DNA of 64,000 nucleotides from Pseudobdellovibrionaceae bacterium (GCA_019637875.1 JAHBUW010000008.1:62001-126000); one strand, 5' to 3'; shown: positions 1 to 64,000, numbered from the stretch's first letter. Translations and numbers: made by a program. The notes: generated by a model from the sequence alone, not told the origin.

Positions 1-1
1 G

Positions 2-349
2 GCGGGCGAAGTGCACCATGGCTTCGAAAAAACGAGCGGCGTGCGCCGACTGGTCCCGGGCTGGGGTGGCCAACTGCAAACCGGAGCGGGATTCAATACC
101 CGCCAGTTCCGCTACGGCGCCCTCGCGACCTGGACTCACGAAGACCCCGTTCGCCTGGAGTCCACGGGCCTGTCCCTTCCCGGAGGGCGCGAACGTTACG
201 CGACCGCCAATCTGAGCGTTTCGTACCTCCCCTCGACCGACTGGGGATTCACCCTCTCCTACGTCAATCAAACGTGGCTGGGCCTTCCGGAAAACACGAG
301 CCTCGCGAGCGGCGTGGGACTGCATATGCAAAGGCGCTGGGCCCGCTAA
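2..349 (+). CDS. C-terminal part of an outer-membrane or porin-like protein (5' end outside window)
   Basis: The reading frame is open from base 2 and ends at TAA 347-349, so the gene begins before the window. The visible 115 residues alternate polar and aromatic residues in short beta-strand-like stretches (YGALATWTHED, TANLSVSYLP, GFTLSYVNQTW). The chain ends in an Arg-rich tail after GVGLHMQ. This pattern fits the last strands of a transmembrane beta-barrel, but no family motif is recognisable and the final residue is Arg rather than the usual aromatic. The barrel call is inference. Confidence 0.4.
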   Translation, partial: AGEVHHGFEKTSGVRRLVPGWGGQLQTGAGFNTRQFRYGALATWTHEDPVRLESTGLSLPGGRERYATANLSVSYLPSTDWGFTLSYVNQTWLGLPENTSLASGVGLHMQRRWAR

Positions 350-429
350 AATCGATCTCGGCTTCATTTCTCTTAAGCGGGACAGTAATTTTTTGCATTC
401 CGCCCAAACGCTAGGTTAACACTTCCGTC

Positions 430-1131
430 ATGCAAAGAATTTGGAACGAAACACTCATCTCCGCGGTCACCGAGGATGCGGAATTCCTCGGAGCCCTGGC
501 GAGTCAGGTGGAGTCCCACTTCCACCTCAAGGTTCATGACGGAGCTTCCGTCCGTGACGGAACCCTCAATGGCTGTGAACACTCTTTGATCGTCTGGGAC
601 CTGACGACCCTCGAGGCCAGCGAACTCGAAAAATTTCTTTGTGCCAATCCACAGGTTTTGCGCACATGTTCGCTGTTCTTGATCTGTGATCGTTCCACTT
701 TGGCGAGCGCGGCGCAGCTCACCGAAAAAGGTGCGATCGATTTCATCGTGAAGCCCGTCCAACCCGCGGAGCTCAACATCCGTTTGAAACTCGCCCGCCG
801 TCCCTGGGTGCGTGCGATGCGCACGACCTTTGATTTCCTTGGCTCGCTCCACGTGGAGTTCACCACGATGGAGCAAAGAATTCTTTTGTGCTTCTTGGCG
901 AGCCCCGATTTCGCGGCCTCGCGCGCGTCGATCAACGCAGAGCTTTGGAATTCAAGTTCCGTGAACTCAAACTCGCTGGACGTTCACCTCTTCAATATTC
1001 GACGCAAGATTGCGCCGACCGGCCTTGAAATTCGTTTTAATAATAAACGTGGCAGCTGGATTTTAACGACGAAAAACCCGCCCCACACGATGACCAGCGC
1101 AGCCGCGCACGGAGGACACCATGACTCGTAA
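430..1131 (+). CDS. OmpR/PhoB-like response regulator
   Basis: 233 residues in two domains. The N-terminal receiver-like domain (about 8-120) has an acidic pair E15-D16, a candidate phospho-acceptor D57 in VWDLTT and the conserved Lys-Pro K108-P109. The C-terminal domain (about 130-215) looks like a winged helix: the run SLDVHLFNIRRKI followed by the beta-hairpin NNKRGSWIL matches OmpR-type recognition helix and wing. It would be a cytoplasmic DNA-binding regulator. No histidine kinase gene is adjacent. The 3' end overlaps the next gene by 11 bases, suggesting co-translation. The start is ATG without a strong Shine-Dalgarno sequence. Target genes are unknown. Confidence 0.65.
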   Translation: MQRIWNETLISAVTEDAEFLGALASQVESHFHLKVHDGASVRDGTLNGCEHSLIVWDLTTLEASELEKFLCANPQVLRTCSLFLICDRSTLASAAQLTEKGAIDFIVKPVQPAELNIRLKLARRPWVRAMRTTFDFLGSLHVEFTTMEQRILLCFLASPDFAASRASINAELWNSSSVNSNSLDVHLFNIRRKIAPTGLEIRFNNKRGSWILTTKNPPHTMTSAAAHGGHHDS

Positions 1132-1438
1132 CGACGACTCTTCCCGTCCCGCCTTGCAGGTCTTAAAAGCCCGTGGCCGCATCAGCGACCTTCTGCGCGA
1201 AGGGCGTGTTCAAGCACAGCTTTCGCCCGAAACGGCGGCCGAGCTTTTGGAGATCAGCGTCCAAGATCTGCGCGATGCGGAGTCGGGACGCCTCGAGATC
1301 CCGCTGCAGCGAATTTTCGCGGCCGCGAATATCTACAACATCGATCCCTCCGCGATCATGGACGTCATCTCGGACATCCACACGGGAAACGCCGAATCGT
1401 CCGACGATCTCGAGCGCATCTCGAAAATCAAAATTTAA
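1121..1438 (+). CDS. XRE-like helix-turn-helix protein
   Basis: 105 residues. Residues about 20-75 (LLREGRVQAQLSPETAAELL, then ISVQDLRDAESGR and an IDPSAIMDVI segment) have the layout of a lambda-repressor/XRE HTH domain: a helix, the turn at LSPETAAELLEIS, the recognition helix, and an E-S-G-R segment. It starts inside the 3' end of the OmpR-like regulator, so the two are probably one transcript. Its stop overlaps the stop of the convergent gene on the other strand. It could be a small transcription factor or an accessory to the upstream regulator; ligands and targets cannot be seen. Confidence 0.55.
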   Translation: MTRNDDSSRPALQVLKARGRISDLLREGRVQAQLSPETAAELLEISVQDLRDAESGRLEIPLQRIFAAANIYNIDPSAIMDVISDIHTGNAESSDDLERISKIKI

Positions 1439-2178
1439 AGAATCAGGATGTCGGGACTCGGCGACGCGTCCCGCAGCAACGAGATGTGCCCCGTGCTGAC
1501 GAAGGCGCAGGTGCGTCCCGTCGACTTATCCAGAAGCGGTGACGCGTACTTCATCCGGAACAGCAGGCGACGATTGTGCTTCTGCAGTCGTTCCGTCATG
1601 ACGTACTCGGGAATATTGTAGGCGATGGTCTTCTGACCGGGTTCGAATAGCCTCGGCATCATGTCCCACAGCGTCTTCGCGACCCAGGACGGACGTTGAT
1701 AAAGCGTGTCCCAATCATAGAGCTTCAGTTCGAGCACCGAATAAGAACAGTGGCGATAGCAGGACCAGCTGCGGTAGAGCTGCACGCCCTGCTCGGAGTA
1801 GACCTCGATGATGTCATCCTCTTCGAAGTAGTCGCAGAAATCCGGATCGGCTAAATCCAGATCCGCTTTCTTGAGCGCCCACTTGAAACTCTGGATTTCC
1901 GCTTGGCGCGAAAAACTTTTGCGACCCGCCAGAACTTCGTTCGCGACGGCGGGAAAGCCCGCCGCCATGCTGGCCAAACGCCAGGAAAAACGCGCCTCCA
2001 GATCCACGAGATCCGCAAGAGTCATCGCGCTCATTTCGCGTTTCAACCATGCGATATCGCGGTTCGGCTCCAGTCCGAGCTTGCCTAGATAAGCGTCATA
2101 GGCTTGTGCCGACGTGCAAATGAGCTCATAGAGAGAGTTCCGCTGCCCGTCATTTTCCCGCGAAAATGCCAATTCCAT
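1435..2178 (-). CDS. Conserved-looking hypothetical cytoplasmic protein
   Basis: I do not recognise the family. The start is taken at the ATG for MELAFSREN (2176-2178); an upstream in-frame ATG at 2226 would add 16 residues of Cys/Trp-rich sequence that looks like leader. The 247-residue product has no signal peptide or membrane segment. The N-terminal half is helical (residues about 10-110). The C-terminal half contains alternating strands rich in Tyr, Trp and Cys (YRSWSCYRHCSYSVLELKLYDW), as in small sensory domains. It faces the ACAD-GNAT-HDO operon divergently, so a role in that operon's control is possible but only inference. Confidence 0.5.
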   Translation of the reverse strand: MELAFSRENDGQRNSLYELICTSAQAYDAYLGKLGLEPNRDIAWLKREMSAMTLADLVDLEARFSWRLASMAAGFPAVANEVLAGRKSFSRQAEIQSFKWALKKADLDLADPDFCDYFEEDDIIEVYSEQGVQLYRSWSCYRHCSYSVLELKLYDWDTLYQRPSWVAKTLWDMMPRLFEPGQKTIAYNIPEYVMTERLQKHNRRLLFRMKYASPLLDKSTGRTCAFVSTGHISLLRDASPSPDILIL

Positions 2179-2384
2179 GGTGCAGAAACTAGCAACGGAA
2201 GAGAATTTTGTCCAACACCATGCCAACGCTCCAAAATGCTCACGTACTTAAGATTACTTAATTCTAGTCATTGTGCTGCGTCACAACTCGCTCAACTCGC
2301 GACGCTTTAACCATGCTTTCACAACTCGGGGCTTTAGTTCTTGGGGGCAAACATCCGAAGCAGTCATCACGACAGGAGGTCGAA

Positions 2385-3611
2385 TTGATTCCTCAAATGA
2401 GATATGCACCGAATGAAGATCTGAACTGGCTCTTGAATTTTGCAAAAACCACCTACCTTCCCACCGAAACCGATTCCCCACTCGCCCAAGAATTCCCGCA
2501 CGCCGCACATGAACTCGCGCACGCCGCGGGGCTTTTCGATCTCCCCTTGCCGCGCTCGATCGGCGGCAAAGAATTCGGCGTCACCGATCTCGCCTGGACG
2601 ATTCGTTACCTCAGTCGCTCTTCGCCCAGCGCCGCGGCCACGTTCATCGGAAATCTCTTGGGCCTTTCGGCCGTTCTGCTCTACGCGCCCGCTCCGCTCC
2701 GCGATTCGATCTTGAGTTCGCTCGATCGCGACCGGCTGGAGCTTTGGAGCTTCGCGATGACCGAGGCCGAAGCGGGGTCGGACCTCATGAACATCGCGAC
2801 CCGCGCGGTTCGCCAGAACAACGGCGGATTCATCTTAAGCGGCGAGAAGAACTTCATCACGAACGCGTCGTATTCGCGGCGTCTCTGCGTATTCGCGCGT
2901 GAGCTCGACGAAGCCGGGAACGATCACGGGATCTCCTGCTTTTTCGTCCCCGGGGATGCGCCCGGCCTGCGGCGCGGTCCCGTCATGAGCAAAACCGCCT
3001 GGCGCAAGGCCAACACCGGCACCTTGATCTTCCACGAGGTCGCGCTCGCGCCCGACGCCCGTTTGGGCGAGCCCGGGGCGGGCTTGCGCATCCTGACCCA
3101 CTGCCTGAATCGATCGAAAACCCTGCTCGGCGCCATGGGCGTCGGCATCGCCGACCGCGCCTTGGAACTCGTGACCGCGCGCCTCGAAGAGACCGAGCGA
3201 TTCGGAAAATCCCTGATCGACCAACCCGTGCTGCGCCACGAACTCGCGCGCCACCACACCGAAAACGAGGCCGCCTGGCTCATGACATTGAAAGCGGCGG
3301 CCACCTGGGATGCCGGCGCCGACGCCACCACGGAGTCCAGCCAGGCGAAGTGGATCTCGGGACGGACCTCCGCGAAAATCACGTCGGCGGCGGTCGAGTA
3401 TTTCGGCGCGCGCGGGCTTTTCAACGACTACGAAATCAGTCGGCTCTCGAACGACGCCAAAGCCGTCGAGATCGTCGAAGGCCCGAGCCTCGTGCAGGAA
3501 TTGCTCGTCGGTCGCGCGCTCCTCCCGAAAAGGAAAACCCCCGCCGCCACGGGCGCCGCGCCGAAAGGCGACTTCATTCTTCGCCCCAATGAGCTGAAGA
3601 AGGCGGTCTGA
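2385..3611 (+). CDS. Acyl-CoA dehydrogenase family flavoprotein, first gene of a three-gene operon
   Basis: A TTG start at 2385 is chosen because GGAGG lies five bases upstream; ORFs starting further 5' have no such site. The 408-residue product shows the ACAD layout: helical N-terminus, the FAD/substrate segment FAMTEAEAGSDLM, the GEKNFITNAS strand, and a C-terminal helical domain ending in EIVEGPSLVQELL, where the Glu before Gly (about residue 365) aligns with the catalytic base of medium-chain ACADs. It would desaturate an acyl thioester at alpha-beta using FAD. The acyl carrier may be CoA or ACP. It is followed after two bases by a GNAT-like gene and then a diiron-oxidase-like gene, which suggests a dedicated biosynthetic role rather than bulk beta-oxidation. 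Confidence 0.8.
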   Translation: MIPQMRYAPNEDLNWLLNFAKTTYLPTETDSPLAQEFPHAAHELAHAAGLFDLPLPRSIGGKEFGVTDLAWTIRYLSRSSPSAAATFIGNLLGLSAVLLYAPAPLRDSILSSLDRDRLELWSFAMTEAEAGSDLMNIATRAVRQNNGGFILSGEKNFITNASYSRRLCVFARELDEAGNDHGISCFFVPGDAPGLRRGPVMSKTAWRKANTGTLIFHEVALAPDARLGEPGAGLRILTHCLNRSKTLLGAMGVGIADRALELVTARLEETERFGKSLIDQPVLRHELARHHTENEAAWLMTLKAAATWDAGADATTESSQAKWISGRTSAKITSAAVEYFGARGLFNDYEISRLSNDAKAVEIVEGPSLVQELLVGRALLPKRKTPAATGAAPKGDFILRPNELKKAV

Positions 3612-3613
3612 TT

Positions 3614-4288
3614 TTGAAATCATCACTGCGACTGCGGCTGTTTCAGCCGCCGGTCCCCGACCGCGACGCCGCGGACTTCGGGATCGTCTACGACTTTTGG
3701 CGCGACTCCTGGAGCGACGTCTACCGCGAAATCGGCGGCACCTTCGATCCGGCGTCGGATAATCTGACCCGTCAGCACGAAGTGATCACGCTCATGGACG
3801 GCCGACGCCCGATCGCGATGGTGTGCCACCGCTTCGTGAACTTCAAGGACCCTTCGCTCTATGCCGACAGCTACTTCCATACGGGCTGGCCCCCTTTGGC
3901 GCTCAAGGCTCTCAAACGCAAGGCCGCGCAATTCGACGGGACCGGCGTGATCGGCAGTCAGATCATCGTCGCGAAGGATTGGCGCGCGCGGGATCTGAAG
4001 CTGGGCTTGAAGATGCTGATCTCGTTCGCCTCGTTTCAGCGCGTACGCGATCTCGGTGCGGCATTCACGATCGGGACGATCCGCGTGGATCGGGGCATGG
4101 ACAAGGTCTTCGAAGCCTGCGGGGCGCGGGTGCTCGCGCGCGGTCTTGAATACCACGGCGCGACCGTGGACCTCGTCTACTTCGCGCCGTCCGAAGCGCC
4201 GATCGTCATCCCTGAGACCGCGCGCGCGGACGTCGAGAAACTTTGGCACGATCTTCAAAACGAAACGAACCTGAGGAGAACCGGATGA
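3614..4288 (+). CDS. GNAT-like N-acyltransferase (putative)
   Basis: 224 residues from a TTG start two bases after the preceding stop. The N-terminus (FGIVYDFWRDSWSDVYREIGG) and the core strands around residues 60-160 (RPIAMVCHRFVNF, GVIGSQIIVAKDWRAR, GAAFTIGTIRVDRG) resemble the GNAT fold used by N-acyl amino-acid synthases and acyl-homoserine-lactone-like synthases. No exact acetyl-CoA P-loop Q/RxxGxG/A is present: DWRARDLKLGLKM occupies that place. The ATG of the next gene overlaps its stop as ATGA, so translation is coupled. Lying between an acyl-CoA dehydrogenase and a diiron protein, it could transfer an unsaturated acyl group to an amine. The substrate is unknown. Confidence 0.5.
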   Translation: MKSSLRLRLFQPPVPDRDAADFGIVYDFWRDSWSDVYREIGGTFDPASDNLTRQHEVITLMDGRRPIAMVCHRFVNFKDPSLYADSYFHTGWPPLALKALKRKAAQFDGTGVIGSQIIVAKDWRARDLKLGLKMLISFASFQRVRDLGAAFTIGTIRVDRGMDKVFEACGARVLARGLEYHGATVDLVYFAPSEAPIVIPETARADVEKLWHDLQNETNLRRTG

Positions 4289-4956
4289 AAGAACAAATTT
4301 GGGCCCGCATCGATCGACTGACGAAAACCATGGATACCGTCAACTGGGACGATCCGCAGATTTACGCGGCCTACATGGCGCAGACGTACTACTACGTCAG
4401 TCACTCCACGCGTCTGCTCGCGCTCGCCGCCGGCCTGCTGCCGCTGTCGGCCGGCCCCGCGCACCAGCGCTTCATCAAACACATCAGCGAGGAAAACCGG
4501 CACGAGGTCCTGGCCAGCCGGGACGTCACGGCGCTCGGTTACCGGGTCGAAGACTTCAAAGAGCTCGACACGGTGAAGGCCTTTTACCGTCTGCAGTACT
4601 ACATGATCCAGAACGTCTCGCCCTGGAGCCTACTGGGTTACATCGCGGCGCTGGAAGCCCTCGCGGTCCGCGGCGGTCCCGCGATTCACGAACGCGTCTG
4701 CCGTCGTCACGGCGAGAAAACGGGAAGTTTCCTGAAAGTCCACTCGGCAGAGGACGTCGAACACGTCGAGCAGGCCTTCGCCATGATCGAAAGCCTTCCC
4801 ACGGATGTTCAGGCCGCGGTGTGGGAGAATCTGGAGATGAGCTGCACGCTCTTCGAAGCCTTCTTGCGCGATCTGCCGCTCGCGTATCAGACCACCACGC
4901 TCGTCGCGGGCCAGGCCACCCCTCCGGCCGCCGAGGGAAAACGCAAGGCGGGATAA
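4285..4956 (+). CDS. Heme-oxygenase-like diiron oxidase (HDO) family protein
   Basis: 223 residues, almost all helical, starting at ATG 4285 with GAGGAG upstream and overlapping the previous stop by four bases. The sequence carries spaced metal ligands expected for the heme-oxygenase-like diiron superfamily (UndA, SznF, CADD and the related fold of PqqC/TenA): E70-x2-H73 in EENRHE, E124 in AALEALAV, then H153, D157 and H160 in KVHSAEDVEH. Such enzymes bind two irons and use O2 for oxidations of carboxylates, amines or N-acyl substrates. A ligandless heme oxygenase or TenA hydrolase is less likely given these residues. It is the last gene of the operon and is followed by a terminator hairpin. 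Confidence 0.7.
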   Translation: MKEQIWARIDRLTKTMDTVNWDDPQIYAAYMAQTYYYVSHSTRLLALAAGLLPLSAGPAHQRFIKHISEENRHEVLASRDVTALGYRVEDFKELDTVKAFYRLQYYMIQNVSPWSLLGYIAALEALAVRGGPAIHERVCRRHGEKTGSFLKVHSAEDVEHVEQAFAMIESLPTDVQAAVWENLEMSCTLFEAFLRDLPLAYQTTTLVAGQATPPAAEGKRKAG

Positions 4957-4961
4957 AGCAC

Positions 4962-4984
4962 GAAACCCGCCATGGGCGGGTTTC
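4962..4984. terminator. Bidirectional terminator hairpin after the ACAD-GNAT-HDO operon
   Basis: GAAACCCGCC, loop ATG, then GGCGGGTTTC gives a perfect 10-bp stem. It lies six bases after the stop of the diiron-protein gene. The stem ends in TTT on the plus strand and on the minus strand, so it could also end transcription of the small minus-strand gene that begins at 5150. Confidence 0.65.
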
Positions 4985-5030
4985 TGGGAGCCAAACGTCG
5001 CGGGAATCCGCGTTTGATTTAACGTCTGTT

Positions 5031-5150
5031 CTAACGTTTGTTCTTGTTTTTGAGCATGCGCTTTTTCTTCGCCAAGCGCTTGGTCTTGTGGCGAACGCTC
5101 TTGTTACGGGGTTTGCCAGTTTTCGCGCGTGCGGATTTTTTCTTCGCCAT
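5031..5150 (-). CDS. 39-residue highly basic protein
   Basis: A small ORF with ATG at 5148-5150 and AGGAG eight bases upstream, ending at TAG. The product has 14 Lys and 6 Arg among 39 residues, starts MAKKKSARAKTGKPRNK and ends KNKNKR, with no acidic residue and no hydrophobic segment. This composition fits a ribosome- or nucleic-acid-associated peptide, in the style of small ribosomal proteins or histone-like tails. No family match is claimed. The good ribosome site and clean stop argue that it is a real gene that length-filtered annotation would miss. Confidence 0.6.
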   Translation of the reverse strand: MAKKKSARAKTGKPRNKSVRHKTKRLAKKKRMLKNKNKR

Positions 5151-5291
5151 GAGGGCTCCTTTTTTTGCTGAAAGGCCGATGATTGCGGAGATTTACCCTG
5201 AGAGTCAAGGCCTGCGTCAAAGTCCGCCTTTCCCGGTGACAGCCCCCGGACTGCCAGTCATAGTGGCAGTCGCTTTTGAGAAGGGGGTCTC

Positions 5292-5948
5292 ATGACGCAA
5301 TTTCGTTCCATCTTTTTCAGCATCGGCCTTATTTTTGCCATTTTTTCGGGCGCTTCGGCTCACGCCGAAGTCATCGTCGTTGAACATGAGCTGCCGCCGC
5401 CGCAACTTCTGAACGCGGGCCAGTTGGATCCGATCGCTTCACGCAGCTTCCAGTACCGGGCGCAAGATCCCGCCGCGGTCTTGAACGCCACCGTCGCCAA
5501 ACTCAAAAGCGTTTTCCAACGCTACCGTCCCGTGGTGGATTCCGGCACGACCATCACGAAACCTCTCGTGGTGAGCGGCTCAGAGTCGAACCCCCGCTTG
5601 CAGATGAGCGCGAAAAAGTGCGTTCTTTTTATTTGCGAAACGGTGGACCTCGACGCCAGCGTCACGATCCGCGAGGTCAACGGCAACTGCACACGCAATT
5701 TTATCCTGACCGCGGATCTCGGTCGCTCGACGCAAAAACTGGTCGATAACTTTCGCGCCCTGAAGGTGAACATCTGCGCGCAGATCGCCGACGCCAGCGC
5801 GGACCTGCGCATCGACGCCTTCGCCGAACGGGGCGCCCGTTACGAATCGGGAACCATCACGAATGAGATTTTCAAGATCCTATCCGCCCAAATCCCGGCC
5901 ATGACAACCGCCCTCACCGAGAGTTTGAAGGCCAACGGAGCTCGCTAG
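5292..5948 (+). CDS. Secreted hypothetical protein
   Basis: 218 residues. ATG 5292 follows AAGGGGG. Residues 1-25 form a signal peptide (hydrophobic IFFSIGLIFAIFSG, cleavage near AHA-E). The mature part has a pair of short beta strands, a Cys-containing segment KKCVLFICETVDLDAS and two further cysteines (GNCTRN, VNICAQ), compatible with periplasmic disulfides. Helices at the end include LRIDAFAERGARY. I recognise no family. It stands alone upstream, and its stop overlaps the first of two small hairpins shared with the convergent gene. Confidence 0.6.
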   Translation: MTQFRSIFFSIGLIFAIFSGASAHAEVIVVEHELPPPQLLNAGQLDPIASRSFQYRAQDPAAVLNATVAKLKSVFQRYRPVVDSGTTITKPLVVSGSESNPRLQMSAKKCVLFICETVDLDASVTIREVNGNCTRNFILTADLGRSTQKLVDNFRALKVNICAQIADASADLRIDAFAERGARYESGTITNEIFKILSAQIPAMTTALTESLKANGAR

Positions 5949-5987
5949 GGCGAGCGGAGTCCATGGCGGCGGCTCGCTTAGGCGAGC
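5940..5987. terminator. Tandem pair of near-identical hairpins between convergent genes
   Basis: Two hairpins with identical 6-bp stems lie 16 bases apart: GCTCGC-TAGG-GCGAGC at 5940-5955 and GCTCGC-TTAG-GCGAGC at 5972-5987. The first overlaps the stop codon of the plus-strand gene, and the second sits just before the stop of the minus-strand gene. They probably act as a two-way transcription stop, although no T-tract follows. Confidence 0.5.
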
Positions 5988-5992
5988 GCTCG

Positions 5993-6580
5993 TTATTTGT
6001 GGCCTTTGTCCTGAAGCGAAGGGCCGCCGGTGTCCGAGGCGGGCTGCTTTTTCGGTTTGGGCTTCGCGCTCGCGTTCTCGACGCCATCGACATCGAGCAC
6101 CTGGCGCGAGATGGGGTCGGCGCGGAAAGACACGGTCGCGCCGCTTTTCATCGCCGCTTCGAACGGCTTGTAGCGACGGTTGTGCCAGTTGTCCTGCCGA
6201 ATGAAATAACTCTGATTCACGTCCGTAAAGAAAATCTCGGTCCCGTGATTGTCGCGTGCGAGGCGCGGGACACCCGTGACGGTCACGCCGGGAAGATCTT
6301 CAAAGTAGCGGGTCGGATCCACCGGAGCCGCTTCAACCGAAAAAGTCCCCAAACCGGCTTCCTGTTGGGCACGCTGGAGGTCCTCATCGGAACTCGGCAC
6401 GGCCGATCCCCCGCCGCGACGTGAGTTGGCGTTCGCGCCGTTCGGCGTGATGTAGAGCGACTCGGCCTCGGCTTTGGGGGCGGGCTCTTCGCCGCGAATG
6501 GGACGAAATACGGGTTTACGCGCCCAGAGAGTCGGCGCGATCAAACTCACCGCCAGAATTGAAGCTAGAATTCGAGGCAT
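5993..6580 (-). CDS. Secreted hypothetical protein with flexible tail
   Basis: 195 residues. The N-terminal signal peptide (MPRILASILAVSLIAPTLWA, cleavage near LWA-R) points to export. Residues about 25-80 are low complexity (Pro, Ala, Gly, Ser rich). A compact domain follows at about 85-165, including VTVTGVPRLARDNHGTEIFFTDVNQSYFIRQ and an F-RADPIS segment. The C-terminus is Lys/Pro rich. No family recognised. It probably folds as a small beta domain in the periplasm, which is inference only. Confidence 0.6.
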   Translation of the reverse strand: MPRILASILAVSLIAPTLWARKPVFRPIRGEEPAPKAEAESLYITPNGANANSRRGGGSAVPSSDEDLQRAQQEAGLGTFSVEAAPVDPTRYFEDLPGVTVTGVPRLARDNHGTEIFFTDVNQSYFIRQDNWHNRRYKPFEAAMKSGATVSFRADPISRQVLDVDGVENASAKPKPKKQPASDTGGPSLQDKGHK

Positions 6581-6685
6581 GTCCTATTCTCACACGCGAA
6601 CCGCAGGCCCACAAGGCGGAGGCACGCCCTTCCTTGACGTACGCCCCGGTTTCCTTTGATATGGCGGCACTGAAGGAAGTTGTTT

Positions 6686-8470
6686 TTGCGAATTCTGCAC
6701 GCGTTGTCTCAGACTGAACTCACCGGCTCGGAAGCCTATGCTTTCGACCTGGCTTCGCACCAAACGCGCGAGGGTCACGCGACGCTGACCCTTTCCGATC
6801 GTTTTCACCTGAATTTTCCCGGCGAAAAGCTGAGCCTGGAGCTGTCCACCGATTCGTTCTGGACCCGCATGGCGAATATCCGCCGGATCCGTCGTCTTTT
6901 GATCGAAAAAAAAATCGATGTGATTCACGCGCACTCGCGCGGCGCTTGTCGGCATGTGTACTGGGCCGCGAGGGGTCTGCGGATCCCGATCCTGACGACC
7001 ATTCACGGCTACCAGCACTCTTCGCTTTCGAAACGACTTTTCCACATCTATGGGGATTACATTCTTGCGGTGTGTGAAAAGATTCGCGACCAGATGATTC
7101 GCGATTTGCGAACGAAGCCTTACGCGATCGAGGTGCTACGCAATCCCGTCGCGCCGCGGGGAGTTTTACCCGCGCATCTTCCCGCCGCGATTCCCGGGCG
7201 CATCCTGCTCGCCGGACGGAGCAGCGGCCCCAAAGGACGTCGTCTGCGCGCCATCTTCCGCGAACTCGCGCGCGGTCCGCTTCCGGCTGGCACGACGGTC
7301 CATTTGGTCCTCAGCGGACTCGAAAGCAAAGAACGTGAACGCCTGAAAGAAGAGTGGCCCGAGGCGCTCGTCGAAGGGCATTTACCCTCGCTGCAAACCG
7401 CGATCGCGCAAAGCACGATCGTCTTGGCTTCGGGGCGAATCGCGCTCGAAGCGCTCGCGCAGGGCCGACGCGTTTTCGCCTTGGGCGAAGCCTCGCAACC
7501 GGGTTTCCTGACGTCGCAATCGGAGACCGAAATCCTGGCCTCGAACTTCGGCGACGTCGGACCGGAAGACGATTTGGATTTGCCGACGATCGTTCGCGAC
7601 CTCTGCGCCGAACTGGAGCGGCCTTCGCCGCAAAACGCCGAAAACATCTTGGCACATTTCGCCTCGGAAAAAATTCTGAACCGCGTGATCGATCTTTACC
7701 GTGGGCTGCGCCTTTTCAAGCGCACCCGCTCTTTGCCGATCCTGATGTACCACAAGGTCGTCGACACCGCGCCCGAGACGCCCCACCGCACTTTCGTCAC
7801 CACCGAGACCTTCCGTAAACACATCGCCTTTTTCAAACGTGGCGGCTACTCGACGTTGCATTTTCGCGACCTCGCGGATTTCTGGTGGGAGCGACGACCG
7901 CTCGTCGAGTTTCCGAAACGTCCGCTCCTGCTGACGTTCGACGACGGCTACCGCAACAATCTAGAGAAGGCCGCGCCGCTGCTCGCCGAGGCGGGACTAA
8001 AAGCCGAGATTTTTCTGCTCGCCGATGCGGACATCCAACGCAACCACTGGGATCCGGATGAAGGCGACGAGTCCTCAGCGATCATGACCCTCGAAGAAAA
8101 GAAGCGACTTCCCCGCCCGACCTACGCCATCGGCAGTCACGGACTGAGCCACCGCGCGTTTCCGGATCTCAGCGAAGCGGAAGTTTTGCGTGAGCTCAAG
8201 GTCTCGAAAGAAAAGCTCGAAAGCGATTTCGGGCAAAAAGTCTGTTCGGTGGCTTATCCCTTCGGGGCCATCGATGGGCGTTTGCCGGAACTGGCACGCG
8301 AAGCGGGATATGATTTCGCCGTGAACACGGATCAGGGGCCGGTCTATTGGTTTACCGAACCGCGATCACTGTTTCGGGTGAATGTCTTCCCCGAGGACGG
8401 CGTGTTTAGTCTTTGGAAGAAAACTTCGAGTTGGTATCGCGAGTACTACTTCCGCAAACGTGGACGCTGA
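6686..8470 (+). CDS. Glycosyltransferase (GT4-like) fused to polysaccharide deacetylase (NodB-like)
   Basis: The TTG at 6686 is taken as start because AAGGAAG lies six bases upstream and it gives the typical opening MRILHALSQTELTGSE of GT4 enzymes. In the 594-residue product, residues about 1-340 carry the GT-B layout (IDVIHAHSRGACRHVYWAARG, a TTIHGYQ segment, and a degraded C-lobe with SGRIALEALAQGRRV). Residues about 350-590 form a NodB deacetylase domain with MYHKVV, TFDDGY (about 416-421), SHGLSH (metal-binding H-x3-H region) and AYPFGA. It would build or trim an N-acetylated surface polysaccharide. No signal peptide is visible, so the deacetylase half appears cytoplasmic. Its stop abuts the stop of the convergent gene. 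Confidence 0.8.
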   Translation: MRILHALSQTELTGSEAYAFDLASHQTREGHATLTLSDRFHLNFPGEKLSLELSTDSFWTRMANIRRIRRLLIEKKIDVIHAHSRGACRHVYWAARGLRIPILTTIHGYQHSSLSKRLFHIYGDYILAVCEKIRDQMIRDLRTKPYAIEVLRNPVAPRGVLPAHLPAAIPGRILLAGRSSGPKGRRLRAIFRELARGPLPAGTTVHLVLSGLESKERERLKEEWPEALVEGHLPSLQTAIAQSTIVLASGRIALEALAQGRRVFALGEASQPGFLTSQSETEILASNFGDVGPEDDLDLPTIVRDLCAELERPSPQNAENILAHFASEKILNRVIDLYRGLRLFKRTRSLPILMYHKVVDTAPETPHRTFVTTETFRKHIAFFKRGGYSTLHFRDLADFWWERRPLVEFPKRPLLLTFDDGYRNNLEKAAPLLAEAGLKAEIFLLADADIQRNHWDPDEGDESSAIMTLEEKKRLPRPTYAIGSHGLSHRAFPDLSEAEVLRELKVSKEKLESDFGQKVCSVAYPFGAIDGRLPELAREAGYDFAVNTDQGPVYWFTEPRSLFRVNVFPEDGVFSLWKKTSSWYREYYFRKRGR

Positions 8471-9466
8471 TCAGGGTTGATAGGCGCAACGGAAGCCGAT
8501 GTAATCCTGGATGGTGTCTGCGGCGAACGCCTCAACCGTGTAGGCGTCCCAGCGGGTATCGTTCGCTTCTCCGCCACGGGTCATATAGGCATCACCGTTC
8601 GCCCCCACATAATAACCGAGACCGCAATTGTTGACGTTCGTATCGTCGCCCACGCCGCAGCCGGAACCGTAGTCGTCGAACAAGGGGCCATGAGCGGTTC
8701 GGTCCGTCGCGCTCATTTTGTTGAAGCCCCCGTTCGTTCGCGAGCCCATGCGAAAGTTCGCGGATGTGGTGTTGTTCGTCGTCGTATAACTTCCCATCAC
8801 CCACTCGCTGACGTTCCCGTTCAAGTGCCAGATCTGTTCGCCGTTCGAGAAGCTGAATCTCGCTTTCACGTTCGCTTCGCCGGATTCGTGTAAGGCCCCA
8901 TCGTAGCTACAGTTTCCGTTGTAGTTGACGTTTCCGGTAAAAATACAACCCACGCCGCGCGTGCCGCCCGACCAATTCGCGTTGACCGATTCGACGTTTC
9001 TCATCATCCCGGTCCATTGATCCTTCGTCACCAAGCTGTAGCCCGCGCCCATGTTCGTGCAAGCCGTCACCGCGTCGGCCCGCGTGATGTTCACGCGCGG
9101 CGCGCCCGTCGAGGTCGCGACGGCCGTCCCGCTCGAGACCCGCGCTTCCCATTTCATCACGCAAAACTCGGGCAAACTTTTACTGGGACTTTCCGGCACG
9201 AGAACGAAACCCGTCGGACAGCAAGTCGAAGCGGAAATTCCGACCGCGGCCGGGATGTGCTCCACGAACGAGACCCATTCGGCTTTTGTTTTCGTGGGCA
9301 CGAAGACGTCCCGTGAACCCGAGTTCGAAAGACGACGGCAGACGGAGTGCTCTTTGACCACGACGTTGCTCGCTCCGACGGCGATACGGTAGGAATCCGC
9401 CGCCCACGCCGGAGCGCTCGCGATTCCGACACCGACCAGGCTCGCAATGAAGAAACGTTCAATCAT
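8471..9466 (-). CDS. Secreted formylglycine-generating-enzyme-like (SUMF1 fold) protein
   Basis: The start is ATG 9464-9466 (MIERFFIASLVGVG) with GGGAG upstream; it yields a signal peptide cleaved near AWA-A. The mature protein (about 310 residues) has the SUMF1/FGE-like module: a DAVTACTNMGAGYSLVTKDQW segment, LNGNVSEWV (the family's hallmark NGNVWEW motif) and the C-terminal IGFRCAYQ (equivalent to the usual GFR ending). Family members oxidise cysteine to formylglycine or are non-catalytic ligand-binding modules. Several cysteines are present, but the true FGE active-site pair cannot be assigned by eye, so a structural or binding role is equally likely. Confidence 0.7.
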   Translation of the reverse strand: MIERFFIASLVGVGIASAPAWAADSYRIAVGASNVVVKEHSVCRRLSNSGSRDVFVPTKTKAEWVSFVEHIPAAVGISASTCCPTGFVLVPESPSKSLPEFCVMKWEARVSSGTAVATSTGAPRVNITRADAVTACTNMGAGYSLVTKDQWTGMMRNVESVNANWSGGTRGVGCIFTGNVNYNGNCSYDGALHESGEANVKARFSFSNGEQIWHLNGNVSEWVMGSYTTTNNTTSANFRMGSRTNGGFNKMSATDRTAHGPLFDDYGSGCGVGDDTNVNNCGLGYYVGANGDAYMTRGGEANDTRWDAYTVEAFAADTIQDYIGFRCAYQP

Positions 9467-9688
9467 CAATAGGCTCCCGACCTGCACGATTTCCTTCAGG
9501 ATCACCGGCTCCCGTACGGGTGTAAATACTCTCGATGGCGTTTTATTCAGAAAGACCTGGTGACCTTGCCAAGTCTCGCTTTGAACAAGACGAAGTGCCG
9601 GTTTTTCCAAGCTTTGGTCCAGATCTGGACTGGATCAGGGGCCGGGGGCTTCAGGACTTTCCTCCTTCCTCCGTTTGTCTTGGTGACA

Positions 9689-10711
9689 ATGGTCGCAAAG
9701 ACGAACAGCCAGTCCGGCTCTTACCACCCCGCCCTTCTGTTGATCGCGCTGCTCAGCGTGGGATCAACGACCCTGGCCGCACGTTACGTGCTCCCGGCCG
9801 AGTCGACAGGCAAGATCGAGCTGCGCAATCCGACGGGCGAAACCCTCGAGATCTACCGCAAGGACTTTTCCACGGGCACGCAGTCTTTGACCGAGGTTGC
9901 GCACCGGATCTCTCCGCGCACGACGCTTTCACTCCCCGTCAGCGTCGGCACTCAACTCAGTGTCATCGATGTTCCCGACTTCGTGAAATCGCCTCTTCAG
10001 TTTACCGACGCGCAGGGAAATCTGCGCGCGCTTTCGGGCGGACAGAGCAATCATTTGTATTTTCCCGCACGGGCGGCCCGGAACTCGGGCGAGCTCGTCA
10101 TCACCAATCTGAGTTCCCAAAGCCATGATGGCCGTATCCTCTCTCGAAAGCCCGGCGAGGAAGGGCTTGAGCTACGACGTTTCCGCGTGAGCGGCCGCGA
10201 AGTGCTCAAGCTCGATCTTTCCGGGTTTTCGGGAACCGCATTTGCCATCGAATCCGATTTCAGCCTACAGGCTCATATTAAATCCGCTCCGCTGGAATTC
10301 GCGGAGCTGCGTCCGAACGCGCGCGCACTTCCCGCTCCGCGCGGACGTTACTTTGTTTTATCGAACTCTTCGCGCACGGCCTCCTACTTGGTGGATCTTG
10401 CGGACCCCGCGATGATCGCGGCCGCACGCGAACAGATTCGCGATCCCGAAACCTATTTGCCGCGCATCTTGGTCGCGGAAGTCGGCGTGAATCTTTTGAA
10501 TGACAATCGCAACTGGGACGACAAAACCCAGCACCCCTGGAGCTGGCGGATCGCTCAGCCGATTCGCTTTGCCTCACTCGCGTCGCAGGCCTGCGACGGT
10601 CACCCCCAGCAGCTCGAGGACCAACTCGAGGCGTGGCTTTCGGGCGCCTATACCGGCGGCCGTCCGATCATCTGCTTTTGGGGTTACCAGGTCGTCGAAG
10701 AGCTTCCCTAA
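9689..10711 (+). CDS. Secreted hypothetical protein
   Basis: 340 residues from ATG 9689, though an in-frame GTG at 9683 and a TTG at 9680 are alternatives because no clear ribosome site is visible. An N-terminal hydrophobic segment (ALLLIALLSVGSTTLAA) acts as signal peptide. Residues about 40-250 look like two beta-sandwich repeats, with strands such as GKIELRNPTGETLEIY and GELVITNLSSQSHDGRIL. The last 75 residues carry a Trp-rich stretch (NDNRNWDDKTQHPWSWRIAQP) and two cysteines. No enzyme motif recognised. It lies just upstream of a secreted kinase-like protein and may share its transcript. Confidence 0.55.
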   Translation: MVAKTNSQSGSYHPALLLIALLSVGSTTLAARYVLPAESTGKIELRNPTGETLEIYRKDFSTGTQSLTEVAHRISPRTTLSLPVSVGTQLSVIDVPDFVKSPLQFTDAQGNLRALSGGQSNHLYFPARAARNSGELVITNLSSQSHDGRILSRKPGEEGLELRRFRVSGREVLKLDLSGFSGTAFAIESDFSLQAHIKSAPLEFAELRPNARALPAPRGRYFVLSNSSRTASYLVDLADPAMIAAAREQIRDPETYLPRILVAEVGVNLLNDNRNWDDKTQHPWSWRIAQPIRFASLASQACDGHPQQLEDQLEAWLSGAYTGGRPIICFWGYQVVEELP

Positions 10712-10760
10712 TCGAAATTGGTCCGTCCGTTTGCAATGATCCTCTTTCGTTGAGGTGCGC

Positions 10761-11432
10761 ATGCGCTCGGCCCTGATCCTATTCGTTATGATGTTCCTCG
10801 GCGTTGAAGCCGGAGCCGTATTTTGCGTCTCTGCGCATCGCTTCGACAGGGGTGTCAACGGCGTCGTCACCCCCCGGATGAACGCGCCCCGACTCAAAGA
10901 CAAGACTTATAAGACGACCGAATTTCGTAGCCTCCAGGAAGCTTGGCTCGAGAATGTGGCGCCCCTCGGGGCCCGCAAAGATCTTTTCCGCGCGACCATT
11001 CAAGGTCACGCCGTCATCGGCAAAAAACTTCCCGACGGAAACTTGAAAGAGGCCGCCTGGCTCCAGGAGCTGAACGCCGTGGGCCTGGGACCGAAACTGC
11101 ACGGACTTGTGCAGAGGGGAAATGACACCTTCTTCGTGATGGCGGATGTGGGCGGCATCAACACGCAAGTGGCGCTGCTTGCGCCTTCGGGATTCAAGCT
11201 CAATACGGAAGTCATGAACGAGATGAAACGTCAGCTGGGCGTCTTACTCGAAAACGGCGTCTACCCCTTCGATATCCAATTTCAAGTGAGCGCCGATCGT
11301 AAAAAGGTCGTCCTCATCGATCCCGAGATGTTCCAGATGCGCGAACCGGGACCTTCCCTCGATTTACAGGGCCGCATGGCGCTGGAGACGATCTTCCTTA
11401 ACTGGCGTATGGACGACCGGGTCGAAGACTAA
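10761..11432 (+). CDS. Secreted protein with kinase-like features
   Basis: ATG 10761 follows TGAGGTG; a GTG at 10755 is also in frame. The 223-residue product begins with a signal peptide (SALILFVMMFLGVEAGA). The remainder has a reduced protein-kinase-like pattern: AVIGKKL (candidate nucleotide Lys), KEAAWLQELNAVGLGPKLHG (candidate helix-C Glu), TFFVMADVGG hinge, PFDIQFQ in the catalytic-loop place and VLIDPEMF in the DFG place. The key residues are unusual, so it may be a pseudokinase or only similar in fold. Family membership is inference. It would act outside the cytoplasm. Confidence 0.45.
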   Translation: MRSALILFVMMFLGVEAGAVFCVSAHRFDRGVNGVVTPRMNAPRLKDKTYKTTEFRSLQEAWLENVAPLGARKDLFRATIQGHAVIGKKLPDGNLKEAAWLQELNAVGLGPKLHGLVQRGNDTFFVMADVGGINTQVALLAPSGFKLNTEVMNEMKRQLGVLLENGVYPFDIQFQVSADRKKVVLIDPEMFQMREPGPSLDLQGRMALETIFLNWRMDDRVED

Positions 11433-11566
11433 GGCGTGGCCTAAACTTTGTAAAATAGACCTGTGAAGACTTTGAACAGGCCCTGGTTGGTTTTTGGCGG
11501 ATCGTGAGGCCCCTTTTTGGGCGCCCCTGTTCGTGGACTAAACAGGTTGATGAGGAAAGGGTTTCC

Positions 11567-13438
11567 ATGCGTCCGACTTTCAAACTCCCGTCCGTCTTTG
11601 GCTTTTTGATCGGCTGTTCGCTTTTCGTCGGAACGCCGGCGCACGCCCAGAACCTTCTGGATTTGATTTTCGGTGGCGGCGGTCAGCGCCGTCAGCAGCC
11701 GCGCTACGAACCCCGTCCCCGCTATGATCAGAATCAGGATCCCTGGGGCGGACAGCGCCAACAGGATCCCTGGGGTGGTCAACGTCAAGACCCTTGGGGC
11801 GGCCAGGCGGATGACGGCTACGGACATGGTGATCCGCTGCGCGGCCTGGGAACCTGGGTGCTGAAGCAACCCTTCTGGTCGGACTCGGATGAACTGGCCT
11901 ATTCGGATTTCGTGCGCGCCATCGGTCGCTCGGGTTGCACCACGGTGGATTCGTGCATGCGCTCGGAAGCGAACCCCTACCGCGATACCGATCCCACTTC
12001 GCAAGAGTACCGCTTCTGGTCGGACTGCGCGGACTGGCCGTACTTCTTGCGTTCGTACTTCGCTTGGAAAAACGGTCTACCCATGGCGATCTCGCAAGGT
12101 ATGGTGCAGTTGCCTTTGACTCCCGAACAACAGCAATCCATCGCGGACGGCAAAGAAGTCGCGCAGACCGACGTGCGCTACTCGTGGAACGGGAACAAAC
12201 CTTCGCGCCGCCTGCGCCTGCCCATGGATTCGCAGTACACGAATTTCTTCGACGTTCACAAGACGATCCAGAACTCGGTCCACACGGCGACCCTGCGTGT
12301 GGATCCGCGCACGAACTTCGGCGACTTCTATACCCCGGCGATCCGCCAGGGCGCGATCCGTCCAGGCTCCGTGATCTACGATCCTTCGGGTCACGTGGGC
12401 GTCGTTTACGACATCACTCCCGACGGTCAGGTCATGGTGTTCGACGCCTTGATCGACACCAAGTCGATCTCGCCCCGCCGCGCTTACTCGGCGGACTTCT
12501 ATAAACGCTCGAAACCCGCGCACGGTGGCTGGATCTTGAACTTCCGCCCCGTCGTCATCGAAGGCGCGCAGTACGACAATTTCTCGAATTCTTATATCGG
12601 CGGTAAATTGCGTCTTTTGACGAACGCCGAGATCCACGACTACTCGGACGAGATGTTCGGGAACACGACGACCGCGGATGGCAAATCGGCTTACAACATC
12701 GAAGGCAAGATCACGAACTCGTTCCAAGAGTTCCTGCGTCGCCGGATGTTCATGGGTCGCTACACCCTGGACGTCATCGGTGAATTCAAAGTCCGCATGA
12801 AGACGATCTGCGACGACTTCGGTTCGCGCGTGAGCCTCGTGCAGGACGGCACCACCAAGGGCGTCGCGGCGAAACCCCACGCCGAGACTCTGCCGAACAC
12901 CATCTACGGTGGCTCGGGCGAGTGGGATACGTTCTCGACTCCCGGCGGGGACGTCCGTCGCCGCAACTCCGTGAACAACGCGCTCGCGACCGCGAAAGAA
13001 CTCAAAGCGCAAGTGGATCGCCGCAACCCGGAGTACACTTACCGCGGGAAAGACTTGAAGGCGGATTTCATCAAAGCGGCGTCGGAAACGCTGAAGTCGT
13101 GCTCGATCACTTACAAGAACACGCGCGGCCAAGCGGTGAAACTCACGCTCGAGCAGCTTTTGAAGCGGATGCCGATGATGAGCTTCTCGCCGTGGCATTG
13201 CGTGGAGCTCCGTTGGGGCGCGACCGCTCAGCAAGAGCTCGCGACCTGCCCGGATCTGCGCGATCAAACGAAGATGCGCTGGTACAATGCCCAGCAGACT
13301 TTGCGTAACCAGATGGCCCGCGACACCAACATCTTCACCGGTTATACGCTGGAGCAGTTGGAGCAGAAGGCCGCGGATCTGGGACCGGCCCAGTCCGAAA
13401 ACTTCGATCTGCTGACGCGTTTGCAGAACGAGCTGTAA
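11567..13438 (+). CDS. Secreted NlpC/P60-like putative peptidoglycan hydrolase
   Basis: 623 residues starting at ATG 11567 (MRPTFKLPSVFGF). A signal peptide is cleaved near AHA-Q. Residues about 30-85 are a Gln/Arg/Gly-rich linker with three copies of QDPWGGQR. The catalytic-looking part (about 150-340) has SDCADWPYFLRSYFAW, where the Cys sits as in cysteine hydrolases, and IRPGSVIYDPSGHVGVVY, where the His follows as in NlpC/P60 or CHAP domains. The C-terminal 280 residues are helical and unassigned. It probably cleaves cell-wall peptides or is a transglutaminase-like relative. It stands alone between non-coding stretches. Confidence 0.55.
   Translation: MRPTFKLPSVFGFLIGCSLFVGTPAHAQNLLDLIFGGGGQRRQQPRYEPRPRYDQNQDPWGGQRQQDPWGGQRQDPWGGQADDGYGHGDPLRGLGTWVLKQPFWSDSDELAYSDFVRAIGRSGCTTVDSCMRSEANPYRDTDPTSQEYRFWSDCADWPYFLRSYFAWKNGLPMAISQGMVQLPLTPEQQQSIADGKEVAQTDVRYSWNGNKPSRRLRLPMDSQYTNFFDVHKTIQNSVHTATLRVDPRTNFGDFYTPAIRQGAIRPGSVIYDPSGHVGVVYDITPDGQVMVFDALIDTKSISPRRAYSADFYKRSKPAHGGWILNFRPVVIEGAQYDNFSNSYIGGKLRLLTNAEIHDYSDEMFGNTTTADGKSAYNIEGKITNSFQEFLRRRMFMGRYTLDVIGEFKVRMKTICDDFGSRVSLVQDGTTKGVAAKPHAETLPNTIYGGSGEWDTFSTPGGDVRRRNSVNNALATAKELKAQVDRRNPEYTYRGKDLKADFIKAASETLKSCSITYKNTRGQAVKLTLEQLLKRMPMMSFSPWHCVELRWGATAQQELATCPDLRDQTKMRWYNAQQTLRNQMARDTNIFTGYTLEQLEQKAADLGPAQSENFDLLTRLQNEL
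11735..11809 (+). repeat. Short tandem repeat encoding QDPWGGQR
   Basis: Three tandem coding units of 24-27 bases, each encoding Gln-Asp-Pro-Trp-Gly-Gly-Gln followed by Arg or Ala. They form the flexible linker of the NlpC/P60-like protein. Units differ at synonymous positions (CCCTGGGGCGGA, CCCTGGGGTGGT, CCTTGGGGCGGC), so the repeat is not very recent. Confidence 0.8.
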
Positions 13439-13450
13439 GAGTTTTTGATC

Positions 13451-13470
13451 ACGGGCACGGTCGTGCCCGT
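13451..13470 (+). terminator. Terminator hairpin after the NlpC/P60-like gene
   Basis: ACGGGCAC, loop GGTC, then GTGCCCGT, located 13 bases after the stop codon, in the short gap between two convergent genes. It could serve both strands; T-tracts are weak. Confidence 0.55.
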
Positions 13471-13512
13471 CGACTTTCGCGGCGTTCGTGTCCGCTGGGT
13501 TGGGGCTTAAAC

Positions 13513-13992
13513 TTAGGCGAGCACCTTCGTACTCGCCCCTTGCCCCGCGGTCTCTTCCACGGTGACCGTGACCGAAGTGACGCCGACCTTCTTAAATTCC
13601 TGCGCGAAATCCTCGGCGAGCAGCCGCGAAAGCTGCTCGACGCTGGTGTTCGTGACGGGAAGCCGGATCACTTCATTTTCCGGAAAGACATAAAACCGAT
13701 CGCGGAAGCGCACTTCCAGCGAGGCGCCTTTGGTTTCAAAAGACATCTCGGGCTGGCGAGCGGGCAAAAGGATGTGCTCGTCCCAGGCGTCCAGACGCGT
13801 TTTGATGTAGGTCTTGAAGACGTTGAAATCCACGAAATAGCCGGACGCCGCGTTCGCGATTTCCGCGGGACAGCCGATGTCGACGCGGACCTGGTAGTTG
13901 TGGCCGTGAAGTTTTTCGGCGGACTTCGCGTCGAAAATCAGGAAATGCGCGGCCGAGAATTTGAAGTTCTGCTTGAACAAATGAAGAGTCAT
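13513..13992 (-). CDS. 6-pyruvoyl-tetrahydropterin synthase family protein lacking the usual catalytic Cys
   Basis: 159 residues from ATG 13992 (MTLHLFKQ); ATG 14001 is also possible. The FSAAHF motif and LHGHNYQV supply the zinc histidines of the PTPS/QueD family, and the VEQLSRLLAEDF segment matches the C-terminal region. In QueD and PTPS the catalytic Cys lies four residues before HGH; here that stretch reads SAEKLHGH, with Ala at that place and a Glu next to it. This resembles PTPS-III enzymes, which use Glu and act in folate synthesis. The assignment to PTPS-III is inference. It is divergent from a second, Cys-containing paralogue 60 bases away. Confidence 0.75.
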   Translation of the reverse strand: MTLHLFKQNFKFSAAHFLIFDAKSAEKLHGHNYQVRVDIGCPAEIANAASGYFVDFNVFKTYIKTRLDAWDEHILLPARQPEMSFETKGASLEVRFRDRFYVFPENEVIRLPVTNTSVEQLSRLLAEDFAQEFKKVGVTSVTVTVEETAGQGASTKVLA

Positions 13993-14052
13993 TTCCGGCA
14001 TATCCCAGAGCTTTAGCATGTTTTTGATTCAGGGCCTAGCCGGGAATCGGGG

Positions 14053-14466
14053 GTGAACCTTGACCCCCCTCTCGGGGCGTGGTCGAAGGGCTTCGTGTTC
14101 GAACTTCGCCGCACTTTTTTCATTGAGAGCGCCCGGTCCCTGCCGCAGCTGCCGGAGGGCCACCCCTGCCGACGTCTGCATGGGCACAGCTTTCAGATCC
14201 TCCTCGTTTTGCGGGGCGATCTGGATCCGAAGATCGGCTGGGTTTACGACTTCCACGAGATCGACACGGTGGCCTCGCCGATCCTGAAAGAGCTCGACCA
14301 TCGCGTTTTGAACGAGGTCCCGGGGCTCGAAAATCCGACCTCCGAAAAACTCTGCGTTTACCTTTACGAAAAGCTTCGGCCGAGCCTGCCGCTGCTCCAT
14401 CAGGTCATCATCCGCGAAACCCGCGACACCGAGTGCCGCTATCCCGTACGGGCGGGCGACGTTTGA
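14053..14466 (+). CDS. queD: 6-carboxytetrahydropterin synthase-like protein (QueD)
   Basis: 137 residues starting at GTG 14053. The sequence contains CRRLHGHSF (catalytic Cys four residues before the zinc His-Gly-His), DFHEI, LDHRVLNEV and PTSEKLCVYLYE, all hallmarks of QueD. It converts 7,8-dihydroneopterin triphosphate to 6-carboxytetrahydropterin in queuosine and 7-deazapurine synthesis. No queC, queE or queF lies in the window. It overlaps the following gene by TTGA. The paralogue on the other strand lacks the Cys, so this copy is the better QueD candidate. Confidence 0.85.
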   Translation: MNLDPPLGAWSKGFVFELRRTFFIESARSLPQLPEGHPCRRLHGHSFQILLVLRGDLDPKIGWVYDFHEIDTVASPILKELDHRVLNEVPGLENPTSEKLCVYLYEKLRPSLPLLHQVIIRETRDTECRYPVRAGDV

Positions 14467-15380
14467 AGCTCTTTCTCGCGCTCACTTTTTTCGCGATGAG
14501 CGCGCAGGCCACCTTGAACTCGGTGGCCCCCACGATCCCCCGCTGGCTCTGGCTTCCGGGCCCTCCGCAGATCGAAGCCATGTCCGCGCAAGAGGTCGTC
14601 ATCGCGGGAACGCGAGAAGACCTTGAGCTGGAGCTTTCCGCCCTTCGCTGCTCCTCAGAAATCCGCTGCGAGCTGAATCCCGACGCCGTCCCTTGCCGCG
14701 CGGACGTGACCCTTTGTGTGCCGGAGAACTTCCGAAACGATCTGGGCGCCACTTATGCCCAAGCGGGGCCGAACTGCTTCTCAACGGCGCTTCGGGGCGC
14801 GGGCCTGACGACTTCGCTGACGGGCGTGGACGCGCCCGAGATGAAGGCCTTCGCCCGGGCTTTTTGCCAAGAGGTCCAAGAGCCTCAGACCTTCGACATC
14901 GGCATCTATCACGCACCGAATTCCGATGGGGCGTCGGCTTTTGCGCCGTCGACCTTGTGGATTCACGGCTTCATCCATCTGTCCCCCGGATTCGTTCTTG
15001 AAAAACAGGGAGTCGACTACTGGGGCGCAACACCGGTCACTTTACGTGGGTTCTCGATCATGGATCATCGCGTGCGCATCTCGCCCGAGTGTCGGCGTTT
15101 TTCGCCCGATCCCGAGGTCTGCGCGAATCGCTTGATTTATTTGCGCTGCCGTTCGCCGGAATTTCCGGACAAGCTGGCCCGAGCGTTGAACCGCATGAAT
15201 GAAGTCGCCGACATCCTTTTGCGGCAGAAGGCCATTTCCGCTTCGGATCTCACCCTGTGGGACCAGGCCTACCAAGACATCCACCGGGCTCTCCTCGGCG
15301 AAAACCTGGAATCGGCGCTCAATGACTATGTTCAGGAAAAACTCGCAAGCCTGCGGAAGCAGCGGGAATTCTTCCGCTGA
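14463..15380 (+). CDS. Secreted hypothetical protein
   Basis: The TTG at 14463 overlaps the stop of queD (TTGA) and yields a perfect signal peptide, MKLFLALTFFAMSAQA-T. The 305-residue product contains about ten cysteines (for example SSEIRCELNPDAVPCRADVTLC and GPNCFSTALRGAG), implying disulfides in the periplasm. The GPNCFSTALRG segment, with a following IYHAPNSDG and STLWIHGFIHLSPG, resembles a cysteine-peptidase or NlpC-like pattern (Cys then His), but this is weak. Coupling to queD seems accidental, since the functions differ. Confidence 0.6.
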   Translation: MKLFLALTFFAMSAQATLNSVAPTIPRWLWLPGPPQIEAMSAQEVVIAGTREDLELELSALRCSSEIRCELNPDAVPCRADVTLCVPENFRNDLGATYAQAGPNCFSTALRGAGLTTSLTGVDAPEMKAFARAFCQEVQEPQTFDIGIYHAPNSDGASAFAPSTLWIHGFIHLSPGFVLEKQGVDYWGATPVTLRGFSIMDHRVRISPECRRFSPDPEVCANRLIYLRCRSPEFPDKLARALNRMNEVADILLRQKAISASDLTLWDQAYQDIHRALLGENLESALNDYVQEKLASLRKQREFFR

Positions 15381-15395
15381 ACGTAGATCTGAATT

Positions 15396-15417
15396 TTACT
15401 TCCGGCGCCGGAAGTAA
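15396..15417. terminator. Perfect 22-bp palindrome between convergent genes (ACTTCCG family)
   Basis: The left half TTACTTCCGGC is followed directly by its reverse complement. It lies 15 bases after one stop codon and two bases before the convergent stop. It shares the ACTTCCG...CGGAAGT stem with palindromes at 27265-27283 and 42706-42728. It may act as a bidirectional transcription stop, or as a repeated extragenic palindrome. Confidence 0.5.
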
Positions 15418-15419
15418 CC

Positions 15420-16313
15420 TTAGACCACGGACAAACTGTTGATTTCGATTTCGAGATCCATGCCGACTTTTAAAAGCCCCAAGCCCGTCCCCACAGGCCC
15501 CATTCCCATGCCGTCCGCATCCTTCGCGAGACCGCTGGGGAGCGTATGGACGGCATGAACGCCGAAGTCCACGCTGGACCCGAATCTCCGGAATTCGGCC
15601 AAACGCTGAAGCGGCTCTTTGGAGGAAGTTTCCCCCGTCGCCACGTCTTGATTGATGATCTGACAGCGCCCGCAACCGCCGACGATCGTCAGCGTCAGTC
15701 CCTGCGGCGAGCGCAGCGACGCCCAGCGGTCCTCGGCCCAAGGCCCATCGCCGCTGACGACGATATTCGGACGAAAACGCCCCATCGGAATCGGCGAGGT
15801 CAACCGCCCGTTCAGGTCGTGAAGACTCTCTTCACTGGTGACGAGCACGTTGGCCGAATCGGCGAAACGAAACTGACGTCCCCAGGCCTTGCCGCTCTTT
15901 TTAACTTCCCGTTGGGAGTGTCGGCCGTAACGGACCAGATGCACCGGACGCGCGAGGAGTTTGGAGAGCGCCTCATTCAGCCCCGGATGCTCCACGAGAT
16001 CCGCTTCGACTTCGGATTTCCAGACCCGAACCTTTTCCGTCGCGGGAGTTGTGTCCGCGCGCAAAGGAACGAAGTAGTCCTGTCCTTGAATGCGCACGCG
16101 CAGATTCTCGCCCCCGATCTCGGTTTCGATTTCGGCCATCTGCGGAGTTTCGCGACGGGTCTGGAAGCGACCGGAGTCGTCGACCACCATGAACTCGCGA
16201 TCCCGCTGTAAACCCCAAGCATCGAAGACGACCTCCGGAACGCTGAGGCCGCCCGCGCTTTTAATGGGGTACAGATGCAGGCTTTGAATTTTGCAAAAGA
16301 TCTTCCCGGACAC
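15420..16313 (-). CDS. MOSC-domain protein (YcbX/mARC-like)
   Basis: 297 residues. The N-terminal beta-barrel (about 8-90, starting LHLYPIKSAGGLSV) precedes the MOSC domain (about 120-290). The pattern GGCGRCQIINQD (C214, C217) holds the cysteine that in mARC/YcbX proteins binds the molybdenum cofactor or carries sulfur; the SANVLVTSEESLHDLN and RFRPNIVVSG motifs match too. Expected role: reduction of N-hydroxylated compounds or sulfur-carrier chemistry. The GTG start at 16313 has AAGG upstream, and the gene begins 53 bases inside the end of psd, so translation may be coupled. Confidence 0.85.
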   Translation of the reverse strand: MSGKIFCKIQSLHLYPIKSAGGLSVPEVVFDAWGLQRDREFMVVDDSGRFQTRRETPQMAEIETEIGGENLRVRIQGQDYFVPLRADTTPATEKVRVWKSEVEADLVEHPGLNEALSKLLARPVHLVRYGRHSQREVKKSGKAWGRQFRFADSANVLVTSEESLHDLNGRLTSPIPMGRFRPNIVVSGDGPWAEDRWASLRSPQGLTLTIVGGCGRCQIINQDVATGETSSKEPLQRLAEFRRFGSSVDFGVHAVHTLPSGLAKDADGMGMGPVGTGLGLLKVGMDLEIEINSLSVV

Positions 16314-17154
16314 GGGCCTTCAGTCCTTTCAGATGAGGAAGCTGGAGTTTGAGCGCAGGCAGAGTCGCGAACATCTCTTCCGAGAAGAGCAGCACGATCG
16401 TCGACCCCATGTGGAAGGCGCCCAGCTCGTCCCCCTTCGTCACCGCCACGGAAGGTTCGAACACCCGTTCGCGCACCGAGGGATAGCGCGGATCGTTCGA
16501 GCGGAACTCGGGCCAGAACGACAGCGAGATTTGCCCCACGTTCGTGGCCCCCACGAACATCACGCCCATAAGGCCGAAGTCGGTCTGGATCTCGACAAGC
16601 ACGCGCTCATTCACCGCGAACAGATTTTCGATATGGGTCGTCGACCAGTCATTCACCGGCCACAGATGCCCCGGCAAATGGCGTACGCGCACGATCTGGC
16701 CGCTGACGGGCGAATGCACGCGGTGATAGTCGGTGGGGCACAGATAGTAGGTCGCAAACGCGCCCCCCTGATAGGGCTTCGCCGATTCGTTCGTCCCGAC
16801 AAAATCTTGCAGCGAGTAGTAGCGACCCTTCGCCTGGATGATCTTGCCGTCCTTGATCCAGTCGCTTTCGGTGATCACGCTGTCAGCCGGGTGCACAAGC
16901 GTGGCCCCTCCCAAGGGGCGCGCGTCCCCGCGCAGTCGGCGCACGAAGAAGTCGCCGATGCTGGCGTAGGCGGAAACCGGGCGTTCGGCCTCCTCCAGAT
17001 TGATGTTATAGGCTTTGGCGAACTGGGTGATGGTAAAACTCGCCAAACCCCCGGGGAGTTTCAGGTGCACGAGCCAACCCACAAAGCGACTGAGAGCATT
17101 TTTAGGGACAAGATAAAGGAATTCCACGGCCGCCATCTTGAGGTTTAAGGCCAT
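16261..17154 (-). CDS. psd: Phosphatidylserine decarboxylase proenzyme
   Basis: 297 residues from ATG 17154 (an ATG at 17136 is the alternative). PSD signatures present: VHPADSVIT with the catalytic Asp, YYLCPTDYHRVHSPVSG with catalytic His, VGATNVGQI and the self-cleavage motif FHMGST (Gly250-Ser251), where the new pyruvoyl group forms. The usual LGST is MGST here. The enzyme makes phosphatidylethanolamine at the inner membrane. The start lies only 18 bases from the divergent FAD-dehydrogenase start, and the 3' end overlaps the MOSC gene. Confidence 0.92.
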   Translation of the reverse strand: MALNLKMAAVEFLYLVPKNALSRFVGWLVHLKLPGGLASFTITQFAKAYNINLEEAERPVSAYASIGDFFVRRLRGDARPLGGATLVHPADSVITESDWIKDGKIIQAKGRYYSLQDFVGTNESAKPYQGGAFATYYLCPTDYHRVHSPVSGQIVRVRHLPGHLWPVNDWSTTHIENLFAVNERVLVEIQTDFGLMGVMFVGATNVGQISLSFWPEFRSNDPRYPSVRERVFEPSVAVTKGDELGAFHMGSTIVLLFSEEMFATLPALKLQLPHLKGLKARVREDLLQNSKPASVPH

Positions 17155-17172
17155 CTGTGTCAAACCCGAGGC

Positions 17173-18774
17173 ATGCGCATCATTAAAGATCTGGAGATCG
17201 GCCTCGACGACGACCTCGCCGAGAAAATCGCCTGGATGGAGCCGAACCACGGGGGCTACCGTGTCCTCCGCCAGAGCGTCGATGCGCGTCGCCGCCACAA
17301 CGTCCACTTCGTCTATACCGTCGAAGTCGCGGGGGCTGGGGAATCCCGCCCCCTCTACCGCTTCGAGGTCCCCCGCGTGAACGCGCCCGCGACCTTCGAA
17401 AAGCCCATCGTCATCGGCACCGGCCCCGCGGGCCTCTTCGCCGCGCTTCGACTGGTGGAACGCGGGATTCCCTGTCGCCTGTTCGAACGCGGCTCGGAGA
17501 GCGGTCAGCGGATCAAGGGCATCAACAAATACTGGCGCTACGGCGAGCTCGATCCGCGCAACAACGTCTGTTACGGCGAAGGCGGCGCGGGCCTCTATTC
17601 GGACGGCAAACTCATCACACGTATCAAAAGCCCGCACATCCCCTACGTGCTCGAACGCCTGGTCCGCTTCGGCGCCCCCGCCGAGATCCAGTATCTGGCG
17701 AATCCGCACGTGGGCTCGGATAAAATCCGCCGCGTGATTCCGAAGATCCGCGAATTCCTGAAAGCGAATGGCTGCGAAATTTATTACGACACGAAGATCG
17801 AAAAACTTCTGACCGACGGCGAAAACCTGGTCGGCGTCGAAACCGAACGCGGCGAACGTTTCACCAGTCACCACGTCGCGCTCGCGACCGGTCACTCGGC
17901 CGAAGATATGATCCGCCACCTGCGCGAGATCGGCGTCGCCATGGAAGCAAAGCCCTACGCCCTGGGTCTGCGCATCGAACATCCGCAGCCCATGATCAAT
18001 CAACTGCAGTACCGGGATGCGGCCACGCACCCGAAGCTGGGCTCGGCCAACTACCGCGTCGCCGACCACGACCCGAAAACCGGGATCGGCGTTTATTCTT
18101 TCTGCATGTGCCCTGGCGGATTTGTCCTGTCCTCAGGCACTGAGGCCGACGGCATCGTGGTGAACGGGATGTCGAACTTCCACCGTAACTCGCCCTTCGC
18201 GAACGCGGCCATCGTGGTGTCCGTGGATCAACGCCACTTCGGCACCGATCTCTTCTCGGGTCTGGATTTCCGTCGCACACTTGAGACCGAGGCCTATCAG
18301 GCCTCCAAAGCCGCCGGCGGTGGCCGCGAACTCCCCGCCCAGAAGGTCACGGACTTCATGAGCGGCAAACTCACGGGCGTACGCCCCGGCTCGTCGCCCT
18401 CGGGCGTGAAGGCCGTCGCGCTCGACAAACTTCTGCCCGCCCCGATCAAAAAACGTCTGGCGCAGGGACTGGAGAAATTCAACCGGTCGCTCCCGGGTTT
18501 CGTTTCGGAAGAAGGCCAGCTCTACGGCGTGGAAAGCCGCACCTCTTGCCCCGTGCGCGTGACCCGCGATTCACAGTCCCTACAGTCGATCTCGCACCGG
18601 GGCCTTTATCCCTGCGGCGAGGGCGCAGGTTATGCGGGCGGCATCACGTCGGCGGCCTGCGACGGCATTCGCGTCGCCGAAAAGATGATCGAAGACCTTT
18701 TGCAGTCCACACCCCCGCCCGTTCCCGACGAGGTGCTGCTTCAAGATCTGAAGAGCGCCCGCACCGAGGACTGA
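17173..18774 (+). CDS. FAD-dependent dehydrogenase (COG2509-type)
   Basis: 533 residues. An N-terminal domain of about 75 residues (IKDLEIGLDDDLAEKIAW...VYTVEV) precedes the FAD-binding motif VIGTGPAGLFAALRLVERG (about 79-97). ERGSESGQRIKGINKYWRYGELDPRNNVCYGEGGAG and the C-terminal GLYPCGEGAGYAGGITSAACDGI are typical of the uncharacterised FAD-dependent dehydrogenase family COG2509. The substrate is unknown. The protein is cytoplasmic. It is transcribed away from psd across an 18-base gap, so its promoter must overlap the psd coding region. A terminator follows. Confidence 0.85.
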   Translation: MRIIKDLEIGLDDDLAEKIAWMEPNHGGYRVLRQSVDARRRHNVHFVYTVEVAGAGESRPLYRFEVPRVNAPATFEKPIVIGTGPAGLFAALRLVERGIPCRLFERGSESGQRIKGINKYWRYGELDPRNNVCYGEGGAGLYSDGKLITRIKSPHIPYVLERLVRFGAPAEIQYLANPHVGSDKIRRVIPKIREFLKANGCEIYYDTKIEKLLTDGENLVGVETERGERFTSHHVALATGHSAEDMIRHLREIGVAMEAKPYALGLRIEHPQPMINQLQYRDAATHPKLGSANYRVADHDPKTGIGVYSFCMCPGGFVLSSGTEADGIVVNGMSNFHRNSPFANAAIVVSVDQRHFGTDLFSGLDFRRTLETEAYQASKAAGGGRELPAQKVTDFMSGKLTGVRPGSSPSGVKAVALDKLLPAPIKKRLAQGLEKFNRSLPGFVSEEGQLYGVESRTSCPVRVTRDSQSLQSISHRGLYPCGEGAGYAGGITSAACDGIRVAEKMIEDLLQSTPPPVPDEVLLQDLKSARTED

Positions 18775-18788
18775 TTTCCCAAATAAAA

Positions 18789-18812
18789 ACGGGAGTCGCA
18801 GAGGACTCCCGT
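18789..18812. terminator. Rho-independent terminator, probably bidirectional
   Basis: ACGGGAGTC, short loop, GACTCCCGT, flanked by A-runs on the left (AAATAAAA) and by GAACAAAAAC on the right. It sits just after the FAD-dehydrogenase stop and before the end of the convergent secreted-protein gene. Confidence 0.75.
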
Positions 18813-18873
18813 GAACAAAAACAAATCAATTATCTGAGACGAACCCTAAAACACCAGGTGAAACTCACCAGGA

Positions 18874-19317
18874 TTATTTACGGTCAATTTTGAATTCATA
18901 ACCTCCGACGGACAAGCCGCCTTGGATGCGTTTAAATTCTCCGTGCTTGTCGTGGAACCACGTGACCTTTCCTTCCGTGGGACAAGCTTCGTAACAGAGC
19001 TTCACGTCGCTCGTTTTCTCACCGTTGTAGGTGACGGCGACGTTTTTGGTATTGTAGTCGATGCGCAGCTCGTGACGACCGAAGTACGACATCACGAGAT
19101 CCTTGCCGTTGATATCCTTGAAAACCCCGACGATGGATTTACGGAGCTGGATCGATTTATCGAGCTCATCCATCTTCTTTTGTTCGCGATCGATGTCCGA
19201 GAACGACGAAACGCAGCCCCGAACTTCACGAACGCGCTCACAGCGGCTTTGCGCCTGAGCCTGAAGACCCAACCCTAAAAGGGCCACGATCACGGATACT
19301 TTCAATTGAGTGTTCAT
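18874..19317 (-). CDS. Secreted hypothetical protein
   Basis: 147 residues. ATG 19317 is preceded by GGGGAGG nine bases away, which decides the start; a longer in-frame ORF upstream has no such site. The signal peptide MNTQLKVSVIVALLGLGLQAQA is cleaved near QAQ-S. The mature protein has four cysteines (SRCERVREVRGC, VKLCYEACPTEG), probably two disulfides, and a beta-rich C-terminus (LRIDYNTKNVAVTYNGEK). No family recognised. It is monocistronic, between a terminator and a 239-base intergenic stretch. Confidence 0.65.
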   Translation of the reverse strand: MNTQLKVSVIVALLGLGLQAQAQSRCERVREVRGCVSSFSDIDREQKKMDELDKSIQLRKSIVGVFKDINGKDLVMSYFGRHELRIDYNTKNVAVTYNGEKTSDVKLCYEACPTEGKVTWFHDKHGEFKRIQGGLSVGGYEFKIDRK

Positions 19318-19556
19318 TTGAAAACCTCCCCAGATTTCCCCAAACCGAAATCGCTTTCGGCAGTCACGGATCCCCCTTCCAAAGAGAGTGCCAACTCGTT
19401 TGACAGCCCCTTCTGCAAACCCGTGGGGGTAGACCCACCCCCCGCTTGTAAGGCTTTCCCGACTGGCCAACTTTTGACGGCTCTCAGCTTCTGATCGTCT
19501 AAATTCAACGACCGAGGATTCTGGCCAACCCCCCATGAACTCTTTATCTTCGGGGC

Positions 19557-20368
19557 ATGAAAGTCTCTGTCGCCCATCTGAACGAAGTCCCCACCACTTT
19601 CCTGATCACGCTGGCCGCCCGCGCCCGGGGGCCCGCGCGTTACCCCGAGCTTCAGTTCCACGATCCGCTTTCGGAAAAGATCATCGGTCGCGTGGATCGA
19701 GATCTGCGCCCCTTCATGAAAGACGAAAGCTCCGTCTACGGTATCATGAAGCGCACCCAGATTTTCCGCGAACGCGCGCGGAAGTTCTTTGCGAAGCACC
19801 CTACCGCCACGGGTGTTTCGCTCGGCGCGGGTTTGGCCGACTATTTCCAGTGGCTCGACAATGGCGAAAACTCCTGGATCGACTTCGACCTGGAAGAGTC
19901 CATGAACGTGCGTCGCGCGCTCTTGGAGCCACGCGCCCGCCAGAAGTTCATCGCGGGCTCACTCACCGAGCCCGACTGGTGGGAGAAGCTGGAACTCCCC
20001 ACCAAAACGCCGAGCTTTTTCATCTGCGAAGGGGTTCTCATGTACCTGAACCCCACCGAGGTCGCGGGGGTCCTCCGCCAGTTCGGTGAAAGAGCGGCGC
20101 CGGGTTCGGTCTTCATTTTTGATCATATGTGCTGGCTGGTGGTGGGGCGCGCGAAACATCACGCTTCGGTCAGTCAGACCCATGCGGATTTCCACTGGGG
20201 GCCCCGACGCTATACGGAGCTCACCTCACCGCACCCACGCCTTAAATTCACGCCCACCACCAAGTCATGGAGTCCAAAGGATTTCCCTTTTCGGTGATGG
20301 GGCCGATTTTCAAACTGGTCACGGGAATGCACTTCTACGCGATCACCGAGATGGGAATCGCGGACTAG
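19557..20368 (+). pseudogene. LCM-family (leucine carboxyl methyltransferase-like) SAM methyltransferase with a frameshift near its 3' end
   Basis: The frame opening MKVSVAHLNEVPTTFLI shows the PF04072-like methyltransferase pattern: the GVSLGAGLADYF SAM-binding loop, SWIDFDLEES, and FICEGVLMYLNP. That frame stops at 20295-20297 after 246 residues. A second frame from 20267 to TAG 20366-20368 encodes 33 residues (MESKGFPFSVMG...YAITEMGIAD) that read as the natural C-terminus. Insertion of one G in CCAAGTCATGG near 20263 would join them as TKVMESKGF. Either the gene is broken by a one-base deletion or the assembly has an error. The restored stop would overlap the convergent phosphatase stop. 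Confidence 0.75.
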
Positions 20369-21033
20369 TTCTTCGCGGGCTCGCGGGTCTCGGATTTTAC
20401 AACCGACGCCGTATCGACCGAGGCCTCACCAGCCGTCTTCGCGCTGGCATCGCTACTGATGCAGTGATGCGCCTCAACCCACGGGCGATTTTCAGCCGAA
20501 CAGGGTTCAAAGACCTCCCGCGCCCATGTCGGCCCCTGATAGCGCCGCACGAACTCTTTCATCGCGGGCTTGAAGGTCTCGACATGCCAGTAGTCGAAGT
20601 TCAGATGCTTGGCGACGGCCTGCTCGTTCGTGAGTTTCATGTGATTGATCGCGTAGATCGCGGTGGCTTCGCCCGTCCGGTCCGATCCGGCACGACAGTG
20701 AACCAGAATCGGATAGTCGCCTTTTTCAAGGATGTCCTCGAAGCGGATGAGCTCTTCCTTCGCCGGGAAATGCTCGGCGGTCCACCAGAGCTTCTCGAAC
20801 TTCACGCCATTTTTCTCAAGCACGTCGACCTGGGGTTGATACCAGGGCGCGTGCTCGGGGGCGCCCCGCAGAGAAACCACGGTTTTGATGCCGTACTTTT
20901 TGATCGCCTCTTCCATTTCTTCGGGCGTCAGCTGCGCCGAGCGGTAGAAGCGACCGGGATCGACCTCTTCGAAGTTCTTCGTGATCCGAAAGGTCGAGTA
21001 GCGGTACGCGAACGCGACAAAACCCAGGAACAA
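20365..21033 (-). CDS. Membrane-anchored dual-specificity/tyrosine phosphatase
   Basis: 222 residues from TTG 21033, with GGGG six bases upstream. The PTP signature VHCRAGSDRTG (C113, R119) is intact, and a general-acid Asp may come from the preceding WWTAEHFPAKEE or VDPGRFYRSAQ regions typical of DSP-like enzymes. The N-terminus (LGFVAFAYRYSTF) is hydrophobic; upstream in-frame codons encode KRRWKRWTSYLGLF, so a slightly longer signal-anchor is possible. The domain would sit in the periplasm if anchored this way. It lies 40 bases after the mutase stop on the same strand. Confidence 0.8.
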   Translation of the reverse strand: MFLGFVAFAYRYSTFRITKNFEEVDPGRFYRSAQLTPEEMEEAIKKYGIKTVVSLRGAPEHAPWYQPQVDVLEKNGVKFEKLWWTAEHFPAKEELIRFEDILEKGDYPILVHCRAGSDRTGEATAIYAINHMKLTNEQAVAKHLNFDYWHVETFKPAMKEFVRRYQGPTWAREVFEPCSAENRPWVEAHHCISSDASAKTAGEASVDTASVVKSETREPAKN

Positions 21034-21073
21034 AAAAAGCCCCAGATAACTCGTCCACCGTTTCCAACGACGT

Positions 21074-24000
21074 TTAGATGTTGCGACGATACTCGCCTCC
21101 GACTTCGAAAAAGGCCTGGGTCATCTGCGCGAGCGAGCACACCCGCGCGGCTTTCATGAGAGCTTCGAACAGATTACCACCGCTGACGGCGGTCTCCTTC
21201 AAGTCTTTGAGGGCCTGATCGGAATCTGACAAATGGGCCTGCTGGTAGCCCCGGACGTTCGTCAGCTGTTGGTTTTTCTCCTCATAGCTGGCGCGCGCGA
21301 GTTCGATTTTCGGCGGGATATAATCCGCCGCCATCGTCTTCGGATCGATGAAGGTATTGACCCCGATGATCGGGAGTTCGCCGCTATGCTTCAATGTTTC
21401 ATAATACAGCGACTCCTCCTGGATCTTCGAACGCTGGTACTGCGTTTCCATGGCGCCGAGCACCCCACCCCGCTCATTGATGCGCATGAACTCCGTCAGC
21501 ACGGCCTCTTCCACGAGGTCGGTGAGTTCATCCATGAAGAACGAGCCCTGCATGGGATTTTCATTCATGGTCATGCCGAACTCGCGGTTGATGATGAGCT
21601 GGATCGCCATCGCCCGACGCACGCTCTCTTCCGTCGGCGTGGTGATCGCCTCGTCGTAAGCGTTCGTGTGGAGCGAGTTGCAGTTGTCGTACAGCGCGAT
21701 GAGCGCCTGCAAGGTCGTGCGGATGTCGTTGAAGTCGATCTCTTGCGCGTGCAGCGAGCGGCCGCTGGTCTGAATGTGGTACTTGAGCTTCTGCGAGCGA
21801 TCGTTCGCCTTGTACAGATCGCGCATGGCGACCGCCCAGATCCGGCGGGCGACGCGGCCCAAGACCGAATACTCGGGATCCAGACCATTCGAGAAGAAGA
21901 AGCTCAGGTTCGGCGCGAACTCGTCGATGCTGAGACCGCGGCTCAGGTAATACTCCACGAAGGTGAAGCCGTTCGACAGCGTGAACGCGAGCTGCGAGAT
22001 GGGATTCGCACCGGCCTCGGCGATGTGGTAGCCCGAGATCGACACCGAGTAGAAGTTCCGCACCTTCTTACGCGTGAAGTACTCTTGGATATCGCCCATG
22101 AGCTTCAAAGCGAAGTTGATCGAGAAGATGCAGGTGTTCTGCCCTTGATCTTCTTTCAGGATGTCGGCCTGCACGGTCCCGCGCACCTGCTGCAGCGTGA
22201 AGTCGCGGGTCTCGTCCAGTTCCGCAGAGCTAAGTTTGCGACCCAGTTCTTTTTCGCGCTTCTCGACCTGCTGGTCGATGGCCGTATTGAAGTAGAAGGC
22301 GAGGATCATCGGCGCGGGGCCGTTGATCGTCATCGAGACCGAAGTCGACGGCGCGCACAGATCAAAACCGCCGTAGAGCTTCTTCATATCGTTCAGCGTG
22401 CAAATGCTGACACCCGACTCGCCGACCTTACCGAAAATATCCGGACGCGGATTCGGGTCCTGTCCGTACAGAGTGACCGAGTCGAACGCCGTCGACAGAC
22501 GATGCGCCTTTTCACCTTTGCACAAGTAATGGAAACGTTTGTTGGTGCGTTCGGGAGTTCCTTCGCCCGCGAACATCCGTTTCGGATCCTCGTCGGGACG
22601 TTTCAGCGGGAAGACCCCGCCCGTGAACGGGAATTCGCCCGGCACGTTTTCAAGTTTCAGGTAACGGAAGCGGTCGCCCCAATCGGTTTTGGGCGGAACG
22701 ACGACGCGTTTGATGATCGTACCGCTGAGCGAGGTCCGCGTCAGCGACTGACGGATCTCTTTGTCGCGCACGTGGAAGACGAGGTCTTTCTGATCGTAAC
22801 GCGACTTCAGCTGATCGAAGTTCCGGATCGATTCGATCTCGTCTTGGGTCAACTCCTGCGCGAGCGACTTGCGCATTTCACCGAGCGCTTTCTCGGCGAC
22901 GTCCCGAAGCGCGTTCGCGGTCGTGACGGTCAGGTTCCCGTCCTTCACGAGGTGCGCGGTGGACGCCGGGGTCATCGAGCTCGCCACCGGAGGCGTAGCG
23001 CTCGCCAGATTTTCGAGCTGTCCCCAGACCGAGACCTTTTTCGCGAGTCCCTCGGTGCGCTCGCGGTAACGTTTGTTGGTCGAGACGATCTCGGCCAGAT
23101 AGTTTTGGCGTTCCGCCGGGATGACGGGCTTTTCCTCGGCCGAGAGAATCCGCGACTTCGTTTCTTCCGAGAGTTTCCAGCCTTGCTCGGGTTCGCGTTT
23201 GTCGAGTTCGTCGGCCAGATGGAAGAACAGTTGATTCACGCCGCCGTCGTTGAACTGCGAGGCCTGGGTCAAGAACACCGGCACCGGCGTTGAGTGATCG
23301 AAGATTTTGCGCGAGCGACGGAACTGGCGGGCGACGTCGCGAACGGCGTCCAGCGCGCCCCGGCGATCGGCTTTGTTCACCGCGATCATGCTCGCGAAGT
23401 CGATCATGTCGATTTTTTCGAGCTGCGACTGCGCACCGAAGTCCGAAGTCATCACGTAAAGCGACAGGTCCGAAATTTCGGTGATCGCGAGGTTCCCCTG
23501 CCCGATGCCCGAGGTCTCGGCGATGATGAAATCAAAATCGAGGGCCTTCGTCGCCTGGATCAACTGCCCCAACGCGCTCGAGATTTCACGCCCCGAACCG
23601 CGGCTCGCGACCGAACGCATGTACACGCCCGGACGCGACAGCGAATTCATCCGGATGCGGTCACCCAGCAGCGAGCCGCCGGTTTTACGCTTCGACGGAT
23701 CCACGCAGAGGATCGCGATTTTTTTGCTCGGGAAGAGATTCAGGTAACGCTGGACCAGCTCGTCGATCAGGCTCGACTTGCCGGCGCCGCCGGTCCCCGT
23801 GATCCCGAGCACCGTGGGGGCCTGGCCCTGGCGTTGAAATTCGGGGAAACGTTTCGCGACCTCGGCTTTGACGAAGTCTTCCGTCGCTTTCCCCAGCAGG
23901 GCTTGATCTTCGACGTCCGTCAAAAAGACGCCGATCTTTTGGCTCGGGATCGGATTGCGGTTGTCGAAAGCCTCGCGGCCGTCCTTCGGTTTTTGCGCGG

Positions 24001-24490
24001 TGAATTTCTTCGCCGCCTCGAGCACGTCGAAATCGCACTGCTCGATGATCATGTTGATCATCCCCTCGAGTCCCAGCTTGCGTCCGTCCTCGGGATGGAA
24101 GATCTGCGCGATGCCGTAGGCTTCGAGTTCTTTTTTCTCTTCGAAAACGATGACGCCGCCGCCCCCGCCGAAGATCTTCATGTAGCCCGCGCCCATCTCG
24201 TCACAGAGGTCCTTCAGGTATTTGAAGTACTCCATGTGTCCGCCCTGATAGGAGCTGACGCAAATCCCCTGCGCCCCCTCTTGCAGTGCCGTGCGCACGA
24301 CGTCCGCCACCGAGCGGTTGTGCCCCAAGTGGATCACCTCGGCACCGAAGTCCTGTAAAATTCGGCGCATGATGTTGATGCTCGCGTCGTGGCCGTCGAA
24401 CAGGGCCGCCGCCGTCACGATCCGGATGGGATGCTTCGGGACGTGACGAGCAAACTCGGCGGGCTTCGGGGATTTCACTTCAGGTTTCAT
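21074..24490 (-). CDS. icmF: IcmF-type fused acyl-CoA mutase (B12-binding, G-protein chaperone and mutase domains)
   Basis: 1138 residues from ATG 24490, with GGAG seven bases upstream. The N-terminus has the adenosylcobalamin domain with DGHDASIN, where His binds cobalt. A MeaB/MeaB-like GTPase follows with GTGGAGKSS (about 232-240), and then a TIM-barrel mutase region with SVSMTINGPAPMILAFYFNTAIDQQ. This order is characteristic of isobutyryl-CoA mutase fused (IcmF), which isomerises isobutyryl/n-butyryl-CoA and, in some members, isovaleryl/pivalyl-CoA, and protects itself by its own chaperone. Size and order match. The substrate choice cannot be fixed without an alignment. It lies with crotonase and hydroxyacyl-CoA dehydrogenase genes. 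Confidence 0.92.
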   Translation of the reverse strand: MKPEVKSPKPAEFARHVPKHPIRIVTAAALFDGHDASINIMRRILQDFGAEVIHLGHNRSVADVVRTALQEGAQGICVSSYQGGHMEYFKYLKDLCDEMGAGYMKIFGGGGGVIVFEEKKELEAYGIAQIFHPEDGRKLGLEGMINMIIEQCDFDVLEAAKKFTAQKPKDGREAFDNRNPIPSQKIGVFLTDVEDQALLGKATEDFVKAEVAKRFPEFQRQGQAPTVLGITGTGGAGKSSLIDELVQRYLNLFPSKKIAILCVDPSKRKTGGSLLGDRIRMNSLSRPGVYMRSVASRGSGREISSALGQLIQATKALDFDFIIAETSGIGQGNLAITEISDLSLYVMTSDFGAQSQLEKIDMIDFASMIAVNKADRRGALDAVRDVARQFRRSRKIFDHSTPVPVFLTQASQFNDGGVNQLFFHLADELDKREPEQGWKLSEETKSRILSAEEKPVIPAERQNYLAEIVSTNKRYRERTEGLAKKVSVWGQLENLASATPPVASSMTPASTAHLVKDGNLTVTTANALRDVAEKALGEMRKSLAQELTQDEIESIRNFDQLKSRYDQKDLVFHVRDKEIRQSLTRTSLSGTIIKRVVVPPKTDWGDRFRYLKLENVPGEFPFTGGVFPLKRPDEDPKRMFAGEGTPERTNKRFHYLCKGEKAHRLSTAFDSVTLYGQDPNPRPDIFGKVGESGVSICTLNDMKKLYGGFDLCAPSTSVSMTINGPAPMILAFYFNTAIDQQVEKREKELGRKLSSAELDETRDFTLQQVRGTVQADILKEDQGQNTCIFSINFALKLMGDIQEYFTRKKVRNFYSVSISGYHIAEAGANPISQLAFTLSNGFTFVEYYLSRGLSIDEFAPNLSFFFSNGLDPEYSVLGRVARRIWAVAMRDLYKANDRSQKLKYHIQTSGRSLHAQEIDFNDIRTTLQALIALYDNCNSLHTNAYDEAITTPTEESVRRAMAIQLIINREFGMTMNENPMQGSFFMDELTDLVEEAVLTEFMRINERGGVLGAMETQYQRSKIQEESLYYETLKHSGELPIIGVNTFIDPKTMAADYIPPKIELARASYEEKNQQLTNVRGYQQAHLSDSDQALKDLKETAVSGGNLFEALMKAARVCSLAQMTQAFFEVGGEYRRNI

Positions 24491-24521
24491 CGAGGTCTCC
24501 AAAAAGGGTCTGGGTCGGTTG

Positions 24522-24546
24522 CGGTCGGCTGGATCTCAGCCGACCG
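24522..24546 (-). terminator. Strong hairpin between enoyl-CoA hydratase and mutase genes
   Basis: CGGTCGGCTG, loop of five (GATCT), CAGCCGACCG gives a perfect 10-bp stem. It lies 31-55 bases upstream of the icmF ATG and 42 bases after the hydratase stop. It may reduce read-through from the upstream genes or stabilise mRNA. There is no clear T-tract. Confidence 0.45.
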
Positions 24547-24588
24547 TGGCAAAGCCAGCCGCAGAGCGGCCGGTTCAGGTGCCGCCGA

Positions 24589-25365
24589 TTAGGGCGCGAA
24601 GGCGGGTTTGCGTTTTTCGAGGAAGGCGCCGGTGCCTTCTTTCACTTCCGCGCTGCCACAGAGCTCGCCGAAGTGTTTTGCCTCTTGGGCCAGAGCCGCA
24701 TCCACCGCGAGATCGTGCGCTTCGAGAATCGAGCGCTTGGCCGCCGCGACGGCGCGCGGACCCTTCGTCATGATGGAATTCAGAGCCGCCTGCGCGGTCG
24801 CGAGGAGTTCCGCTTTCGCGACGACCTTATTCACAAGCCCCATCTGAAGCGCATCGGCCGCGCCCACGGTGCCCGCCGAGAAGATCAATTCACGCGCGCG
24901 GTTCACGCCCACCACGCGCGACAAGCGCACGGTCCCGCCGAAGCCGGGGATCAGCCCCAGATTCGTTTCGGGAAGTCCCAGCTTCGCCGAGTCCGCGGCG
25001 TAGATGAAGTCACAGGAAAGAGCGAGCTCCAGGCCCCCGCCGAGCGCGAAGCCGTTCACGGCCGCGATCGTGGGGAAAGGCAGAAGCTCAAGCTGACGGA
25101 AGATCCGCTGGCCCCGCTCCGCGAAGTGAACCGCGTCGTGACCGCCGAGTGCCGAGATCTCTTTGATGTCCGCGCCGGCAACGAAGGCCTTCTCGCCCGC
25201 GCCGGTCACGATCAGTCCCCGGACCGTCGCCGGAAACTGCGACTTCAGCGCCGTCAAATGCGCTTCGAGCTCCTTCAGGACCTGGCCGTTCAAAGCATTC
25301 AGCGCTTCGGGGCGGTTGATGGTCAGGGTCGCGATGTGATTTTCAATTTGCAGAGTCACGCTCAT
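24589..25365 (-). CDS. Enoyl-CoA hydratase (crotonase family)
   Basis: 258 residues. Crotonase signatures: AGADIKEI oxyanion strand, FALGGGLELALSCDF with the first catalytic Glu, and LGLPETNLGLIPGFGGT with the second Glu. The C-terminus (FGELCGSAEVKEGTGAFLEKRKPAF) is the standard trimer-forming tail. It hydrates alpha,beta-unsaturated acyl-CoA, consistent with the dehydrogenase nine bases upstream in the same operon and the mutase downstream. A GTG/TTG start upstream is not needed; ATG 25365 has AGGAG-like sequence nearby. Confidence 0.9.
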   Translation of the reverse strand: MSVTLQIENHIATLTINRPEALNALNGQVLKELEAHLTALKSQFPATVRGLIVTGAGEKAFVAGADIKEISALGGHDAVHFAERGQRIFRQLELLPFPTIAAVNGFALGGGLELALSCDFIYAADSAKLGLPETNLGLIPGFGGTVRLSRVVGVNRARELIFSAGTVGAADALQMGLVNKVVAKAELLATAQAALNSIMTKGPRAVAAAKRSILEAHDLAVDAALAQEAKHFGELCGSAEVKEGTGAFLEKRKPAFAP

Positions 25366-25374
25366 GGTTCGCTC

Positions 25375-26244
25375 CTAGTATTTGTAGAATCCGCGTCCGG
25401 TTTTGCGTCCCAGCCATCCCGCTTCGACGTACTTCACGAGCAGCGGACACGGACGGTACTTCGTATCACCCAGACCGTCGTGCAAGACGTTCATGATCGC
25501 GAGGCAGGTGTCCAGACCGATGAAGTCCGCCAGGGTCAGCGGGCCCATGGGCTGATTCGTGCCCAGCTTCATGGCGCTGTCGATATTTTCGGGCGTCGCG
25601 ATGCCTTCATTCAAAGTGAAGACCGCTTCGTTGATCATGGGCATAAGGATGCGGTTGACGATGAAGCCGGGCATGTCCTTGTCCGAGGGAACGAAGGTCT
25701 TCTCCATTTTTTCGGCGAGCGTCTTCACGGTTGCGTAGGTCGCGTCCGAGGTCTGCAGACCGCGGATCCCTTCGACAAGTTTCATGAGCGGCACGGGATT
25801 CATGAAGTGCATGCCCGCGACGAGTTCGGGACGCTTCGTGACCGCCGCGATTTTCGTGATCGAGATGCTCGAGGTGTTGGTCGCCAGGATCACGCCCGGA
25901 CGCGCGACCTGATCGAGCTCTTGGAAGATTTTGACTTTGAGATCGATGTTTTCGGTAGCGGCCTCGACGATGAAGTCCGCGTCTTTGAGAGCGGCCGTGC
26001 CAACCGAAGTTTTGATGCGACCGATGATCTCGGTTTTTTGCGCCTCGGTGATCGTTTGTTTTTTGATCAGACGATCCAGGCTTCCCATGATCGTCGACAG
26101 GCCTTTCTCCAGCCCCTTCTCGTTGATGTCGGTCATGATGACGTTGAGCCCATAGGTCGCCGCGACTTGGGCGATGCCGTTCCCCATCTGGCCCGCACCC
26201 ACGACGCCGAGAGTTTTGATCGAAGAAAGTGCCGAATCCGCCAT
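25375..26244 (-). CDS. 3-hydroxyacyl-CoA (hydroxybutyryl-CoA) dehydrogenase
   Basis: 289 residues. The start is ATG 26244 (MADSALSS) because AAGGA lies eight bases upstream; a further ATG at 26253 abuts that site. The Rossmann motif [17 protein letters not shown] binds [15 protein letters not shown] and [15 protein letters not shown] hold the catalytic Ser and His, and the C-terminal half ([20 protein letters not shown]) is the dimerisation domain. Oxidises 3-hydroxyacyl-CoA in the same operon as the hydratase, nine bases apart. Confidence 0.92.
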
Positions 26245-26573
26245 GTGGATCATCCTTTATGTGAGCGTTTGAAATGCCTGGGATTCTTGCCTTTTTGAGA
26301 GCGGAAAGTCACTTTCGGCGGCGGAAGTTGGAGCGGTGCGTTTGGGGTCGCGGCCGCCCGGCTCCTCGCGTGTCCTCGTGTCCGTTTTCCGCCGCGTTTT
26401 CACTTTGGCGCCTCCTCGTTTTCGTCTTGGATCGAGACGCCCCGGAGTGCGCCCTGGCGGACGAACTTCGGCGCGAATGAAAGGCGTCGACAGGTCCGAA
26501 AAAGCCTGGAGCTCTAAAAGAGGCCGGCTCCGGCCCCGTGCTTGCACTGTTTTTAGGATGAAGGAGCCTCGTC
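26245..26573. other. Divergent intergenic region between the acyl-CoA operon and a lipoprotein gene
   Basis: A 329-base stretch with no convincing gene. It carries the ribosome site of the lipoprotein (AAGGAG at its right edge), a short palindrome GGCCGG-CT-CCGGCC near 26520 and, around 26300, the imperfect inverted repeat ACTTTCGG...CGGAAGT, which resembles the ACTTCCG palindromes elsewhere in the window. It presumably holds promoters for both flanking genes, but no consensus boxes are clear. Confidence 0.4.
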
Positions 26574-27020
26574 ATGTCGCTGTCTCGGATTGGGACATTC
26601 TGCCTCGGAGCCCTGATCGTCGTCGTCGGCTTTCAGAACTGCGCGGGCGCGCCCGAGACGCCGTCGCTCACGACGGACCGGAATACGCTGCAGAGCCTCA
26701 CCGCCGAGAAGGGCGCGCTCGAAGAAGAAAGCGCGCGCATGATCGATCTGATCGCGGCGGACCTCAACTGCGCGGTCGACTCCGACTGCGAGATCCTGAC
26801 CGTGACCGCCGCGTGCGCGCGGGAAGTGGCCTCTTCACGGCGCCGGGGCGACCGGCGCGAAATTTTGAATTTGATTTCCCAGCATCGCGCCGACTGGCGC
26901 ATGTACGCCGACCGCGCCTCCCTTCACCCCGAGCTCGCCTGGGTTTGCAAACAGGGCGAGCCCGACCAGCGCGCCGCCTGCTCGTCCGCCGGACGCTGCG
27001 TGCTGGACGCCGTCGAGTGA
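26574..27020 (+). CDS. Putative lipoprotein
   Basis: 148 residues. ATG 26574 follows AAGGAG by seven bases. The leader MSLSRIGTFCLGALIVVVGFQNC fits a lipoprotein signal with Cys as the likely lipidation site, although FQN is an unusual lipobox. After it comes a coiled-coil-like acidic helix (LQSLTAEKGALEEESARMIDLIAADL), then a Cys-rich tail (NCAVDSDCEILTVTAACARE, VCKQGE, AACSSAGRC). Cys-rich C-termini suggest disulfides in the periplasm. The function is unknown. Confidence 0.6.
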   Translation: MSLSRIGTFCLGALIVVVGFQNCAGAPETPSLTTDRNTLQSLTAEKGALEEESARMIDLIAADLNCAVDSDCEILTVTAACAREVASSRRRGDRREILNLISQHRADWRMYADRASLHPELAWVCKQGEPDQRAACSSAGRCVLDAVE

Positions 27021-27075
27021 GTTTTTCATTTCTTTCATTCGCCGCGACCAGGTCACGTGCAGCGACTTTCTTTTG

Positions 27076-28284
27076 TTATCTGAAAGGGTGAGCCCCAGGT
27101 TTCCGACTCCGGCCCCGATTATGCGCCGAACACAAGGCGCGCAGGTTTGCGGGAGCGTTCCCGCCACCTGCATGGACCGGGTGGATGTGATCGATCTGCA
27201 GGAAGCACCGTGAGCCGCAGCGTTTACCGGTGAGTAGGTCCACATAGCCGCAGCCGCGCGGGCGCACTTCCGATTCGGAAGTGGATGGTGAGGCTTTCTT
27301 CAGAGGGGTTGAATCTGAATTTGGCCTCGAGGAGTCTTTCCCGGGTTTCGAATCTGACGTGGACTTCGAGGAGTCTTTCCCAGGTTTAGAATCTGAATTG
27401 GGCCTCGAGGAGTCTTTCCCGGGTTTCGAATCTGAAGTGGACTTCGAGTCGCCTTTCCAAAGTTTAGAATCAGAAATGCACTTCGAGTCGCCTTTCCCAG
27501 ATGTAGAATCTGAATCGCATTTCACGTGGCCCTTTTCTTTTTCAAGGACTGCGTACTTCCGATGTGCGGGGGCAACTCCGAGACCGGTAAGAATTCGTTT
27601 CCGCAGATTCGGCGCGATCTGGCGGGGATGACTTGAGCGTTCACGTTGCGGCGAGGCGCGCTTGATTTCGGTGCGGCGGGAGATCTCTTTGCGCGCAAGA
27701 TAAATGACCAAGTCCGCGTGCCTCCGCTTCGGAACGGAATGGGAGACGAGTTCTCCCACACGGCACCAGCTTTCATACTCCTCTTTGGTCAAAGTCATGT
27801 TGATCGTCACCGAACCGTCGCCATGGTGTTGAGTGCGTTCTGTGGCAGGCACTTCAACTTTCAGTTCATGGGCCAAAATCTGCTGCGTCTCCACGAAGCT
27901 GCGCGACTCGATCTTTGCAAGGAGCTCCCGTTTATCCTCGGCCTCCATTTTGGCGCCGAACTCTTTCTCCGCCAGTTTGATGTTTTGGGTGACGAGTGCG
28001 ATCTGGGAGAGGTTCAGCTTTCCTTCCTCGATCTTCGCTGCGACTTCGGGAATTTCCCGCAAAAGCCTCGCCGCGCTGATCCGTCGTTGTGCCGCTCCGG
28101 CGGAGTAACCATGCACCTGGGTGAGATACTCAAAGAGGGATGGATAAGCTCTTTCCAGATACAGCCGGCGTCGGTCCACTTCGGCGATGCACTCCAAAAC
28201 CAAGTGCGTGATCTTCCTCTCGGTGCGAACGAGTTTCGTGAGTCGCACGAGTAGGTTTTCATGCGAGAGAGTTTTAAGCGTCAT
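27076..28284 (-). CDS. DUF222-like HNH endonuclease with a repetitive Ser/Lys/Asp linker
   Basis: 402 residues. ATG 28284 is preceded by GGAGG, which fixes the start. The N-terminal helical domain (LSHENLLVRLTKLVRTERKITHLVLECIAEVDRR..., about 1-200) is followed by a linker of about 13-residue repeats (SDSKPGKDSSRPN, SDSKPGKDSSKST) and a C-terminal HNH motif (CFLQIDHIHPVHAGG...NLRALCSAHN) with two CxxC-like cysteines (RGCGYVDLL, GKRCGSRC). This layout is common in Bdellovibrio-like genomes as a multi-copy family; its target is unknown. The 3' end overlaps no neighbour. It could be a mobile or toxin-type nuclease. Confidence 0.8.
   Translation of the reverse strand: MTLKTLSHENLLVRLTKLVRTERKITHLVLECIAEVDRRRLYLERAYPSLFEYLTQVHGYSAGAAQRRISAARLLREIPEVAAKIEEGKLNLSQIALVTQNIKLAEKEFGAKMEAEDKRELLAKIESRSFVETQQILAHELKVEVPATERTQHHGDGSVTINMTLTKEEYESWCRVGELVSHSVPKRRHADLVIYLARKEISRRTEIKRASPQRERSSHPRQIAPNLRKRILTGLGVAPAHRKYAVLEKEKGHVKCDSDSTSGKGDSKCISDSKLWKGDSKSTSDSKPGKDSSRPNSDSKPGKDSSKSTSDSKPGKDSSRPNSDSTPLKKASPSTSESEVRPRGCGYVDLLTGKRCGSRCFLQIDHIHPVHAGGGNAPANLRALCSAHNRGRSRKPGAHPFR
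27265..27283. repeat. Palindrome CACTTCCG-ATT-CGGAAGTG inside the HNH gene
   Basis: A perfect 8-bp inverted repeat around ATT lies in the coding part between the repeat linker and the HNH domain. It matches the intergenic palindrome at 42706-42728 in sequence (there with AAT in the middle and longer arms) and shares the ACTTCCG arm with 15396-15417. Confidence 0.6.
27314..27508 (-). repeat. Five tandem 39-bp units coding the linker of the HNH protein
   Basis: Five units of 39 bases (27314, 27353, 27392, 27431, 27470 as start points). Each encodes 13 residues on the minus strand. Units 1 and 3 and units 2 and 4 are most alike, giving an alternating A-B-A-B pattern, as expected from duplication of a 78-bp block. 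The plus strand is also open across them, which is a side effect of the 39-base period. Confidence 0.8.
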
Positions 28285-28566
28285 GACGGACCTCCATCCG
28301 TCGAGGAACGTATCACGGGTTTTTAAAACCGAATTTTGGCGCTTTTCCCGAATGAGGGTGAGATTCGGAAGCCGCCAGGGAATACGCCTCAAACCTCTTC
28401 TTTGGCTTCAGGAGAGATTCCGCTTCGCCGCTCGCGAAGGACCGCGAGTTCAGAATGCAAAGCTTGCCGCTGCCCCGAGAGAACACGAAAAATGTCGTCA
28501 AGCAGAATCAAGTTTGTCAGTGCGCCGCAATTCTCCGCTGGACACGCCGGTCTCTTACACCCGGTT

Positions 28567-30399
28567 TCACTCCGCGCCCCCGCCCCCGCGGGCCCTGCGG
28601 CGCTCGCGCGTTCGCTCCAGCAACCGAAACAGCAAGCTCTCCTGCTCGATGTAGGCTTTCAACAGCGCGCCGCCCGAAATCGCGGTGACACCACGCCGGC
28701 GGTTGGCGATGCCGATCTCGAAGATCCAGCGCATTTGACGAAAGAGCGTGCGGTAGGCGTGGGCCGCGCCGCGGGCGGGGTCCCAGGCGGTCAGGTCTTC
28801 GCCGCTCGCGCCGTTGAGCTCCAGGATTTGGAATCGTCCCGCGAGCAGCTCCGCCACCGATTCAAATTTCACGTCGAAACGTCCGATCCAAAATTCCGGA
28901 AGCGCGCGGCAGATCTCATCGATCCGCGCGATCAGTGGCGCATCCGCCGGCAAAGTGAACTCCGTATGGATGCTGCCGTCGCGCGTGCTGCCCGAAAGCT
29001 TCAGCCGCGTCACTTGGCCCGCGCCCGGAACGAAGTCCAGCGCCTCGCCGGCGAAATCTTCCAGGTGGGGCGCGAAGCGCGGATCGCACTCGACAAGTTC
29101 ACGGGTCGTGCGCCGTCCGTCGCCGATGACGAAGGGGAAATAGGTCATCGCCACGCGCACGACCGCCCGTTCGCGCGAGGGCGGGCGGGCGTAGAAAACG
29201 CCCGCCTCGGCCGGCCAAGGAACGTAGGCCTGCAGGATCACGGTTTGGTTCTGCGGGAAGCGCTCAAGATATTCCGTAAGGGCGTCCGCGTCCGCGATCA
29301 GCTCGACCCCGCGGCTCATGTAGCCGATGTCGGGTTTGGCGACGATGGGGAACGCCAATTCCGCTTGCGCGACGAGATTTAGAACGTCCAAGCTCGCCAG
29401 ATCTTCGGGGACCGTGAAGGCGATGAAGCGCGGGAGATGTTCGGCGAAGCGCGGGGGAAATGCCTGAAGGATACGGGATTTGGATTCGCCGCAGATACCG
29501 GCGTTTTCGATGCCGGGGTTCGCGGCAAGGGGTGCGCTCAGCGAGCGGAAACAAAGCGCGTTCCAGAAGTAGCCGAGGACGATGGGCGCGTAGCTCAGGC
29601 CCGACGGCAGGCTTTCGAAGAACGTGCGCGCACGGGGGACCTGCAAGTCCGGAAGTCCCCGTAGCGGCGCCGGTGGCCAGGGCGGAGGGGACGGGAGGCG
29701 ACGCCGACGGAGCCAGGTCCGCACGCTGCGGCGGATTTCATTTCGGAAAATATAAAAAACCGCGAGGAGCGCGAGCGCGGCCAGGGCTTCCGCACCGAGA
29801 AGATCCGAGATCTGCAATCCCATGTACAGAAGTCCGTACAGCGCGACGGCGCTGTAGATTCCGGTGATACAGAACGTGACGAAGGCCACGAGCTTGAAAT
29901 TCGCCCGCGAAAAGCCGAGCATCAGGAAAATCGGAATCAGCATTCCCGGAGCCAGGCGCGAGATCAGGATCGTCATCCACATCCCGCGATCCAGATGACG
30001 GCCCACCTGACGCTGGTAAGAGGGAACGTCCACGTAACCCCGCAGCCAGCGGCTGCGCGCGATCCAGGCACCCGCGACATAAAGGGCGATGTCGCTCAGG
30101 AAGATGCCGATGAACAGCGGCAAAAATCCCGCGACGGAGCTCAGACGTTCCGTGCCGATGAAGTAAGCGCTCGCCGCGATCGCGACCTCCTCGATCAGGA
30201 AGGTCAGTCCGAAGACGAGCGCGACGAAACTCACCGACGAGGCCGAGCCCTTCGGGCTCGGGGCCAGGACGAGCTCTTCGACGACTTCGGGGGCTTCGTG
30301 CAGGGCTTCCAGGACTTCGGGATGAATCTCTTCCGCGCCGTGGGCCCATAGGCCGATGAAAATCAAAACGCAGAAAAACGAGAGCCGCAGAATCTTCAT
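28567..30399 (-). CDS. DedA-family membrane protein fused to an ATP-grasp-like domain
   Basis: 610 residues from ATG 30399 (a TTG at 30435 is the alternative). An N-terminal signal or TM (SFFCVLIFIGLWAHG) precedes a DedA/VTT membrane domain (about 45-210) with FISDIALYVAGAW-like and ISRLAPGMLIPIFLMLGFSR motifs, the typical DedA ...SR..PG.. signature. Residues about 330-600 resemble an ATP-grasp enzyme: FPIVAKPDIGYMSRGVELI, NQTVILQAYVPWPAEAGVF, and FQILELNGASGEDL with the metal-binding E-x-N. Fusion of these two domains is unusual. It may ligate or modify a lipid or envelope molecule at the membrane. This function is inference. Confidence 0.75.
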   Translation of the reverse strand: MKILRLSFFCVLIFIGLWAHGAEEIHPEVLEALHEAPEVVEELVLAPSPKGSASSVSFVALVFGLTFLIEEVAIAASAYFIGTERLSSVAGFLPLFIGIFLSDIALYVAGAWIARSRWLRGYVDVPSYQRQVGRHLDRGMWMTILISRLAPGMLIPIFLMLGFSRANFKLVAFVTFCITGIYSAVALYGLLYMGLQISDLLGAEALAALALLAVFYIFRNEIRRSVRTWLRRRRLPSPPPWPPAPLRGLPDLQVPRARTFFESLPSGLSYAPIVLGYFWNALCFRSLSAPLAANPGIENAGICGESKSRILQAFPPRFAEHLPRFIAFTVPEDLASLDVLNLVAQAELAFPIVAKPDIGYMSRGVELIADADALTEYLERFPQNQTVILQAYVPWPAEAGVFYARPPSRERAVVRVAMTYFPFVIGDGRRTTRELVECDPRFAPHLEDFAGEALDFVPGAGQVTRLKLSGSTRDGSIHTEFTLPADAPLIARIDEICRALPEFWIGRFDVKFESVAELLAGRFQILELNGASGEDLTAWDPARGAAHAYRTLFRQMRWIFEIGIANRRRGVTAISGGALLKAYIEQESLLFRLLERTRERRRARGGGGAE

Positions 30400-30507
30400 C
30401 TCTTTCAGAATTGGTGAAGATCGCGAGGCATTCAATCCGGGCGTGGATTCTCAAAAAAAATTGAGATTGATTGCGCCCTTCGGCGTGAGGGGGCGCGCGA
30501 GAAAAAG

Positions 30508-31932
30508 CTAACGGCGTTTTTCCAAATAACTCAGCAGCAGTTCGCGGGCGCGGATCTTGGCGCCGAAAACCGACATGAAGACGAAAACGCCGCCGGTCTT
30601 GCGATCCAGGAATAGGATTTCGCGCGGAGGCGGGCGCAGCTCGAAGCGGCGGATCATCTCGAAGACTTTTTTCGTCAAACGCTGCGGCAGATCCGAGTTC
30701 TTCCAGTCGTAGGTGCCGTCGGCGGCGACCTGTCCGGCCTGATTGCGCGGATCGTGCGGTTCCAGGAAGGGTTCGACGGTCATGGTGCAGAAATCCTCGA
30801 AGATGCGACGCAGTTCCGGATCGTCGCCCTCTTCCAGAAAACGCAGCTTCAGCGCCGCGGTCCGCAGGCCCTCGACGTCGTTACGGAGCGAAGCTTCGAC
30901 CATATCGTGGTAGGGCTTCAGGAACTCTTCCGGATACTCGCGGACCGCGCCGAAGTCGAACAGCACGAGCCGGTCTTCGCCGTTCGGATTGATACGCACG
31001 CGGTAATTTCCCAGGTGCGGGTCTGTCTGCACGACGCCCCACTCGAAGAGCTCTTTGTAGTAGAGCTCCATGTACATGAGCGCCAGACGGTTGCGGCGGT
31101 CGGGCGCGAGATTGCGGATCAGGGGATCGTCGGCGCGTACGCCGCGCTCGAAAGAGGTCGCGATGAGCTTCTGGCCGCTGTACTCGCGGTGCACGCGCGG
31201 AACCACGAAACGTTTGTCGTCCGCCAAGAGTCGCGCGTACTTTTCGGTCGCGTCCATTTCGGCGGGGTAGTCGGTCTCTTGTTCGAGCATGTCGCGGATC
31301 TCGTCGAAGATGTGATCCGTGACTTTTCCCTGGGGCAGGAACTTCATCATGTTGAAGAAGCTTTTCAGCGCTTTCAGATCACTGTCGATCGCGCGGTCGA
31401 CGCCGGGGTATTGCAGTTTCAGCGCGAGCAGCTCGCCCGTCGCTTTCACTTTCGCGCGGTGCACTTGTCCGAGGGACGCCGAACCGATGGGTTCGGGTTC
31501 GATTTCGAGTTCGTCATAACGCGCGCCGAGCTCTTTGCGGAAAAGCGGCTCCATCGCGCTCCATTTGAGCGGCGGCGAATCCGCTTGCAGGCTTTTCAGA
31601 AGTTGATTCGCTTCGGGCGGCAGGAAGTGCTCGCCGTACATCGACAACATTTGGCCGGCCTTCATCAGGCTGCCTTTGAGCTCGCCGAGTTCGCTCGTTA
31701 AAAACTTCGCGCGATTCAGCAGAAAGCTCTTCCAGTTTTCGTCTTTTTTGGCGTCCGAGGCAAAAAGGGTCGAGACGCGATGACCGGCCAGGCCCGCGCC
31801 CGTATTGAGCGTCATCTTCGCGAGGGACAGTCCACGCGAGAGCGCCGAGGATTTGATTTTCTCTAGTTTTTTGCCGTTACCCTTGCCAGAATCCACGCGG
31901 GTCAGCTTAGTCGAAGGTGGCCGCAAAGACAA
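30508..31932 (-). CDS. ABC1/ADCK (UbiB-like) atypical kinase
   Basis: 474 residues. The ABC1 signature KAGQMLS (91-97), GSASLGQVHRA nucleotide loop, ALKLQYPGV with the nucleotide Lys, catalytic-loop QTDPHLGNY and DFGA are all present. The family (UbiB, ADCK) binds ATP and supports isoprenoid-lipid metabolism rather than classical protein phosphorylation. No other quinone-synthesis gene is next to it. The TTG start at 31932 is uncertain; a GTG at 31896 is possible. It diverges from the photolyase with about 25 bases between starts. Confidence 0.88.
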   Translation of the reverse strand: MSLRPPSTKLTRVDSGKGNGKKLEKIKSSALSRGLSLAKMTLNTGAGLAGHRVSTLFASDAKKDENWKSFLLNRAKFLTSELGELKGSLMKAGQMLSMYGEHFLPPEANQLLKSLQADSPPLKWSAMEPLFRKELGARYDELEIEPEPIGSASLGQVHRAKVKATGELLALKLQYPGVDRAIDSDLKALKSFFNMMKFLPQGKVTDHIFDEIRDMLEQETDYPAEMDATEKYARLLADDKRFVVPRVHREYSGQKLIATSFERGVRADDPLIRNLAPDRRNRLALMYMELYYKELFEWGVVQTDPHLGNYRVRINPNGEDRLVLFDFGAVREYPEEFLKPYHDMVEASLRNDVEGLRTAALKLRFLEEGDDPELRRIFEDFCTMTVEPFLEPHDPRNQAGQVAADGTYDWKNSDLPQRLTKKVFEMIRRFELRPPPREILFLDRKTGGVFVFMSVFGAKIRARELLLSYLEKRR

Positions 31933-31957
31933 AGAACTCGCGGTGAAAGGACGTCAA

Positions 31958-33289
31958 ATGACACAGACCCATGTCTTCTGGTTTCGCCGCGACTTGCGTT
32001 GGGTCGACAATCGGGGGCTCGCCCGCGCGCAGGCACGGGCGCGGGAGGACGGGGCGAAACTCTTGCCGATCTTCATTTTCGACGCGGACATTCTGGGTGA
32101 GTTGCCCGATAAAAACGACGCGCGGGTGAGTTTCATTCACGACCGTGTGCGCGAAATGAAAGACGAGGCGCGCGCCGCGGGTGCGGATCTTTGGGTTTTT
32201 CACGGTGACGTCTTGCAAGTGCTGAAAGCTGTGTTTGAAAAGCATCAGGTCGCGGCGCTGACTTTCAATCACGACTATGAGGCAATGCCCATCGCCCGCG
32301 ACGCCGCGGCCCGAAAGCTTGCGGGTCGTATGAAGATCGAAACCACTTCGTTTAAGGATCAGGTGATCTTCGAGAAAAGCGATATCATGACGGACGCCGG
32401 CACGCCCTATACGGTGTTCACTCCCTATAAAAGGAAATGGCTGAAGACGCTGCGGGACGCCGATCTTCGTGCGGAAGCGAACGCGGACTTTAAACTCTTC
32501 GTCTCCGGTCCCGCACCCATGCTCCCCACACTCGACCAGATGGGCTTCAAAAAAAATTCCGATATCGCGATTCCCTCCGTAAAATTGTCCGACAAAACCT
32601 TGCTCGACTACGCGCAAACTCGCGATCTGCCCGCGCGGGATTCGACGTCGCACCTAGGTCTTCATTTGCGTTTCGGTACGTTGAGCGTGCGCGGTTTGGT
32701 CAAACGCGCGCGCGGGAAAAGCGACGTCTGGCTTTCCGAACTGATTTGGCGCGAGTTCTTCATGCAAGTCCTTTTTCATTTTCCCCATGCCGAAAAAAGA
32801 TCTTTCCGTCCGGACTACGACCGGATCGTGTGGCGCAAAAGTCCCGCGGATTTCAAGACGTGGCGTGAAGGACGGACGGGTTACCCTCTCGTCGACGCGG
32901 GGATGCGGGAATTGAACGCCACGGGCTTCATGCACAACCGCGTGCGCATGGTCGTCGCGAGTTTTCTGTGTAAACATCTGCTGCTCTACTGGCGGCAGGG
33001 CGAGCGTTACTTCGCCGAAAAACTCCTCGACTATGAACTCGCCAGCAATGTGGGGAATTGGCAGTGGGCGGCCGGGTCGGGCTGCGATGCGGCCCCTTAC
33101 TTTCGGGTTTTCAATCCCGAGATTCAGCAAAAGAAATTCGATCCGGACTTCGAGTACGTTCGTCGTTGGGTCCCGGAATTTGAAACTCCCGAATACCCGA
33201 AGCCGATGATTCCGCACGCCGAGGGACGCGACCGCGCCTTGCGCGCGTATCATCGCGAACTCAAGGGCAAGAAAGGTAAAACCAAATGA
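31958..33289 (+). CDS. phrB: Deoxyribodipyrimidine photolyase / cryptochrome family
   Basis: 443 residues from ATG 31958 with AAAGGA upstream. The photolyase N-domain opens with VFWFRRDLRWVDNRGL and the FAD-binding domain contains LIWREFFMQVL, GRTGYPLVDAGMRELNATGFMHNRVRMVVASFLCKHLL, WQWAAGSGCDAAPYFRVFNP; these are the class I CPD-photolyase hallmarks. It repairs UV-induced pyrimidine dimers using light. It overlaps the next gene by ATGA, so repair and the epimerase-SRPBCC protein are made together. Confidence 0.92.
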   Translation: MTQTHVFWFRRDLRWVDNRGLARAQARAREDGAKLLPIFIFDADILGELPDKNDARVSFIHDRVREMKDEARAAGADLWVFHGDVLQVLKAVFEKHQVAALTFNHDYEAMPIARDAAARKLAGRMKIETTSFKDQVIFEKSDIMTDAGTPYTVFTPYKRKWLKTLRDADLRAEANADFKLFVSGPAPMLPTLDQMGFKKNSDIAIPSVKLSDKTLLDYAQTRDLPARDSTSHLGLHLRFGTLSVRGLVKRARGKSDVWLSELIWREFFMQVLFHFPHAEKRSFRPDYDRIVWRKSPADFKTWREGRTGYPLVDAGMRELNATGFMHNRVRMVVASFLCKHLLLYWRQGERYFAEKLLDYELASNVGNWQWAAGSGCDAAPYFRVFNPEIQQKKFDPDFEYVRRWVPEFETPEYPKPMIPHAEGRDRALRAYHRELKGKKGKTK

Positions 33290-34674
33290 AAGTTCTTTTA
33301 ACCGGAGCCACGGGGCTTGTGGGACAAGAGGTCGGCCAAGCGCTCGTGCGCGCGGGGCATGAGGTGTTCGCGGTCACCCGAAATCGCGCGAAAGCGGAAA
33401 TCGAACTCGCTTATCCGGCGGTTTTGATCGAGGGCGATCTGGCCACGGCACCCCTCGTGCACGAACGTTTACACGAGGTCGAAGCGGTCATTCATCTGCT
33501 GGGCGAAGGCGTCGCCGACGGACGCTGGTCCCCCGAGCGCAAAGCGCGCATCCTGGAGTCCCGTCGCGCCGGCACCCAACATCTTTGGACGTCCTTGCGC
33601 GGACGGGCACCGGAGGTCGTCGTTTCGGCCTCGGCGATCGGCTATTACGGCGACCGCGGTGAAGAGTCCCTGACCGAAGACAGCGCGAAGGGGACGGGCT
33701 TTTTGGCGGATGTCTGCGATGAGTGGGAGCGCGCGGTGCAGTTTCCCACGGACGCGGTCTTCGCGTCGACGCGCAAACTTTCGCTCCGGATCGGGATGGT
33801 GCTCGCGGCCGAGGGCGGCGCGCTCGCGAAACTGATCCCCATCTACCAAACCGGCGCGGGCGGCGTGATCGGTAACGGTCAGGCGTGGATGAGCTGGATT
33901 CATCTGCAGGATCTGGTCCGGCTGCTCTTGTGGTCCTTGACCGCGAAGCACGCGAGCGGCGTCGTGAACGCGACGGCGCCGAATCCCGTGCGGAACCGTG
34001 AGTTCACCAAAGCCCTCGTCACCGCGCTCGATTCCTTCCAAGGACCACCGGTCCCGAAGCTCGCGCTCAAAGCGCTTTACGGAGAAATGAGCGAAGTCGT
34101 CTTGGCCTCGCAAAAAGTGACGGAGTCCCGCGCCGCCGCCTTGGGATTTACGTTTCAGTATCAAGACATCCTTTCGGCGTTGACGGAGGTCTGCCAATTT
34201 CACCGCGGCGGTTACCAGGTGCTGACGCAATCGCAGTACCTTCCCTACACGAAGGAAGCGGTCTTTCCGTTCTTCGCCGCCGCCGAAAATCTCGAGAAAA
34301 TCACGCCGCCGCTTTTGAACTTCGCGGTGAAAACGAAGTCGACGGAAGCGATGGGGGCGGGGACGCTGATCGACTACGTGCTCAAGATTCGCGGCGTGCC
34401 CGCCAAGTGGCGTACGTTGATCGAAGACTGGAATCCGCCCCACGAGTTCGTCGATACCCAGCTCAAAGGCCCGTACAAATACTGGCACCATCGCCACCGG
34501 TTCGAAGACCTGGGAACGGGTGTCTTGATGCGGGACCGGGTCCGGTACAAACTCCCGCTGGGCCTTCTGGGCCAGGTCGTGGCGGGGAGTTTCGTGCGTG
34601 GGGATGTCGAAAAGATTTTCGCTTTCCGGCGAAAGTACCTCCATGATCATGCGGCGGGGATTTTTGGCCGATAA
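33286..34674 (+). CDS. TIGR01777-type SDR epimerase fused to an SRPBCC domain
   Basis: 462 residues. It starts with the Rossmann motif MKVLLTGATGLVGQEV. Residues about 1-295 form a sugar-nucleotide-epimerase-like SDR of the TIGR01777 family (SASAIGYYGDRGEE, MSWIHLQDLVRLLL). Residues about 305-460 have the START/SRPBCC (polyketide cyclase-like) pattern, QYLPYTKEAVFPFFAAAENLEKITPP through VRYKLPLGLLGQVVAGSF. The role is unknown, but this pair is often found next to photolyase. It overlaps phrB by four bases and the next gene by about 30. Confidence 0.85.
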   Translation: MKVLLTGATGLVGQEVGQALVRAGHEVFAVTRNRAKAEIELAYPAVLIEGDLATAPLVHERLHEVEAVIHLLGEGVADGRWSPERKARILESRRAGTQHLWTSLRGRAPEVVVSASAIGYYGDRGEESLTEDSAKGTGFLADVCDEWERAVQFPTDAVFASTRKLSLRIGMVLAAEGGALAKLIPIYQTGAGGVIGNGQAWMSWIHLQDLVRLLLWSLTAKHASGVVNATAPNPVRNREFTKALVTALDSFQGPPVPKLALKALYGEMSEVVLASQKVTESRAAALGFTFQYQDILSALTEVCQFHRGGYQVLTQSQYLPYTKEAVFPFFAAAENLEKITPPLLNFAVKTKSTEAMGAGTLIDYVLKIRGVPAKWRTLIEDWNPPHEFVDTQLKGPYKYWHHRHRFEDLGTGVLMRDRVRYKLPLGLLGQVVAGSFVRGDVEKIFAFRRKYLHDHAAGIFGR

Positions 34675-35113
34675 GTTCCTCGTGAAAGTCGTCGCGGAGA
34701 TTCCTTACCAGGACCGAATTGAAGGCGAAAAAACGGACGCGGGTTGGCGGCTGAAGGCCGTGGGCTGCGCGCGTCTTTTGGCCGAGGTGCGCGCGCTCGC
34801 GGCAATTTCGAACGATCCGTCGACCTGGGCTTTACCCGAGACGACCGATCACGTGGGGCTCCTTTTGCGGGAGTTCATCCTGAAAACTCAAGGCGCGTGG
34901 GCTTATCCCTACGCGGACGAAGAGCTGTGTCACTGCCGGAACGTGCCGACCGCGGTCGTCGATCGCGCGATCATGAACGGCGCGCATACGGGGCCGCAGG
35001 TGTCGCGACTGACGAATGCCAGCACGAGCTGCGGCACGTGTCGCCCGGATGTCGAATGCATCATCAAGTACCGCAAGACGGGTTGTCTGGCGGCCGCGAA
35101 AAAAGCCGCCTAA
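34643..35113 (+). CDS. BFD-like [2Fe-2S] protein with an N-terminal domain
   Basis: 156 residues, start not certain (ATG 34643, or GTG 34682). The C-terminal 60 residues carry the bacterioferritin-associated-ferredoxin layout: ELCHCRNVPTAVVDRAIMNGAHT followed by ASTSCGTCRPDV; the CxC and CxxC pairs bind a [2Fe-2S] cluster. The N-terminal 95 residues are helical and not recognised. It starts inside the end of the epimerase gene, and its stop overlaps that of a second BFD-like gene on the other strand. It is a possible redox partner or cluster donor. Confidence 0.7.
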   Translation: MIMRRGFLADKFLVKVVAEIPYQDRIEGEKTDAGWRLKAVGCARLLAEVRALAAISNDPSTWALPETTDHVGLLLREFILKTQGAWAYPYADEELCHCRNVPTAVVDRAIMNGAHTGPQVSRLTNASTSCGTCRPDVECIIKYRKTGCLAAAKKAA

Positions 35114-35397
35114 GTCTCGTCGGATTCCGGAGTCGAAGTGCCTGGCGCGGGAGCTTTGCCCGTGAGGTCTTCCACGATTTTTTCGGGAAAGGTTCCCGTT
35201 TCCAGATAGTGTTTCAGCATCGGGGCCAGTTTGCGGCGGCAGCTGCCTCCGCAAGGGCCGACGCCGGCCGTGGTCGCGTCGAAAATTTCGTTCAGCGTGT
35301 GACAGCCGTCGACGATGGCTTTTTCGATGGTCTCGCGCGTGACGTTGTTGCAGCGGCAAATGATCTGCTGGCGACGCTTCGAATGCGGTGCGGACAT
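35110..35397 (-). CDS. BFD-like [2Fe-2S] protein
   Basis: 95 residues. AGGAG precedes ATG 35397. The cluster residues are in ICRCNNVTRETIEKAIVDGCHT and VGPCGGSCRRKL (CxC, CxxxC-type spacing), as in bacterioferritin-associated ferredoxin and NirB/NasB-type domains. The Pro/Thr/Glu-rich tail is disordered. It lies 29 bases after the NrnA-like gene on the same strand and may share its transcript. Paralogous to the protein encoded convergently at 34643-35113. Confidence 0.8.
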   Translation of the reverse strand: MSAPHSKRRQQIICRCNNVTRETIEKAIVDGCHTLNEIFDATTAGVGPCGGSCRRKLAPMLKHYLETGTFPEKIVEDLTGKAPAPGTSTPESDET

Positions 35398-35426
35398 AAG
35401 CGTCTCCTGATCGAGGTCGGAGGATC

Positions 35427-36428
35427 TCAGGAGCCGGTCAGGCGCGGTTTCGGAAGCGCGCCGACGAGGTTTTGGACAACCTTATCGCGCAGTTCATCGA
35501 AATCGCCGCGGTAGTTGGCGCCGGCCGCGAACATGTGTCCGCCTCCGCCCAAACTTTCCGCGAGCCCCAGCACCGGGAGTTGCCCTTTGCTGCGCAGGCT
35601 GACCTTGTAGACGCGGCGGTCGTGCAGATCCTCACGGAAAATCACGCCCGCCTCGAGAGTCTCGATGGTCATGATCATGTCGATCAGATCGCGTGACTCG
35701 TCCGTCTCTAGACCGTAGTAGGCGAGATCCGCGTCGCGAATTTTCAAAACCGCGACCCGGCCTTCCCCAAAGTATTCAATTTGTCCGAGCGCTTTGGCAA
35801 GGAACGCCATCTTCTGCACGGTTTGATTGCCGAACAAATGGCGGTGAACCTCTTCCGGATCGATATCGTAACGTAACAGTTCCGCGGCGATCAGGTGCGA
35901 GTTCGGGGAATTGCGAATGAAGCGATAGAGTTGCGTGTCGAACGTGATGCTCGTGTACAGGCAGCGCGCGATGTCGCGATCGAGCGGAATGCCGAGCTGC
36001 TGAATCAGCTGAAACGCCATCTCGCCGGTGGAGGCCGCGAGCGTGTCGATGACCGATTCGGCCGAGGGCTTGGGGCCTTGCTCGAGAATCGGATGGTGAT
36101 CGATGAACACGACCTTCGCGCCCTGTTGCGTGCAGGCGCTGAAGAGCGGCTCAACCAGGCGTTCGTCGTTCGTATCGAAAATCAACGTGAGGTCGACGTC
36201 GTTCGGGATCGTCGGGTTCTCGTCGAAGTATTGAATCCAATGATCGGGTTGCAGGAAGCGGTACTTACGAGGAGTCGCATCGAGGTTGATGACCTGAACT
36301 TTTTTCCCGATTTTGCGAAGCGCGAAGAAGAGCGCCATTTCGGCGCCGAGACCGTCACCGTCGCAATGACGATGGGTCGACAGCACGATGGATTTCGCCG
36401 CTTTGATGATGTTCGCGAGCTGAATCAC
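35427..36428 (-). CDS. nrnA: DHH/DHHA1 phosphoesterase (NrnA-like nanoRNase / pAp phosphatase)
   Basis: 333 residues from GTG 36428, preceded by GGAGGAA eight bases away. Motifs: STHRHCDGDGLGAE (DHD-like metal motif), DTND, FIDHHP and the C-terminal GGGGHMFAAGANYRGD of the DHHA1 domain. This family degrades short oligoribonucleotides and 3'-phosphoadenosine-5'-phosphate, using manganese. Order of motifs and length fit NrnA. It is first in a two-gene unit with the BFD-like gene. Confidence 0.85.
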   Translation of the reverse strand: MIQLANIIKAAKSIVLSTHRHCDGDGLGAEMALFFALRKIGKKVQVINLDATPRKYRFLQPDHWIQYFDENPTIPNDVDLTLIFDTNDERLVEPLFSACTQQGAKVVFIDHHPILEQGPKPSAESVIDTLAASTGEMAFQLIQQLGIPLDRDIARCLYTSITFDTQLYRFIRNSPNSHLIAAELLRYDIDPEEVHRHLFGNQTVQKMAFLAKALGQIEYFGEGRVAVLKIRDADLAYYGLETDESRDLIDMIMTIETLEAGVIFREDLHDRRVYKVSLRSKGQLPVLGLAESLGGGGHMFAAGANYRGDFDELRDKVVQNLVGALPKPRLTGS

Positions 36429-36544
36429 GGATGTCGTTCCTCCACCCTTTAAGATTCGGCTTTCTTGGCTAAAACGTTGAGGAAAAACCCCTCCACCGGA
36501 CCCGTGATTTAGCCTTAAAACCCGGTCTAGGTGCTGTGCGTCAG

Positions 36545-36573
36545 TTGCTTCAGATCAAGAATATTGCTAGGGT
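36545..36573 (+). promoter_or_regulatory. Candidate sigma-70-type promoter for greA
   Basis: TTGCTT (36545-36550), a 17-base spacer, and TAGGGT (36568-36573) lie about 75 bases upstream of the greA ATG. Both hexamers are only partial matches to the consensus, so this is a weak prediction made because it is the best pair in the gap between the divergent genes. Confidence 0.3.
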
Positions 36574-36647
36574 GCTGGACTTTCTAAGGCCAACTTAAGG
36601 CCAGTTCGTGTTTCTGATGGTTTTCCGATGAACCCGGAGGTTCTCAA

Positions 36648-37133
36648 ATGAGTACAGGTGCCGACAAAATGCCGATGACCGCGAATGGGAAGGCCATGCT
36701 CGAATCGGAACTCAAAAAGCTCCTGCTCGAAGAACGCCCCACCGTGATCAAAGCGATCGAAGAGGCGCGCGCGCACGGCGACATCTCGGAAAACGCCGAT
36801 TACGACGCCGCGAAAGAACGCCAAGGGATGATCGAAGGCCGCATTGGTGAAATCCAAGCGAAAATCGCATCGGCGGAAGTCATCAATCCCGCGGACATCA
36901 AATCCGAAGTCATCGTTTTCGGCGCGACCGTTGAGCTCATCGACCTCGATGACGATGCGAAGCACACCTATATGATCGTCGGCGTCGACGAAGCCGACGT
37001 GAAAGCGGGCAAAATTTCGATTCTGTCGCCCATCGCGCGGGCGCTCATCGGCCGCAAGGCCGGCGAAACCGTCGCGGTGCAAAGCCCCAAAGGCGAGCGC
37101 GAATACGAAATCCAAAGTTTCCTGTTCAAGTAA
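36648..37133 (+). CDS. greA: Transcription elongation factor GreA
   Basis: 161 residues, with GGAGG upstream. The N-terminal coiled coil (NGKAMLESELKKLLLEERPTVIKAIEEARAHGDISENADYDAAKERQGMIEGRIGEIQ) carries the conserved acidic tip D-I-S-E-N-A-D-Y; the C-terminal domain ends SPIARALIGRKAGETVAVQSPKGEREYEI, a near-perfect GreA fit. It rescues backtracked RNA polymerase by stimulating transcript cleavage. It is followed after 27 bases by an AsmA-like gene. Confidence 0.95.
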   Translation: MSTGADKMPMTANGKAMLESELKKLLLEERPTVIKAIEEARAHGDISENADYDAAKERQGMIEGRIGEIQAKIASAEVINPADIKSEVIVFGATVELIDLDDDAKHTYMIVGVDEADVKAGKISILSPIARALIGRKAGETVAVQSPKGEREYEIQSFLFK

Positions 37134-37160
37134 GCGTTCACGCGCTTAAGATCTGTTCCT

Positions 37161-39101
37161 ATGAGTGATGTTGCCGATCAGCCAGGACTTCGACGCAGTT
37201 TTTTCGCGATCGCCCTGGCCGTCATTCTGGGATTTTTGCTCAAGGCCGCTTTCAACGAAGAGGCCTTGAGCGCGCAAGTGCGTAAGGCCGCGGCCAACGT
37301 TCACGCCAAAACGCTCATCGATTTCGAGTCCGCCGACCTCTCCTTGGCTGACGGTCCTTTTCCGGAATTCGCCATCGTCGTCACGAACGTCAAAGTGCAA
37401 AGCGAAGAGCTCTGCTGGCTTTCGCCCGTCGCGGTGGTCGATGAACTGCGTCTGCCGCTGAATCTCTGGAAACTTCTGCGGGGTGAGGTCGAGATCACCG
37501 AAGTGAAACTCGGTGACGTCAATCTGCAGCTGCGCACGACGCCCGAAGCCTGCCGCGAGCAGCAAAAAACGGTTGCGGGGGGGGCTGTGCCGCCTGCGCC
37601 CAGTGCGCCCGCGCCGACGAGTGAGGAAGCCCCGCTGTTCGAACCGCCCGATTCGCGCGGACCGATCTCGCGTATCTCGGTCCGGTCGCTCCAAGTGCAG
37701 TATCTGCCCGTGCCCTTCACCGATTTCGAAATCGATCGCTTGAGCATCGACCGCCTGAGTGAAACGCCGCTGAGTTTGCGCACGGTGGGTGAGTTGAATT
37801 TGGGCGGCGCCACGCTTTCGGGCGACTACTCGTCGAAGGCGCGTTTCCAGATCGATTACCGGCACCCGGGATTGACGCTGAATTTGACGGGCACCTGGCG
37901 CGAAGGCACCTACGCGCTGAAGGTGGATTCGGACGTCGAAAAGAAAGAGCTCGATCTCGCGGGACGAATCGATCACCTGCCGCTGTCGCAGATCTTACCG
38001 TTCTTGAAGAAGTACAACGTCCTGCGCGGGGAGTACGACGGTCGTCAGGTCTGGTTGAATCTGCGTTTCAAGTCGCCGGGCCGCACGCGCTGGATGGACG
38101 GCGTGCCTTTGCAGGTCGAGCGTCTGAGTTTTGAGGGCGACTTGGGCGAGATCGAAGGCGGGGGTTTTCATATCCGCCGCTGGAATCCCCTGGAGTTTTC
38201 GAATACCGAAATCACCTTGCGAAATCTGCAAATCGAAAAGCTGCTGCGTTTGTTCGGGCGCACGGAACTGCCGAAAAGCGTCGGTGCCTTGGGCGAGCTG
38301 AACGGCGTGTTGAAACTCGAAGGCGCACGTCGCATGAGTCTGAGCGGCGAGTATTCGGGGCTGGAACTCATCTTCTCGAACCGGGGTGAGCGCAAATCCC
38401 AAGTCATCAGTCTGATGACCGGGGTTTGGAACTACGACCAGGGCCGCTGGTCGCTGACGATCCCGAGCATCCGTCCCTACGAGGGGCTTTTCCTGGGCGA
38501 GGTTTTCGTCGAAGGCAATGAGGACGCCGAGCAGCTGCGGGCACGCGTGCACATCGACGAAATGCATCTGGGACCGGAAGTGCAGTCGCTCATGTCGGGA
38601 GGCGGAAGTCTGGGCCGCTGGGCCGCCGACGTCGAGGCCGCCTGGAACAAGGGCCGCGTGGAAAGCTTGCGTGGACAGATCCTGGCGCAGGACTTGAGCG
38701 TGGACGGCGTGAACATCGCGCGGCTGCGTTCGAACGTGCAGCGACTGAAGGACGGAAACCTCAATTTGGAAGTGCGCGCGTCCGATCTGGGCATCGAGCC
38801 GACGTCGCCGGCGCGGGCGGTTTTGCGTCCCTTGATTCCCGTGGCGCTGCGGACGGACCCGTCGCTTGCGGGGGCGTGGATGAGCGAACAATTGCATATC
38901 GTTTTTGACGTGAAAGAAAACGACTCGCTGAGCTGGAAACTGCGCCCCTTGGTCTTCAAGGGTTGGCAGTTACGTTCAGAGGGCGGATGGAATCCTGCGG
39001 GTGACGTGCGCGGGGCGGTGAATGTCCGCTTCCGCGATCGCGACTCGCGTTGGCGGGTGGAGGGCTTGCGTGATGCCCCAGTCTTTGTTGAAGAAAAATG
39101 A
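37161..39101 (+). CDS. AsmA/DUF748-like envelope protein
   Basis: 646 residues. One N-terminal TM segment (FFAIALAVILGFLLKAAF) anchors the protein in the inner membrane with the rest in the periplasm. Long beta-strand repeats such as SLSLADGPFPEFAIVVTNVKVQ and LGGATLSGDYSSKARFQIDYRHPGLTLNLTG, and a Pro/Ala linker at 135-155, match the AsmA/YhdP-type repeats, thought to transport or handle lipids. A C-terminal DUF748-like segment may be present. Exact subfamily not assigned. Its last 29 bases overlap the next gene. Confidence 0.65.
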   Translation: MSDVADQPGLRRSFFAIALAVILGFLLKAAFNEEALSAQVRKAAANVHAKTLIDFESADLSLADGPFPEFAIVVTNVKVQSEELCWLSPVAVVDELRLPLNLWKLLRGEVEITEVKLGDVNLQLRTTPEACREQQKTVAGGAVPPAPSAPAPTSEEAPLFEPPDSRGPISRISVRSLQVQYLPVPFTDFEIDRLSIDRLSETPLSLRTVGELNLGGATLSGDYSSKARFQIDYRHPGLTLNLTGTWREGTYALKVDSDVEKKELDLAGRIDHLPLSQILPFLKKYNVLRGEYDGRQVWLNLRFKSPGRTRWMDGVPLQVERLSFEGDLGEIEGGGFHIRRWNPLEFSNTEITLRNLQIEKLLRLFGRTELPKSVGALGELNGVLKLEGARRMSLSGEYSGLELIFSNRGERKSQVISLMTGVWNYDQGRWSLTIPSIRPYEGLFLGEVFVEGNEDAEQLRARVHIDEMHLGPEVQSLMSGGGSLGRWAADVEAAWNKGRVESLRGQILAQDLSVDGVNIARLRSNVQRLKDGNLNLEVRASDLGIEPTSPARAVLRPLIPVALRTDPSLAGAWMSEQLHIVFDVKENDSLSWKLRPLVFKGWQLRSEGGWNPAGDVRGAVNVRFRDRDSRWRVEGLRDAPVFVEEK

Positions 39102-39969
39102 TTTCATCAATTTCGGCCGTGATCTGCTGGGCGGCGCGCGGCGTTTCGTCCAGCACGTCGAGCCCTTCCGGCTGCGTTGGATCACCGAGCGCATTCAGGT
39201 CGTGCGTTGGCCGCGCGGGGCTTACCGTCTTCCCGAGTGGCAAGCGCACCGTGGCTACTGGAAAGAGGGCGCGCCCCAAAATACGCTCGAGTCGCTGATC
39301 GCGGCGCGCGCGGCGGGCGCCCCCATGGCGGAGTTCGACGTGCGCCTGACGAAGGATCGGGTCGTCGTTTTGTTCCACGACCCGGATCTCGAGGTCGTGG
39401 GCCGTAAAGAGCTGCGCGTACGTGAGCTCACCTACCGCGAGCTGAAAGCGGAAGTCGCGGGCCGCTTCCGGCTCACGACGCTGAAAGAGGTTCTGCAGTC
39501 CCCGGACGTGCCGGAGCTTTTGAACATCGAGCTGAAAAGCGAAGAGGTCCTGAACGATCCCCTGGAGCGCGCGGTCGCGAAGGTCGTCGACGAGTGCGGT
39601 GCCGCGGGACGGATTCTTTTTTCGAGTTTCAATCCGGCGTCGATCTGGAAAATTTCGAATCTGCTGCCGGGAGTGCCGCGGGCTTTTCTGATCAGCCCCG
39701 ACATGGAGGAAAGGTCGCTCCGCGAGATGTGGTTCGCGCCTTTTCTAAAGATTCACATGGTGAACTTGGATAAGGTCATGGTGACCGAAAGTTCGATGCG
39801 CACCTGGAAACGTCTGGGCGTTCCGGTGGCCGTGTGGACCGCCGCGACGGAGGCCGAGATCGAGCATTACCTCAACCTCGGCGTCGCTTCGGTGATTACT
39901 GATGTACTCCCCCGAAGGAAGACATCGCCTCAACCGGAATCGGCTCCGGAAGTTCCATCCCGTCATTGA
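39073..39969 (+). CDS. Glycerophosphodiester phosphodiesterase (GDPD) family
   Basis: 298 residues from ATG 39073 (MPQSLLKKND). The TIM-barrel GDPD motifs are clear: WQAHRGYWKEGAPQNTLESLIAA (HR..APENT equivalent), AEFDVRLTKDRVVVLFHDPDLEV, LLNIELKSE and the late VAVWTAATEAEIEHYLNLGVASVITD. The enzyme hydrolyses glycerophosphodiesters to glycerol-3-phosphate and an alcohol. No signal peptide is seen. The 3' end overlaps the convergent gene by 74 bases. Confidence 0.88.
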   Translation: MPQSLLKKNDFINFGRDLLGGARRFVQHVEPFRLRWITERIQVVRWPRGAYRLPEWQAHRGYWKEGAPQNTLESLIAARAAGAPMAEFDVRLTKDRVVVLFHDPDLEVVGRKELRVRELTYRELKAEVAGRFRLTTLKEVLQSPDVPELLNIELKSEEVLNDPLERAVAKVVDECGAAGRILFSSFNPASIWKISNLLPGVPRAFLISPDMEERSLREMWFAPFLKIHMVNLDKVMVTESSMRTWKRLGVPVAVWTAATEAEIEHYLNLGVASVITDVLPRRKTSPQPESAPEVPSRH

Positions 39970-40543
39970 ACAGAATGGCTTTCTGCGCGCGCGAAGCGAT
40001 TTGCGCTTTCACGTTCGCCTTCACCTTCTTCGTGCGGGGCGTTTCGACCGTGGAGTCCTTGGGCTCGCGCTTTTCGGTTTGGTTGCGCGAAGCCGAATCG
40101 AATTTCGGCGCCTTGCGGATCAGCTGATCGCGGGGCTGAATTTCGTCGGTCATATCGTTCAAGATCGCGTTTTTCATCAGATCCGAGTCGGACTCGGACT
40201 GTTCGCGCTCGAAGGATTTTGAGTCTTCGGTGGCGGGAACGATCTCTTGTTTGGCATCGTCTTTTTTACCCGAAACGCGTCCCAGTTCCTTCTCGTATTC
40301 CGCTTTGATGGCGGCGAGCTTTTCCTGATAGTCGCGACGGATCGATTCCACTTCGCCGGTCTTCGATTCGCTCATGCACGAACGAAACGCCAGGTTCGCG
40401 GACTCTTTCGCTTTCACGCGGCAAAGCGCGGTCATGGCGTCCGTACGGGGCGCTGTCGATTGCGACTGCGCTTGCGCGCTCGCCACCACGAGCATCAGTC
40501 CCGCGATCAGCCCGGTTTTGAAAGATAAGGATTTCACATTCAC
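39896..40543 (-). CDS. Secreted hypothetical protein with coiled coil
   Basis: 215 residues. Signal peptide MNVKSLSFKTGLIAGLMLVVASAQAQ. The mature N-terminus has two cysteines (TALCRVKAKES, AFRSCMSESK), followed by a coiled-coil helix (EVESIRRDYQEKLAAIKAEYEKELGRVSGK, about 63-95) and a charged low-complexity region rich in Asp, Ser, Lys. I recognise no family. The end of the gene lies antisense to the GDPD gene end for 74 bases, an unusually long convergent overlap. Confidence 0.65.
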   Translation of the reverse strand: MNVKSLSFKTGLIAGLMLVVASAQAQSQSTAPRTDAMTALCRVKAKESANLAFRSCMSESKTGEVESIRRDYQEKLAAIKAEYEKELGRVSGKKDDAKQEIVPATEDSKSFEREQSESDSDLMKNAILNDMTDEIQPRDQLIRKAPKFDSASRNQTEKREPKDSTVETPRTKKVKANVKAQIASRAQKAILFNDGMELPEPIPVEAMSSFGGVHQ

Positions 40544-40703
40544 CCCTTTAAAAACTCATTACGGAGCTTTCGCGGGAGACATTCCGAAATCCGTGCCAGG
40601 CGGGAATCCCAAAGGAGTGGGCAGGGGTGGGCGCAAAGCCACGGCCGCCCTATCCGATTTTCAAGACTGTTCCGTATTTTGACAGCCGAAAGGTCGCTTT
40701 TGG

Positions 40704-41096
40704 CTATTTGAAGCGAGAGTAGGCGTAGTAGCAGCCACCCGCCATGGCGAGACAGATGACGGCCAAGAAGGGAAGTATGAAATAGGCGGCCAATCCCGCA
40801 AACGGGTTTGATTTGAGCAGAAGGATCCAAAAGCCATAAAGCCCCCAAATCATCAGGGCCCACAGGATCGTGCCGGTGAGAAAGGCCCGTGCTTTGACCT
40901 CGTCGAGATCAAGGTCCGCCGAAGCAACGAAAAGGTGGGTGCCGATCCAGGCTCCGAAAAAGATAACGGGCAGCAAGAGGGGGAGTGAGGAATGAGAGTC
41001 CAAGTGAAGTGCGACGGCCGAGAATACAAAAATCAAAGTCGTCATGATGGCGGAAAAGAATCCCGTAACCAAACCGATCAAAAGTCGTATAGCCAT
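40704..41096 (-). CDS. Small four-helix membrane protein
   Basis: 130 residues. Four hydrophobic segments: about 5-30 (LLIGLVTGFFSAIMTTLIFVFSAVAL), 38-60 (LPLLLPVIFFGAWIGTHLFV), 70-92 (FLTGTILWALMIWGLYGFWILLL) and 100-125 (LAAYFILPFLAVICLAMAGGCYY). Short, with few charges in between. No family recognised. Located upstream and divergent from a TPR-like gene. Confidence 0.65.
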   Translation of the reverse strand: MAIRLLIGLVTGFFSAIMTTLIFVFSAVALHLDSHSSLPLLLPVIFFGAWIGTHLFVASADLDLDEVKARAFLTGTILWALMIWGLYGFWILLLKSNPFAGLAAYFILPFLAVICLAMAGGCYYAYSRFK

Positions 41097-41179
41097 AACT
41101 CAGGGTCACGCCTTTGCAAACGGAAGGGAAGCTCTATTTCCGCAAAGCTTTCGCGCGAGTCTCATGTATACTTCCCCAT

Positions 41180-41860
41180 ATGATGACATTATTTCCTGAA
41201 GCGGAAGTCGCTTGGCGGACCCGGATCGCGGACGTCTACAACTCGGGGGACTGTGAAGCGGCGGTGAGGCTGGCGGATGAGTTCCTGCGCGAGTACCCGA
41301 ATGCGCCCTTGGCCCGCTACTGCGTGGCCGTGATGCGCGGGGATTTTTCCTATGATTCGCGGCACTCCGTGGAAGAGGCCTCGCGGCTGAAACAGATCGC
41401 GATCTCGGGGGTGCGGGCCTTGCTGGAAGATCCGCAATTTGGCGAGTGGCCCTTGCAGTTCCAGCACCGCGTTCGCAACGAACACTACTTCTTCAACGAG
41501 ATGTCCGAAGAACAGTATCAGTTGGGGCTTGAACGTATCGCCCTCGGTGAAGAGGGCGACTATCCGGCCTGTGTCGGAGCTTCCGGGATGGCCCTGCGTT
41601 TACTCAAAGCGGGCGACGTAGAGGCGGCGACGTCCTGGGCGCGCAAATCGATTCAACACTTCGCCGAGTTCGAGAAGAAAAATCCCACTTGGTACAACAT
41701 CAACCATTTCGGCGCACAGTCGGCGGCCTGCCTTGGCGAATACGAGATCGCGGAGCGGATCTTCCGTGCGATGTTCGGCAAAATGAAAAAGCCGGTGGAT
41801 GAGAAAGAACTCGAGTCCTTCCGCCGCTCTTGCGAGGAAATCAAAGCCCTTCGGGGTTGA
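41180..41860 (+). CDS. TPR-like helical repeat protein
   Basis: 226 residues from ATG 41180 (MMTLFPEAEV). Repeated helix pairs at about 15-50 (WRTRIADVYNSGDCEAAVRLADEFLREYPNAPLA), 130-165 (ERIALGEEGDYPACVGASGMALRLLKAGDVEAATSWARKSI) and 185-210 (GAQSAACLGEYEIAERIFRAMF) match tetratricopeptide-type A/B helices. It probably mediates protein interaction in the cytoplasm. No signal peptide. It stands alone before an AT-rich stretch. Confidence 0.6.
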   Translation: MMTLFPEAEVAWRTRIADVYNSGDCEAAVRLADEFLREYPNAPLARYCVAVMRGDFSYDSRHSVEEASRLKQIAISGVRALLEDPQFGEWPLQFQHRVRNEHYFFNEMSEEQYQLGLERIALGEEGDYPACVGASGMALRLLKAGDVEAATSWARKSIQHFAEFEKKNPTWYNINHFGAQSAACLGEYEIAERIFRAMFGKMKKPVDEKELESFRRSCEEIKALRG

Positions 41861-42034
41861 GCGAAAGGTAAGAAGATATCTTTTTGGCGTTAACGGAACG
41901 TTTTATCCGCTGCGGTCAATGAGTAAGTAAACAAGGGCGTCCGCCATTATTAAACGATATCTCAGAAGAACACGTCGCCCCTAAGTTCTTGTGAAGAGCT
42001 TAAGTTCAGAGCGAGAAACCCGAGATTGATACTC

Positions 42035-42685
42035 ATGAAGCTAAAGAAGAGTCTTGGCGAAACTCGAGATGTTCCCAGTGGCCGGGCGATTTCCATTCGG
42101 CAACCCTATGTTGAAGAAATTTTGACGGGTAAAAAGAAGTACGAGTTTAGATCGAGGGCCACTCATATCCGGGGAAGGGTGTACCTCTATGCCTCCGGAA
42201 AGTTCGCCGAAGGCTATGAGGATAACTCCCTCCCGCGCGGAACCATCGTAGGTTCAGTTGAAATTGTTGGCTGCAAGTTTTTCCCCTCGCGGAGGGTATT
42301 CGGATACGAACTCAAGCATCCCAAGAGATATACCGCGACCCGCGTTCCGGACAATCAGGCGCAGCCTTGCTTTTTCTTTCCATTCGGTCCTTCTCGGAAG
42401 CCGAGGAAAGATCCGTCCTTGGTAAAAAAGAAGGCCCCGCTTAAGGGTAAGCTTTACCCAAAGCCGATCCTCGCAAACTTTCTGGGTGAAATTCCTCGTA
42501 CGCTCTCGGGTTTTGAACGCGAATTTGAAAACTACCTAAAGAAAAAACGACTTATCGTCACATCGAATCCTACGGTTTCGAGAGCGGACAAGGCTCTGAA
42601 GAGGCTTTTATCTAAAGACCGCTTTTCGATTTTAGAAATTCCGACGCTTGTAAGGAAGAACGTCTCTCGCAAACCTCAAAAGTGA
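42035..42685 (+). CDS. ASCH-domain protein on a locally AT-richer stretch
   Basis: 216 residues from ATG 42035 (MKLKKSLGET). Residues about 15-100 match the ASCH (RNA-binding/activator-like) fold: RAISIRQPYVEEILTGKKKYEFRSR and VGSVEIVGC. The rest is Lys/Pro rich. Its lines read lower in GC than flanking genes (about 47% in one 60-base line counted at 42541-42600). A stretch of 174 bases before it is AT-rich with no gene, so the locus may be recently acquired. Substrate unknown; ASCH proteins bind RNA or hydrolyse modified nucleosides. Confidence 0.7.
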   Translation: MKLKKSLGETRDVPSGRAISIRQPYVEEILTGKKKYEFRSRATHIRGRVYLYASGKFAEGYEDNSLPRGTIVGSVEIVGCKFFPSRRVFGYELKHPKRYTATRVPDNQAQPCFFFPFGPSRKPRKDPSLVKKKAPLKGKLYPKPILANFLGEIPRTLSGFEREFENYLKKKRLIVTSNPTVSRADKALKRLLSKDRFSILEIPTLVRKNVSRKPQK

Positions 42686-42705
42686 GAATGGACATCTCCT
42701 TTTCC

Positions 42706-42728
42706 TCCACTTCCGAATCGGAAGTGGA
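42706..42728. terminator. Perfect palindrome between convergent genes (ACTTCCG family)
   Basis: TCCACTTCCG, AAT, CGGAAGTGGA gives a perfect 10-bp stem between the ASCH gene and the end of oppC. A second, imperfect inverted repeat (CGGAAAGCTTACTTCCG, 42743-42759) overlaps the oppC stop. Probably a two-way terminator, and related to the palindromes at 15396-15417 and 27265-27283. Confidence 0.55.
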
Positions 42729-42750
42729 TCCAGATTGAAAATCGGAAAGC

Positions 42751-44055
42751 TTACTTCCGCAGGGTCTTCGGATCGATCGCGTCCTGCAGGCCGTCGCCCA
42801 GATAGTTGAAGCTGATCGTTGTCATCAGGATCAGGAAGCCGGGGATCATGACCAGGAACGGCGAATCTAGCATGATTTCCAACGCGTTGAACATCATGTT
42901 CCCCCAGGAGGGGGTCGGTTGCTGGATGCCCAGACCCAGGAAGCTCAAAGCCGCCTCGGTTTGGATCGACGAGCCCACGCCCAAGGTCACCGAGACCAGA
43001 AGCGGTGCGATCGTGTTCGGGAACAAGTGACGGAAGATGATCTTGCGATCGGTCGCGCCCAGAGTTTTCGCGGCGAGGATGAACTCGCGCTCTTTCAACG
43101 ACAAGACCGATGCGCGCACCAAACGTGCGACCTGCATCCACGAGAAAAGCACCAGGATGAAGACGAGCTTCACGATGGATTCGTTGGACGGATTCGCGAT
43201 GTAGCCCAGGAAGGGGACCGCCTCGGTGAGCTTTTCGATCGAGACCGCCGAAACCACGATCAGGACCGGCAGCTGCGGTAGCGACAAGAGCGAGTCGGTG
43301 AAGCGCATGAGTAGAACGTCGATCCAGCCGCCGTAGTAACCCGCGACCGAGCCGATCAAAAGCCCGATGAAGGCCGAAACCAGCGCGACCATGATCCCCA
43401 CGCCGATGGACACGCGCGCGCCGTAAACCAAACGGATGAAGACATCGCGGCCGAGCTCGTCGGTGCCGAAGACGTGGTAGGTTTCGAAATTCGACACCAG
43501 GTCGCGGAACGAGGAAGCGCCGTCGACCTTCAGCTCTTTGACCGCTTTGGTCAGATCGTCGCCGGTTTTCTGCGCGAGATCGTAAAGCGCGTCCTCGGGA
43601 CGGACGGGCGTGACGAGTTGCTTTTCGATGGCCTCGTTTTGCAAAGCCGTGGATAGCTCGGGGTACATCAAGATGAAACGCTCGATGGCGATCTCGCGCT
43701 GTGAGGACGACGCCGTCGTTGTCGAGAACGGCGGCAGGTAGCGGTGCAGGGCGTTTTGCGCCATGGGGTCGAGCTTCGTGAAGTGACCGATCGCGGGCGC
43801 CAAAAGCGCGATGACGATGAAAGCGATGATGACGAATAAACCCGCGACGGCCATCCGGTGCACCAGGAATTTCTCCCAGATGATGGAGCCCAGGGACTGA
43901 ACTTTTTCGGCCGCTTCGATCTGGCGGCGCGAAATCGTCGAGTCCTCCGGTAAAGTACGCTGTTCGCTCGAGGTGATCTCACTCACGTTCGGTTTCACTT
44001 TCCCTGAAGGTTGTCGCCGTTTAGCGGAAGCTGATTCGTGGGTCTGCAAATCCAT
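42751..44055 (-). CDS. oppC: Peptide ABC transporter permease (OppC-like) with enlarged first loop
   Basis: 434 residues, much longer than typical OppC (about 300). N-terminal tail of 65 residues, TM1 at about 68-90 (MAVAGLFVIIAFIVIALLAPAIG), then a loop of about 115 residues (usual: about 30) before the standard HVFGTDELGRDVFIRLVYG entry to the permease core. The EAA-type motif is in the later loop (EREFILAAKTLGATDRKIIFRHLFPN). It forms the inner-membrane channel with OppB. The start codon overlaps the end of oppB by 35 bases. Confidence 0.88.
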   Translation of the reverse strand: MDLQTHESASAKRRQPSGKVKPNVSEITSSEQRTLPEDSTISRRQIEAAEKVQSLGSIIWEKFLVHRMAVAGLFVIIAFIVIALLAPAIGHFTKLDPMAQNALHRYLPPFSTTTASSSQREIAIERFILMYPELSTALQNEAIEKQLVTPVRPEDALYDLAQKTGDDLTKAVKELKVDGASSFRDLVSNFETYHVFGTDELGRDVFIRLVYGARVSIGVGIMVALVSAFIGLLIGSVAGYYGGWIDVLLMRFTDSLLSLPQLPVLIVVSAVSIEKLTEAVPFLGYIANPSNESIVKLVFILVLFSWMQVARLVRASVLSLKEREFILAAKTLGATDRKIIFRHLFPNTIAPLLVSVTLGVGSSIQTEAALSFLGLGIQQPTPSWGNMMFNALEIMLDSPFLVMIPGFLILMTTISFNYLGDGLQDAIDPKTLRK

Positions 44056-44989
44056 ACAGTATGTCCGCGATGAGGTTAAAGATCAGCACCATCGACACCG
44101 AGATCATGAAGCTGACCATGGCGACGTTAAAATCGTTTCCGAGAATGGACTCGTACACCAGACGGCCCACGCCCTGGTACGAGAAGACGGTTTCGGTGAT
44201 CGTCGCGCCCGAAAAGACCGACGAGATCGAAAGCGCGAGGATCGTGATCAAGGGCAGAAGGGCGTTACGGAATGCATGGCCCCAGACGACGCGGTTCCGG
44301 GCCAGGCCCTTCGCGCGCGCGGTGCGAACATAATCGTTGCGCAGACTTTCCAGCATCGCCGAGCGCGTGAAACGGAGGAACACGCCGATCTGCAGATAAG
44401 CGAGCGTCATCACCGGCAACACCAGATAGTAGCCGCGATCCGCGATCGTCCCCCAGAAGCCGAACTCTTGACCGATGGTGTAGGTCTGCCCCGCCGGCAG
44501 CCAGCGCAGGTTCACGGCGAAAACCAGAATCAGCATCATCCCCAACCAGAAGGAGGGGGCGCTGACGCCGGTGAACGCGAAGAGGTTCGCCACGTAGTCA
44601 AATTTCGAGTTCGGGCGCAGCGCCGTCATGACCCCCAAAGGCACGGCGACAATCACCGCGACGAGGAGCGCGGCGAAGGACAGGACGAACGTATTCCACA
44701 AACGCGGGCCCATGATTTCCGAAACCGGCACGCGGTAGGTTCGCGAATAACCCAAATCACCCGAAGCGATGGTCGTCACCCAGTTCCAGTAACGTTCGTA
44801 GGCGGGCTTATCCAAACCGTACATATCGCGCAGGCGCGCGACGTCCGCCGAAGTGATCTTCGGATTGGACTGGATCATCAATTCCACCGGGTCGCCCGGC
44901 ATCAGCGTCATCAAATAGAAGCAGAAGTACGACAGCATGATGATGACGATGAAGGTCTGCAGCAGGCGTCGCAGAATATAATTGGTCAT
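44021..44989 (-). CDS. oppB: Peptide ABC transporter permease (OppB-like)
   Basis: 322 residues, AAGG upstream of ATG 44989. Starts YILRRLLQTFIVIIMLSYFCFYLM (first TM, standard OppB opening) and contains the EAA loop MLESLRNDYVRTARAKGLARNRVVWGHAFRNALLP, GATITETVFSYQGVGRLVYESILGND. Forms the second half of the translocation channel. Overlaps oppC by 35 bases, which indicates coupled translation. Confidence 0.93.
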   Translation of the reverse strand: MTNYILRRLLQTFIVIIMLSYFCFYLMTLMPGDPVELMIQSNPKITSADVARLRDMYGLDKPAYERYWNWVTTIASGDLGYSRTYRVPVSEIMGPRLWNTFVLSFAALLVAVIVAVPLGVMTALRPNSKFDYVANLFAFTGVSAPSFWLGMMLILVFAVNLRWLPAGQTYTIGQEFGFWGTIADRGYYLVLPVMTLAYLQIGVFLRFTRSAMLESLRNDYVRTARAKGLARNRVVWGHAFRNALLPLITILALSISSVFSGATITETVFSYQGVGRLVYESILGNDFNVAMVSFMISVSMVLIFNLIADILYGFADPRISFR

Positions 44990-45057
44990 GTGCCTTGGTC
45001 CTTCCCCAAAAACTCAAGCGAAGGCGCGCGTGCGGCGCGCCCTCAATGAATCTTCGC

Positions 45058-46737
45058 TTACTTGATTTCCCAGTTCTCGACTTCGTTGGTCTCCGAGAAT
45101 TGGTGACCCGCGAGGCGGAAGTTCTGGATTCCTTTCGGCGTCACGGCGACGTCCGAGCGGTAGTAAAGCGGAATCACCGGCACTTCGTCGGTGTAGGCCT
45201 TCACGATCGTGTGGGCGAGCTCAACGCGCTTTTTCGCGTCGAATTCGGTGTCGAGGGCGTCGATCGCCGTGTCGACCTCTTTGTTCACCCAACCGGGATT
45301 GTTCTGTCCCGACCAGCCGTTCTTCTCCGACGGGATCGAAGCGCTGTGCAGGGTCGAACGGGGAGTCGACTCGGGCGAAGAAACCCACGCGTACATCGCG
45401 AGCGCGGGGAACTTACGCTTTTTCATCGTCTCGCCGAAGTAAACCTTCGCGGGTTCGTTTTTGATGATCATTTCGACGCCCGCGTCTTTCCACTGCTGTT
45501 GCAGGAAGGTCTGCACGGTTTCGCGGGTTTTGTTGCCCGCGGTCGTCATGAACACGAACGAGAGTTTCTTGCCGTCTTTGTAACGGAAGCCATCCGCCGC
45601 GTTCATTTTCCAGCCCGCTTCGTCCAGAAGGCGACCGGCTTCCCGGCGCGAGTAGGGGTAAAGCGTGATCTTCTTGGGATCGGCGGTGAACCAGGGATCG
45701 ATGGGCGCCATATTGTGGACGGCGGCCGTCTGGCGACCGTCGAACAAAGCCTTCACCAGTTCGTCGCGGTTGATCGCGTGGACCAGCGCTTTGCGGACTT
45801 TCAGGTCTTTCAGGATCGGGTTTCCCAGATTCAGGTCGATGTGTTCGTAAGTGATCGAGGGTTTGAACTGCACGTCGAAGGGCAGTTTTTCCGACTTCAC
45901 TTTTTTGTCGAAGGCCACGGCTTGGTCAAACGCCATGCCCAGGGTTCCGATGGTGTCGATTTCACCCGTGCGCAGATTCGCCTCGAGCGTTCCGGTGTTC
46001 GGGATCAAACGCACGATGATCTTTTGGATCTTGGGCGCGGTTCCGTAGAACTCGGGGTTCGGCACGAAAGTGACGTGCGAGCCGAGCTTCACTTCCGCGA
46101 TCTGGTAAGGACCGTTGTACAGGCCTTTCGCGGTGGGGTTTTTGGTGTAGCTCGAGTTCTTCTCGTAACCTTCTTTCGCCTTACCGTACTTGGTGAAGAC
46201 GGGCTCTTCCATGTGTTTGGGAAGGGGGAAGAAACGCGCGAGCTGGTAGAAGTCCCAACGCGCCTTCTCGTAAGTGAAGGTGCACTTCTTGGGGTTCGCC
46301 TTGTCGACTTCGATTTTTTCGACTTGGGTGTAGGTCTCTTTTTCACCGATCGAAACGTTCGGCGAAGAGGCGACCGTGCGCGCGAAATTGAAATCTTCGC
46401 AGATCACGGGCTTGCCATCCGACCATTTCGCGTTCTCGAGGATTTCCCAAGTCGCGATGATCTTCTTTTTGTCGGCGCTCAGCTTCGCTTGGCCGTTCTC
46501 CAAAGAGGGGATGGATTTCGCCAGCTGCGGAACCCATTTACCATCGGGCGACAGGGTCACCAGCGTACGGCCGACCATCGAGTACATGTAGGATGTCGCC
46601 GACATGGTCATGATGAGCGGGTTCAAGTTTTCGAACTCTTGCGAGATACCGATCTTCAGCTCTTTATTGCTGACCGCCGCTTGGGCCGTCAGTGCGGAAA
46701 GCAGGGTTCCCGCCAAGATCATTTTCCAAGTTTTCAT
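45058..46737 (-). CDS. oppA: Periplasmic peptide-binding protein (OppA-like)
   Basis: 559 residues. A strong ribosome site (AGGAGGAA) precedes ATG 46737. Signal peptide MKTWKMILAGTLLSALTAQA, then the SBP_bac_5 fold: ISQEFENLNPLI, GRTLVTLSPDGKWVPQLAKSIP, TGEIDTIGTLGM, VRKALVHAINRDELVKALFDGR and the C-terminal VIPLYYRSDVAVTPKGIQNF. It binds peptides in the periplasm for the ABC channel. No lipobox, so it is soluble. It sits between the ATPases and permeases, an uncommon order. Confidence 0.9.
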   Translation of the reverse strand: MKTWKMILAGTLLSALTAQAAVSNKELKIGISQEFENLNPLIMTMSATSYMYSMVGRTLVTLSPDGKWVPQLAKSIPSLENGQAKLSADKKKIIATWEILENAKWSDGKPVICEDFNFARTVASSPNVSIGEKETYTQVEKIEVDKANPKKCTFTYEKARWDFYQLARFFPLPKHMEEPVFTKYGKAKEGYEKNSSYTKNPTAKGLYNGPYQIAEVKLGSHVTFVPNPEFYGTAPKIQKIIVRLIPNTGTLEANLRTGEIDTIGTLGMAFDQAVAFDKKVKSEKLPFDVQFKPSITYEHIDLNLGNPILKDLKVRKALVHAINRDELVKALFDGRQTAAVHNMAPIDPWFTADPKKITLYPYSRREAGRLLDEAGWKMNAADGFRYKDGKKLSFVFMTTAGNKTRETVQTFLQQQWKDAGVEMIIKNEPAKVYFGETMKKRKFPALAMYAWVSSPESTPRSTLHSASIPSEKNGWSGQNNPGWVNKEVDTAIDALDTEFDAKKRVELAHTIVKAYTDEVPVIPLYYRSDVAVTPKGIQNFRLAGHQFSETNEVENWEIK

Positions 46738-46749
46738 AAACTCTTCCTC

Positions 46750-47829
46750 CTACGCGCTCGGGCGTGGGTTCGGGTTCAAGGTCTTCTCGTTCAAAAAACA
46801 AGCGGCCGCATGGGGAAGCCCCACGGTCGGCGGAAGACCCGCCGAGGTCCGGAAACCTTCCGCATCCACGAGCGGGCTTGCATCCCGACCCACATCGACG
46901 AGCGCGGGGCGTTCCACTTTGCAGCGGTCCATCACGTGCGGGCAGCGCGGGTGGAAGTGGCAGCCCGTCGGCGGATTCAAAGGACTGGGCACTTCGCCTT
47001 TCAGCGAGCGCGAGAACTTCTTTTTCCCTTCGCCGATGCGCGGGATCGCGCGGATGAGCGCCTGGGTGTAGGGATGCTTCGGGTTGCGGAACAGCTCTTC
47101 GCGGTCCGCAAGCTCCACGATCTTACCGAGATACATGACGGCGATGCGGTCGCAGACGTGCTCGATGACCGACAGATCGTGCGAGATGAACAGATACGTC
47201 AGCCCGAATTTCTGCTGCAGTTCTTTCATCAGGTTCAGGATCTGCGCCTGGATGGACACATCGAGTGCCGAGACGGGCTCGTCGCAGATGATGAGCTGGG
47301 GTTCCAGGGCGAGCGCGCGCGCGATGCAGATGCGTTGCTTTTGTCCGCCCGAGAATTCGTGCGGATAGCGGTTCGCGTGGTAGGCCTTCAGGCCCACCGT
47401 TTCCAGCAGCGAGCGGACTTTGGCTTTGCGCTGTTCGGAATTCAAAATGCCGTGGATGTCGAAAGGCTCGGCCAGAATCTGGGCGACCGTCATGCGCGGG
47501 TCGAGCGCCGCCATCGGATCTTGGAAGATCATCTGGACGTCCCGGCGCATCTGCCGCAGATCTTTCCCACCCACTTTCAGGAAATCGCGCCCCTGAAATT
47601 TCACTTCGCCCGAGGTGGGCTCGTACAGACGGATGATCGCGCGACCGAGCGTCGATTTGCCGCAACCGGATTCGCCGACCAGGCCTAGGGTTTCCCCGCG
47701 GCGCAGATCGAAGGTGATGTCGTCCACCGCGCGCACGTCGTTGACGTGACGAAGCAGCAGACCTTTACGGACCGGGAAGTATTTTTTTAAGTTCCGCACC
47801 TCAAGAAGAGGCGCCGATTCGTTCATCAT
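46750..47829 (-). CDS. oppF: Peptide ABC transporter ATP-binding protein (OppF-like)
   Basis: 359 residues, AAGGAGA upstream. Walker [17 protein letters not shown], signature [15 protein letters not shown] and Walker [13 protein letters not shown] are intact. The C-terminal oligopeptide-transporter tail with [14 protein letters not shown] holds the Cys motif typical of OppD/F and may bind an Fe-S cluster. It pairs with OppD to drive uptake. The gap to oppD is 12 bases. Confidence 0.93.
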
Positions 47830-47841
47830 CGTCTTCTCCTT

Positions 47842-48804
47842 CTAGAGCGGGTGGTAACAAGCGACCGAGTGGCCGGGTTTCACTTCCATGAGCGGCGGGG
47901 GCGCCACCGCGCAATCCGACTTCACCCGCGGGCAGCGGTTTTGGAACGGGCAGCCCTTGGGGATTTCATGCGGTGCCGGCACCGAGCCTTCGATCGTGCG
48001 CAGCTTGTCGGTGCGCTGACCCAGCTTCGGCCGCGCGGCGATCAGCGCTTCGGTGTAGGGGTGCTTCGGATTCAGGAACAGCTCTTGGGCATCCGCGACC
48101 TCGCAGGTGAGTCCGCCGTACATGACCATGATCCGATCTGAAATTTCCGAGATGACGCCGAGATCGTGCGTGATGAACTGCACGGCCATGTTGAATTTCG
48201 ACTGCACGTCCTGGATCAATTCTAGAATTTGCGCCTGGATGGTGACGTCGAGCGCGGTCGTCGGCTCATCGGCGATCAGAAACTTCGGATCGCAGCTGAG
48301 CGCCATGGCGATCATCGCGCGCTGGCGCATTCCGCCCGACAGCTGGTGCGGGTACGAGTTATAACGATCCGCGGGCGAGGGGATGCCGACGAGTTTCAGC
48401 ATCTCGATGGAACGCTCGCGCGCTTCCTTCGCCGAGCATTTGCGGTGACGCAGCACCTGCTCGTCGATTTGGCGACCGATGGTCAGAACGGGGTTCAGCG
48501 CGGTCATGGGCTCTTGGAAGATCATGGCCATTTCGCCGCCACGAACGTCCTCGACGCCTTTTTCGGTCATCTCAAAAAGATTTTTGCCATTCAAGATGGC
48601 GGCGCCGCGCGTGATGCGGCCGGGCTTTTCAATCAAACGCATCAAGGACAACGAGGTTACGGATTTCCCGCAACCGGATTCGCCGACGATCCCCAGGGTT
48701 TCCCCTTGGTGGATTTTGTACGAGACCCCGCGCACGGCGCGGAAGTCCCCGAGCTTCGTCGGAAATGTCGTCTCTAGATTTTGGACCTCGATCACCGGAC
48801 CCAA
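47842..48804 (-). CDS. oppD: Peptide ABC transporter ATP-binding protein (OppD-like)
   Basis: 320 residues, TTG start at 48804 (GGAG upstream) or GTG at 48795. Walker [17 protein letters not shown], signature [15 protein letters not shown], Walker [13 protein letters not shown] and [14 protein letters not shown] Cys motif are all intact. Forms the ATPase dimer with OppF. It is the first gene of the importer operon D-F-A-B-C. Confidence 0.93.
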
Positions 48805-48899
48805 AAGCTCCCCCCATCCAAAAAACAGGGTTTAGTTCTTGCGGGTCGGAAGTCGGATGTCAAAGATTCATCAATTGGATTTCATCTGGGCACGCTCAC

Positions 48900-49937
48900 C
48901 TAGGTGAGCGGTTTTGTTGCTTCTTTTGATAAGGTCCGCGTCAGAGCCTTGGATGAGGCCGCAATCGAGGCGGCGACGGAAGCGCTGACCATTTCAGCAA
49001 GTTTCTCCGAGAGCGGAAGCTTCTGCTTGTGCTTCACTTCGAGGATCTGCTTTTTCTCGGCCAGTTTTTCGAACAGATAGTCATCCGAAGTTTTTATGGC
49101 ATCAATCAATCCCAGCTGCAGGGCGCGCTCGCCATACCAGTATTCGCCCGTGGCGACCTCCTCCAGTCGGAGATTGGGGCGATAGCGATGCACGAAATCC
49201 TTGAATTGAACGTGAGTTTCCTCGAGTTGCTCTTTGAATTTCGCCTCGCCGGCAGGAGTGATCTCGCCGAAGATGCTGACCGTGCGTTTGAACTCGCCCG
49301 CCGTGTACTCTTTGTATTCGATGTCGTGGCGTTTTAAGAGTCGGTTAAAATTGGGAACCTGAGCCACCACGCCGATGGATCCCAGGATCGCGAACGGGGC
49401 CGCCAAAATCTGATGCGAGGTGACAGCCATCAGATAACCACCCGAGGCCGCCACCTGATCGACACAGCTTGTTACTTTCACACCGCGATCCCGCAGACGC
49501 AAGAGTTGCGCGGCCGCGAGGCCGTAACCCGAAACCATGCCGCCGGGGGATTCCAAAACAATGACCGCTTCGTCCTGGGGACCCGCGACCTGAATGACCG
49601 CGTTGATCTCTTCACGAAGTGAATCGACCTGATTGGCCTTCACGTCACCGTCGAAACGAAAAACGAAAACCCGTCCCTGAGGTTCGGGCTCGGGCAATTT
49701 GCTTTCGGCTTTCTTCTCTTTTTTGAGGCGTTTTTTCTCGGCTTTGAGTTCGTCCTTATCGAGAACGAAGGAGTTCATGAAGAACTTCAGGTCCTTCCAC
49801 TTTTCGTCGAGCGCGGTGACCTCGAGATCGGAACTCGCGGAACCCCGAGCGATCATCATCGCCAAAAGCACGATGAGGCCGGCGATGACCAGAAAGATGA
49901 TGAGGGCTTGGGCCGCAAAAATCAGAACTTCACTCAT
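48900..49937 (-). CDS. sohB: SohB-like (SppA/S49 family) membrane serine protease
   Basis: 345 residues. One TM near the N-terminus (LIFAAQALIIFLVIAGLIVLLAMMI), then a Lys/Glu-rich linker and an S49 protease domain: DGDVKANQVDSLREEI, LESPGGMVSGYG, the nucleophile S165 in VAASGGYLMA, GSIGVVAQVPN and the candidate general base K217 in GEFKRTVS. This is the SohB arrangement. It would cleave signal peptides or membrane proteins at the inner membrane. The Ala/Ser-rich tail after residue 310 is unusual. Confidence 0.88.
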   Translation of the reverse strand: MSEVLIFAAQALIIFLVIAGLIVLLAMMIARGSASSDLEVTALDEKWKDLKFFMNSFVLDKDELKAEKKRLKKEKKAESKLPEPEPQGRVFVFRFDGDVKANQVDSLREEINAVIQVAGPQDEAVIVLESPGGMVSGYGLAAAQLLRLRDRGVKVTSCVDQVAASGGYLMAVTSHQILAAPFAILGSIGVVAQVPNFNRLLKRHDIEYKEYTAGEFKRTVSIFGEITPAGEAKFKEQLEETHVQFKDFVHRYRPNLRLEEVATGEYWYGERALQLGLIDAIKTSDDYLFEKLAEKKQILEVKHKQKLPLSEKLAEMVSASVAASIAASSKALTRTLSKEATKPLT

Positions 49938-50060
49938 GGAACCCCTCCAAAGGACCTGTCACCCTAACTGAGGCGGCGGCCCAAGGTCGAGTCCTTTCCA
50001 CCTGGAACCGGCGCAGTTGGTGTCTTGCGGCGGCGGTCTTGGTAGAATTCAGGGGAGCCT

Positions 50061-50801
50061 ATGCTTCACCGCCCGCCTCTGTGGTTTTTCAGCCTAATTT
50101 TTTTCGCGCTTCCCGCGCTGTCTGATCGCGTCGTCAGTTCGCGCGAGGATCTTGTGCGTTTGCAGGGGTGGGACGCGCATCAACGTCAGATCAAAGACTT
50201 CGATTCCCAGCGCCAGAAAGACGTCGGTGAAGTCGCGAAGTCGCGTCACGCCTGGGAGAAAGAAAGAGACGAAGACCTCGTCGAGTACCGCGCCTGGAAG
50301 AAGAAGCAAAAAGCCGCCATGGGTGAGGATGGTCCCGAGTACCAAGAATATTTGCGTCTGCAAGCCGAAGAGGTGAAGCGGCAAGAACGTTTGCGCGACA
50401 CCTACCTCGCGGAACGAAACGACATTCGCCACAACTTCTCGGCGACCGTGAAAGTGACCGAACTCGAAGAGTTGGGGATCGCGCACGATCCCGAACGGGT
50501 TGAGTGGCACAAACGAAACATCCTCGCGGAAAAAGGGAAGGGATCGGGTTCGTCGGGGGGACGCTCGAGTTCACCGTCGCGTCCGAGCTTTCCGTCGAAC
50601 TCGGGGAACGACTTCATTCCGCCAGAGTTTGATTCTCCGCCGCCGCCTCCGCCCTCGGTGCCGCCGCCGCCGGAGTTCTTCGAGCCCGACATTCCGCCGC
50701 CGCCCCCGCCGCCTCCGCCGGATGGTGGATTTGACGTGCCTCCGCCGCCGCCCGCCATCGATGAAGGGGCGCCGCCGCCGATCTTTGATGACGAGTTCTA
50801 A
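50061..50801 (+). CDS. Secreted coiled-coil protein with proline-rich, acidic tail
   Basis: 246 residues with a signal peptide (LWFFSLIFFALPALS). A helical, highly charged middle (about 25-150, for example RQIKDFDSQRQKDVGEVAKSR and YQEYLRLQAEEVKRQERLRDTYL) suggests a coiled coil. Residues about 165-246 are Ser/Gly then Pro rich, with runs of six, four, nine and five prolines alternating with Asp/Glu/Phe. Nine consecutive Pro codons would stall ribosomes without EF-P. It may extend across the envelope, like TonB-type spacers. The function is unknown. Confidence 0.6.
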   Translation: MLHRPPLWFFSLIFFALPALSDRVVSSREDLVRLQGWDAHQRQIKDFDSQRQKDVGEVAKSRHAWEKERDEDLVEYRAWKKKQKAAMGEDGPEYQEYLRLQAEEVKRQERLRDTYLAERNDIRHNFSATVKVTELEELGIAHDPERVEWHKRNILAEKGKGSGSSGGRSSSPSRPSFPSNSGNDFIPPEFDSPPPPPPSVPPPPEFFEPDIPPPPPPPPPDGGFDVPPPPPAIDEGAPPPIFDDEF

Positions 50802-51577
50802 CGAACCATTTCTTGAAGTGTGAGCCCGGTTGCGCGGCTCATCCCGCGGAACAGATACACCATGATGCCGATAAGCATCGCCATGGACGGGATCATGATC
50901 ACGATGAAGCTCGTGCCCGTCATCTCGGCAATTTGTTGGTTCAGGATCGTGGCTTTTTCCGGATCCGGTAACAGCGGATCGATGGGCAGAAAGATCTTCT
51001 GCGCCAGGAAGAAGTTCAGGATCGCGCTGATCAAAAAAGATCCGGCCAGAAGCCAGGTCGACTTGCGGAGCAGCGCCAGGAAGTCGTGCTCGCGGCCGAG
51101 TTCACGCAGCTTCTGCTCGATCAGCTCCCATTTCATGGCCTGCGGATTGACGACCAGGGTTTGGATGAGCGGCTTTTTCGTCAAGGCCGAGCCCGCGACG
51201 AACACCCCGATGATCAGCGGGAAGACGGCTTCCTTGACCGCGAACCAGAAGCCACCCAAGCCGGAAACGGCCAGTCCCCCGGTCAGCGACACGTTCAAAA
51301 GACCCACGATCGAAAAGACGTTCACTTTGCGACGTTGCAGAAGATCGTAAACGCCGTAGCCGATGGGAAAAAGCAGCGCGATCAGGAGCGCCTGCACGGG
51401 CGTCATCCACTCGCCGCCCTTATTCAGAATGAAAATCGGCAGGACGATATTGAACAGAAGGTTCAAGAAAGCATTTTCAGGTTTCGCGTCGGGCGGCCGG
51501 ATTTCATTCATCGCGGCGTGAGCATCCGTCGGAAGCGGCAATGTGTCAACCAGTGAGTCAGCCGATGGCTCAGCCAT
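50798..51577 (-). CDS. VC0807-family integral membrane protein
   Basis: 259 residues if the ATG at 51577 is used; an ATG at 51511 would drop a 22-residue leader that has no clear ribosome site. It has six or so TM helices, for example NLLFNIVLPIFILNKGG, ALLIALLFPIGYGVYDLL, VNVFSIVGLLNVSLTGGLAV, AVFPLIIGVFVAGS, LAGSFLISAILNFFLA, SFIVIMIPSMAMLIGIMVYLF. The spacing fits the uncharacterised VC0807 family. Its stop overlaps the convergent gene's stop by one codon. Confidence 0.7.
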   Translation of the reverse strand: MAEPSADSLVDTLPLPTDAHAAMNEIRPPDAKPENAFLNLLFNIVLPIFILNKGGEWMTPVQALLIALLFPIGYGVYDLLQRRKVNVFSIVGLLNVSLTGGLAVSGLGGFWFAVKEAVFPLIIGVFVAGSALTKKPLIQTLVVNPQAMKWELIEQKLRELGREHDFLALLRKSTWLLAGSFLISAILNFFLAQKIFLPIDPLLPDPEKATILNQQIAEMTGTSFIVIMIPSMAMLIGIMVYLFRGMSRATGLTLQEMVR

Positions 51578-51593
51578 TATGTAAGCCGATGGC

Positions 51594-52688
51594 TTAACTG
51601 CGATCGTCGCCGTTGAACGAGCAGATGAGTCCACCGTTGCCGAGTTTGTTGAAGACCTCTTTGCGGTCTTTGTGTTTCACCGCCGGGCAGCCGTAGCTGC
51701 GGCCGGGGCTTCCACCGACGTAGTCGGCACCGTGCATGACGATGGAGCGGGCACACGCATTGTCGTTCACGCCTTGCTCCAGGCCGTGCAGGATCAGCGA
51801 GCGTCCGTTGGTTCCGTCGTAGGTTCCGCCCGCGACGTAGCAACCGAGCGACGTGCGTTTCGATTCGTGAACGTTACCGAACTTCGTCGCGCGGCCGCGG
51901 CCATTCGGATCCGAGCCTTTGCCATGGGCGACGTGGTAGGATTTCACTTTGTTCGTTTCGAGATCCAAAATGAACAGTCGCTTCGCGGTCGAGCGATCGG
52001 AATAGTCGATGATCGCCAAGTGTTTCTGGTTTTTCAGTGACGCTTTATTCGCCGCGAATGCGGCGAGGGTTTGCCGCATCTGGGATTCGCTGGCGCCCGC
52101 ACGGACCCCGGCGCGAATATAGTCTTCCATGTTGAATTTTTCCGAACGTTGGCTGGCCGTCGTACGGTGACTCAGACGGCGGAGGTCCTCGGTGCAGCGT
52201 TTCGGGTCGCGTTTGAGCGCGCGGGCGAAGGCGGCCGACAAGCTCGGGACTTTGATTCCGGGAGCGATCGTATTCGGATTCACGGCATCGAGATCCGCCG
52301 AGACGGGCGGCAGGTCCGCGCCGGGGGTCGCTTCCGCGTTGGCGCGGTCGTCGCGCTCTTCCGTCGGGGGAACGTAAGCGGGGACCGGGCGGAAGACGCG
52401 TTCGCCCGTGGTCGTTCCTCCAGTGCGGGTGAGCGGAGTGCCGCAGGCGCCGGTCGTGTCTCCGGCGCGCACTTCGACGGTGCCGCCCTCATCCACCCGG
52501 GGGCGGGCTTCGGGGACGGGAACCCGGCGGGGGAGCTGCGCGTAACGTGTCGGGCGGGGTGTGGGGACGGGGATTTTTTTGATGCGGGTTTGCCGACGGT
52601 TGCGCGCGGCTTCCGCGTCGGCGGGAAGGTGGCCAAGACCCAGCGTGAAGATCATCAAGAAGAAGAGTGCCCAGCTCTGATTTCTCAT
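51594..52688 (-). CDS. Murein L,D-transpeptidase catalytic-domain protein
   Basis: 364 residues from ATG 52688. Signal peptide MRNQSWALFFLMIFTLGLGHLPADAEA, a long Pro/Arg/Thr-rich linker (about 30-160), a helical insert (about 165-220), then the YkuD-like domain: VMHGADYVGGSPGRSYGCPAV, with C334 as catalytic nucleophile in SxGCPA and His before it, and GRATKFGNVHESKRTSLGCYV upstream. It crosslinks peptidoglycan or anchors proteins by L,D-transpeptidation in the periplasm. Long disordered linker suggests reach across the envelope. Confidence 0.85.
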   Translation of the reverse strand: MRNQSWALFFLMIFTLGLGHLPADAEAARNRRQTRIKKIPVPTPRPTRYAQLPRRVPVPEARPRVDEGGTVEVRAGDTTGACGTPLTRTGGTTTGERVFRPVPAYVPPTEERDDRANAEATPGADLPPVSADLDAVNPNTIAPGIKVPSLSAAFARALKRDPKRCTEDLRRLSHRTTASQRSEKFNMEDYIRAGVRAGASESQMRQTLAAFAANKASLKNQKHLAIIDYSDRSTAKRLFILDLETNKVKSYHVAHGKGSDPNGRGRATKFGNVHESKRTSLGCYVAGGTYDGTNGRSLILHGLEQGVNDNACARSIVMHGADYVGGSPGRSYGCPAVKHKDRKEVFNKLGNGGLICSFNGDDRS

Positions 52689-52866
52689 CTTACGACATCT
52701 CAATTCAAGACCGGTGCCGTGTGAAAATCGAAAGTGTCTCGAATCGAGACGCAAATTCAGCGGTCGATCTGCGGGGTTACCGTCTTCGTTCTTAAAATCG
52801 AATAGAGGGCGAAAGCGCGTCGGGACGTGGGGTCTGACGAACTCTTCGACGCCGGCCCCTGGGGAT

Positions 52867-54126
52867 TTACGTTTTCGACTCGGTGACGTCGAGATTCACG
52901 CCGTCGAAAAATACGAACGCGCGCGTGGCCAGGCCGAGCGCGACTTCGAATTCGTGCGCCTCCGTGTCGATTTGGAAGAAGAGCGCCTTCGTGGCGTCGA
53001 GTCGCACGGGCCAGCCGCCGGCTTTGGTGAAAGGCGCGGCGTTGTCGGGATAGTCTTGGATCTCGAGCCAGTTTTTCACCCGGAAGAGTCCGCGCAGATA
53101 ACTGCCCGATGGGAAACCGACGGGGGCTTGGCGGCGTTCACGTTCGGTGACCATTTTCATGTGGTACTCGCGGCGACCCGCGCGATGCGCGACGAAAAAC
53201 TGCAAATGCGCGCCGGCAGCGGGCCGACCGGGGAAGCCCGGCGGCAGATTGTCGGCGTGCAGCTGCAGGATCAGCTCGCCGTGGCCCACGGCGCGGGCGT
53301 AAGTCACGAACTTCATGGTGTCCGCAGGCTCGATCTCTTCGGTGAGCGGGATAAACGCGGGCCGCGGTCGCGCGGGATCGAAGTTCGTGCGGGCACGCTC
53401 TTGCACCCAGGAGTAAACTTCCGCGGCCGAGAGACGGGTGGCGGGACCGCGGGCGTCTTCGGTCACGGCCCCCGTCAGGGGCGCCATCGGTGTGGGCGTC
53501 GCGTTCTCTTCGGTCACGAGCCGCAGGCGCGGCGTCGCGGGCTCCAGACCTTCAGGTTCCCAGACGTCGAGAAGTCCGTCCAAAAGCTCGGCCTCGACGT
53601 AACGGCAATCGGTGCCGTGCCATTCGATGAACAAAATGTCGTCCAGAGCGGGGGCGAGTACGTCGTCCGGAAGTCCCGCCGCGCGCCAAGCGGTGACGGC
53701 CTCGGCGACGCTCGCGGACTCTAAGGTCGCGTAGACGCCGAAGTTGTGCCCGGACAAAAGCGCGCGCAGAAAATTTTCGCTCGCCTCCGGAAATAGGGGC
53801 GCGGCGATGAGCCCGTCGGGATCGTGGCGAAGCGCCGCGATCACGGCTTGGGTTTGCGCGGCTCCTGAATTCACGATCATGGAGTCGCCGATTTGCACGT
53901 CGTGCACGGCCGCCAGATCGCGCGCCGAGACGACCCAAAAGGGAATCTCTTTCGTGTGGCGGCGGCACAGCTCATTCAGGCGCCGGGCCAGAACGTGCGG
54001 ATCCGAACCCACCAGAAAAATGGGTTGTCCCTCAAGGATCGCTTCTTCGACGCGGGGGTGGTAGCGGAACATCGGAACGGAGCATCCGGGACCAGGGTCC
54101 AGGATGTCAATGGGCGGGTGTCTCAA
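52867..54126 (-). CDS. Degenerate secretion-ATPase-like (PilT/GspE/VirB11-like) protein
   Basis: 419 residues if TTG 54126 is the start (ATG 54072 gives 401). Residues 30-150 follow the pattern of type II/IV secretion ATPases: PIFLVGSDPHVLARRL at the Walker A place, RDLAAVHDVQ, ALRHDPDGLIAAPLFPEASENFLRALLSGHNFGVYATLESASVAEAVTAW matching the ALRxDPDxIxxGEMRD...TGHLVxxTLHxxSA stretch. But the P-loop Gly-Lys-Thr and the Walker B Glu are lost, so the domain would not hydrolyse ATP. A Pro/Thr linker (about 205-235) leads to an unrecognised 180-residue C-terminal domain. Homology is inference from motif order. Confidence 0.55.
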   Translation of the reverse strand: MRHPPIDILDPGPGCSVPMFRYHPRVEEAILEGQPIFLVGSDPHVLARRLNELCRRHTKEIPFWVVSARDLAAVHDVQIGDSMIVNSGAAQTQAVIAALRHDPDGLIAAPLFPEASENFLRALLSGHNFGVYATLESASVAEAVTAWRAAGLPDDVLAPALDDILFIEWHGTDCRYVEAELLDGLLDVWEPEGLEPATPRLRLVTEENATPTPMAPLTGAVTEDARGPATRLSAAEVYSWVQERARTNFDPARPRPAFIPLTEEIEPADTMKFVTYARAVGHGELILQLHADNLPPGFPGRPAAGAHLQFFVAHRAGRREYHMKMVTERERRQAPVGFPSGSYLRGLFRVKNWLEIQDYPDNAAPFTKAGGWPVRLDATKALFFQIDTEAHEFEVALGLATRAFVFFDGVNLDVTESKT

Positions 54127-54175
54127 GTTGAGCCGCGGCTAGTTCTTTCCGGGACGGCGCTGCTACAATAGGCAA

Positions 54176-54547
54176 ATGACAAAGAGACTCCCGATCTTCT
54201 TGATGCTCTTCGTAATTTTCAGTGCGGCTCCCGGCTGGTCGTTGACCGAAACCGAGCGCACCCAACTGCGGTCGGTGCGGGAATGGTATCCGCAGCAGGC
54301 CTGCCGTGAAAGCCGCGAGCTTGGGCAGTGCTTCCGCTGGGCCGCGAGCGACTGCGAGTCTAAAACGACGAAGGCCATCGATGCCTGCTTGAAACGCCTG
54401 GATCGCAAAACCCGCGGCTCCGCTTCGGGGGACCTCGCGTACTGGGAGCGGCAAGTGCTCGTCTGCGCGTTTAACGATCTAAGGGGCCGTTACGGGAAGA
54501 TCTTTGTGGGCGGGGCCATGTGCGACATGAGCGGAGGTGCCGAATGA
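54176..54547 (+). CDS. Secreted cysteine-containing hypothetical protein
   Basis: 123 residues. Signal peptide MTKRLPIFLMLFVIFSAAPGWS. The mature part is helical with six cysteines (QACRESRELGQC, ASDCESKTTKAIDAC, QVLVCAF, AMCDMS), which suggests disulfides in the periplasm. No family recognised. The next gene starts at its stop codon (ATGA), so both are co-translated. Confidence 0.55.
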   Translation: MTKRLPIFLMLFVIFSAAPGWSLTETERTQLRSVREWYPQQACRESRELGQCFRWAASDCESKTTKAIDACLKRLDRKTRGSASGDLAYWERQVLVCAFNDLRGRYGKIFVGGAMCDMSGGAE

Positions 54548-55314
54548 TGCGCCCTCTGATCTCGGTTTCTTTTTTGGGCTCGTTTCTTTTGTCTTCGATC
54601 ACGTACGCGCAGTCGCAGACCGGCGACACGGCGACGGCCGCGCGTACGGCGATGGCTTGTCACCAGAGTTTCAAAGACCATGCGCCCAAAGGACGTTACG
54701 AAGTCTGGCAGAAAGACGAAATGATTTTCGCGCGCTCGATCGCCAGCGACCCCAGCGTCGCCGGACGTGACGGCACCACCTATCTGCAGCTCTCTTTCAC
54801 GGATGGGAATAAAGTGTTCGCGGCGAAGGTGCCGTCGCCCTCGTCGAAGGATTCCTCGGGCAAAGACCGGCAGAAATTTTACTACGCCGACCACAACTTC
54901 AAACTGAACTTTCCGGGCGGGAAGAGTTACTGCGTCAGCATCAAACCCCAGCTCGGCACCGATGAAATGAAACGTTATGAAAATTCTCCTCCGGCCCAGT
55001 GCGCGGCGGATCCGGCGATCGCGGTTACGGAAGTCAAAGACACCGAAGCCCAACGCCATCTCGACAACATCCATACGCGCATGAGCGATGCCCTGGGGCT
55101 TTCGCTTCACCTTTCGGAAAGATGTAAAGCCGAAGGCCGCTGCGATCGTGAACGCCCGGAGGCCCGTTTGGTCGGGTTCAGCGGCGGTGCCTGTCGCGCC
55201 ATCAATTATCTGCGTTCGGATCTACGGCGTTTGGATGCGTACGCCGCGAAGTACGGAAATTCCAACGAAGGCGTCGCCACCGATGGCGCTCGCGCGGGCG
55301 ACGGCGTTCAGTAA
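54544..55314 (+). CDS. Secreted hypothetical protein
   Basis: 256 residues starting at ATG 54544 (overlapping the previous stop) with signal peptide MMRPLISVSFLGSFLLSSITYAQ. Mature region: beta-strand-like YEVWQKDEMIFARSI, TTYLQLSFTDGNKVFAAK, FYYADHNFKLNFPGGKSYC and five cysteines in the C-terminal 110 residues. The C-terminal helical hairpin (CRAINYLRSDLRRLDAYAAKYG) may be a coiled coil. Unknown function; part of a two-gene unit with the preceding small secreted protein. Its last bases overlap a convergent gene by seven. Confidence 0.55.
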   Translation: MMRPLISVSFLGSFLLSSITYAQSQTGDTATAARTAMACHQSFKDHAPKGRYEVWQKDEMIFARSIASDPSVAGRDGTTYLQLSFTDGNKVFAAKVPSPSSKDSSGKDRQKFYYADHNFKLNFPGGKSYCVSIKPQLGTDEMKRYENSPPAQCAADPAIAVTEVKDTEAQRHLDNIHTRMSDALGLSLHLSERCKAEGRCDRERPEARLVGFSGGACRAINYLRSDLRRLDAYAAKYGNSNEGVATDGARAGDGVQ

Positions 55315-56216
55315 CGGCTTTCGTTCCCTAGAAGTTTCTCGGATTTCATCCGCCGGAGCGTGCCCCACTCGAAGGTGGCGGGGATCCCGCGCTCCAGATC
55401 AATGTATTCCCTGAGTCCCAAGAGGCGCCGGTGCTCCGGATCGCGCGCCATCGCCATCAGGTCGATCGCGGTCGTCGCGCAGTTGTTGTACAGAAGCTGG
55501 TAGACGCTTTGAAAACTCTCGCGGCCCGAGTACTCGAGCGCGAGTTCGAACAAACGTCGCGACTCCCGCGCATCGAGCTTCGTATCGTAACGTTTGAGCG
55601 GGAAGCCCAAGGCGGCGGATTCGTTTTGATAGTGATCCAGGCTCGAGATCCGGTACGCCATCGCGTAACGGCCCAAGAGAGCGTCGAACAGGCCGTAGGG
55701 TTGATTTTGCGGCGGCACGCCCTCGGCCGAAATCACGAGGCCCGGCACGTCCAGGCGGCGCGCGGGATCACCGCTTTGCGGTTTCAACACCACGTGCGGC
55801 AGGTGAAAACCCATCGCGACGTGGTTGATGATGGACGTGAAGTTTTGGAAGAGGATTTCGCTGCCGGTGATCTCATTGGGATCGACGGTCGTCGTCCAGT
55901 ATTCTCCGCCGTGCAGGATGTTCGCGATTTCGATGCTCGCACCATGCTCGGCCAGGATCTTCAGCGCGCGGTACTTGCAGTTGTCGATGCAAACGCCGCC
56001 GAAACTTCCGAAGTTGAGCGCCCACGCCGGATCGTGCGGGTCGCCTTCCGTCGTCGGGCAGGCGCAACCGACCTTCGTGACGGTCAGGGCTTGCGCCGCC
56101 GGGATGCCCGGTCGTGCCCACCACAGGCTCGCGATGAGAACTCCACCCACGAGCGCCGCCAGCGCGAGTCCGAATTGAAGGCGCCGCGAGCGCACGTGCG
56201 TGAAGAGTTTCGACAT
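55308..56216 (-). CDS. Membrane-anchored periplasmic protein, possibly DUF4105/Lnb-like
   Basis: 302 residues from ATG 56216, which shares its A with the stop TGA of the upstream gene. One N-terminal TM (LQFGLALAALVGGVLIASLWWA) anchors a periplasmic domain. Cysteines in VGCACPTTEGDP and GGVCIDNCKY, and YQLLYNNCATTAIDLMA with the NNC pattern resemble DUF4105/Lnb-type hydrolases that trim phospholipids or lipoproteins. His residues occur in FHLPHVVLKP. Family membership is uncertain. Operonic with the preceding gene. Confidence 0.5.
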   Translation of the reverse strand: MSKLFTHVRSRRLQFGLALAALVGGVLIASLWWARPGIPAAQALTVTKVGCACPTTEGDPHDPAWALNFGSFGGVCIDNCKYRALKILAEHGASIEIANILHGGEYWTTTVDPNEITGSEILFQNFTSIINHVAMGFHLPHVVLKPQSGDPARRLDVPGLVISAEGVPPQNQPYGLFDALLGRYAMAYRISSLDHYQNESAALGFPLKRYDTKLDARESRRLFELALEYSGRESFQSVYQLLYNNCATTAIDLMAMARDPEHRRLLGLREYIDLERGIPATFEWGTLRRMKSEKLLGNESRY

Positions 56217-56752
56217 CAGTAGCCCGACCACTCCATGTAGCTGTCGTAACGGATCGGCTCGAGGTCTTGGTTGAAGGCCCCGTGCGCTTGCCAGCTCACG
56301 TCGGCGCCGACGTCGCAGCCTGCGGCCACGGCTTCGTCTTCGGTTTCAAAGTATTGATAGTTTTCCTCTTCAAGGTCGCAACCTTTCTGGAAGTAGCCGA
56401 TCGCGCCGCCGACCGCTTGGCCGTCGAGCAGAAGAACGTTCACCCAGTGGATTTCGGTCTCGCCGACGCGCGAGTGTTCATCTTCGATTTCGAAGCTCAC
56501 GTTGTCCTGCATGAAGGCGTCCATCTTCTTGGCGAATTCCAGCGCTGCGGGATTCTTGACCTTCTCCATGGCTTTGGGTTCGGCGATGTCGATGGCTTCG
56601 AGGTTCGAGTATTTTTCGACATCGAAGCCTTGAATCAGTGCTTCTTGATCGTCGGGGGTCAACGCCTTCCACTGCTCCAGCGTCAGCGTTTCGGCGAAAG
56701 CCGAGAATCCGAAAGTCAAAACGGTGGCGAAGGTCAGAATGGCGCGAATCAT
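56216..56752 (-). CDS. Small secreted acidic hypothetical protein
   Basis: 178 residues. AAGGGG precedes ATG 56752, which yields signal peptide MIRAILTFATVLTFGFSAFA-E. The mature protein is strongly acidic (EEENYQYFETEDEAVAAGCD), with two cysteines near the C-terminus (KGCDLE, AGCDVG). Middle contains LLLDGQAVGGAIGYFQKG. No family recognised. It is the first gene of a two-gene operon with the DUF4105-like gene, which starts inside its stop codon. Confidence 0.6.
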   Translation of the reverse strand: MIRAILTFATVLTFGFSAFAETLTLEQWKALTPDDQEALIQGFDVEKYSNLEAIDIAEPKAMEKVKNPAALEFAKKMDAFMQDNVSFEIEDEHSRVGETEIHWVNVLLLDGQAVGGAIGYFQKGCDLEEENYQYFETEDEAVAAGCDVGADVSWQAHGAFNQDLEPIRYDSYMEWSGY

Positions 56753-56882
56753 GAAAACCCCTTTTTGATCGTTGATGAGGACCGATGACCGGTTTCGATC
56801 ATAGGGCGTGAACCCGGTCAAATCAGCGTTGGCCGGGCGGGGGGATTCGGAAGTTTTTCTAAGGGGAAAAACCGGATCGACG

Positions 56883-56963
56883 TTAAGCGACGCTGAAGAT
56901 CAAAGCGATGACGACGGTGGAACCTAGAATGGCGATGACGGAGCGGGCAATCATGGATTTCAT
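56883..56963 (-). CDS. 26-residue hydrophobic peptide
   Basis: ATG 56963 to TAA 56883 encodes MKSMIARSVIAILGSTVVIALIFSVA-like sequence (26 residues). It has a short basic N-terminus and one continuous hydrophobic run of about 18, consistent with a single membrane helix. A purine-rich TTGGAAGCT precedes the start. It lies in a gap between the acidic secreted-protein gene and the SOD terminator. Such short hydrophobic ORFs can be toxin-like or small membrane proteins; function unknown. Confidence 0.4.
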   Translation of the reverse strand: MKSMIARSVIAILGSTVVIALIFSVA

Positions 56964-57003
56964 AGCTTCCAAGGTTGCCACTCACGCGGGATGACGACAA
57001 GGG

Positions 57004-57030
57004 GTACGCTCGGACGTAAGTCGAGCGTAC
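57004..57030 (-). terminator. Hairpin after sodB
   Basis: GTACGCTC/GAGCGTAC outer stem and GAC/GTC inner stem around loop GTAA, with one bulged G, nine bases downstream of the sodB stop on the minus strand. T-tract is weak on that strand, so it is a moderate candidate. Confidence 0.5.
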
Positions 57031-57038
57031 GCGCTGAA

Positions 57039-57617
57039 TTACCGTAAGTTCTTCTGTGCGAAATCCCAGTTCACGATCTTCCAAAACGCCGCGAGATAGT
57101 CGGGACGGCGGTTCCGATGGTCGATGTAGTAAGCGTGCTCCCAAACGTCGCAGGTCAGAAGCGGGGTGAGCCCCTCCGTCAAAGGGCAACCCGCATTGGA
57201 CGTCGAGACCAGCTGCAGGCGGCCCTCGCGATTTTGCACGAGCCAGCCCCAGCCCGAGCCGAACTGTTTGATCGAGATATCCGCGAATTTGTCTTTGAAT
57301 TCGGCGACCGAGCCGAAGTCGCGCGCGAGGGCGCGGGCGAGTTCACCCTTCGGCTCGCCGCCGCCTTGGGGGGACAGACAATTCCAGAAGAACGTGTGGT
57401 TCCAGACCTGGGCGGCGTTGTTGAAAATGGGGCCGCTCGCGGTCTTCACGAGGGTCTCGAGATCTTGACCGTCGTGCGCGCTTCCGGGAACGAGTTTGTT
57501 CAAGTTGTCGACGTAGGTTTTGTGGTGTTTTCCGTGGTGATACTCGAGCGTTTCTTTCGACATATGGGGTGCGAGCGCATCGAGAGCGTAAGGGAGCGGG
57601 GGCAGTTCGTAAGTCAT
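57039..57617 (-). CDS. sodB: Superoxide dismutase, Fe/Mn type
   Basis: 192 residues. EYHHGKHHKTYVDNLN, NNAAQVWNHTFFWNCL and VWEHAYYIDHRN contain the metal ligands (two His, then Asp and His) in the Fe-SOD pattern; NHTFFWNCLSPQGGG and the NNAAQ-W features favour an iron enzyme. Removes superoxide in the cytoplasm. Promoter and SoxR operator lie upstream (57686-57716), so the gene is probably induced by redox-cycling compounds through SoxR, which is encoded divergently 148 bases away. Confidence 0.95.
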   Translation of the reverse strand: MTYELPPLPYALDALAPHMSKETLEYHHGKHHKTYVDNLNKLVPGSAHDGQDLETLVKTASGPIFNNAAQVWNHTFFWNCLSPQGGGEPKGELARALARDFGSVAEFKDKFADISIKQFGSGWGWLVQNREGRLQLVSTSNAGCPLTEGLTPLLTCDVWEHAYYIDHRNRRPDYLAAFWKIVNWDFAQKNLR

Positions 57618-57685
57618 TTGGGTTTCACTTTCTAGAGGTTGGGAACACTTGGTGTTTGATGTTGGAGCACTTCGTGTTCTTATTC

Positions 57686-57716
57686 ACGCTACGACCTCAA
57701 GTTAACTTGAGGTCAA
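57686..57716 (-). promoter_or_regulatory. SoxR-type promoter of sodB (19-bp spacer)
   Basis: On the minus strand TTGACC (57716-57711), a 19-base spacer and TAGCGT (57691-57686) form a promoter whose spacer is overlong, as in MerR-family-controlled promoters. The operator palindrome fills the spacer. Only the -10 hexamer is a poor match. Confidence 0.65.
57693..57714. promoter_or_regulatory. SoxR operator (perfect palindrome)
   Basis: A perfect 22-bp inverted repeat with core CCTCAAGTTAACTTGAGG, identical to the SoxR box of soxS in enteric bacteria. It lies between the divergent sodB and soxR genes and overlaps the sodB promoter spacer. SoxR with an oxidised cluster would activate sodB directly. 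Confidence 0.9.
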
Positions 57717-57764
57717 GGGGGAATTCATTTTGACCCGAGGCTTGCCCCGGTTTAAGACCTGGGT

Positions 57765-58217
57765 ATGAAGAAGACGCCTGCCAAACTTTCCACGGATGAG
57801 CTTTCGGTCGGCGAGGTCGCGGCGCGGGCGGGGATCGCGGTCTCGGCGCTGCATTTCTACGAAGCCAAAGGATTGATCGCGGGCCGCCGTAACAACGGGA
57901 ATCAGCGCCGCTATCCGCGCGCGGTCCTGCGCCTGGTTTCACTTATCCGCGTCGCGCAGGGACTCGGCTTCACGTTGAAAGAAATCAAAAACGCGTTGGG
58001 CGTGGTCCCGAAAGATCGCCCGCCCACGAAAGAGGAGTGGGCTCGCCTGGGCCGTTCGTGGCGCGAAGACCTGGACGCACGGATCGAAACGATGACCCGG
58101 CTGCGCGATCAGCTGACGGGTTGTATCGGTTGCGGCTGTTTGTCGATGAAGGAATGTCCGTTACAGAATCCCGGAGATCGCCTGGCGCGTAAAGGTCCGG
58201 GGCAACACTTGCTTTAG
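57765..58217 (+). CDS. soxR: Redox-sensitive MerR-family regulator SoxR
   Basis: 150 residues. An N-terminal MerR winged HTH (SVGEVAARAGIAVSALHFYEAKGLI) and dimerisation helix (about 90-118) precede C120-x2-C123-x-C125-x5-C131, the exact [2Fe-2S] motif of SoxR. It senses superoxide, nitric oxide or redox-cycling drugs through cluster oxidation. Divergent from sodB with the SoxR operator between them; the small distance suggests autoregulation. Confidence 0.95.
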   Translation: MKKTPAKLSTDELSVGEVAARAGIAVSALHFYEAKGLIAGRRNNGNQRRYPRAVLRLVSLIRVAQGLGFTLKEIKNALGVVPKDRPPTKEEWARLGRSWREDLDARIETMTRLRDQLTGCIGCGCLSMKECPLQNPGDRLARKGPGQHLL

Positions 58218-58276
58218 TGTCGGTTGCGGGGGTGTGCGCTTTTCGGTAAAACGAGCGCGGAAAGTGTGGGGGATGA

Positions 58277-58999
58277 ATGCAAGGGAATCAAACTTCGTTT
58301 CTGAAAAGGGGCTTGAAATCCTTCCTGGGTCTTTTCATGACCCCAAGTCAAGTCGCGAGCATCGAAAAGCTTTCGGAGAATTTCGTGCAGGTCGAGCTTT
58401 CCGGAAGCCCGATCGAAAAAGCCAAATGGACTCCTGGCGGAAAAATCCAAATCGACGTCGGTGGGTTGAAGTTTCGGACGTTCACCCCTCTGCGTTTCGG
58501 TGGGAAAGAAGGGCGCCTCACGATCATCGGCTACCGACGTCCGGGGCATCCCGCGACGGACTGGCTGGACGCGCTTCGCGTGGGTGAGGCTTGCGAAGTC
58601 TTCGGGCCGCGGGACTCGCTCGACTTTTCTCGGCTCGAGGGGAATGTCGCCTTGTTCGGCGATGAAACCTCCTTCGGGATCGCGCGCGTCTTGCGCGGGG
58701 TCATCGGTCCGCGCGCTCACATTTTTCTAGAGTTGAATTCCTTGGTCGAGGGGCGGGACGTTCTCGCGCGACTGGGGATCGAAGCCGCGCAGACTCACGA
58801 GCGCGTCGCCGACGGCGCCCATCTTGCCGCGCTCGCGCGGGGACTCATCGAAAAGAGCGGCGAGTTCTCGACCCTTTTCCTGACGGGGCGGGCGAGTTCG
58901 ATCCAGCGTCTGCGCACGCTTCTGAAAGAGGCCGGCGTTCCTGGCGGTAAACTCAAAACCCGTCCCTACTGGGCGGACGGAAAAGCGGGGCTTGACTAA
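58277..58999 (+). CDS. Siderophore-interacting/ferredoxin-reductase-like flavoprotein
   Basis: 240 residues, GGGGGA upstream of ATG 58277. Residues about 30-100 contain the FAD-binding beta-barrel motif R-x-F-T-P-L (KFRTFTPLRF) of the SIP family; about 120-225 form the NAD(P)-binding half (NVALFGDETSFGIARVLRG, FLTGRASSIQRLRTLL). SIP proteins reduce ferric siderophores. No siderophore genes are adjacent; it is followed by mutM after two bases, so iron or oxidative stress repair is a plausible theme. Confidence 0.75.
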   Translation: MQGNQTSFLKRGLKSFLGLFMTPSQVASIEKLSENFVQVELSGSPIEKAKWTPGGKIQIDVGGLKFRTFTPLRFGGKEGRLTIIGYRRPGHPATDWLDALRVGEACEVFGPRDSLDFSRLEGNVALFGDETSFGIARVLRGVIGPRAHIFLELNSLVEGRDVLARLGIEAAQTHERVADGAHLAALARGLIEKSGEFSTLFLTGRASSIQRLRTLLKEAGVPGGKLKTRPYWADGKAGLD

Positions 59000-59001
59000 G
59001 C

Positions 59002-59829
59002 ATGCCGGAACTTCCCGAGGTCGAAACCCTTCGTCGTGAACTGAGCGAGGCGCTTCTCGAAAAAGCGGTGTTTCGCGGTCTTCAACTTTTGCGACCCGAT
59101 TTGCGCGATCCCATTCCGAAGAAGAAAATTGAAACCCTGCGCGGGCAAAAGCTGGTCGGCGTGCGTCGCCGCGCAAAGTATCTGCTCTTTGATTTTGAGA
59201 CGGGGAGCCTGATCTCGCATTTGGGGATGACGGGCTCGTGGCGAAAACTCGCGCGCGGCGAGCGTCCGGACAAAAAAGCGCACGATCACCTCGTGCTGGA
59301 TCTGGGCAAGGATCTGCAATTCGCGTTTCGCGATCCCCGGCGCTTCGGGATTCTGGATTTTCACGCCGGACTTGATATTGAGCGTCATAAACGTTTCAAG
59401 CATCTGGGGCCCGAGCCGCTCGATCCACTTCTGACGGCGGAGCTGTTCTGGGCGCGCCTGCGGGGCGGGAAATCGATGATCAAAACCCACATCATGAATC
59501 AGAAAGTGGTGGTGGGCGTCGGGAATATCTATGCCTCCGAAGCGCTCTTTCGCGCGGGCATTTCGCCCCGTCGTCGTGCCGGGAAAGTCACGTCCCGCGA
59601 AGCTTCCAAACTTCTGACGGAGATTCGCATCATTCTCGAGGCGGCGATTCGCGCCGGGGGATCGACGATTCGCGACTATCGAAGTTTGTCTCAGGGCGAA
59701 GGCGGATTTCAGAATCAGCATCTTGTGTACGGACGCGATTTGAGTCCGTGTCCGAATTGCCACACTCCCATTCGTCAGGCCGTCATCGGTGGCCGCTCCA
59801 GCTACTGGTGCCCGCATTGTCAGCACTAG
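59002..59829 (+). CDS. mutM: Formamidopyrimidine-DNA glycosylase (Fpg/MutM)
   Basis: 275 residues. Begins MPELPEVETLRREL with the N-terminal Pro nucleophile and Glu, contains the helix-two-turn-helix NQKVVVGVGNIYASEALFRAGISPRR and the C-terminal zinc finger CPNCHTPIRQAVIGGRSSYWCPHC. Excises oxidised purines such as 8-oxoguanine. The gene starts two bases after the flavoprotein stop, hence the same operon; neighbours soxR/sodB fit an oxidative-stress theme. Confidence 0.95.
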   Translation: MPELPEVETLRRELSEALLEKAVFRGLQLLRPDLRDPIPKKKIETLRGQKLVGVRRRAKYLLFDFETGSLISHLGMTGSWRKLARGERPDKKAHDHLVLDLGKDLQFAFRDPRRFGILDFHAGLDIERHKRFKHLGPEPLDPLLTAELFWARLRGGKSMIKTHIMNQKVVVGVGNIYASEALFRAGISPRRRAGKVTSREASKLLTEIRIILEAAIRAGGSTIRDYRSLSQGEGGFQNQHLVYGRDLSPCPNCHTPIRQAVIGGRSSYWCPHCQH

Positions 59830-59974
59830 ATTTTCTTTGCTCGCCTCCCCCTGTTTCTGTATTGTCCCGGGCTCATTGAGTTGACACGACGTAGGTCGAG
59901 TCATTTGAGTTTAAAACCAACCTGTGAGCCGCTAAGGGGCTGATAGGAATGAAATGTCACGAAAGGACAATTCC

Positions 59975-60169
59975 ATGACAAAGATCGTTGCAGCTGCATT
60001 GCTCGCTCTGAGCTTCACTACGGGCTTCACTTGCTCGAAAAACACTCCCGCTCCCGAGGCGACTCCGGCTGTGGAAGCAACTCCCGCAGTGGAAGAAGCT
60101 CCCGCAACAACTGAAGGTGCTCCCGCAGACACAACAGCGACTCCCGCTGAAGGTCAGCCCACTCAGTAG
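59975..60169 (+). CDS. Small Ala/Pro/Thr-rich putative lipoprotein
   Basis: 64 residues from ATG 59975 (MTKIVAAALLALSFTTGFTC), with AAAGGA upstream. The leader ends at Cys20, a probable lipid-modified residue although the TGFTC lipobox is non-standard. The mature part is a disordered tail of repeats ATPAVEATPAVEEAPATTEGAPADTTATPAEGQ. A hairpin terminator follows. A structural surface or periplasmic lipoprotein is likely. Function unknown. Confidence 0.65.
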   Translation: MTKIVAAALLALSFTTGFTCSKNTPAPEATPAVEATPAVEEAPATTEGAPADTTATPAEGQPTQ

Positions 60170-60207
60170 TCCTTGCCTCGGGTATTCCTGAGGTTTCTAA
60201 TGAAGGG

Positions 60208-60225
60208 GAAGGTCGATCGACCTTC
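60208..60225 (+). terminator. Palindromic terminator after the small lipoprotein
   Basis: GAAGGTCGA followed by its reverse complement TCGACCTTC, a perfect 18-bp inverted repeat, 39 bases after the stop codon. Short T-rich tail (CTCTGAAT) only. Confidence 0.55.
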
Positions 60226-60308
60226 TCTGAATCAGGGGTGACGGTTGCGGAAGCGCCAGAGCCCCTCATCCAGAAGCAGCTCGCTGCCCCATCATAAGGA
60301 GTCTCTCA

Positions 60309-62792
60309 GTGGAAAACCTTGGCGAATTTTTAGGTCCCGCATACGGCATCTTTCACGAGTACTGCGTACTCGCTATCTTCGGAACGATTCTCGTTCTGCT
60401 CTTTACCGGATACTTTGCTTCTCCCCTCATCGTTTGGTTTCTGATCGGCGCGGCTTTGCTCGTCGGTTGGGGAGCCCCGGCTTGGGCGTTGATTGCGCTT
60501 TTGGTCGTTTACCTGCTGTTCCAGATCGCGCCCATCCGTCGCGTGCTCTTCTCGAGCGTCGTGATGAAGATCCTCGGCCCCGCGATGCCGAAAATTTCCG
60601 AAACCGAAATGGTCGCGCTCGAGGCCGGCGTCAGCTGGATCGAAAAAGATCTTTTCTCGGGAAGCCCCGACGTCGGCAAGCTGATGGAAGAGAACTACCC
60701 CAAGCTCACCGCCGAAGAGCAAGCCTTCATGGACAACCAAGTCGAGAAGCTCTGCTCGATGATCGACGCGTGGAAACTCTGGAAGACCCGCGAGATGGAT
60801 CAAGCCGTCTGGGACTACATGAAGAAAGAAAAATTCTTGGGCATGATCATCCCCAAGAAGTACGGCGGCCTGGAGTTCTCGGCGCTCGCGCACTCGGAAG
60901 TCGTCATGAAGCTCGCCAGCCGCTCGATCTCGGCTTGTATCACGGTCATGGTTCCGAACTCTCTCGGCCCGGCCGAACTGCTCGCGCACTACGGAACTGA
61001 TGAGCAGAAAAATCGGTACCTCCCGAAACTCGCCATCGGCGAAGAGATGCCCTGCTTCGGTTTGACCGAACCCAACGCGGGTTCGGACGCGGGCTCGATC
61101 ACATCTTCCGGTGAACTCTTCAAGGGTGACGACGGCAAGATCTACATGAAGCTCAACTGGAACAAACGTTGGATCACGCTGGCGGCGATCTCGACCGTCA
61201 TCGGTCTGGCGTTCCGTTTGAAAGATCCCAAGAACTTGCTCGGTAAGGGCGAAGACCTCGGTATCACCGTGGCCCTCATCCCCGGCAACACCAAAGGCGT
61301 CGTCCTCGGAAAACGTCACGATCCCTTGGGCGTTCCGTTCTACAACTGTCCTACGCAAGGTCACGATGTCGTCGTCGATGCCGAGCAGTGCATCGTCGGC
61401 GGTCTGAAGAACGCGGGTCACGGCTGGCAGATGCTCATGGAGTGTTTGGCCGCGGGTCGCGGGATCTCTTTGCCCGCGCAAGCGACGGGTGGGGCAAAGC
61501 TCACGGCGCGGACGGCGTCCGCCCATTGCGTGGTGCGGAATCAGTTCGGCGTTTCCATCGGAAAATTCGAAGGGATCGAAGAGCCCCTCGCGCGTCTGGG
61601 TGGTTACACTTACGGGATCGAGGCGATGCGCCGCTTTACATTGGGTGCTTTGGACAAGGGCGTGAAGCCCGCGGTCATCACCGCCATCGGCAAATACTAC
61701 GCGACCGAAATGGGTCGGACTTTGATCAACGACGGTATGGACATCCTGGGTGGCGCGGCGATTTCGCTGGGTCAACGGAACCTGCTGGCCGAGATCTACA
61801 CCGCGACGCCCATCGGGATCACGGTTGAGGGCGCGAACATCATGACCCGCACGCTGATCATCTTCGGTCAGGGCGCGCTCCGTTCGCATCCTTACGCTTA
61901 CAAAGAGGTGAAGGCGATCGCCGAAAAAGATCTGAACACTTTCGATCAGGTCTTCTGGGGACACGTCGGCCACATCGTGAACAACGCTTCGCGCTCGGTC
62001 CTCTTGTCGCTGACTCGCGGTTATCTGGCGTCGGCGCCGGTGCATCCGGAGCTGAAACTCTACGCGCGTCGTCTGCAATGGGCGTCGGCTTCGTTCGCGA
62101 TCTTGGCGGATTTGGCCATGGGGACTTTGGGCGGTTCGCTGAAGTTCCGCGGGAAGATCACCGGTCGTTTCGCGGATATCCTGGCTTATATGTACATGAT
62201 GACCGCGACCATCCGTCGTTTCGAGGCGGAAGGCCGTCGCGAGGACGACCTCGCTTACGCGAAGTATTTCTTGAAGCATTGCCTGACCGAAATGCAGTCG
62301 GCATTCGACGCGCTTTTCGACAATATGTACGGCATCAAGCAAAAAGGTTTCGGCGCGAAGCTGACCTTCGGCTTCCTGCACTTCATGTTCAAAACGGTGC
62401 TGGGTTCGTGGTCGCGCATCAACTCGATCGGCTCGCAGGCTTCGGATCACTTGCAACACGTGATCTGTAATTCGCTTTTGAGCGACTCGGCGGCCCGCAA
62501 TCGTCTGGTCGACGGCATCTATCTGCCGAAGGGTGAAAACGAGCAGGCGGCCCGCCTCGAAAACGCGATGCGCTTGGTTCTGCAAGCCGAAGCCATCGAA
62601 TCGAAGGTCTACAAAGCTCGTAAGGGCGGTCAACTCCCGCGCATCAAGGGCGCAGCCCTGATGGAAGCCGCGAAAGAGAAAAACGTGATCACGTCCGACG
62701 AATACGCGATCCTGAAAAAAGCCGTCGACGCGCGCTGGGACACCATCCAGGTCGACGACTTCACGCAAGAGGCCTACCACGCCAACCATTAG
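60309..62792 (+). CDS. fadE: Acyl-CoA dehydrogenase FadE (membrane-associated, long form)
   Basis: 827 residues from GTG 60309, AAGGAG eight bases upstream. Three N-terminal hydrophobic helices (about 15-75) precede the ACAD core: FGLTEPNAGSDAGS, NWNKRWITLAAIS, and EGANIMTRTLIIFGQGALRSHPY with the catalytic Glu, followed by the 300-residue C-terminal DUF1974 domain found in FadE. It performs the first desaturation in fatty acid beta-oxidation. Partner genes (enoyl-CoA hydratase, hydroxyacyl-CoA dehydrogenase) are at 24.6-26.2 kb. It ends at a strong terminator. Confidence 0.95.
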   Translation: MENLGEFLGPAYGIFHEYCVLAIFGTILVLLFTGYFASPLIVWFLIGAALLVGWGAPAWALIALLVVYLLFQIAPIRRVLFSSVVMKILGPAMPKISETEMVALEAGVSWIEKDLFSGSPDVGKLMEENYPKLTAEEQAFMDNQVEKLCSMIDAWKLWKTREMDQAVWDYMKKEKFLGMIIPKKYGGLEFSALAHSEVVMKLASRSISACITVMVPNSLGPAELLAHYGTDEQKNRYLPKLAIGEEMPCFGLTEPNAGSDAGSITSSGELFKGDDGKIYMKLNWNKRWITLAAISTVIGLAFRLKDPKNLLGKGEDLGITVALIPGNTKGVVLGKRHDPLGVPFYNCPTQGHDVVVDAEQCIVGGLKNAGHGWQMLMECLAAGRGISLPAQATGGAKLTARTASAHCVVRNQFGVSIGKFEGIEEPLARLGGYTYGIEAMRRFTLGALDKGVKPAVITAIGKYYATEMGRTLINDGMDILGGAAISLGQRNLLAEIYTATPIGITVEGANIMTRTLIIFGQGALRSHPYAYKEVKAIAEKDLNTFDQVFWGHVGHIVNNASRSVLLSLTRGYLASAPVHPELKLYARRLQWASASFAILADLAMGTLGGSLKFRGKITGRFADILAYMYMMTATIRRFEAEGRREDDLAYAKYFLKHCLTEMQSAFDALFDNMYGIKQKGFGAKLTFGFLHFMFKTVLGSWSRINSIGSQASDHLQHVICNSLLSDSAARNRLVDGIYLPKGENEQAARLENAMRLVLQAEAIESKVYKARKGGQLPRIKGAALMEAAKEKNVITSDEYAILKKAVDARWDTIQVDDFTQEAYHANH

Positions 62793-62840
62793 GTACCTTC
62801 TTCCCTTTGGTGGCGGACGGCGAGTCTCGCTAGTGCGTTA

Positions 62841-62881
62841 AACGTGAAAAAGCCCGGGAGATCCCCGGGCTTTTTCACGTT
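62841..62881. terminator. Strong Rho-independent terminator after fadE
   Basis: AACGTGAAAAAGCCCGGG, loop AGATC, then the exact complement with TTTTT inside the stem. It gives an 18-bp perfect hairpin able to act on both strands, 48 bases after the fadE stop. Confidence 0.9.
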
Positions 62882-62883
62882 TG

Positions 62884-62948
62884 AAGGTAGCTTCTACTTT
62901 CTGAAAGGTAGGCGCTACTTTCCGGAAAGTACCTGCTACCTTTTGGAG
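62884..62948. repeat. Three imperfect tandem repeats (21-22 bp) with palindromic core
   Basis: Units start at 62884, 62905 and 62927, each beginning AAGGTAG or AAGTACC and containing CTACTTTC or CTACCTTT. The centre is the perfect 16-bp palindrome TACTTTCCGGAAAGTA at 62916-62931. The array lies between convergent fadE and the HAD gene. It resembles a repetitive extragenic element; no protein is credible here. Confidence 0.65.
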
Positions 62949-62987
62949 GGTAAAATGCGCCGCGTTTCAAGAAGTGAGCGGCTACCT

Positions 62988-63623
62988 TCACCCTCCGCGG
63001 GTCCAGATGCGGGGAGCGCGGGTCTTCAGGCGGTCGACGTGTTGGTGGCCACCGGTGACCAGGATGACGTCGAGGCCCAGGGCTTCGCCGACCTCGAGGT
63101 CGTGGAGGGTGTCGCCGAACATCACGCACTCGCGGGGATCGAGCTCTTGCGTGCGCAGCAGTTCGCGGCCGAGTTCGACTTTCGAGTGTGCCAGGCGATC
63201 GCCCAAACCGTAGACGGATTTGAAGTGGGGCTTCAGGCCGAATTTGTCGATCATGCGGTGCAGGTCGTGAATATTCGCTGCGCTCAGCACGTGGTGGTTC
63301 AGGTGTGCAAGTTCCTGCAGAACCTCGAAGGTGCCGGGGAAGATCTCGGCCTCATCGAGCCAAGAGTGATACAGATCGTGAAACTGCTCCGAGAGCGCCG
63401 CGAAGTCGGCCGTCTCCATATCGAAACCGAGATCCTTGTAGTAGTCGCGGACGGGGAAGGTGAACTTCTGGTGGTAGTCGGCGAGTGTGATGACGGGAAG
63501 CTGCGCCTCGGTCAGCAGCACGTTGACGGACTTCACGCAGAGGTGCGCGTCGTCCAATAGGGTGCCGTTGAAGTCCCACAACACATGGGACTTGCCTTGA
63601 ATCATCGACGAAATGTTTTTCAT
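62988..63623 (-). CDS. HAD-superfamily hydrolase (phosphatase)
   Basis: 211 residues. Motif I WDFNGTLLDD (nucleophile Asp plus acid Asp-equivalent), motif II around HHVLSAANI, motif III via Lys in HSKVELG, and motif IV CVMFGDTLHDLEVG are in the correct order. Cap helices lie between about 20 and 100. Probable phosphoglycolate-like phosphatase or similar; substrate unknown. It is followed after nine bases by a membrane-protein gene on the same strand reading from the edge. Confidence 0.85.
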   Translation of the reverse strand: MKNISSMIQGKSHVLWDFNGTLLDDAHLCVKSVNVLLTEAQLPVITLADYHQKFTFPVRDYYKDLGFDMETADFAALSEQFHDLYHSWLDEAEIFPGTFEVLQELAHLNHHVLSAANIHDLHRMIDKFGLKPHFKSVYGLGDRLAHSKVELGRELLRTQELDPRECVMFGDTLHDLEVGEALGLDVILVTGGHQHVDRLKTRAPRIWTRGG

Positions 63624-63632
63624 AGACCTAAC

Positions 63633-64000
63633 CTAAATGGTTTCGGAGTTCTGGGATTCCCACTCGAGATCGGTCTCGGGCGCGGGATCGGCGGGAATAC
63701 CCTTCTGGTCGAAATCGCGCAAGCAAGATTCCGGCATCAGCGATTTCCAGTCTTCGGCCTGAAAAACGTTCCACATATTGGCCAAAGTCGTCATCTTCTC
63801 GATGCCGGCCACGCACTCGCGGCTCAGGCGGCGTTCGATCTTGCGGCCGTTTTCTTCGAGGATGAAGACACCGTCGCGGGCCGAGTTCAGGATTTCGCCG
63901 CCCTTGGGCACCAAGGCGAAAAGCAGATAGCCCACGCCGAAAATCAAAAGCGCCAGCATCAGGGTTGCGGCGACACCAAACACGATCACGATTTTCTTCA
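63633..64000 (-). CDS. Membrane-anchored hypothetical protein, start probably one base beyond the window
   Basis: The frame is open to the edge. The last bases read as ?TG AAG AAA ATC GTG ATC, so an ATG/GTG/TTG starting at 64001 gives MKKIVIVFGV, a typical TM start; the GTG at 63989 is a weaker choice. About 122 residues: a single hydrophobic segment (IVFGVAATLMLALLIFGVGYLLFALV), then a charged domain with Cys in RECVAGIE and SCLRDFD. Unknown function. It is upstream of the HAD gene on the same strand, spaced nine bases. Confidence 0.6.
   Translation of the reverse strand, partial: KKIVIVFGVAATLMLALLIFGVGYLLFALVPKGGEILNSARDGVFILEENGRKIERRLSRECVAGIEKMTTLANMWNVFQAEDWKSLMPESCLRDFDQKGIPADPAPETDLEWESQNSETI

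Follow-up and report, generated by a model that had tools for sequence, protein, structure and literature searches.

The locus considered here raises the question of what a short operon coding for an acyl-CoA dehydrogenase (ACAD), a GNAT-like acyltransferase (GN) and a heme-oxygenase-like diiron protein (HDO) could be making, and which of the surrounding genes belong with it. It lies near the start of the window, by which I mean the whole stretch of 64,000 nucleotides from a Pseudobdellovibrionaceae bacterium that was analysed. The reading that I favour, with a probability of roughly 0.55, is that of a synthase-oxidase-receptor cassette, in which an oxidised N-acyl small molecule would be made and then sensed by the neighbouring receptor, so that the producing organism would probably respond to its own product. 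The genes and sites concerned are the following.

1121-1438 (+): regulator of the XRE (Cro/C1) type with a helix-turn-helix, 105 aa (HTH_3, 4.2e-5)
1435-2178 (-): T3, putative receptor of 247 residues, from the AlphaFold model and its fold matches
2179-2384 (no strand): divergent promoter region between T3 and the operon, from the gene layout
2385-3611 (+): ACAD reading frame, TTG start with AGGAGG ahead of it
3614-4288 (+): GN reading frame (gene 2), TTG start, 2-base gap after ACAD
4285-4956 (+): HDO reading frame (gene 3), ATGA overlap with GN, GAGGAG ahead of it
4962-4984 (no strand): 10-bp hairpin, possible bidirectional terminator, from its folding and its position between convergent genes

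Gene arrangement and the conserved unit

In the initial annotation the three genes were taken as one tightly packed unit closed by a terminator. The packing is borne out by the reading frames, with both the 2-base gap and the ATGA overlap in place, and the genes form an operon. As an evolutionary unit, however, the trio does not hold, as the genes at 1121-2178 belong to it and ACAD is usually absent; judged by the unit kept in relatives, the boundaries were drawn too narrow upstream and too wide at ACAD. Overlooked were a PAS sensor, a Cro/C1 regulator and a C-terminal tail shared by the enzymes. The hairpin at 4962-4984 is present (-18.6 kcal/mol, z -2.06), flanked by the convergent genes for HDO (+) and for a basic open reading frame of 39 residues (5031-5150, -), but as a terminator it is weak. 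Its own stem apart, the + strand lacks a T tract there, and the scan returned 6 terminator-like sites against 5.6 in shuffled sequences, i.e. no excess, so that a strong + strand terminator at the end of the operon is not supported. The small convergent reading frame codes for an extremely basic product (MAKKKSARAKTGKPRNKSVRHKTKRLAKKKRMLKNKNKR). At the opposite side, directly 5' of the XRE gene, lies the gene of a response-regulator-like protein (430-1131, +) with a winged-helix output and a degenerate receiver, the latter giving a weak Response_reg match.

Separate searches of 60 related genomes were made for GN and for HDO, with HDO counted as paired within 1.5 kb and T3 within 3 kb. HDO lies within 1.5 kb of 44 of the 55 GN genes, 40 times on the same strand, and GN is found beside 43 of the 48 strong HDO places. 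A T3 homologue is present within 3 kb of 47 of these 55 GN genes. The core consists of GN and HDO, and the conserved unit is this pair plus the sensor, instead of ACAD-GN-HDO. A gene-neighbourhood search for the three families, proposed at the outset as a check, strongly upholds the association of GN with HDO and fails for ACAD, which adjoins them in only 4 of about 130 loci (the window, L061, L063 and L132); for this reason the three enzymes were rejected as a fixed trio. Gene order and strand differ from locus to locus, and because they vary in this way across the phylum, the linkage of GN, HDO and the sensor points to maintenance by function, beyond vertical inheritance of a block. The GN family occurs in 107 of the 291 sampled Bdellovibrionota genomes, including families outside the class, and T3-GN-HDO is present in a genome of Bdellovibrio itself (G036).

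ACADs are mostly enzymes of beta-oxidation, and GNATs and proteins of the HDO fold are common, all of which would suit an ordinary operon for the catabolism or detoxification of fatty acids or amines, with no role in signalling or specialised metabolism. However, ACAD is not a conserved member, and the linkage of GN, HDO and the sensor extends through the phylum despite the shuffled order and strand. I consider such an operon very unlikely.

The identity of ACAD is solid (PF00441 1e-31, PF02770 1.6e-23 and PF02771 in Pfam), with the N-terminal, middle and C-terminal domains all present and with Glu retained at the catalytic position of the MCAD type (IVEG motif). As all four ACADs of these loci retain the catalytic Glu (I-x-EG motif), ACAD is probably a working accessory enzyme, outside the core. 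In comparable positions other loci carry desaturases of the PF00487 type (19 genes, against 4 for ACAD), FAD_binding_4 oxidases, a DAO-type flavoprotein and methyltransferases. In some loci FAD_binding_4 enzymes stand in for HDO, and in L148 a GN domain and a FAD_binding_4 oxidase form one polypeptide (6565-8877), with a histidine kinase gene nearby (4552-5958). The swapped tailoring and oxidase genes, together with this fusion, suggest that the product of GN or its acyl donor undergoes oxidation, and that the oxidase is exchangeable between loci.

In Methylocystis (Alphaproteobacteria; L183 and L188) GN and HDO occur without T3, and the HDO tails there read RAA or KRAA; lateral transfer is the probable origin of this pair. 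A contig labelled as a MAG of Streptomyces griseus (L221), which holds an HDO fragment, XRE and T3, is probably a mis-binned contig from the Bdellovibrionota and was left out of the host range.

The synthase and the oxidase

The description of gene 2 as GNAT-like finds no support in sequence searches, but strong support in structure. GN gave no match in Pfam, NCBIfam or the PDB as a single sequence, nor did it as a profile of 39 members, and a scan of the genome contigs with GN as a single protein found nothing. The AlphaFold model (pLDDT 93.7), in contrast, has its best match in the AHL synthase RpaI (Foldseek E 3.3e-7; Z 16.0, rmsd 3.2 over 193 residues), and BjaI (Z 14.9), FeeM (2g0b, Z 14.0), EsaI and LasI are also among the best matches. 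Structure prediction, suggested initially as a way to check gene 2, shows in this model the fold of a GNAT acyltransferase and not an unrelated one. Ordinary GNATs (arylalkylamine N-acetyltransferases, ElaA) score within 1 to 2 Z units of the top matches, and the model favours, but does not prove, a place of GN in the branch of the long-chain acyl synthases. Near-invariant in the family are W29, W33, R53, R157 and G170.

As the structure search puts AHL synthases first, over GN residues 5-222, and as one member of the T3 family gives a marginal match to Autoind_bind (0.012), GN could be taken for a genuine AHL synthase too diverged for the family model, working in LuxI-like quorum sensing with a receptor other than LuxR. 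However, GN does not match PF00765, and the search for canonical LuxI found none above the cut-off in the 60 relatives. Moreover, the profile comparison with one LuxI from a Methylocystis genome gave E 0.17 and no meaningful alignment, so that the SAM and catalytic motifs (Arg, Glu, Arg) could not be placed residue by residue, whereas the comparison of GN with FeeM-type sequences does align (profile-profile E 2.4e-5, probability 75%, 99 columns). A true AHL synthase is thus improbable, and strict LuxI membership was rejected on the missing PF00765 match and the E value of 0.17. The LuxI-type synthases (RpaI, BjaI, EsaI, LasI) are alike in the predicted fold of nearly the whole chain and in having the synthase gene beside a sensor gene; the locus is unlike theirs in that the usual partner of GN is an oxidase and the candidate receptor has a PAS fold, not that of LuxR. 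The FeeM-type N-acyl amino acid synthases (PF21926) are alike in fold and, more tentatively, in the profile alignment, although PF21926 is matched neither by GN as a single sequence nor among the 39 members of its profile.

HDO is a predicted heme-oxygenase-like diiron oxidase, with a match to PF14518 (E 3.9e-14, 53.3 bits against a cut-off of 28.9) and the full set of three histidine and three carboxylate ligands (E70, H73, E124, H153, D157 and H160). These six residues, already named in the initial annotation, are conserved at 97-100% in 97 homologous sequences, and none is missing on alignment. The same ligand set is that of most HDOs, a group whose chemistry is under rapidly growing study, with about a dozen activities known and with fatty acids and amino acids as the main substrates so far (PMC13108848). 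Among solved chains, a profile search places the uncharacterised 3dde nearest (1.9e-19), followed by MboA, which is an acetylenase (PMC13185094); chains of 4-aminobenzoate synthase were matched as well. UndA, BesC, MboA and CADD (PMC13108848, PMC13185094) share PF14518 and the ligands with HDO, whereas none of the characterised HDOs in PMC13108848 is described together with a GNAT synthase and a PAS sensor.

FeeM-type genes adjoin HDO genes as well, both in the source genome and in a zetaproteobacterium. In the source genome, a second HDO lies beside a PilZ-FeeM synthase and a GAF-adenylate cyclase (L254, 5088-9555; contig C9 of genome G000, at about 50-54.5 kb). This layout is repeated in L256 and L257, L255 has FeeM and HDO only, and in the zetaproteobacterium HDO, a FeeM synthase and a LuxR-type regulator stand in a row. 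Three distinct combinations of an N-acyl synthase, an HDO and a sensor or regulator would be hard to explain by chance. A precedent for an N-acyl-amino acid synthase with an O2-dependent desaturase is the tyz cluster of Mycobacterium, in which TyzA (N-acyl-Tyr synthase) and TyzB (cyclase) are accompanied by TyzC, a flavin oxidase dedicated to the product of the synthase (PMC10404671). The tyz oxidase, however, is a flavoprotein of the nitroreductase family, and the locus has a sensor pair and no ThiF-type cyclase. That the product of the locus is an oxidised N-acyl molecule I regard as likely.

Sensor, regulator and the fate of the product

The T3 gene is convergent with the XRE gene, their ends overlapping, and its reading frame is open up to 2226, with the ATG at 2178 as the likelier start. 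A Pfam search with T3 gave no match. The model (pLDDT 84.4) consists of a helical N-terminal part and a C-terminal PAS fold (residues ~119-236), and the fold matches are uniformly PAS/LOV, with a Foldseek E of 4.6e-4 to the PAS-B domain of HIF2a and Z values against LOV/PAS-B domains that are modest, up to 8.9 over 115 residues. A PAS domain may bind any of a wide range of ligands or no ligand at all, which weakens the case for T3 as a receptor. Most of these loci are adjoined by a member of the XRE family, usually beside T3; in most loci of the genus Bdellovibrio XRE homologues are absent or distant, and lineages devoid of T3 often have a membrane histidine kinase (HisKA/HATPase_c) encoded next to the locus. 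The region before the operon contains neither inverted repeats or 8-mers clearly above shuffled sequences nor a shared operator motif.

A sensor together with a synthase is the usual layout of signal circuits, and because the synthase constantly adjoins a sensor gene, a kinase, a GAF cyclase or a LuxR-type regulator, the locus may be read as such a circuit. A signal had been named initially as a possible product; this is plausible, since the PAS sensor, the Cro/C1 regulator and the shared tail point to signalling. N-acyl amino acid synthases, on the other hand, also yield surfactants, antibiotics and membrane lipids. The product could accordingly be no signal but a lipid, namely an oxidised N-acyl amino acid that serves as membrane aminolipid, as surfactant or as antibiotic; T3 and XRE, or the histidine kinase, would then only regulate its production in answer to something else, e.g. 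redox changes or stress of the envelope. Most PAS matches of T3 are indeed generic, including LOV and redox domains, many T3 copies stand apart from any synthase (32 of the 81 in the 60 related genomes are away from GN and HDO), and tyrazolone is such a lipid, with no receptor known (PMC10404671). However, the constant partner is one cytosolic sensor gene or, in sister arrangements, a membrane kinase, a GAF cyclase or a LuxR-type regulator, and no conserved exporter, transporter or membrane-lipid gene was found beside the GN-HDO pair. The lipid is in my view a doubtful alternative; that the product is sensed by the neighbouring T3 has slightly better than even odds.

The biosynthetic set first proposed (acyl activation or tailoring, acyl transfer and O2-dependent oxidation) is supported, as are the GNAT fold and the diiron ligands. 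In a synthase-oxidase-receptor cassette, GN would use acyl-CoA or acyl-ACP as donor and acylate the amine of an acceptor that resembles an amino acid; judging by the sequence, this acceptor would not be SAM as in LuxI. With its diiron centre and O2, HDO would oxidise the N-acyl product by desaturation, oxidative decarboxylation or N-oxygenation. ACAD may come first in this lineage, desaturating the acyl chain at the 2,3 position, a tailoring step that membrane desaturases would supply elsewhere. T3 would sense the product and, together with the Cro/C1 regulator encoded next to it, control both the locus and further genes; in other lineages the membrane histidine kinase would take its place.

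A cassette of this kind can be likened to a quorum-sensing system built from different parts, and it links HDO chemistry to N-acyl synthases. A literature search returned no description on point of an AHL synthase, an autoinducer or an HDO pairing in Bdellovibrio. Tentatively, these loci might represent an undescribed form of signalling in the Bdellovibrionota, made up of a LuxI-fold synthase and a diiron oxidase, a PAS receptor or kinase, and co-tagged enzymes that would be degraded or docked together. With a conserved synthase-receptor locus, small-molecule talk among predators, for example in the timing of growth and release inside prey, would become directly testable.

Three Bdellovibrio genomes (G006, G033 and G036) carry six T3-family sensors each, five of them apart from GN and HDO, a set of orphan PAS proteins expanded specifically in this lineage. 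Each of these genomes also has one solitary second GN.

The shared C-terminal tail

The GN and HDO families have in common a C-terminal tail, [KR][KR]-A-A-COO-. The last residue is Ala in 74% of GN and 70% of HDO proteins, against 6% of the other proteins of the same loci. By a simple rule the tail is present in 78/104 GN, 68/98 HDO, 13/19 desaturases and 3/4 ACADs, i.e. at frequencies of 69-75%, against 3.5% of the neighbours (35/990 others); XRE has it in 3/57 cases, and T3 never (0/83). It is also found on methyltransferases (L157, L087), FAD oxidases (L145, L147) and a DAO-type oxidoreductase (L074). The tails of GN and HDO co-vary per locus (odds ratio 6.5, p 0.001, the p value being optimistic as the loci are related), and FeeM and HDO of the second cassette in the source genome lack the [KR][KR]-A-A tail. 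The window proteins carry the following forms, none of which has the C-terminal Ala-Ala.

3594-3608 (+): ACAD tail L-K-K-A-V, the form of the shared [KR][KR]-A-A tail in the window
4274-4285 (+): GN tail R-R-T-G, degenerate form of the shared tail
4942-4953 (+): HDO tail R-K-A-G, degenerate form of the shared tail

Ala-Ala-COO- is a ClpXP signal (PMC7142297), and aldehyde decarbonylases have a related C-terminal degron (PMC7325246); the tmRNA tag of the source genome is GNDYALAA. In ending with Ala-Ala, as do the ssrA tag and the degrons of sigma-AntA (PMC7142297) and the aldehyde decarbonylases, the shared tail resembles a common degron, and by analogy it would probably keep the enzymes short-lived. 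It is unlike these degrons in the basic residues before the alanines, in being common to many unrelated enzymes and in the degenerate copies of the window. Because their own tails are degenerate (KKAV, RRTG, RKAG), a degron role in the window proteins is uncertain, the alternative being docking to a common partner. That no fewer than four unrelated enzyme families carry one tail is an uncommon hint that turnover or assembly of the enzymes is co-regulated. A second class of tails, with acidic or hydrophobic ends (e.g. in L066, L082 and L084), likewise co-occurs in the GN and HDO of one locus.
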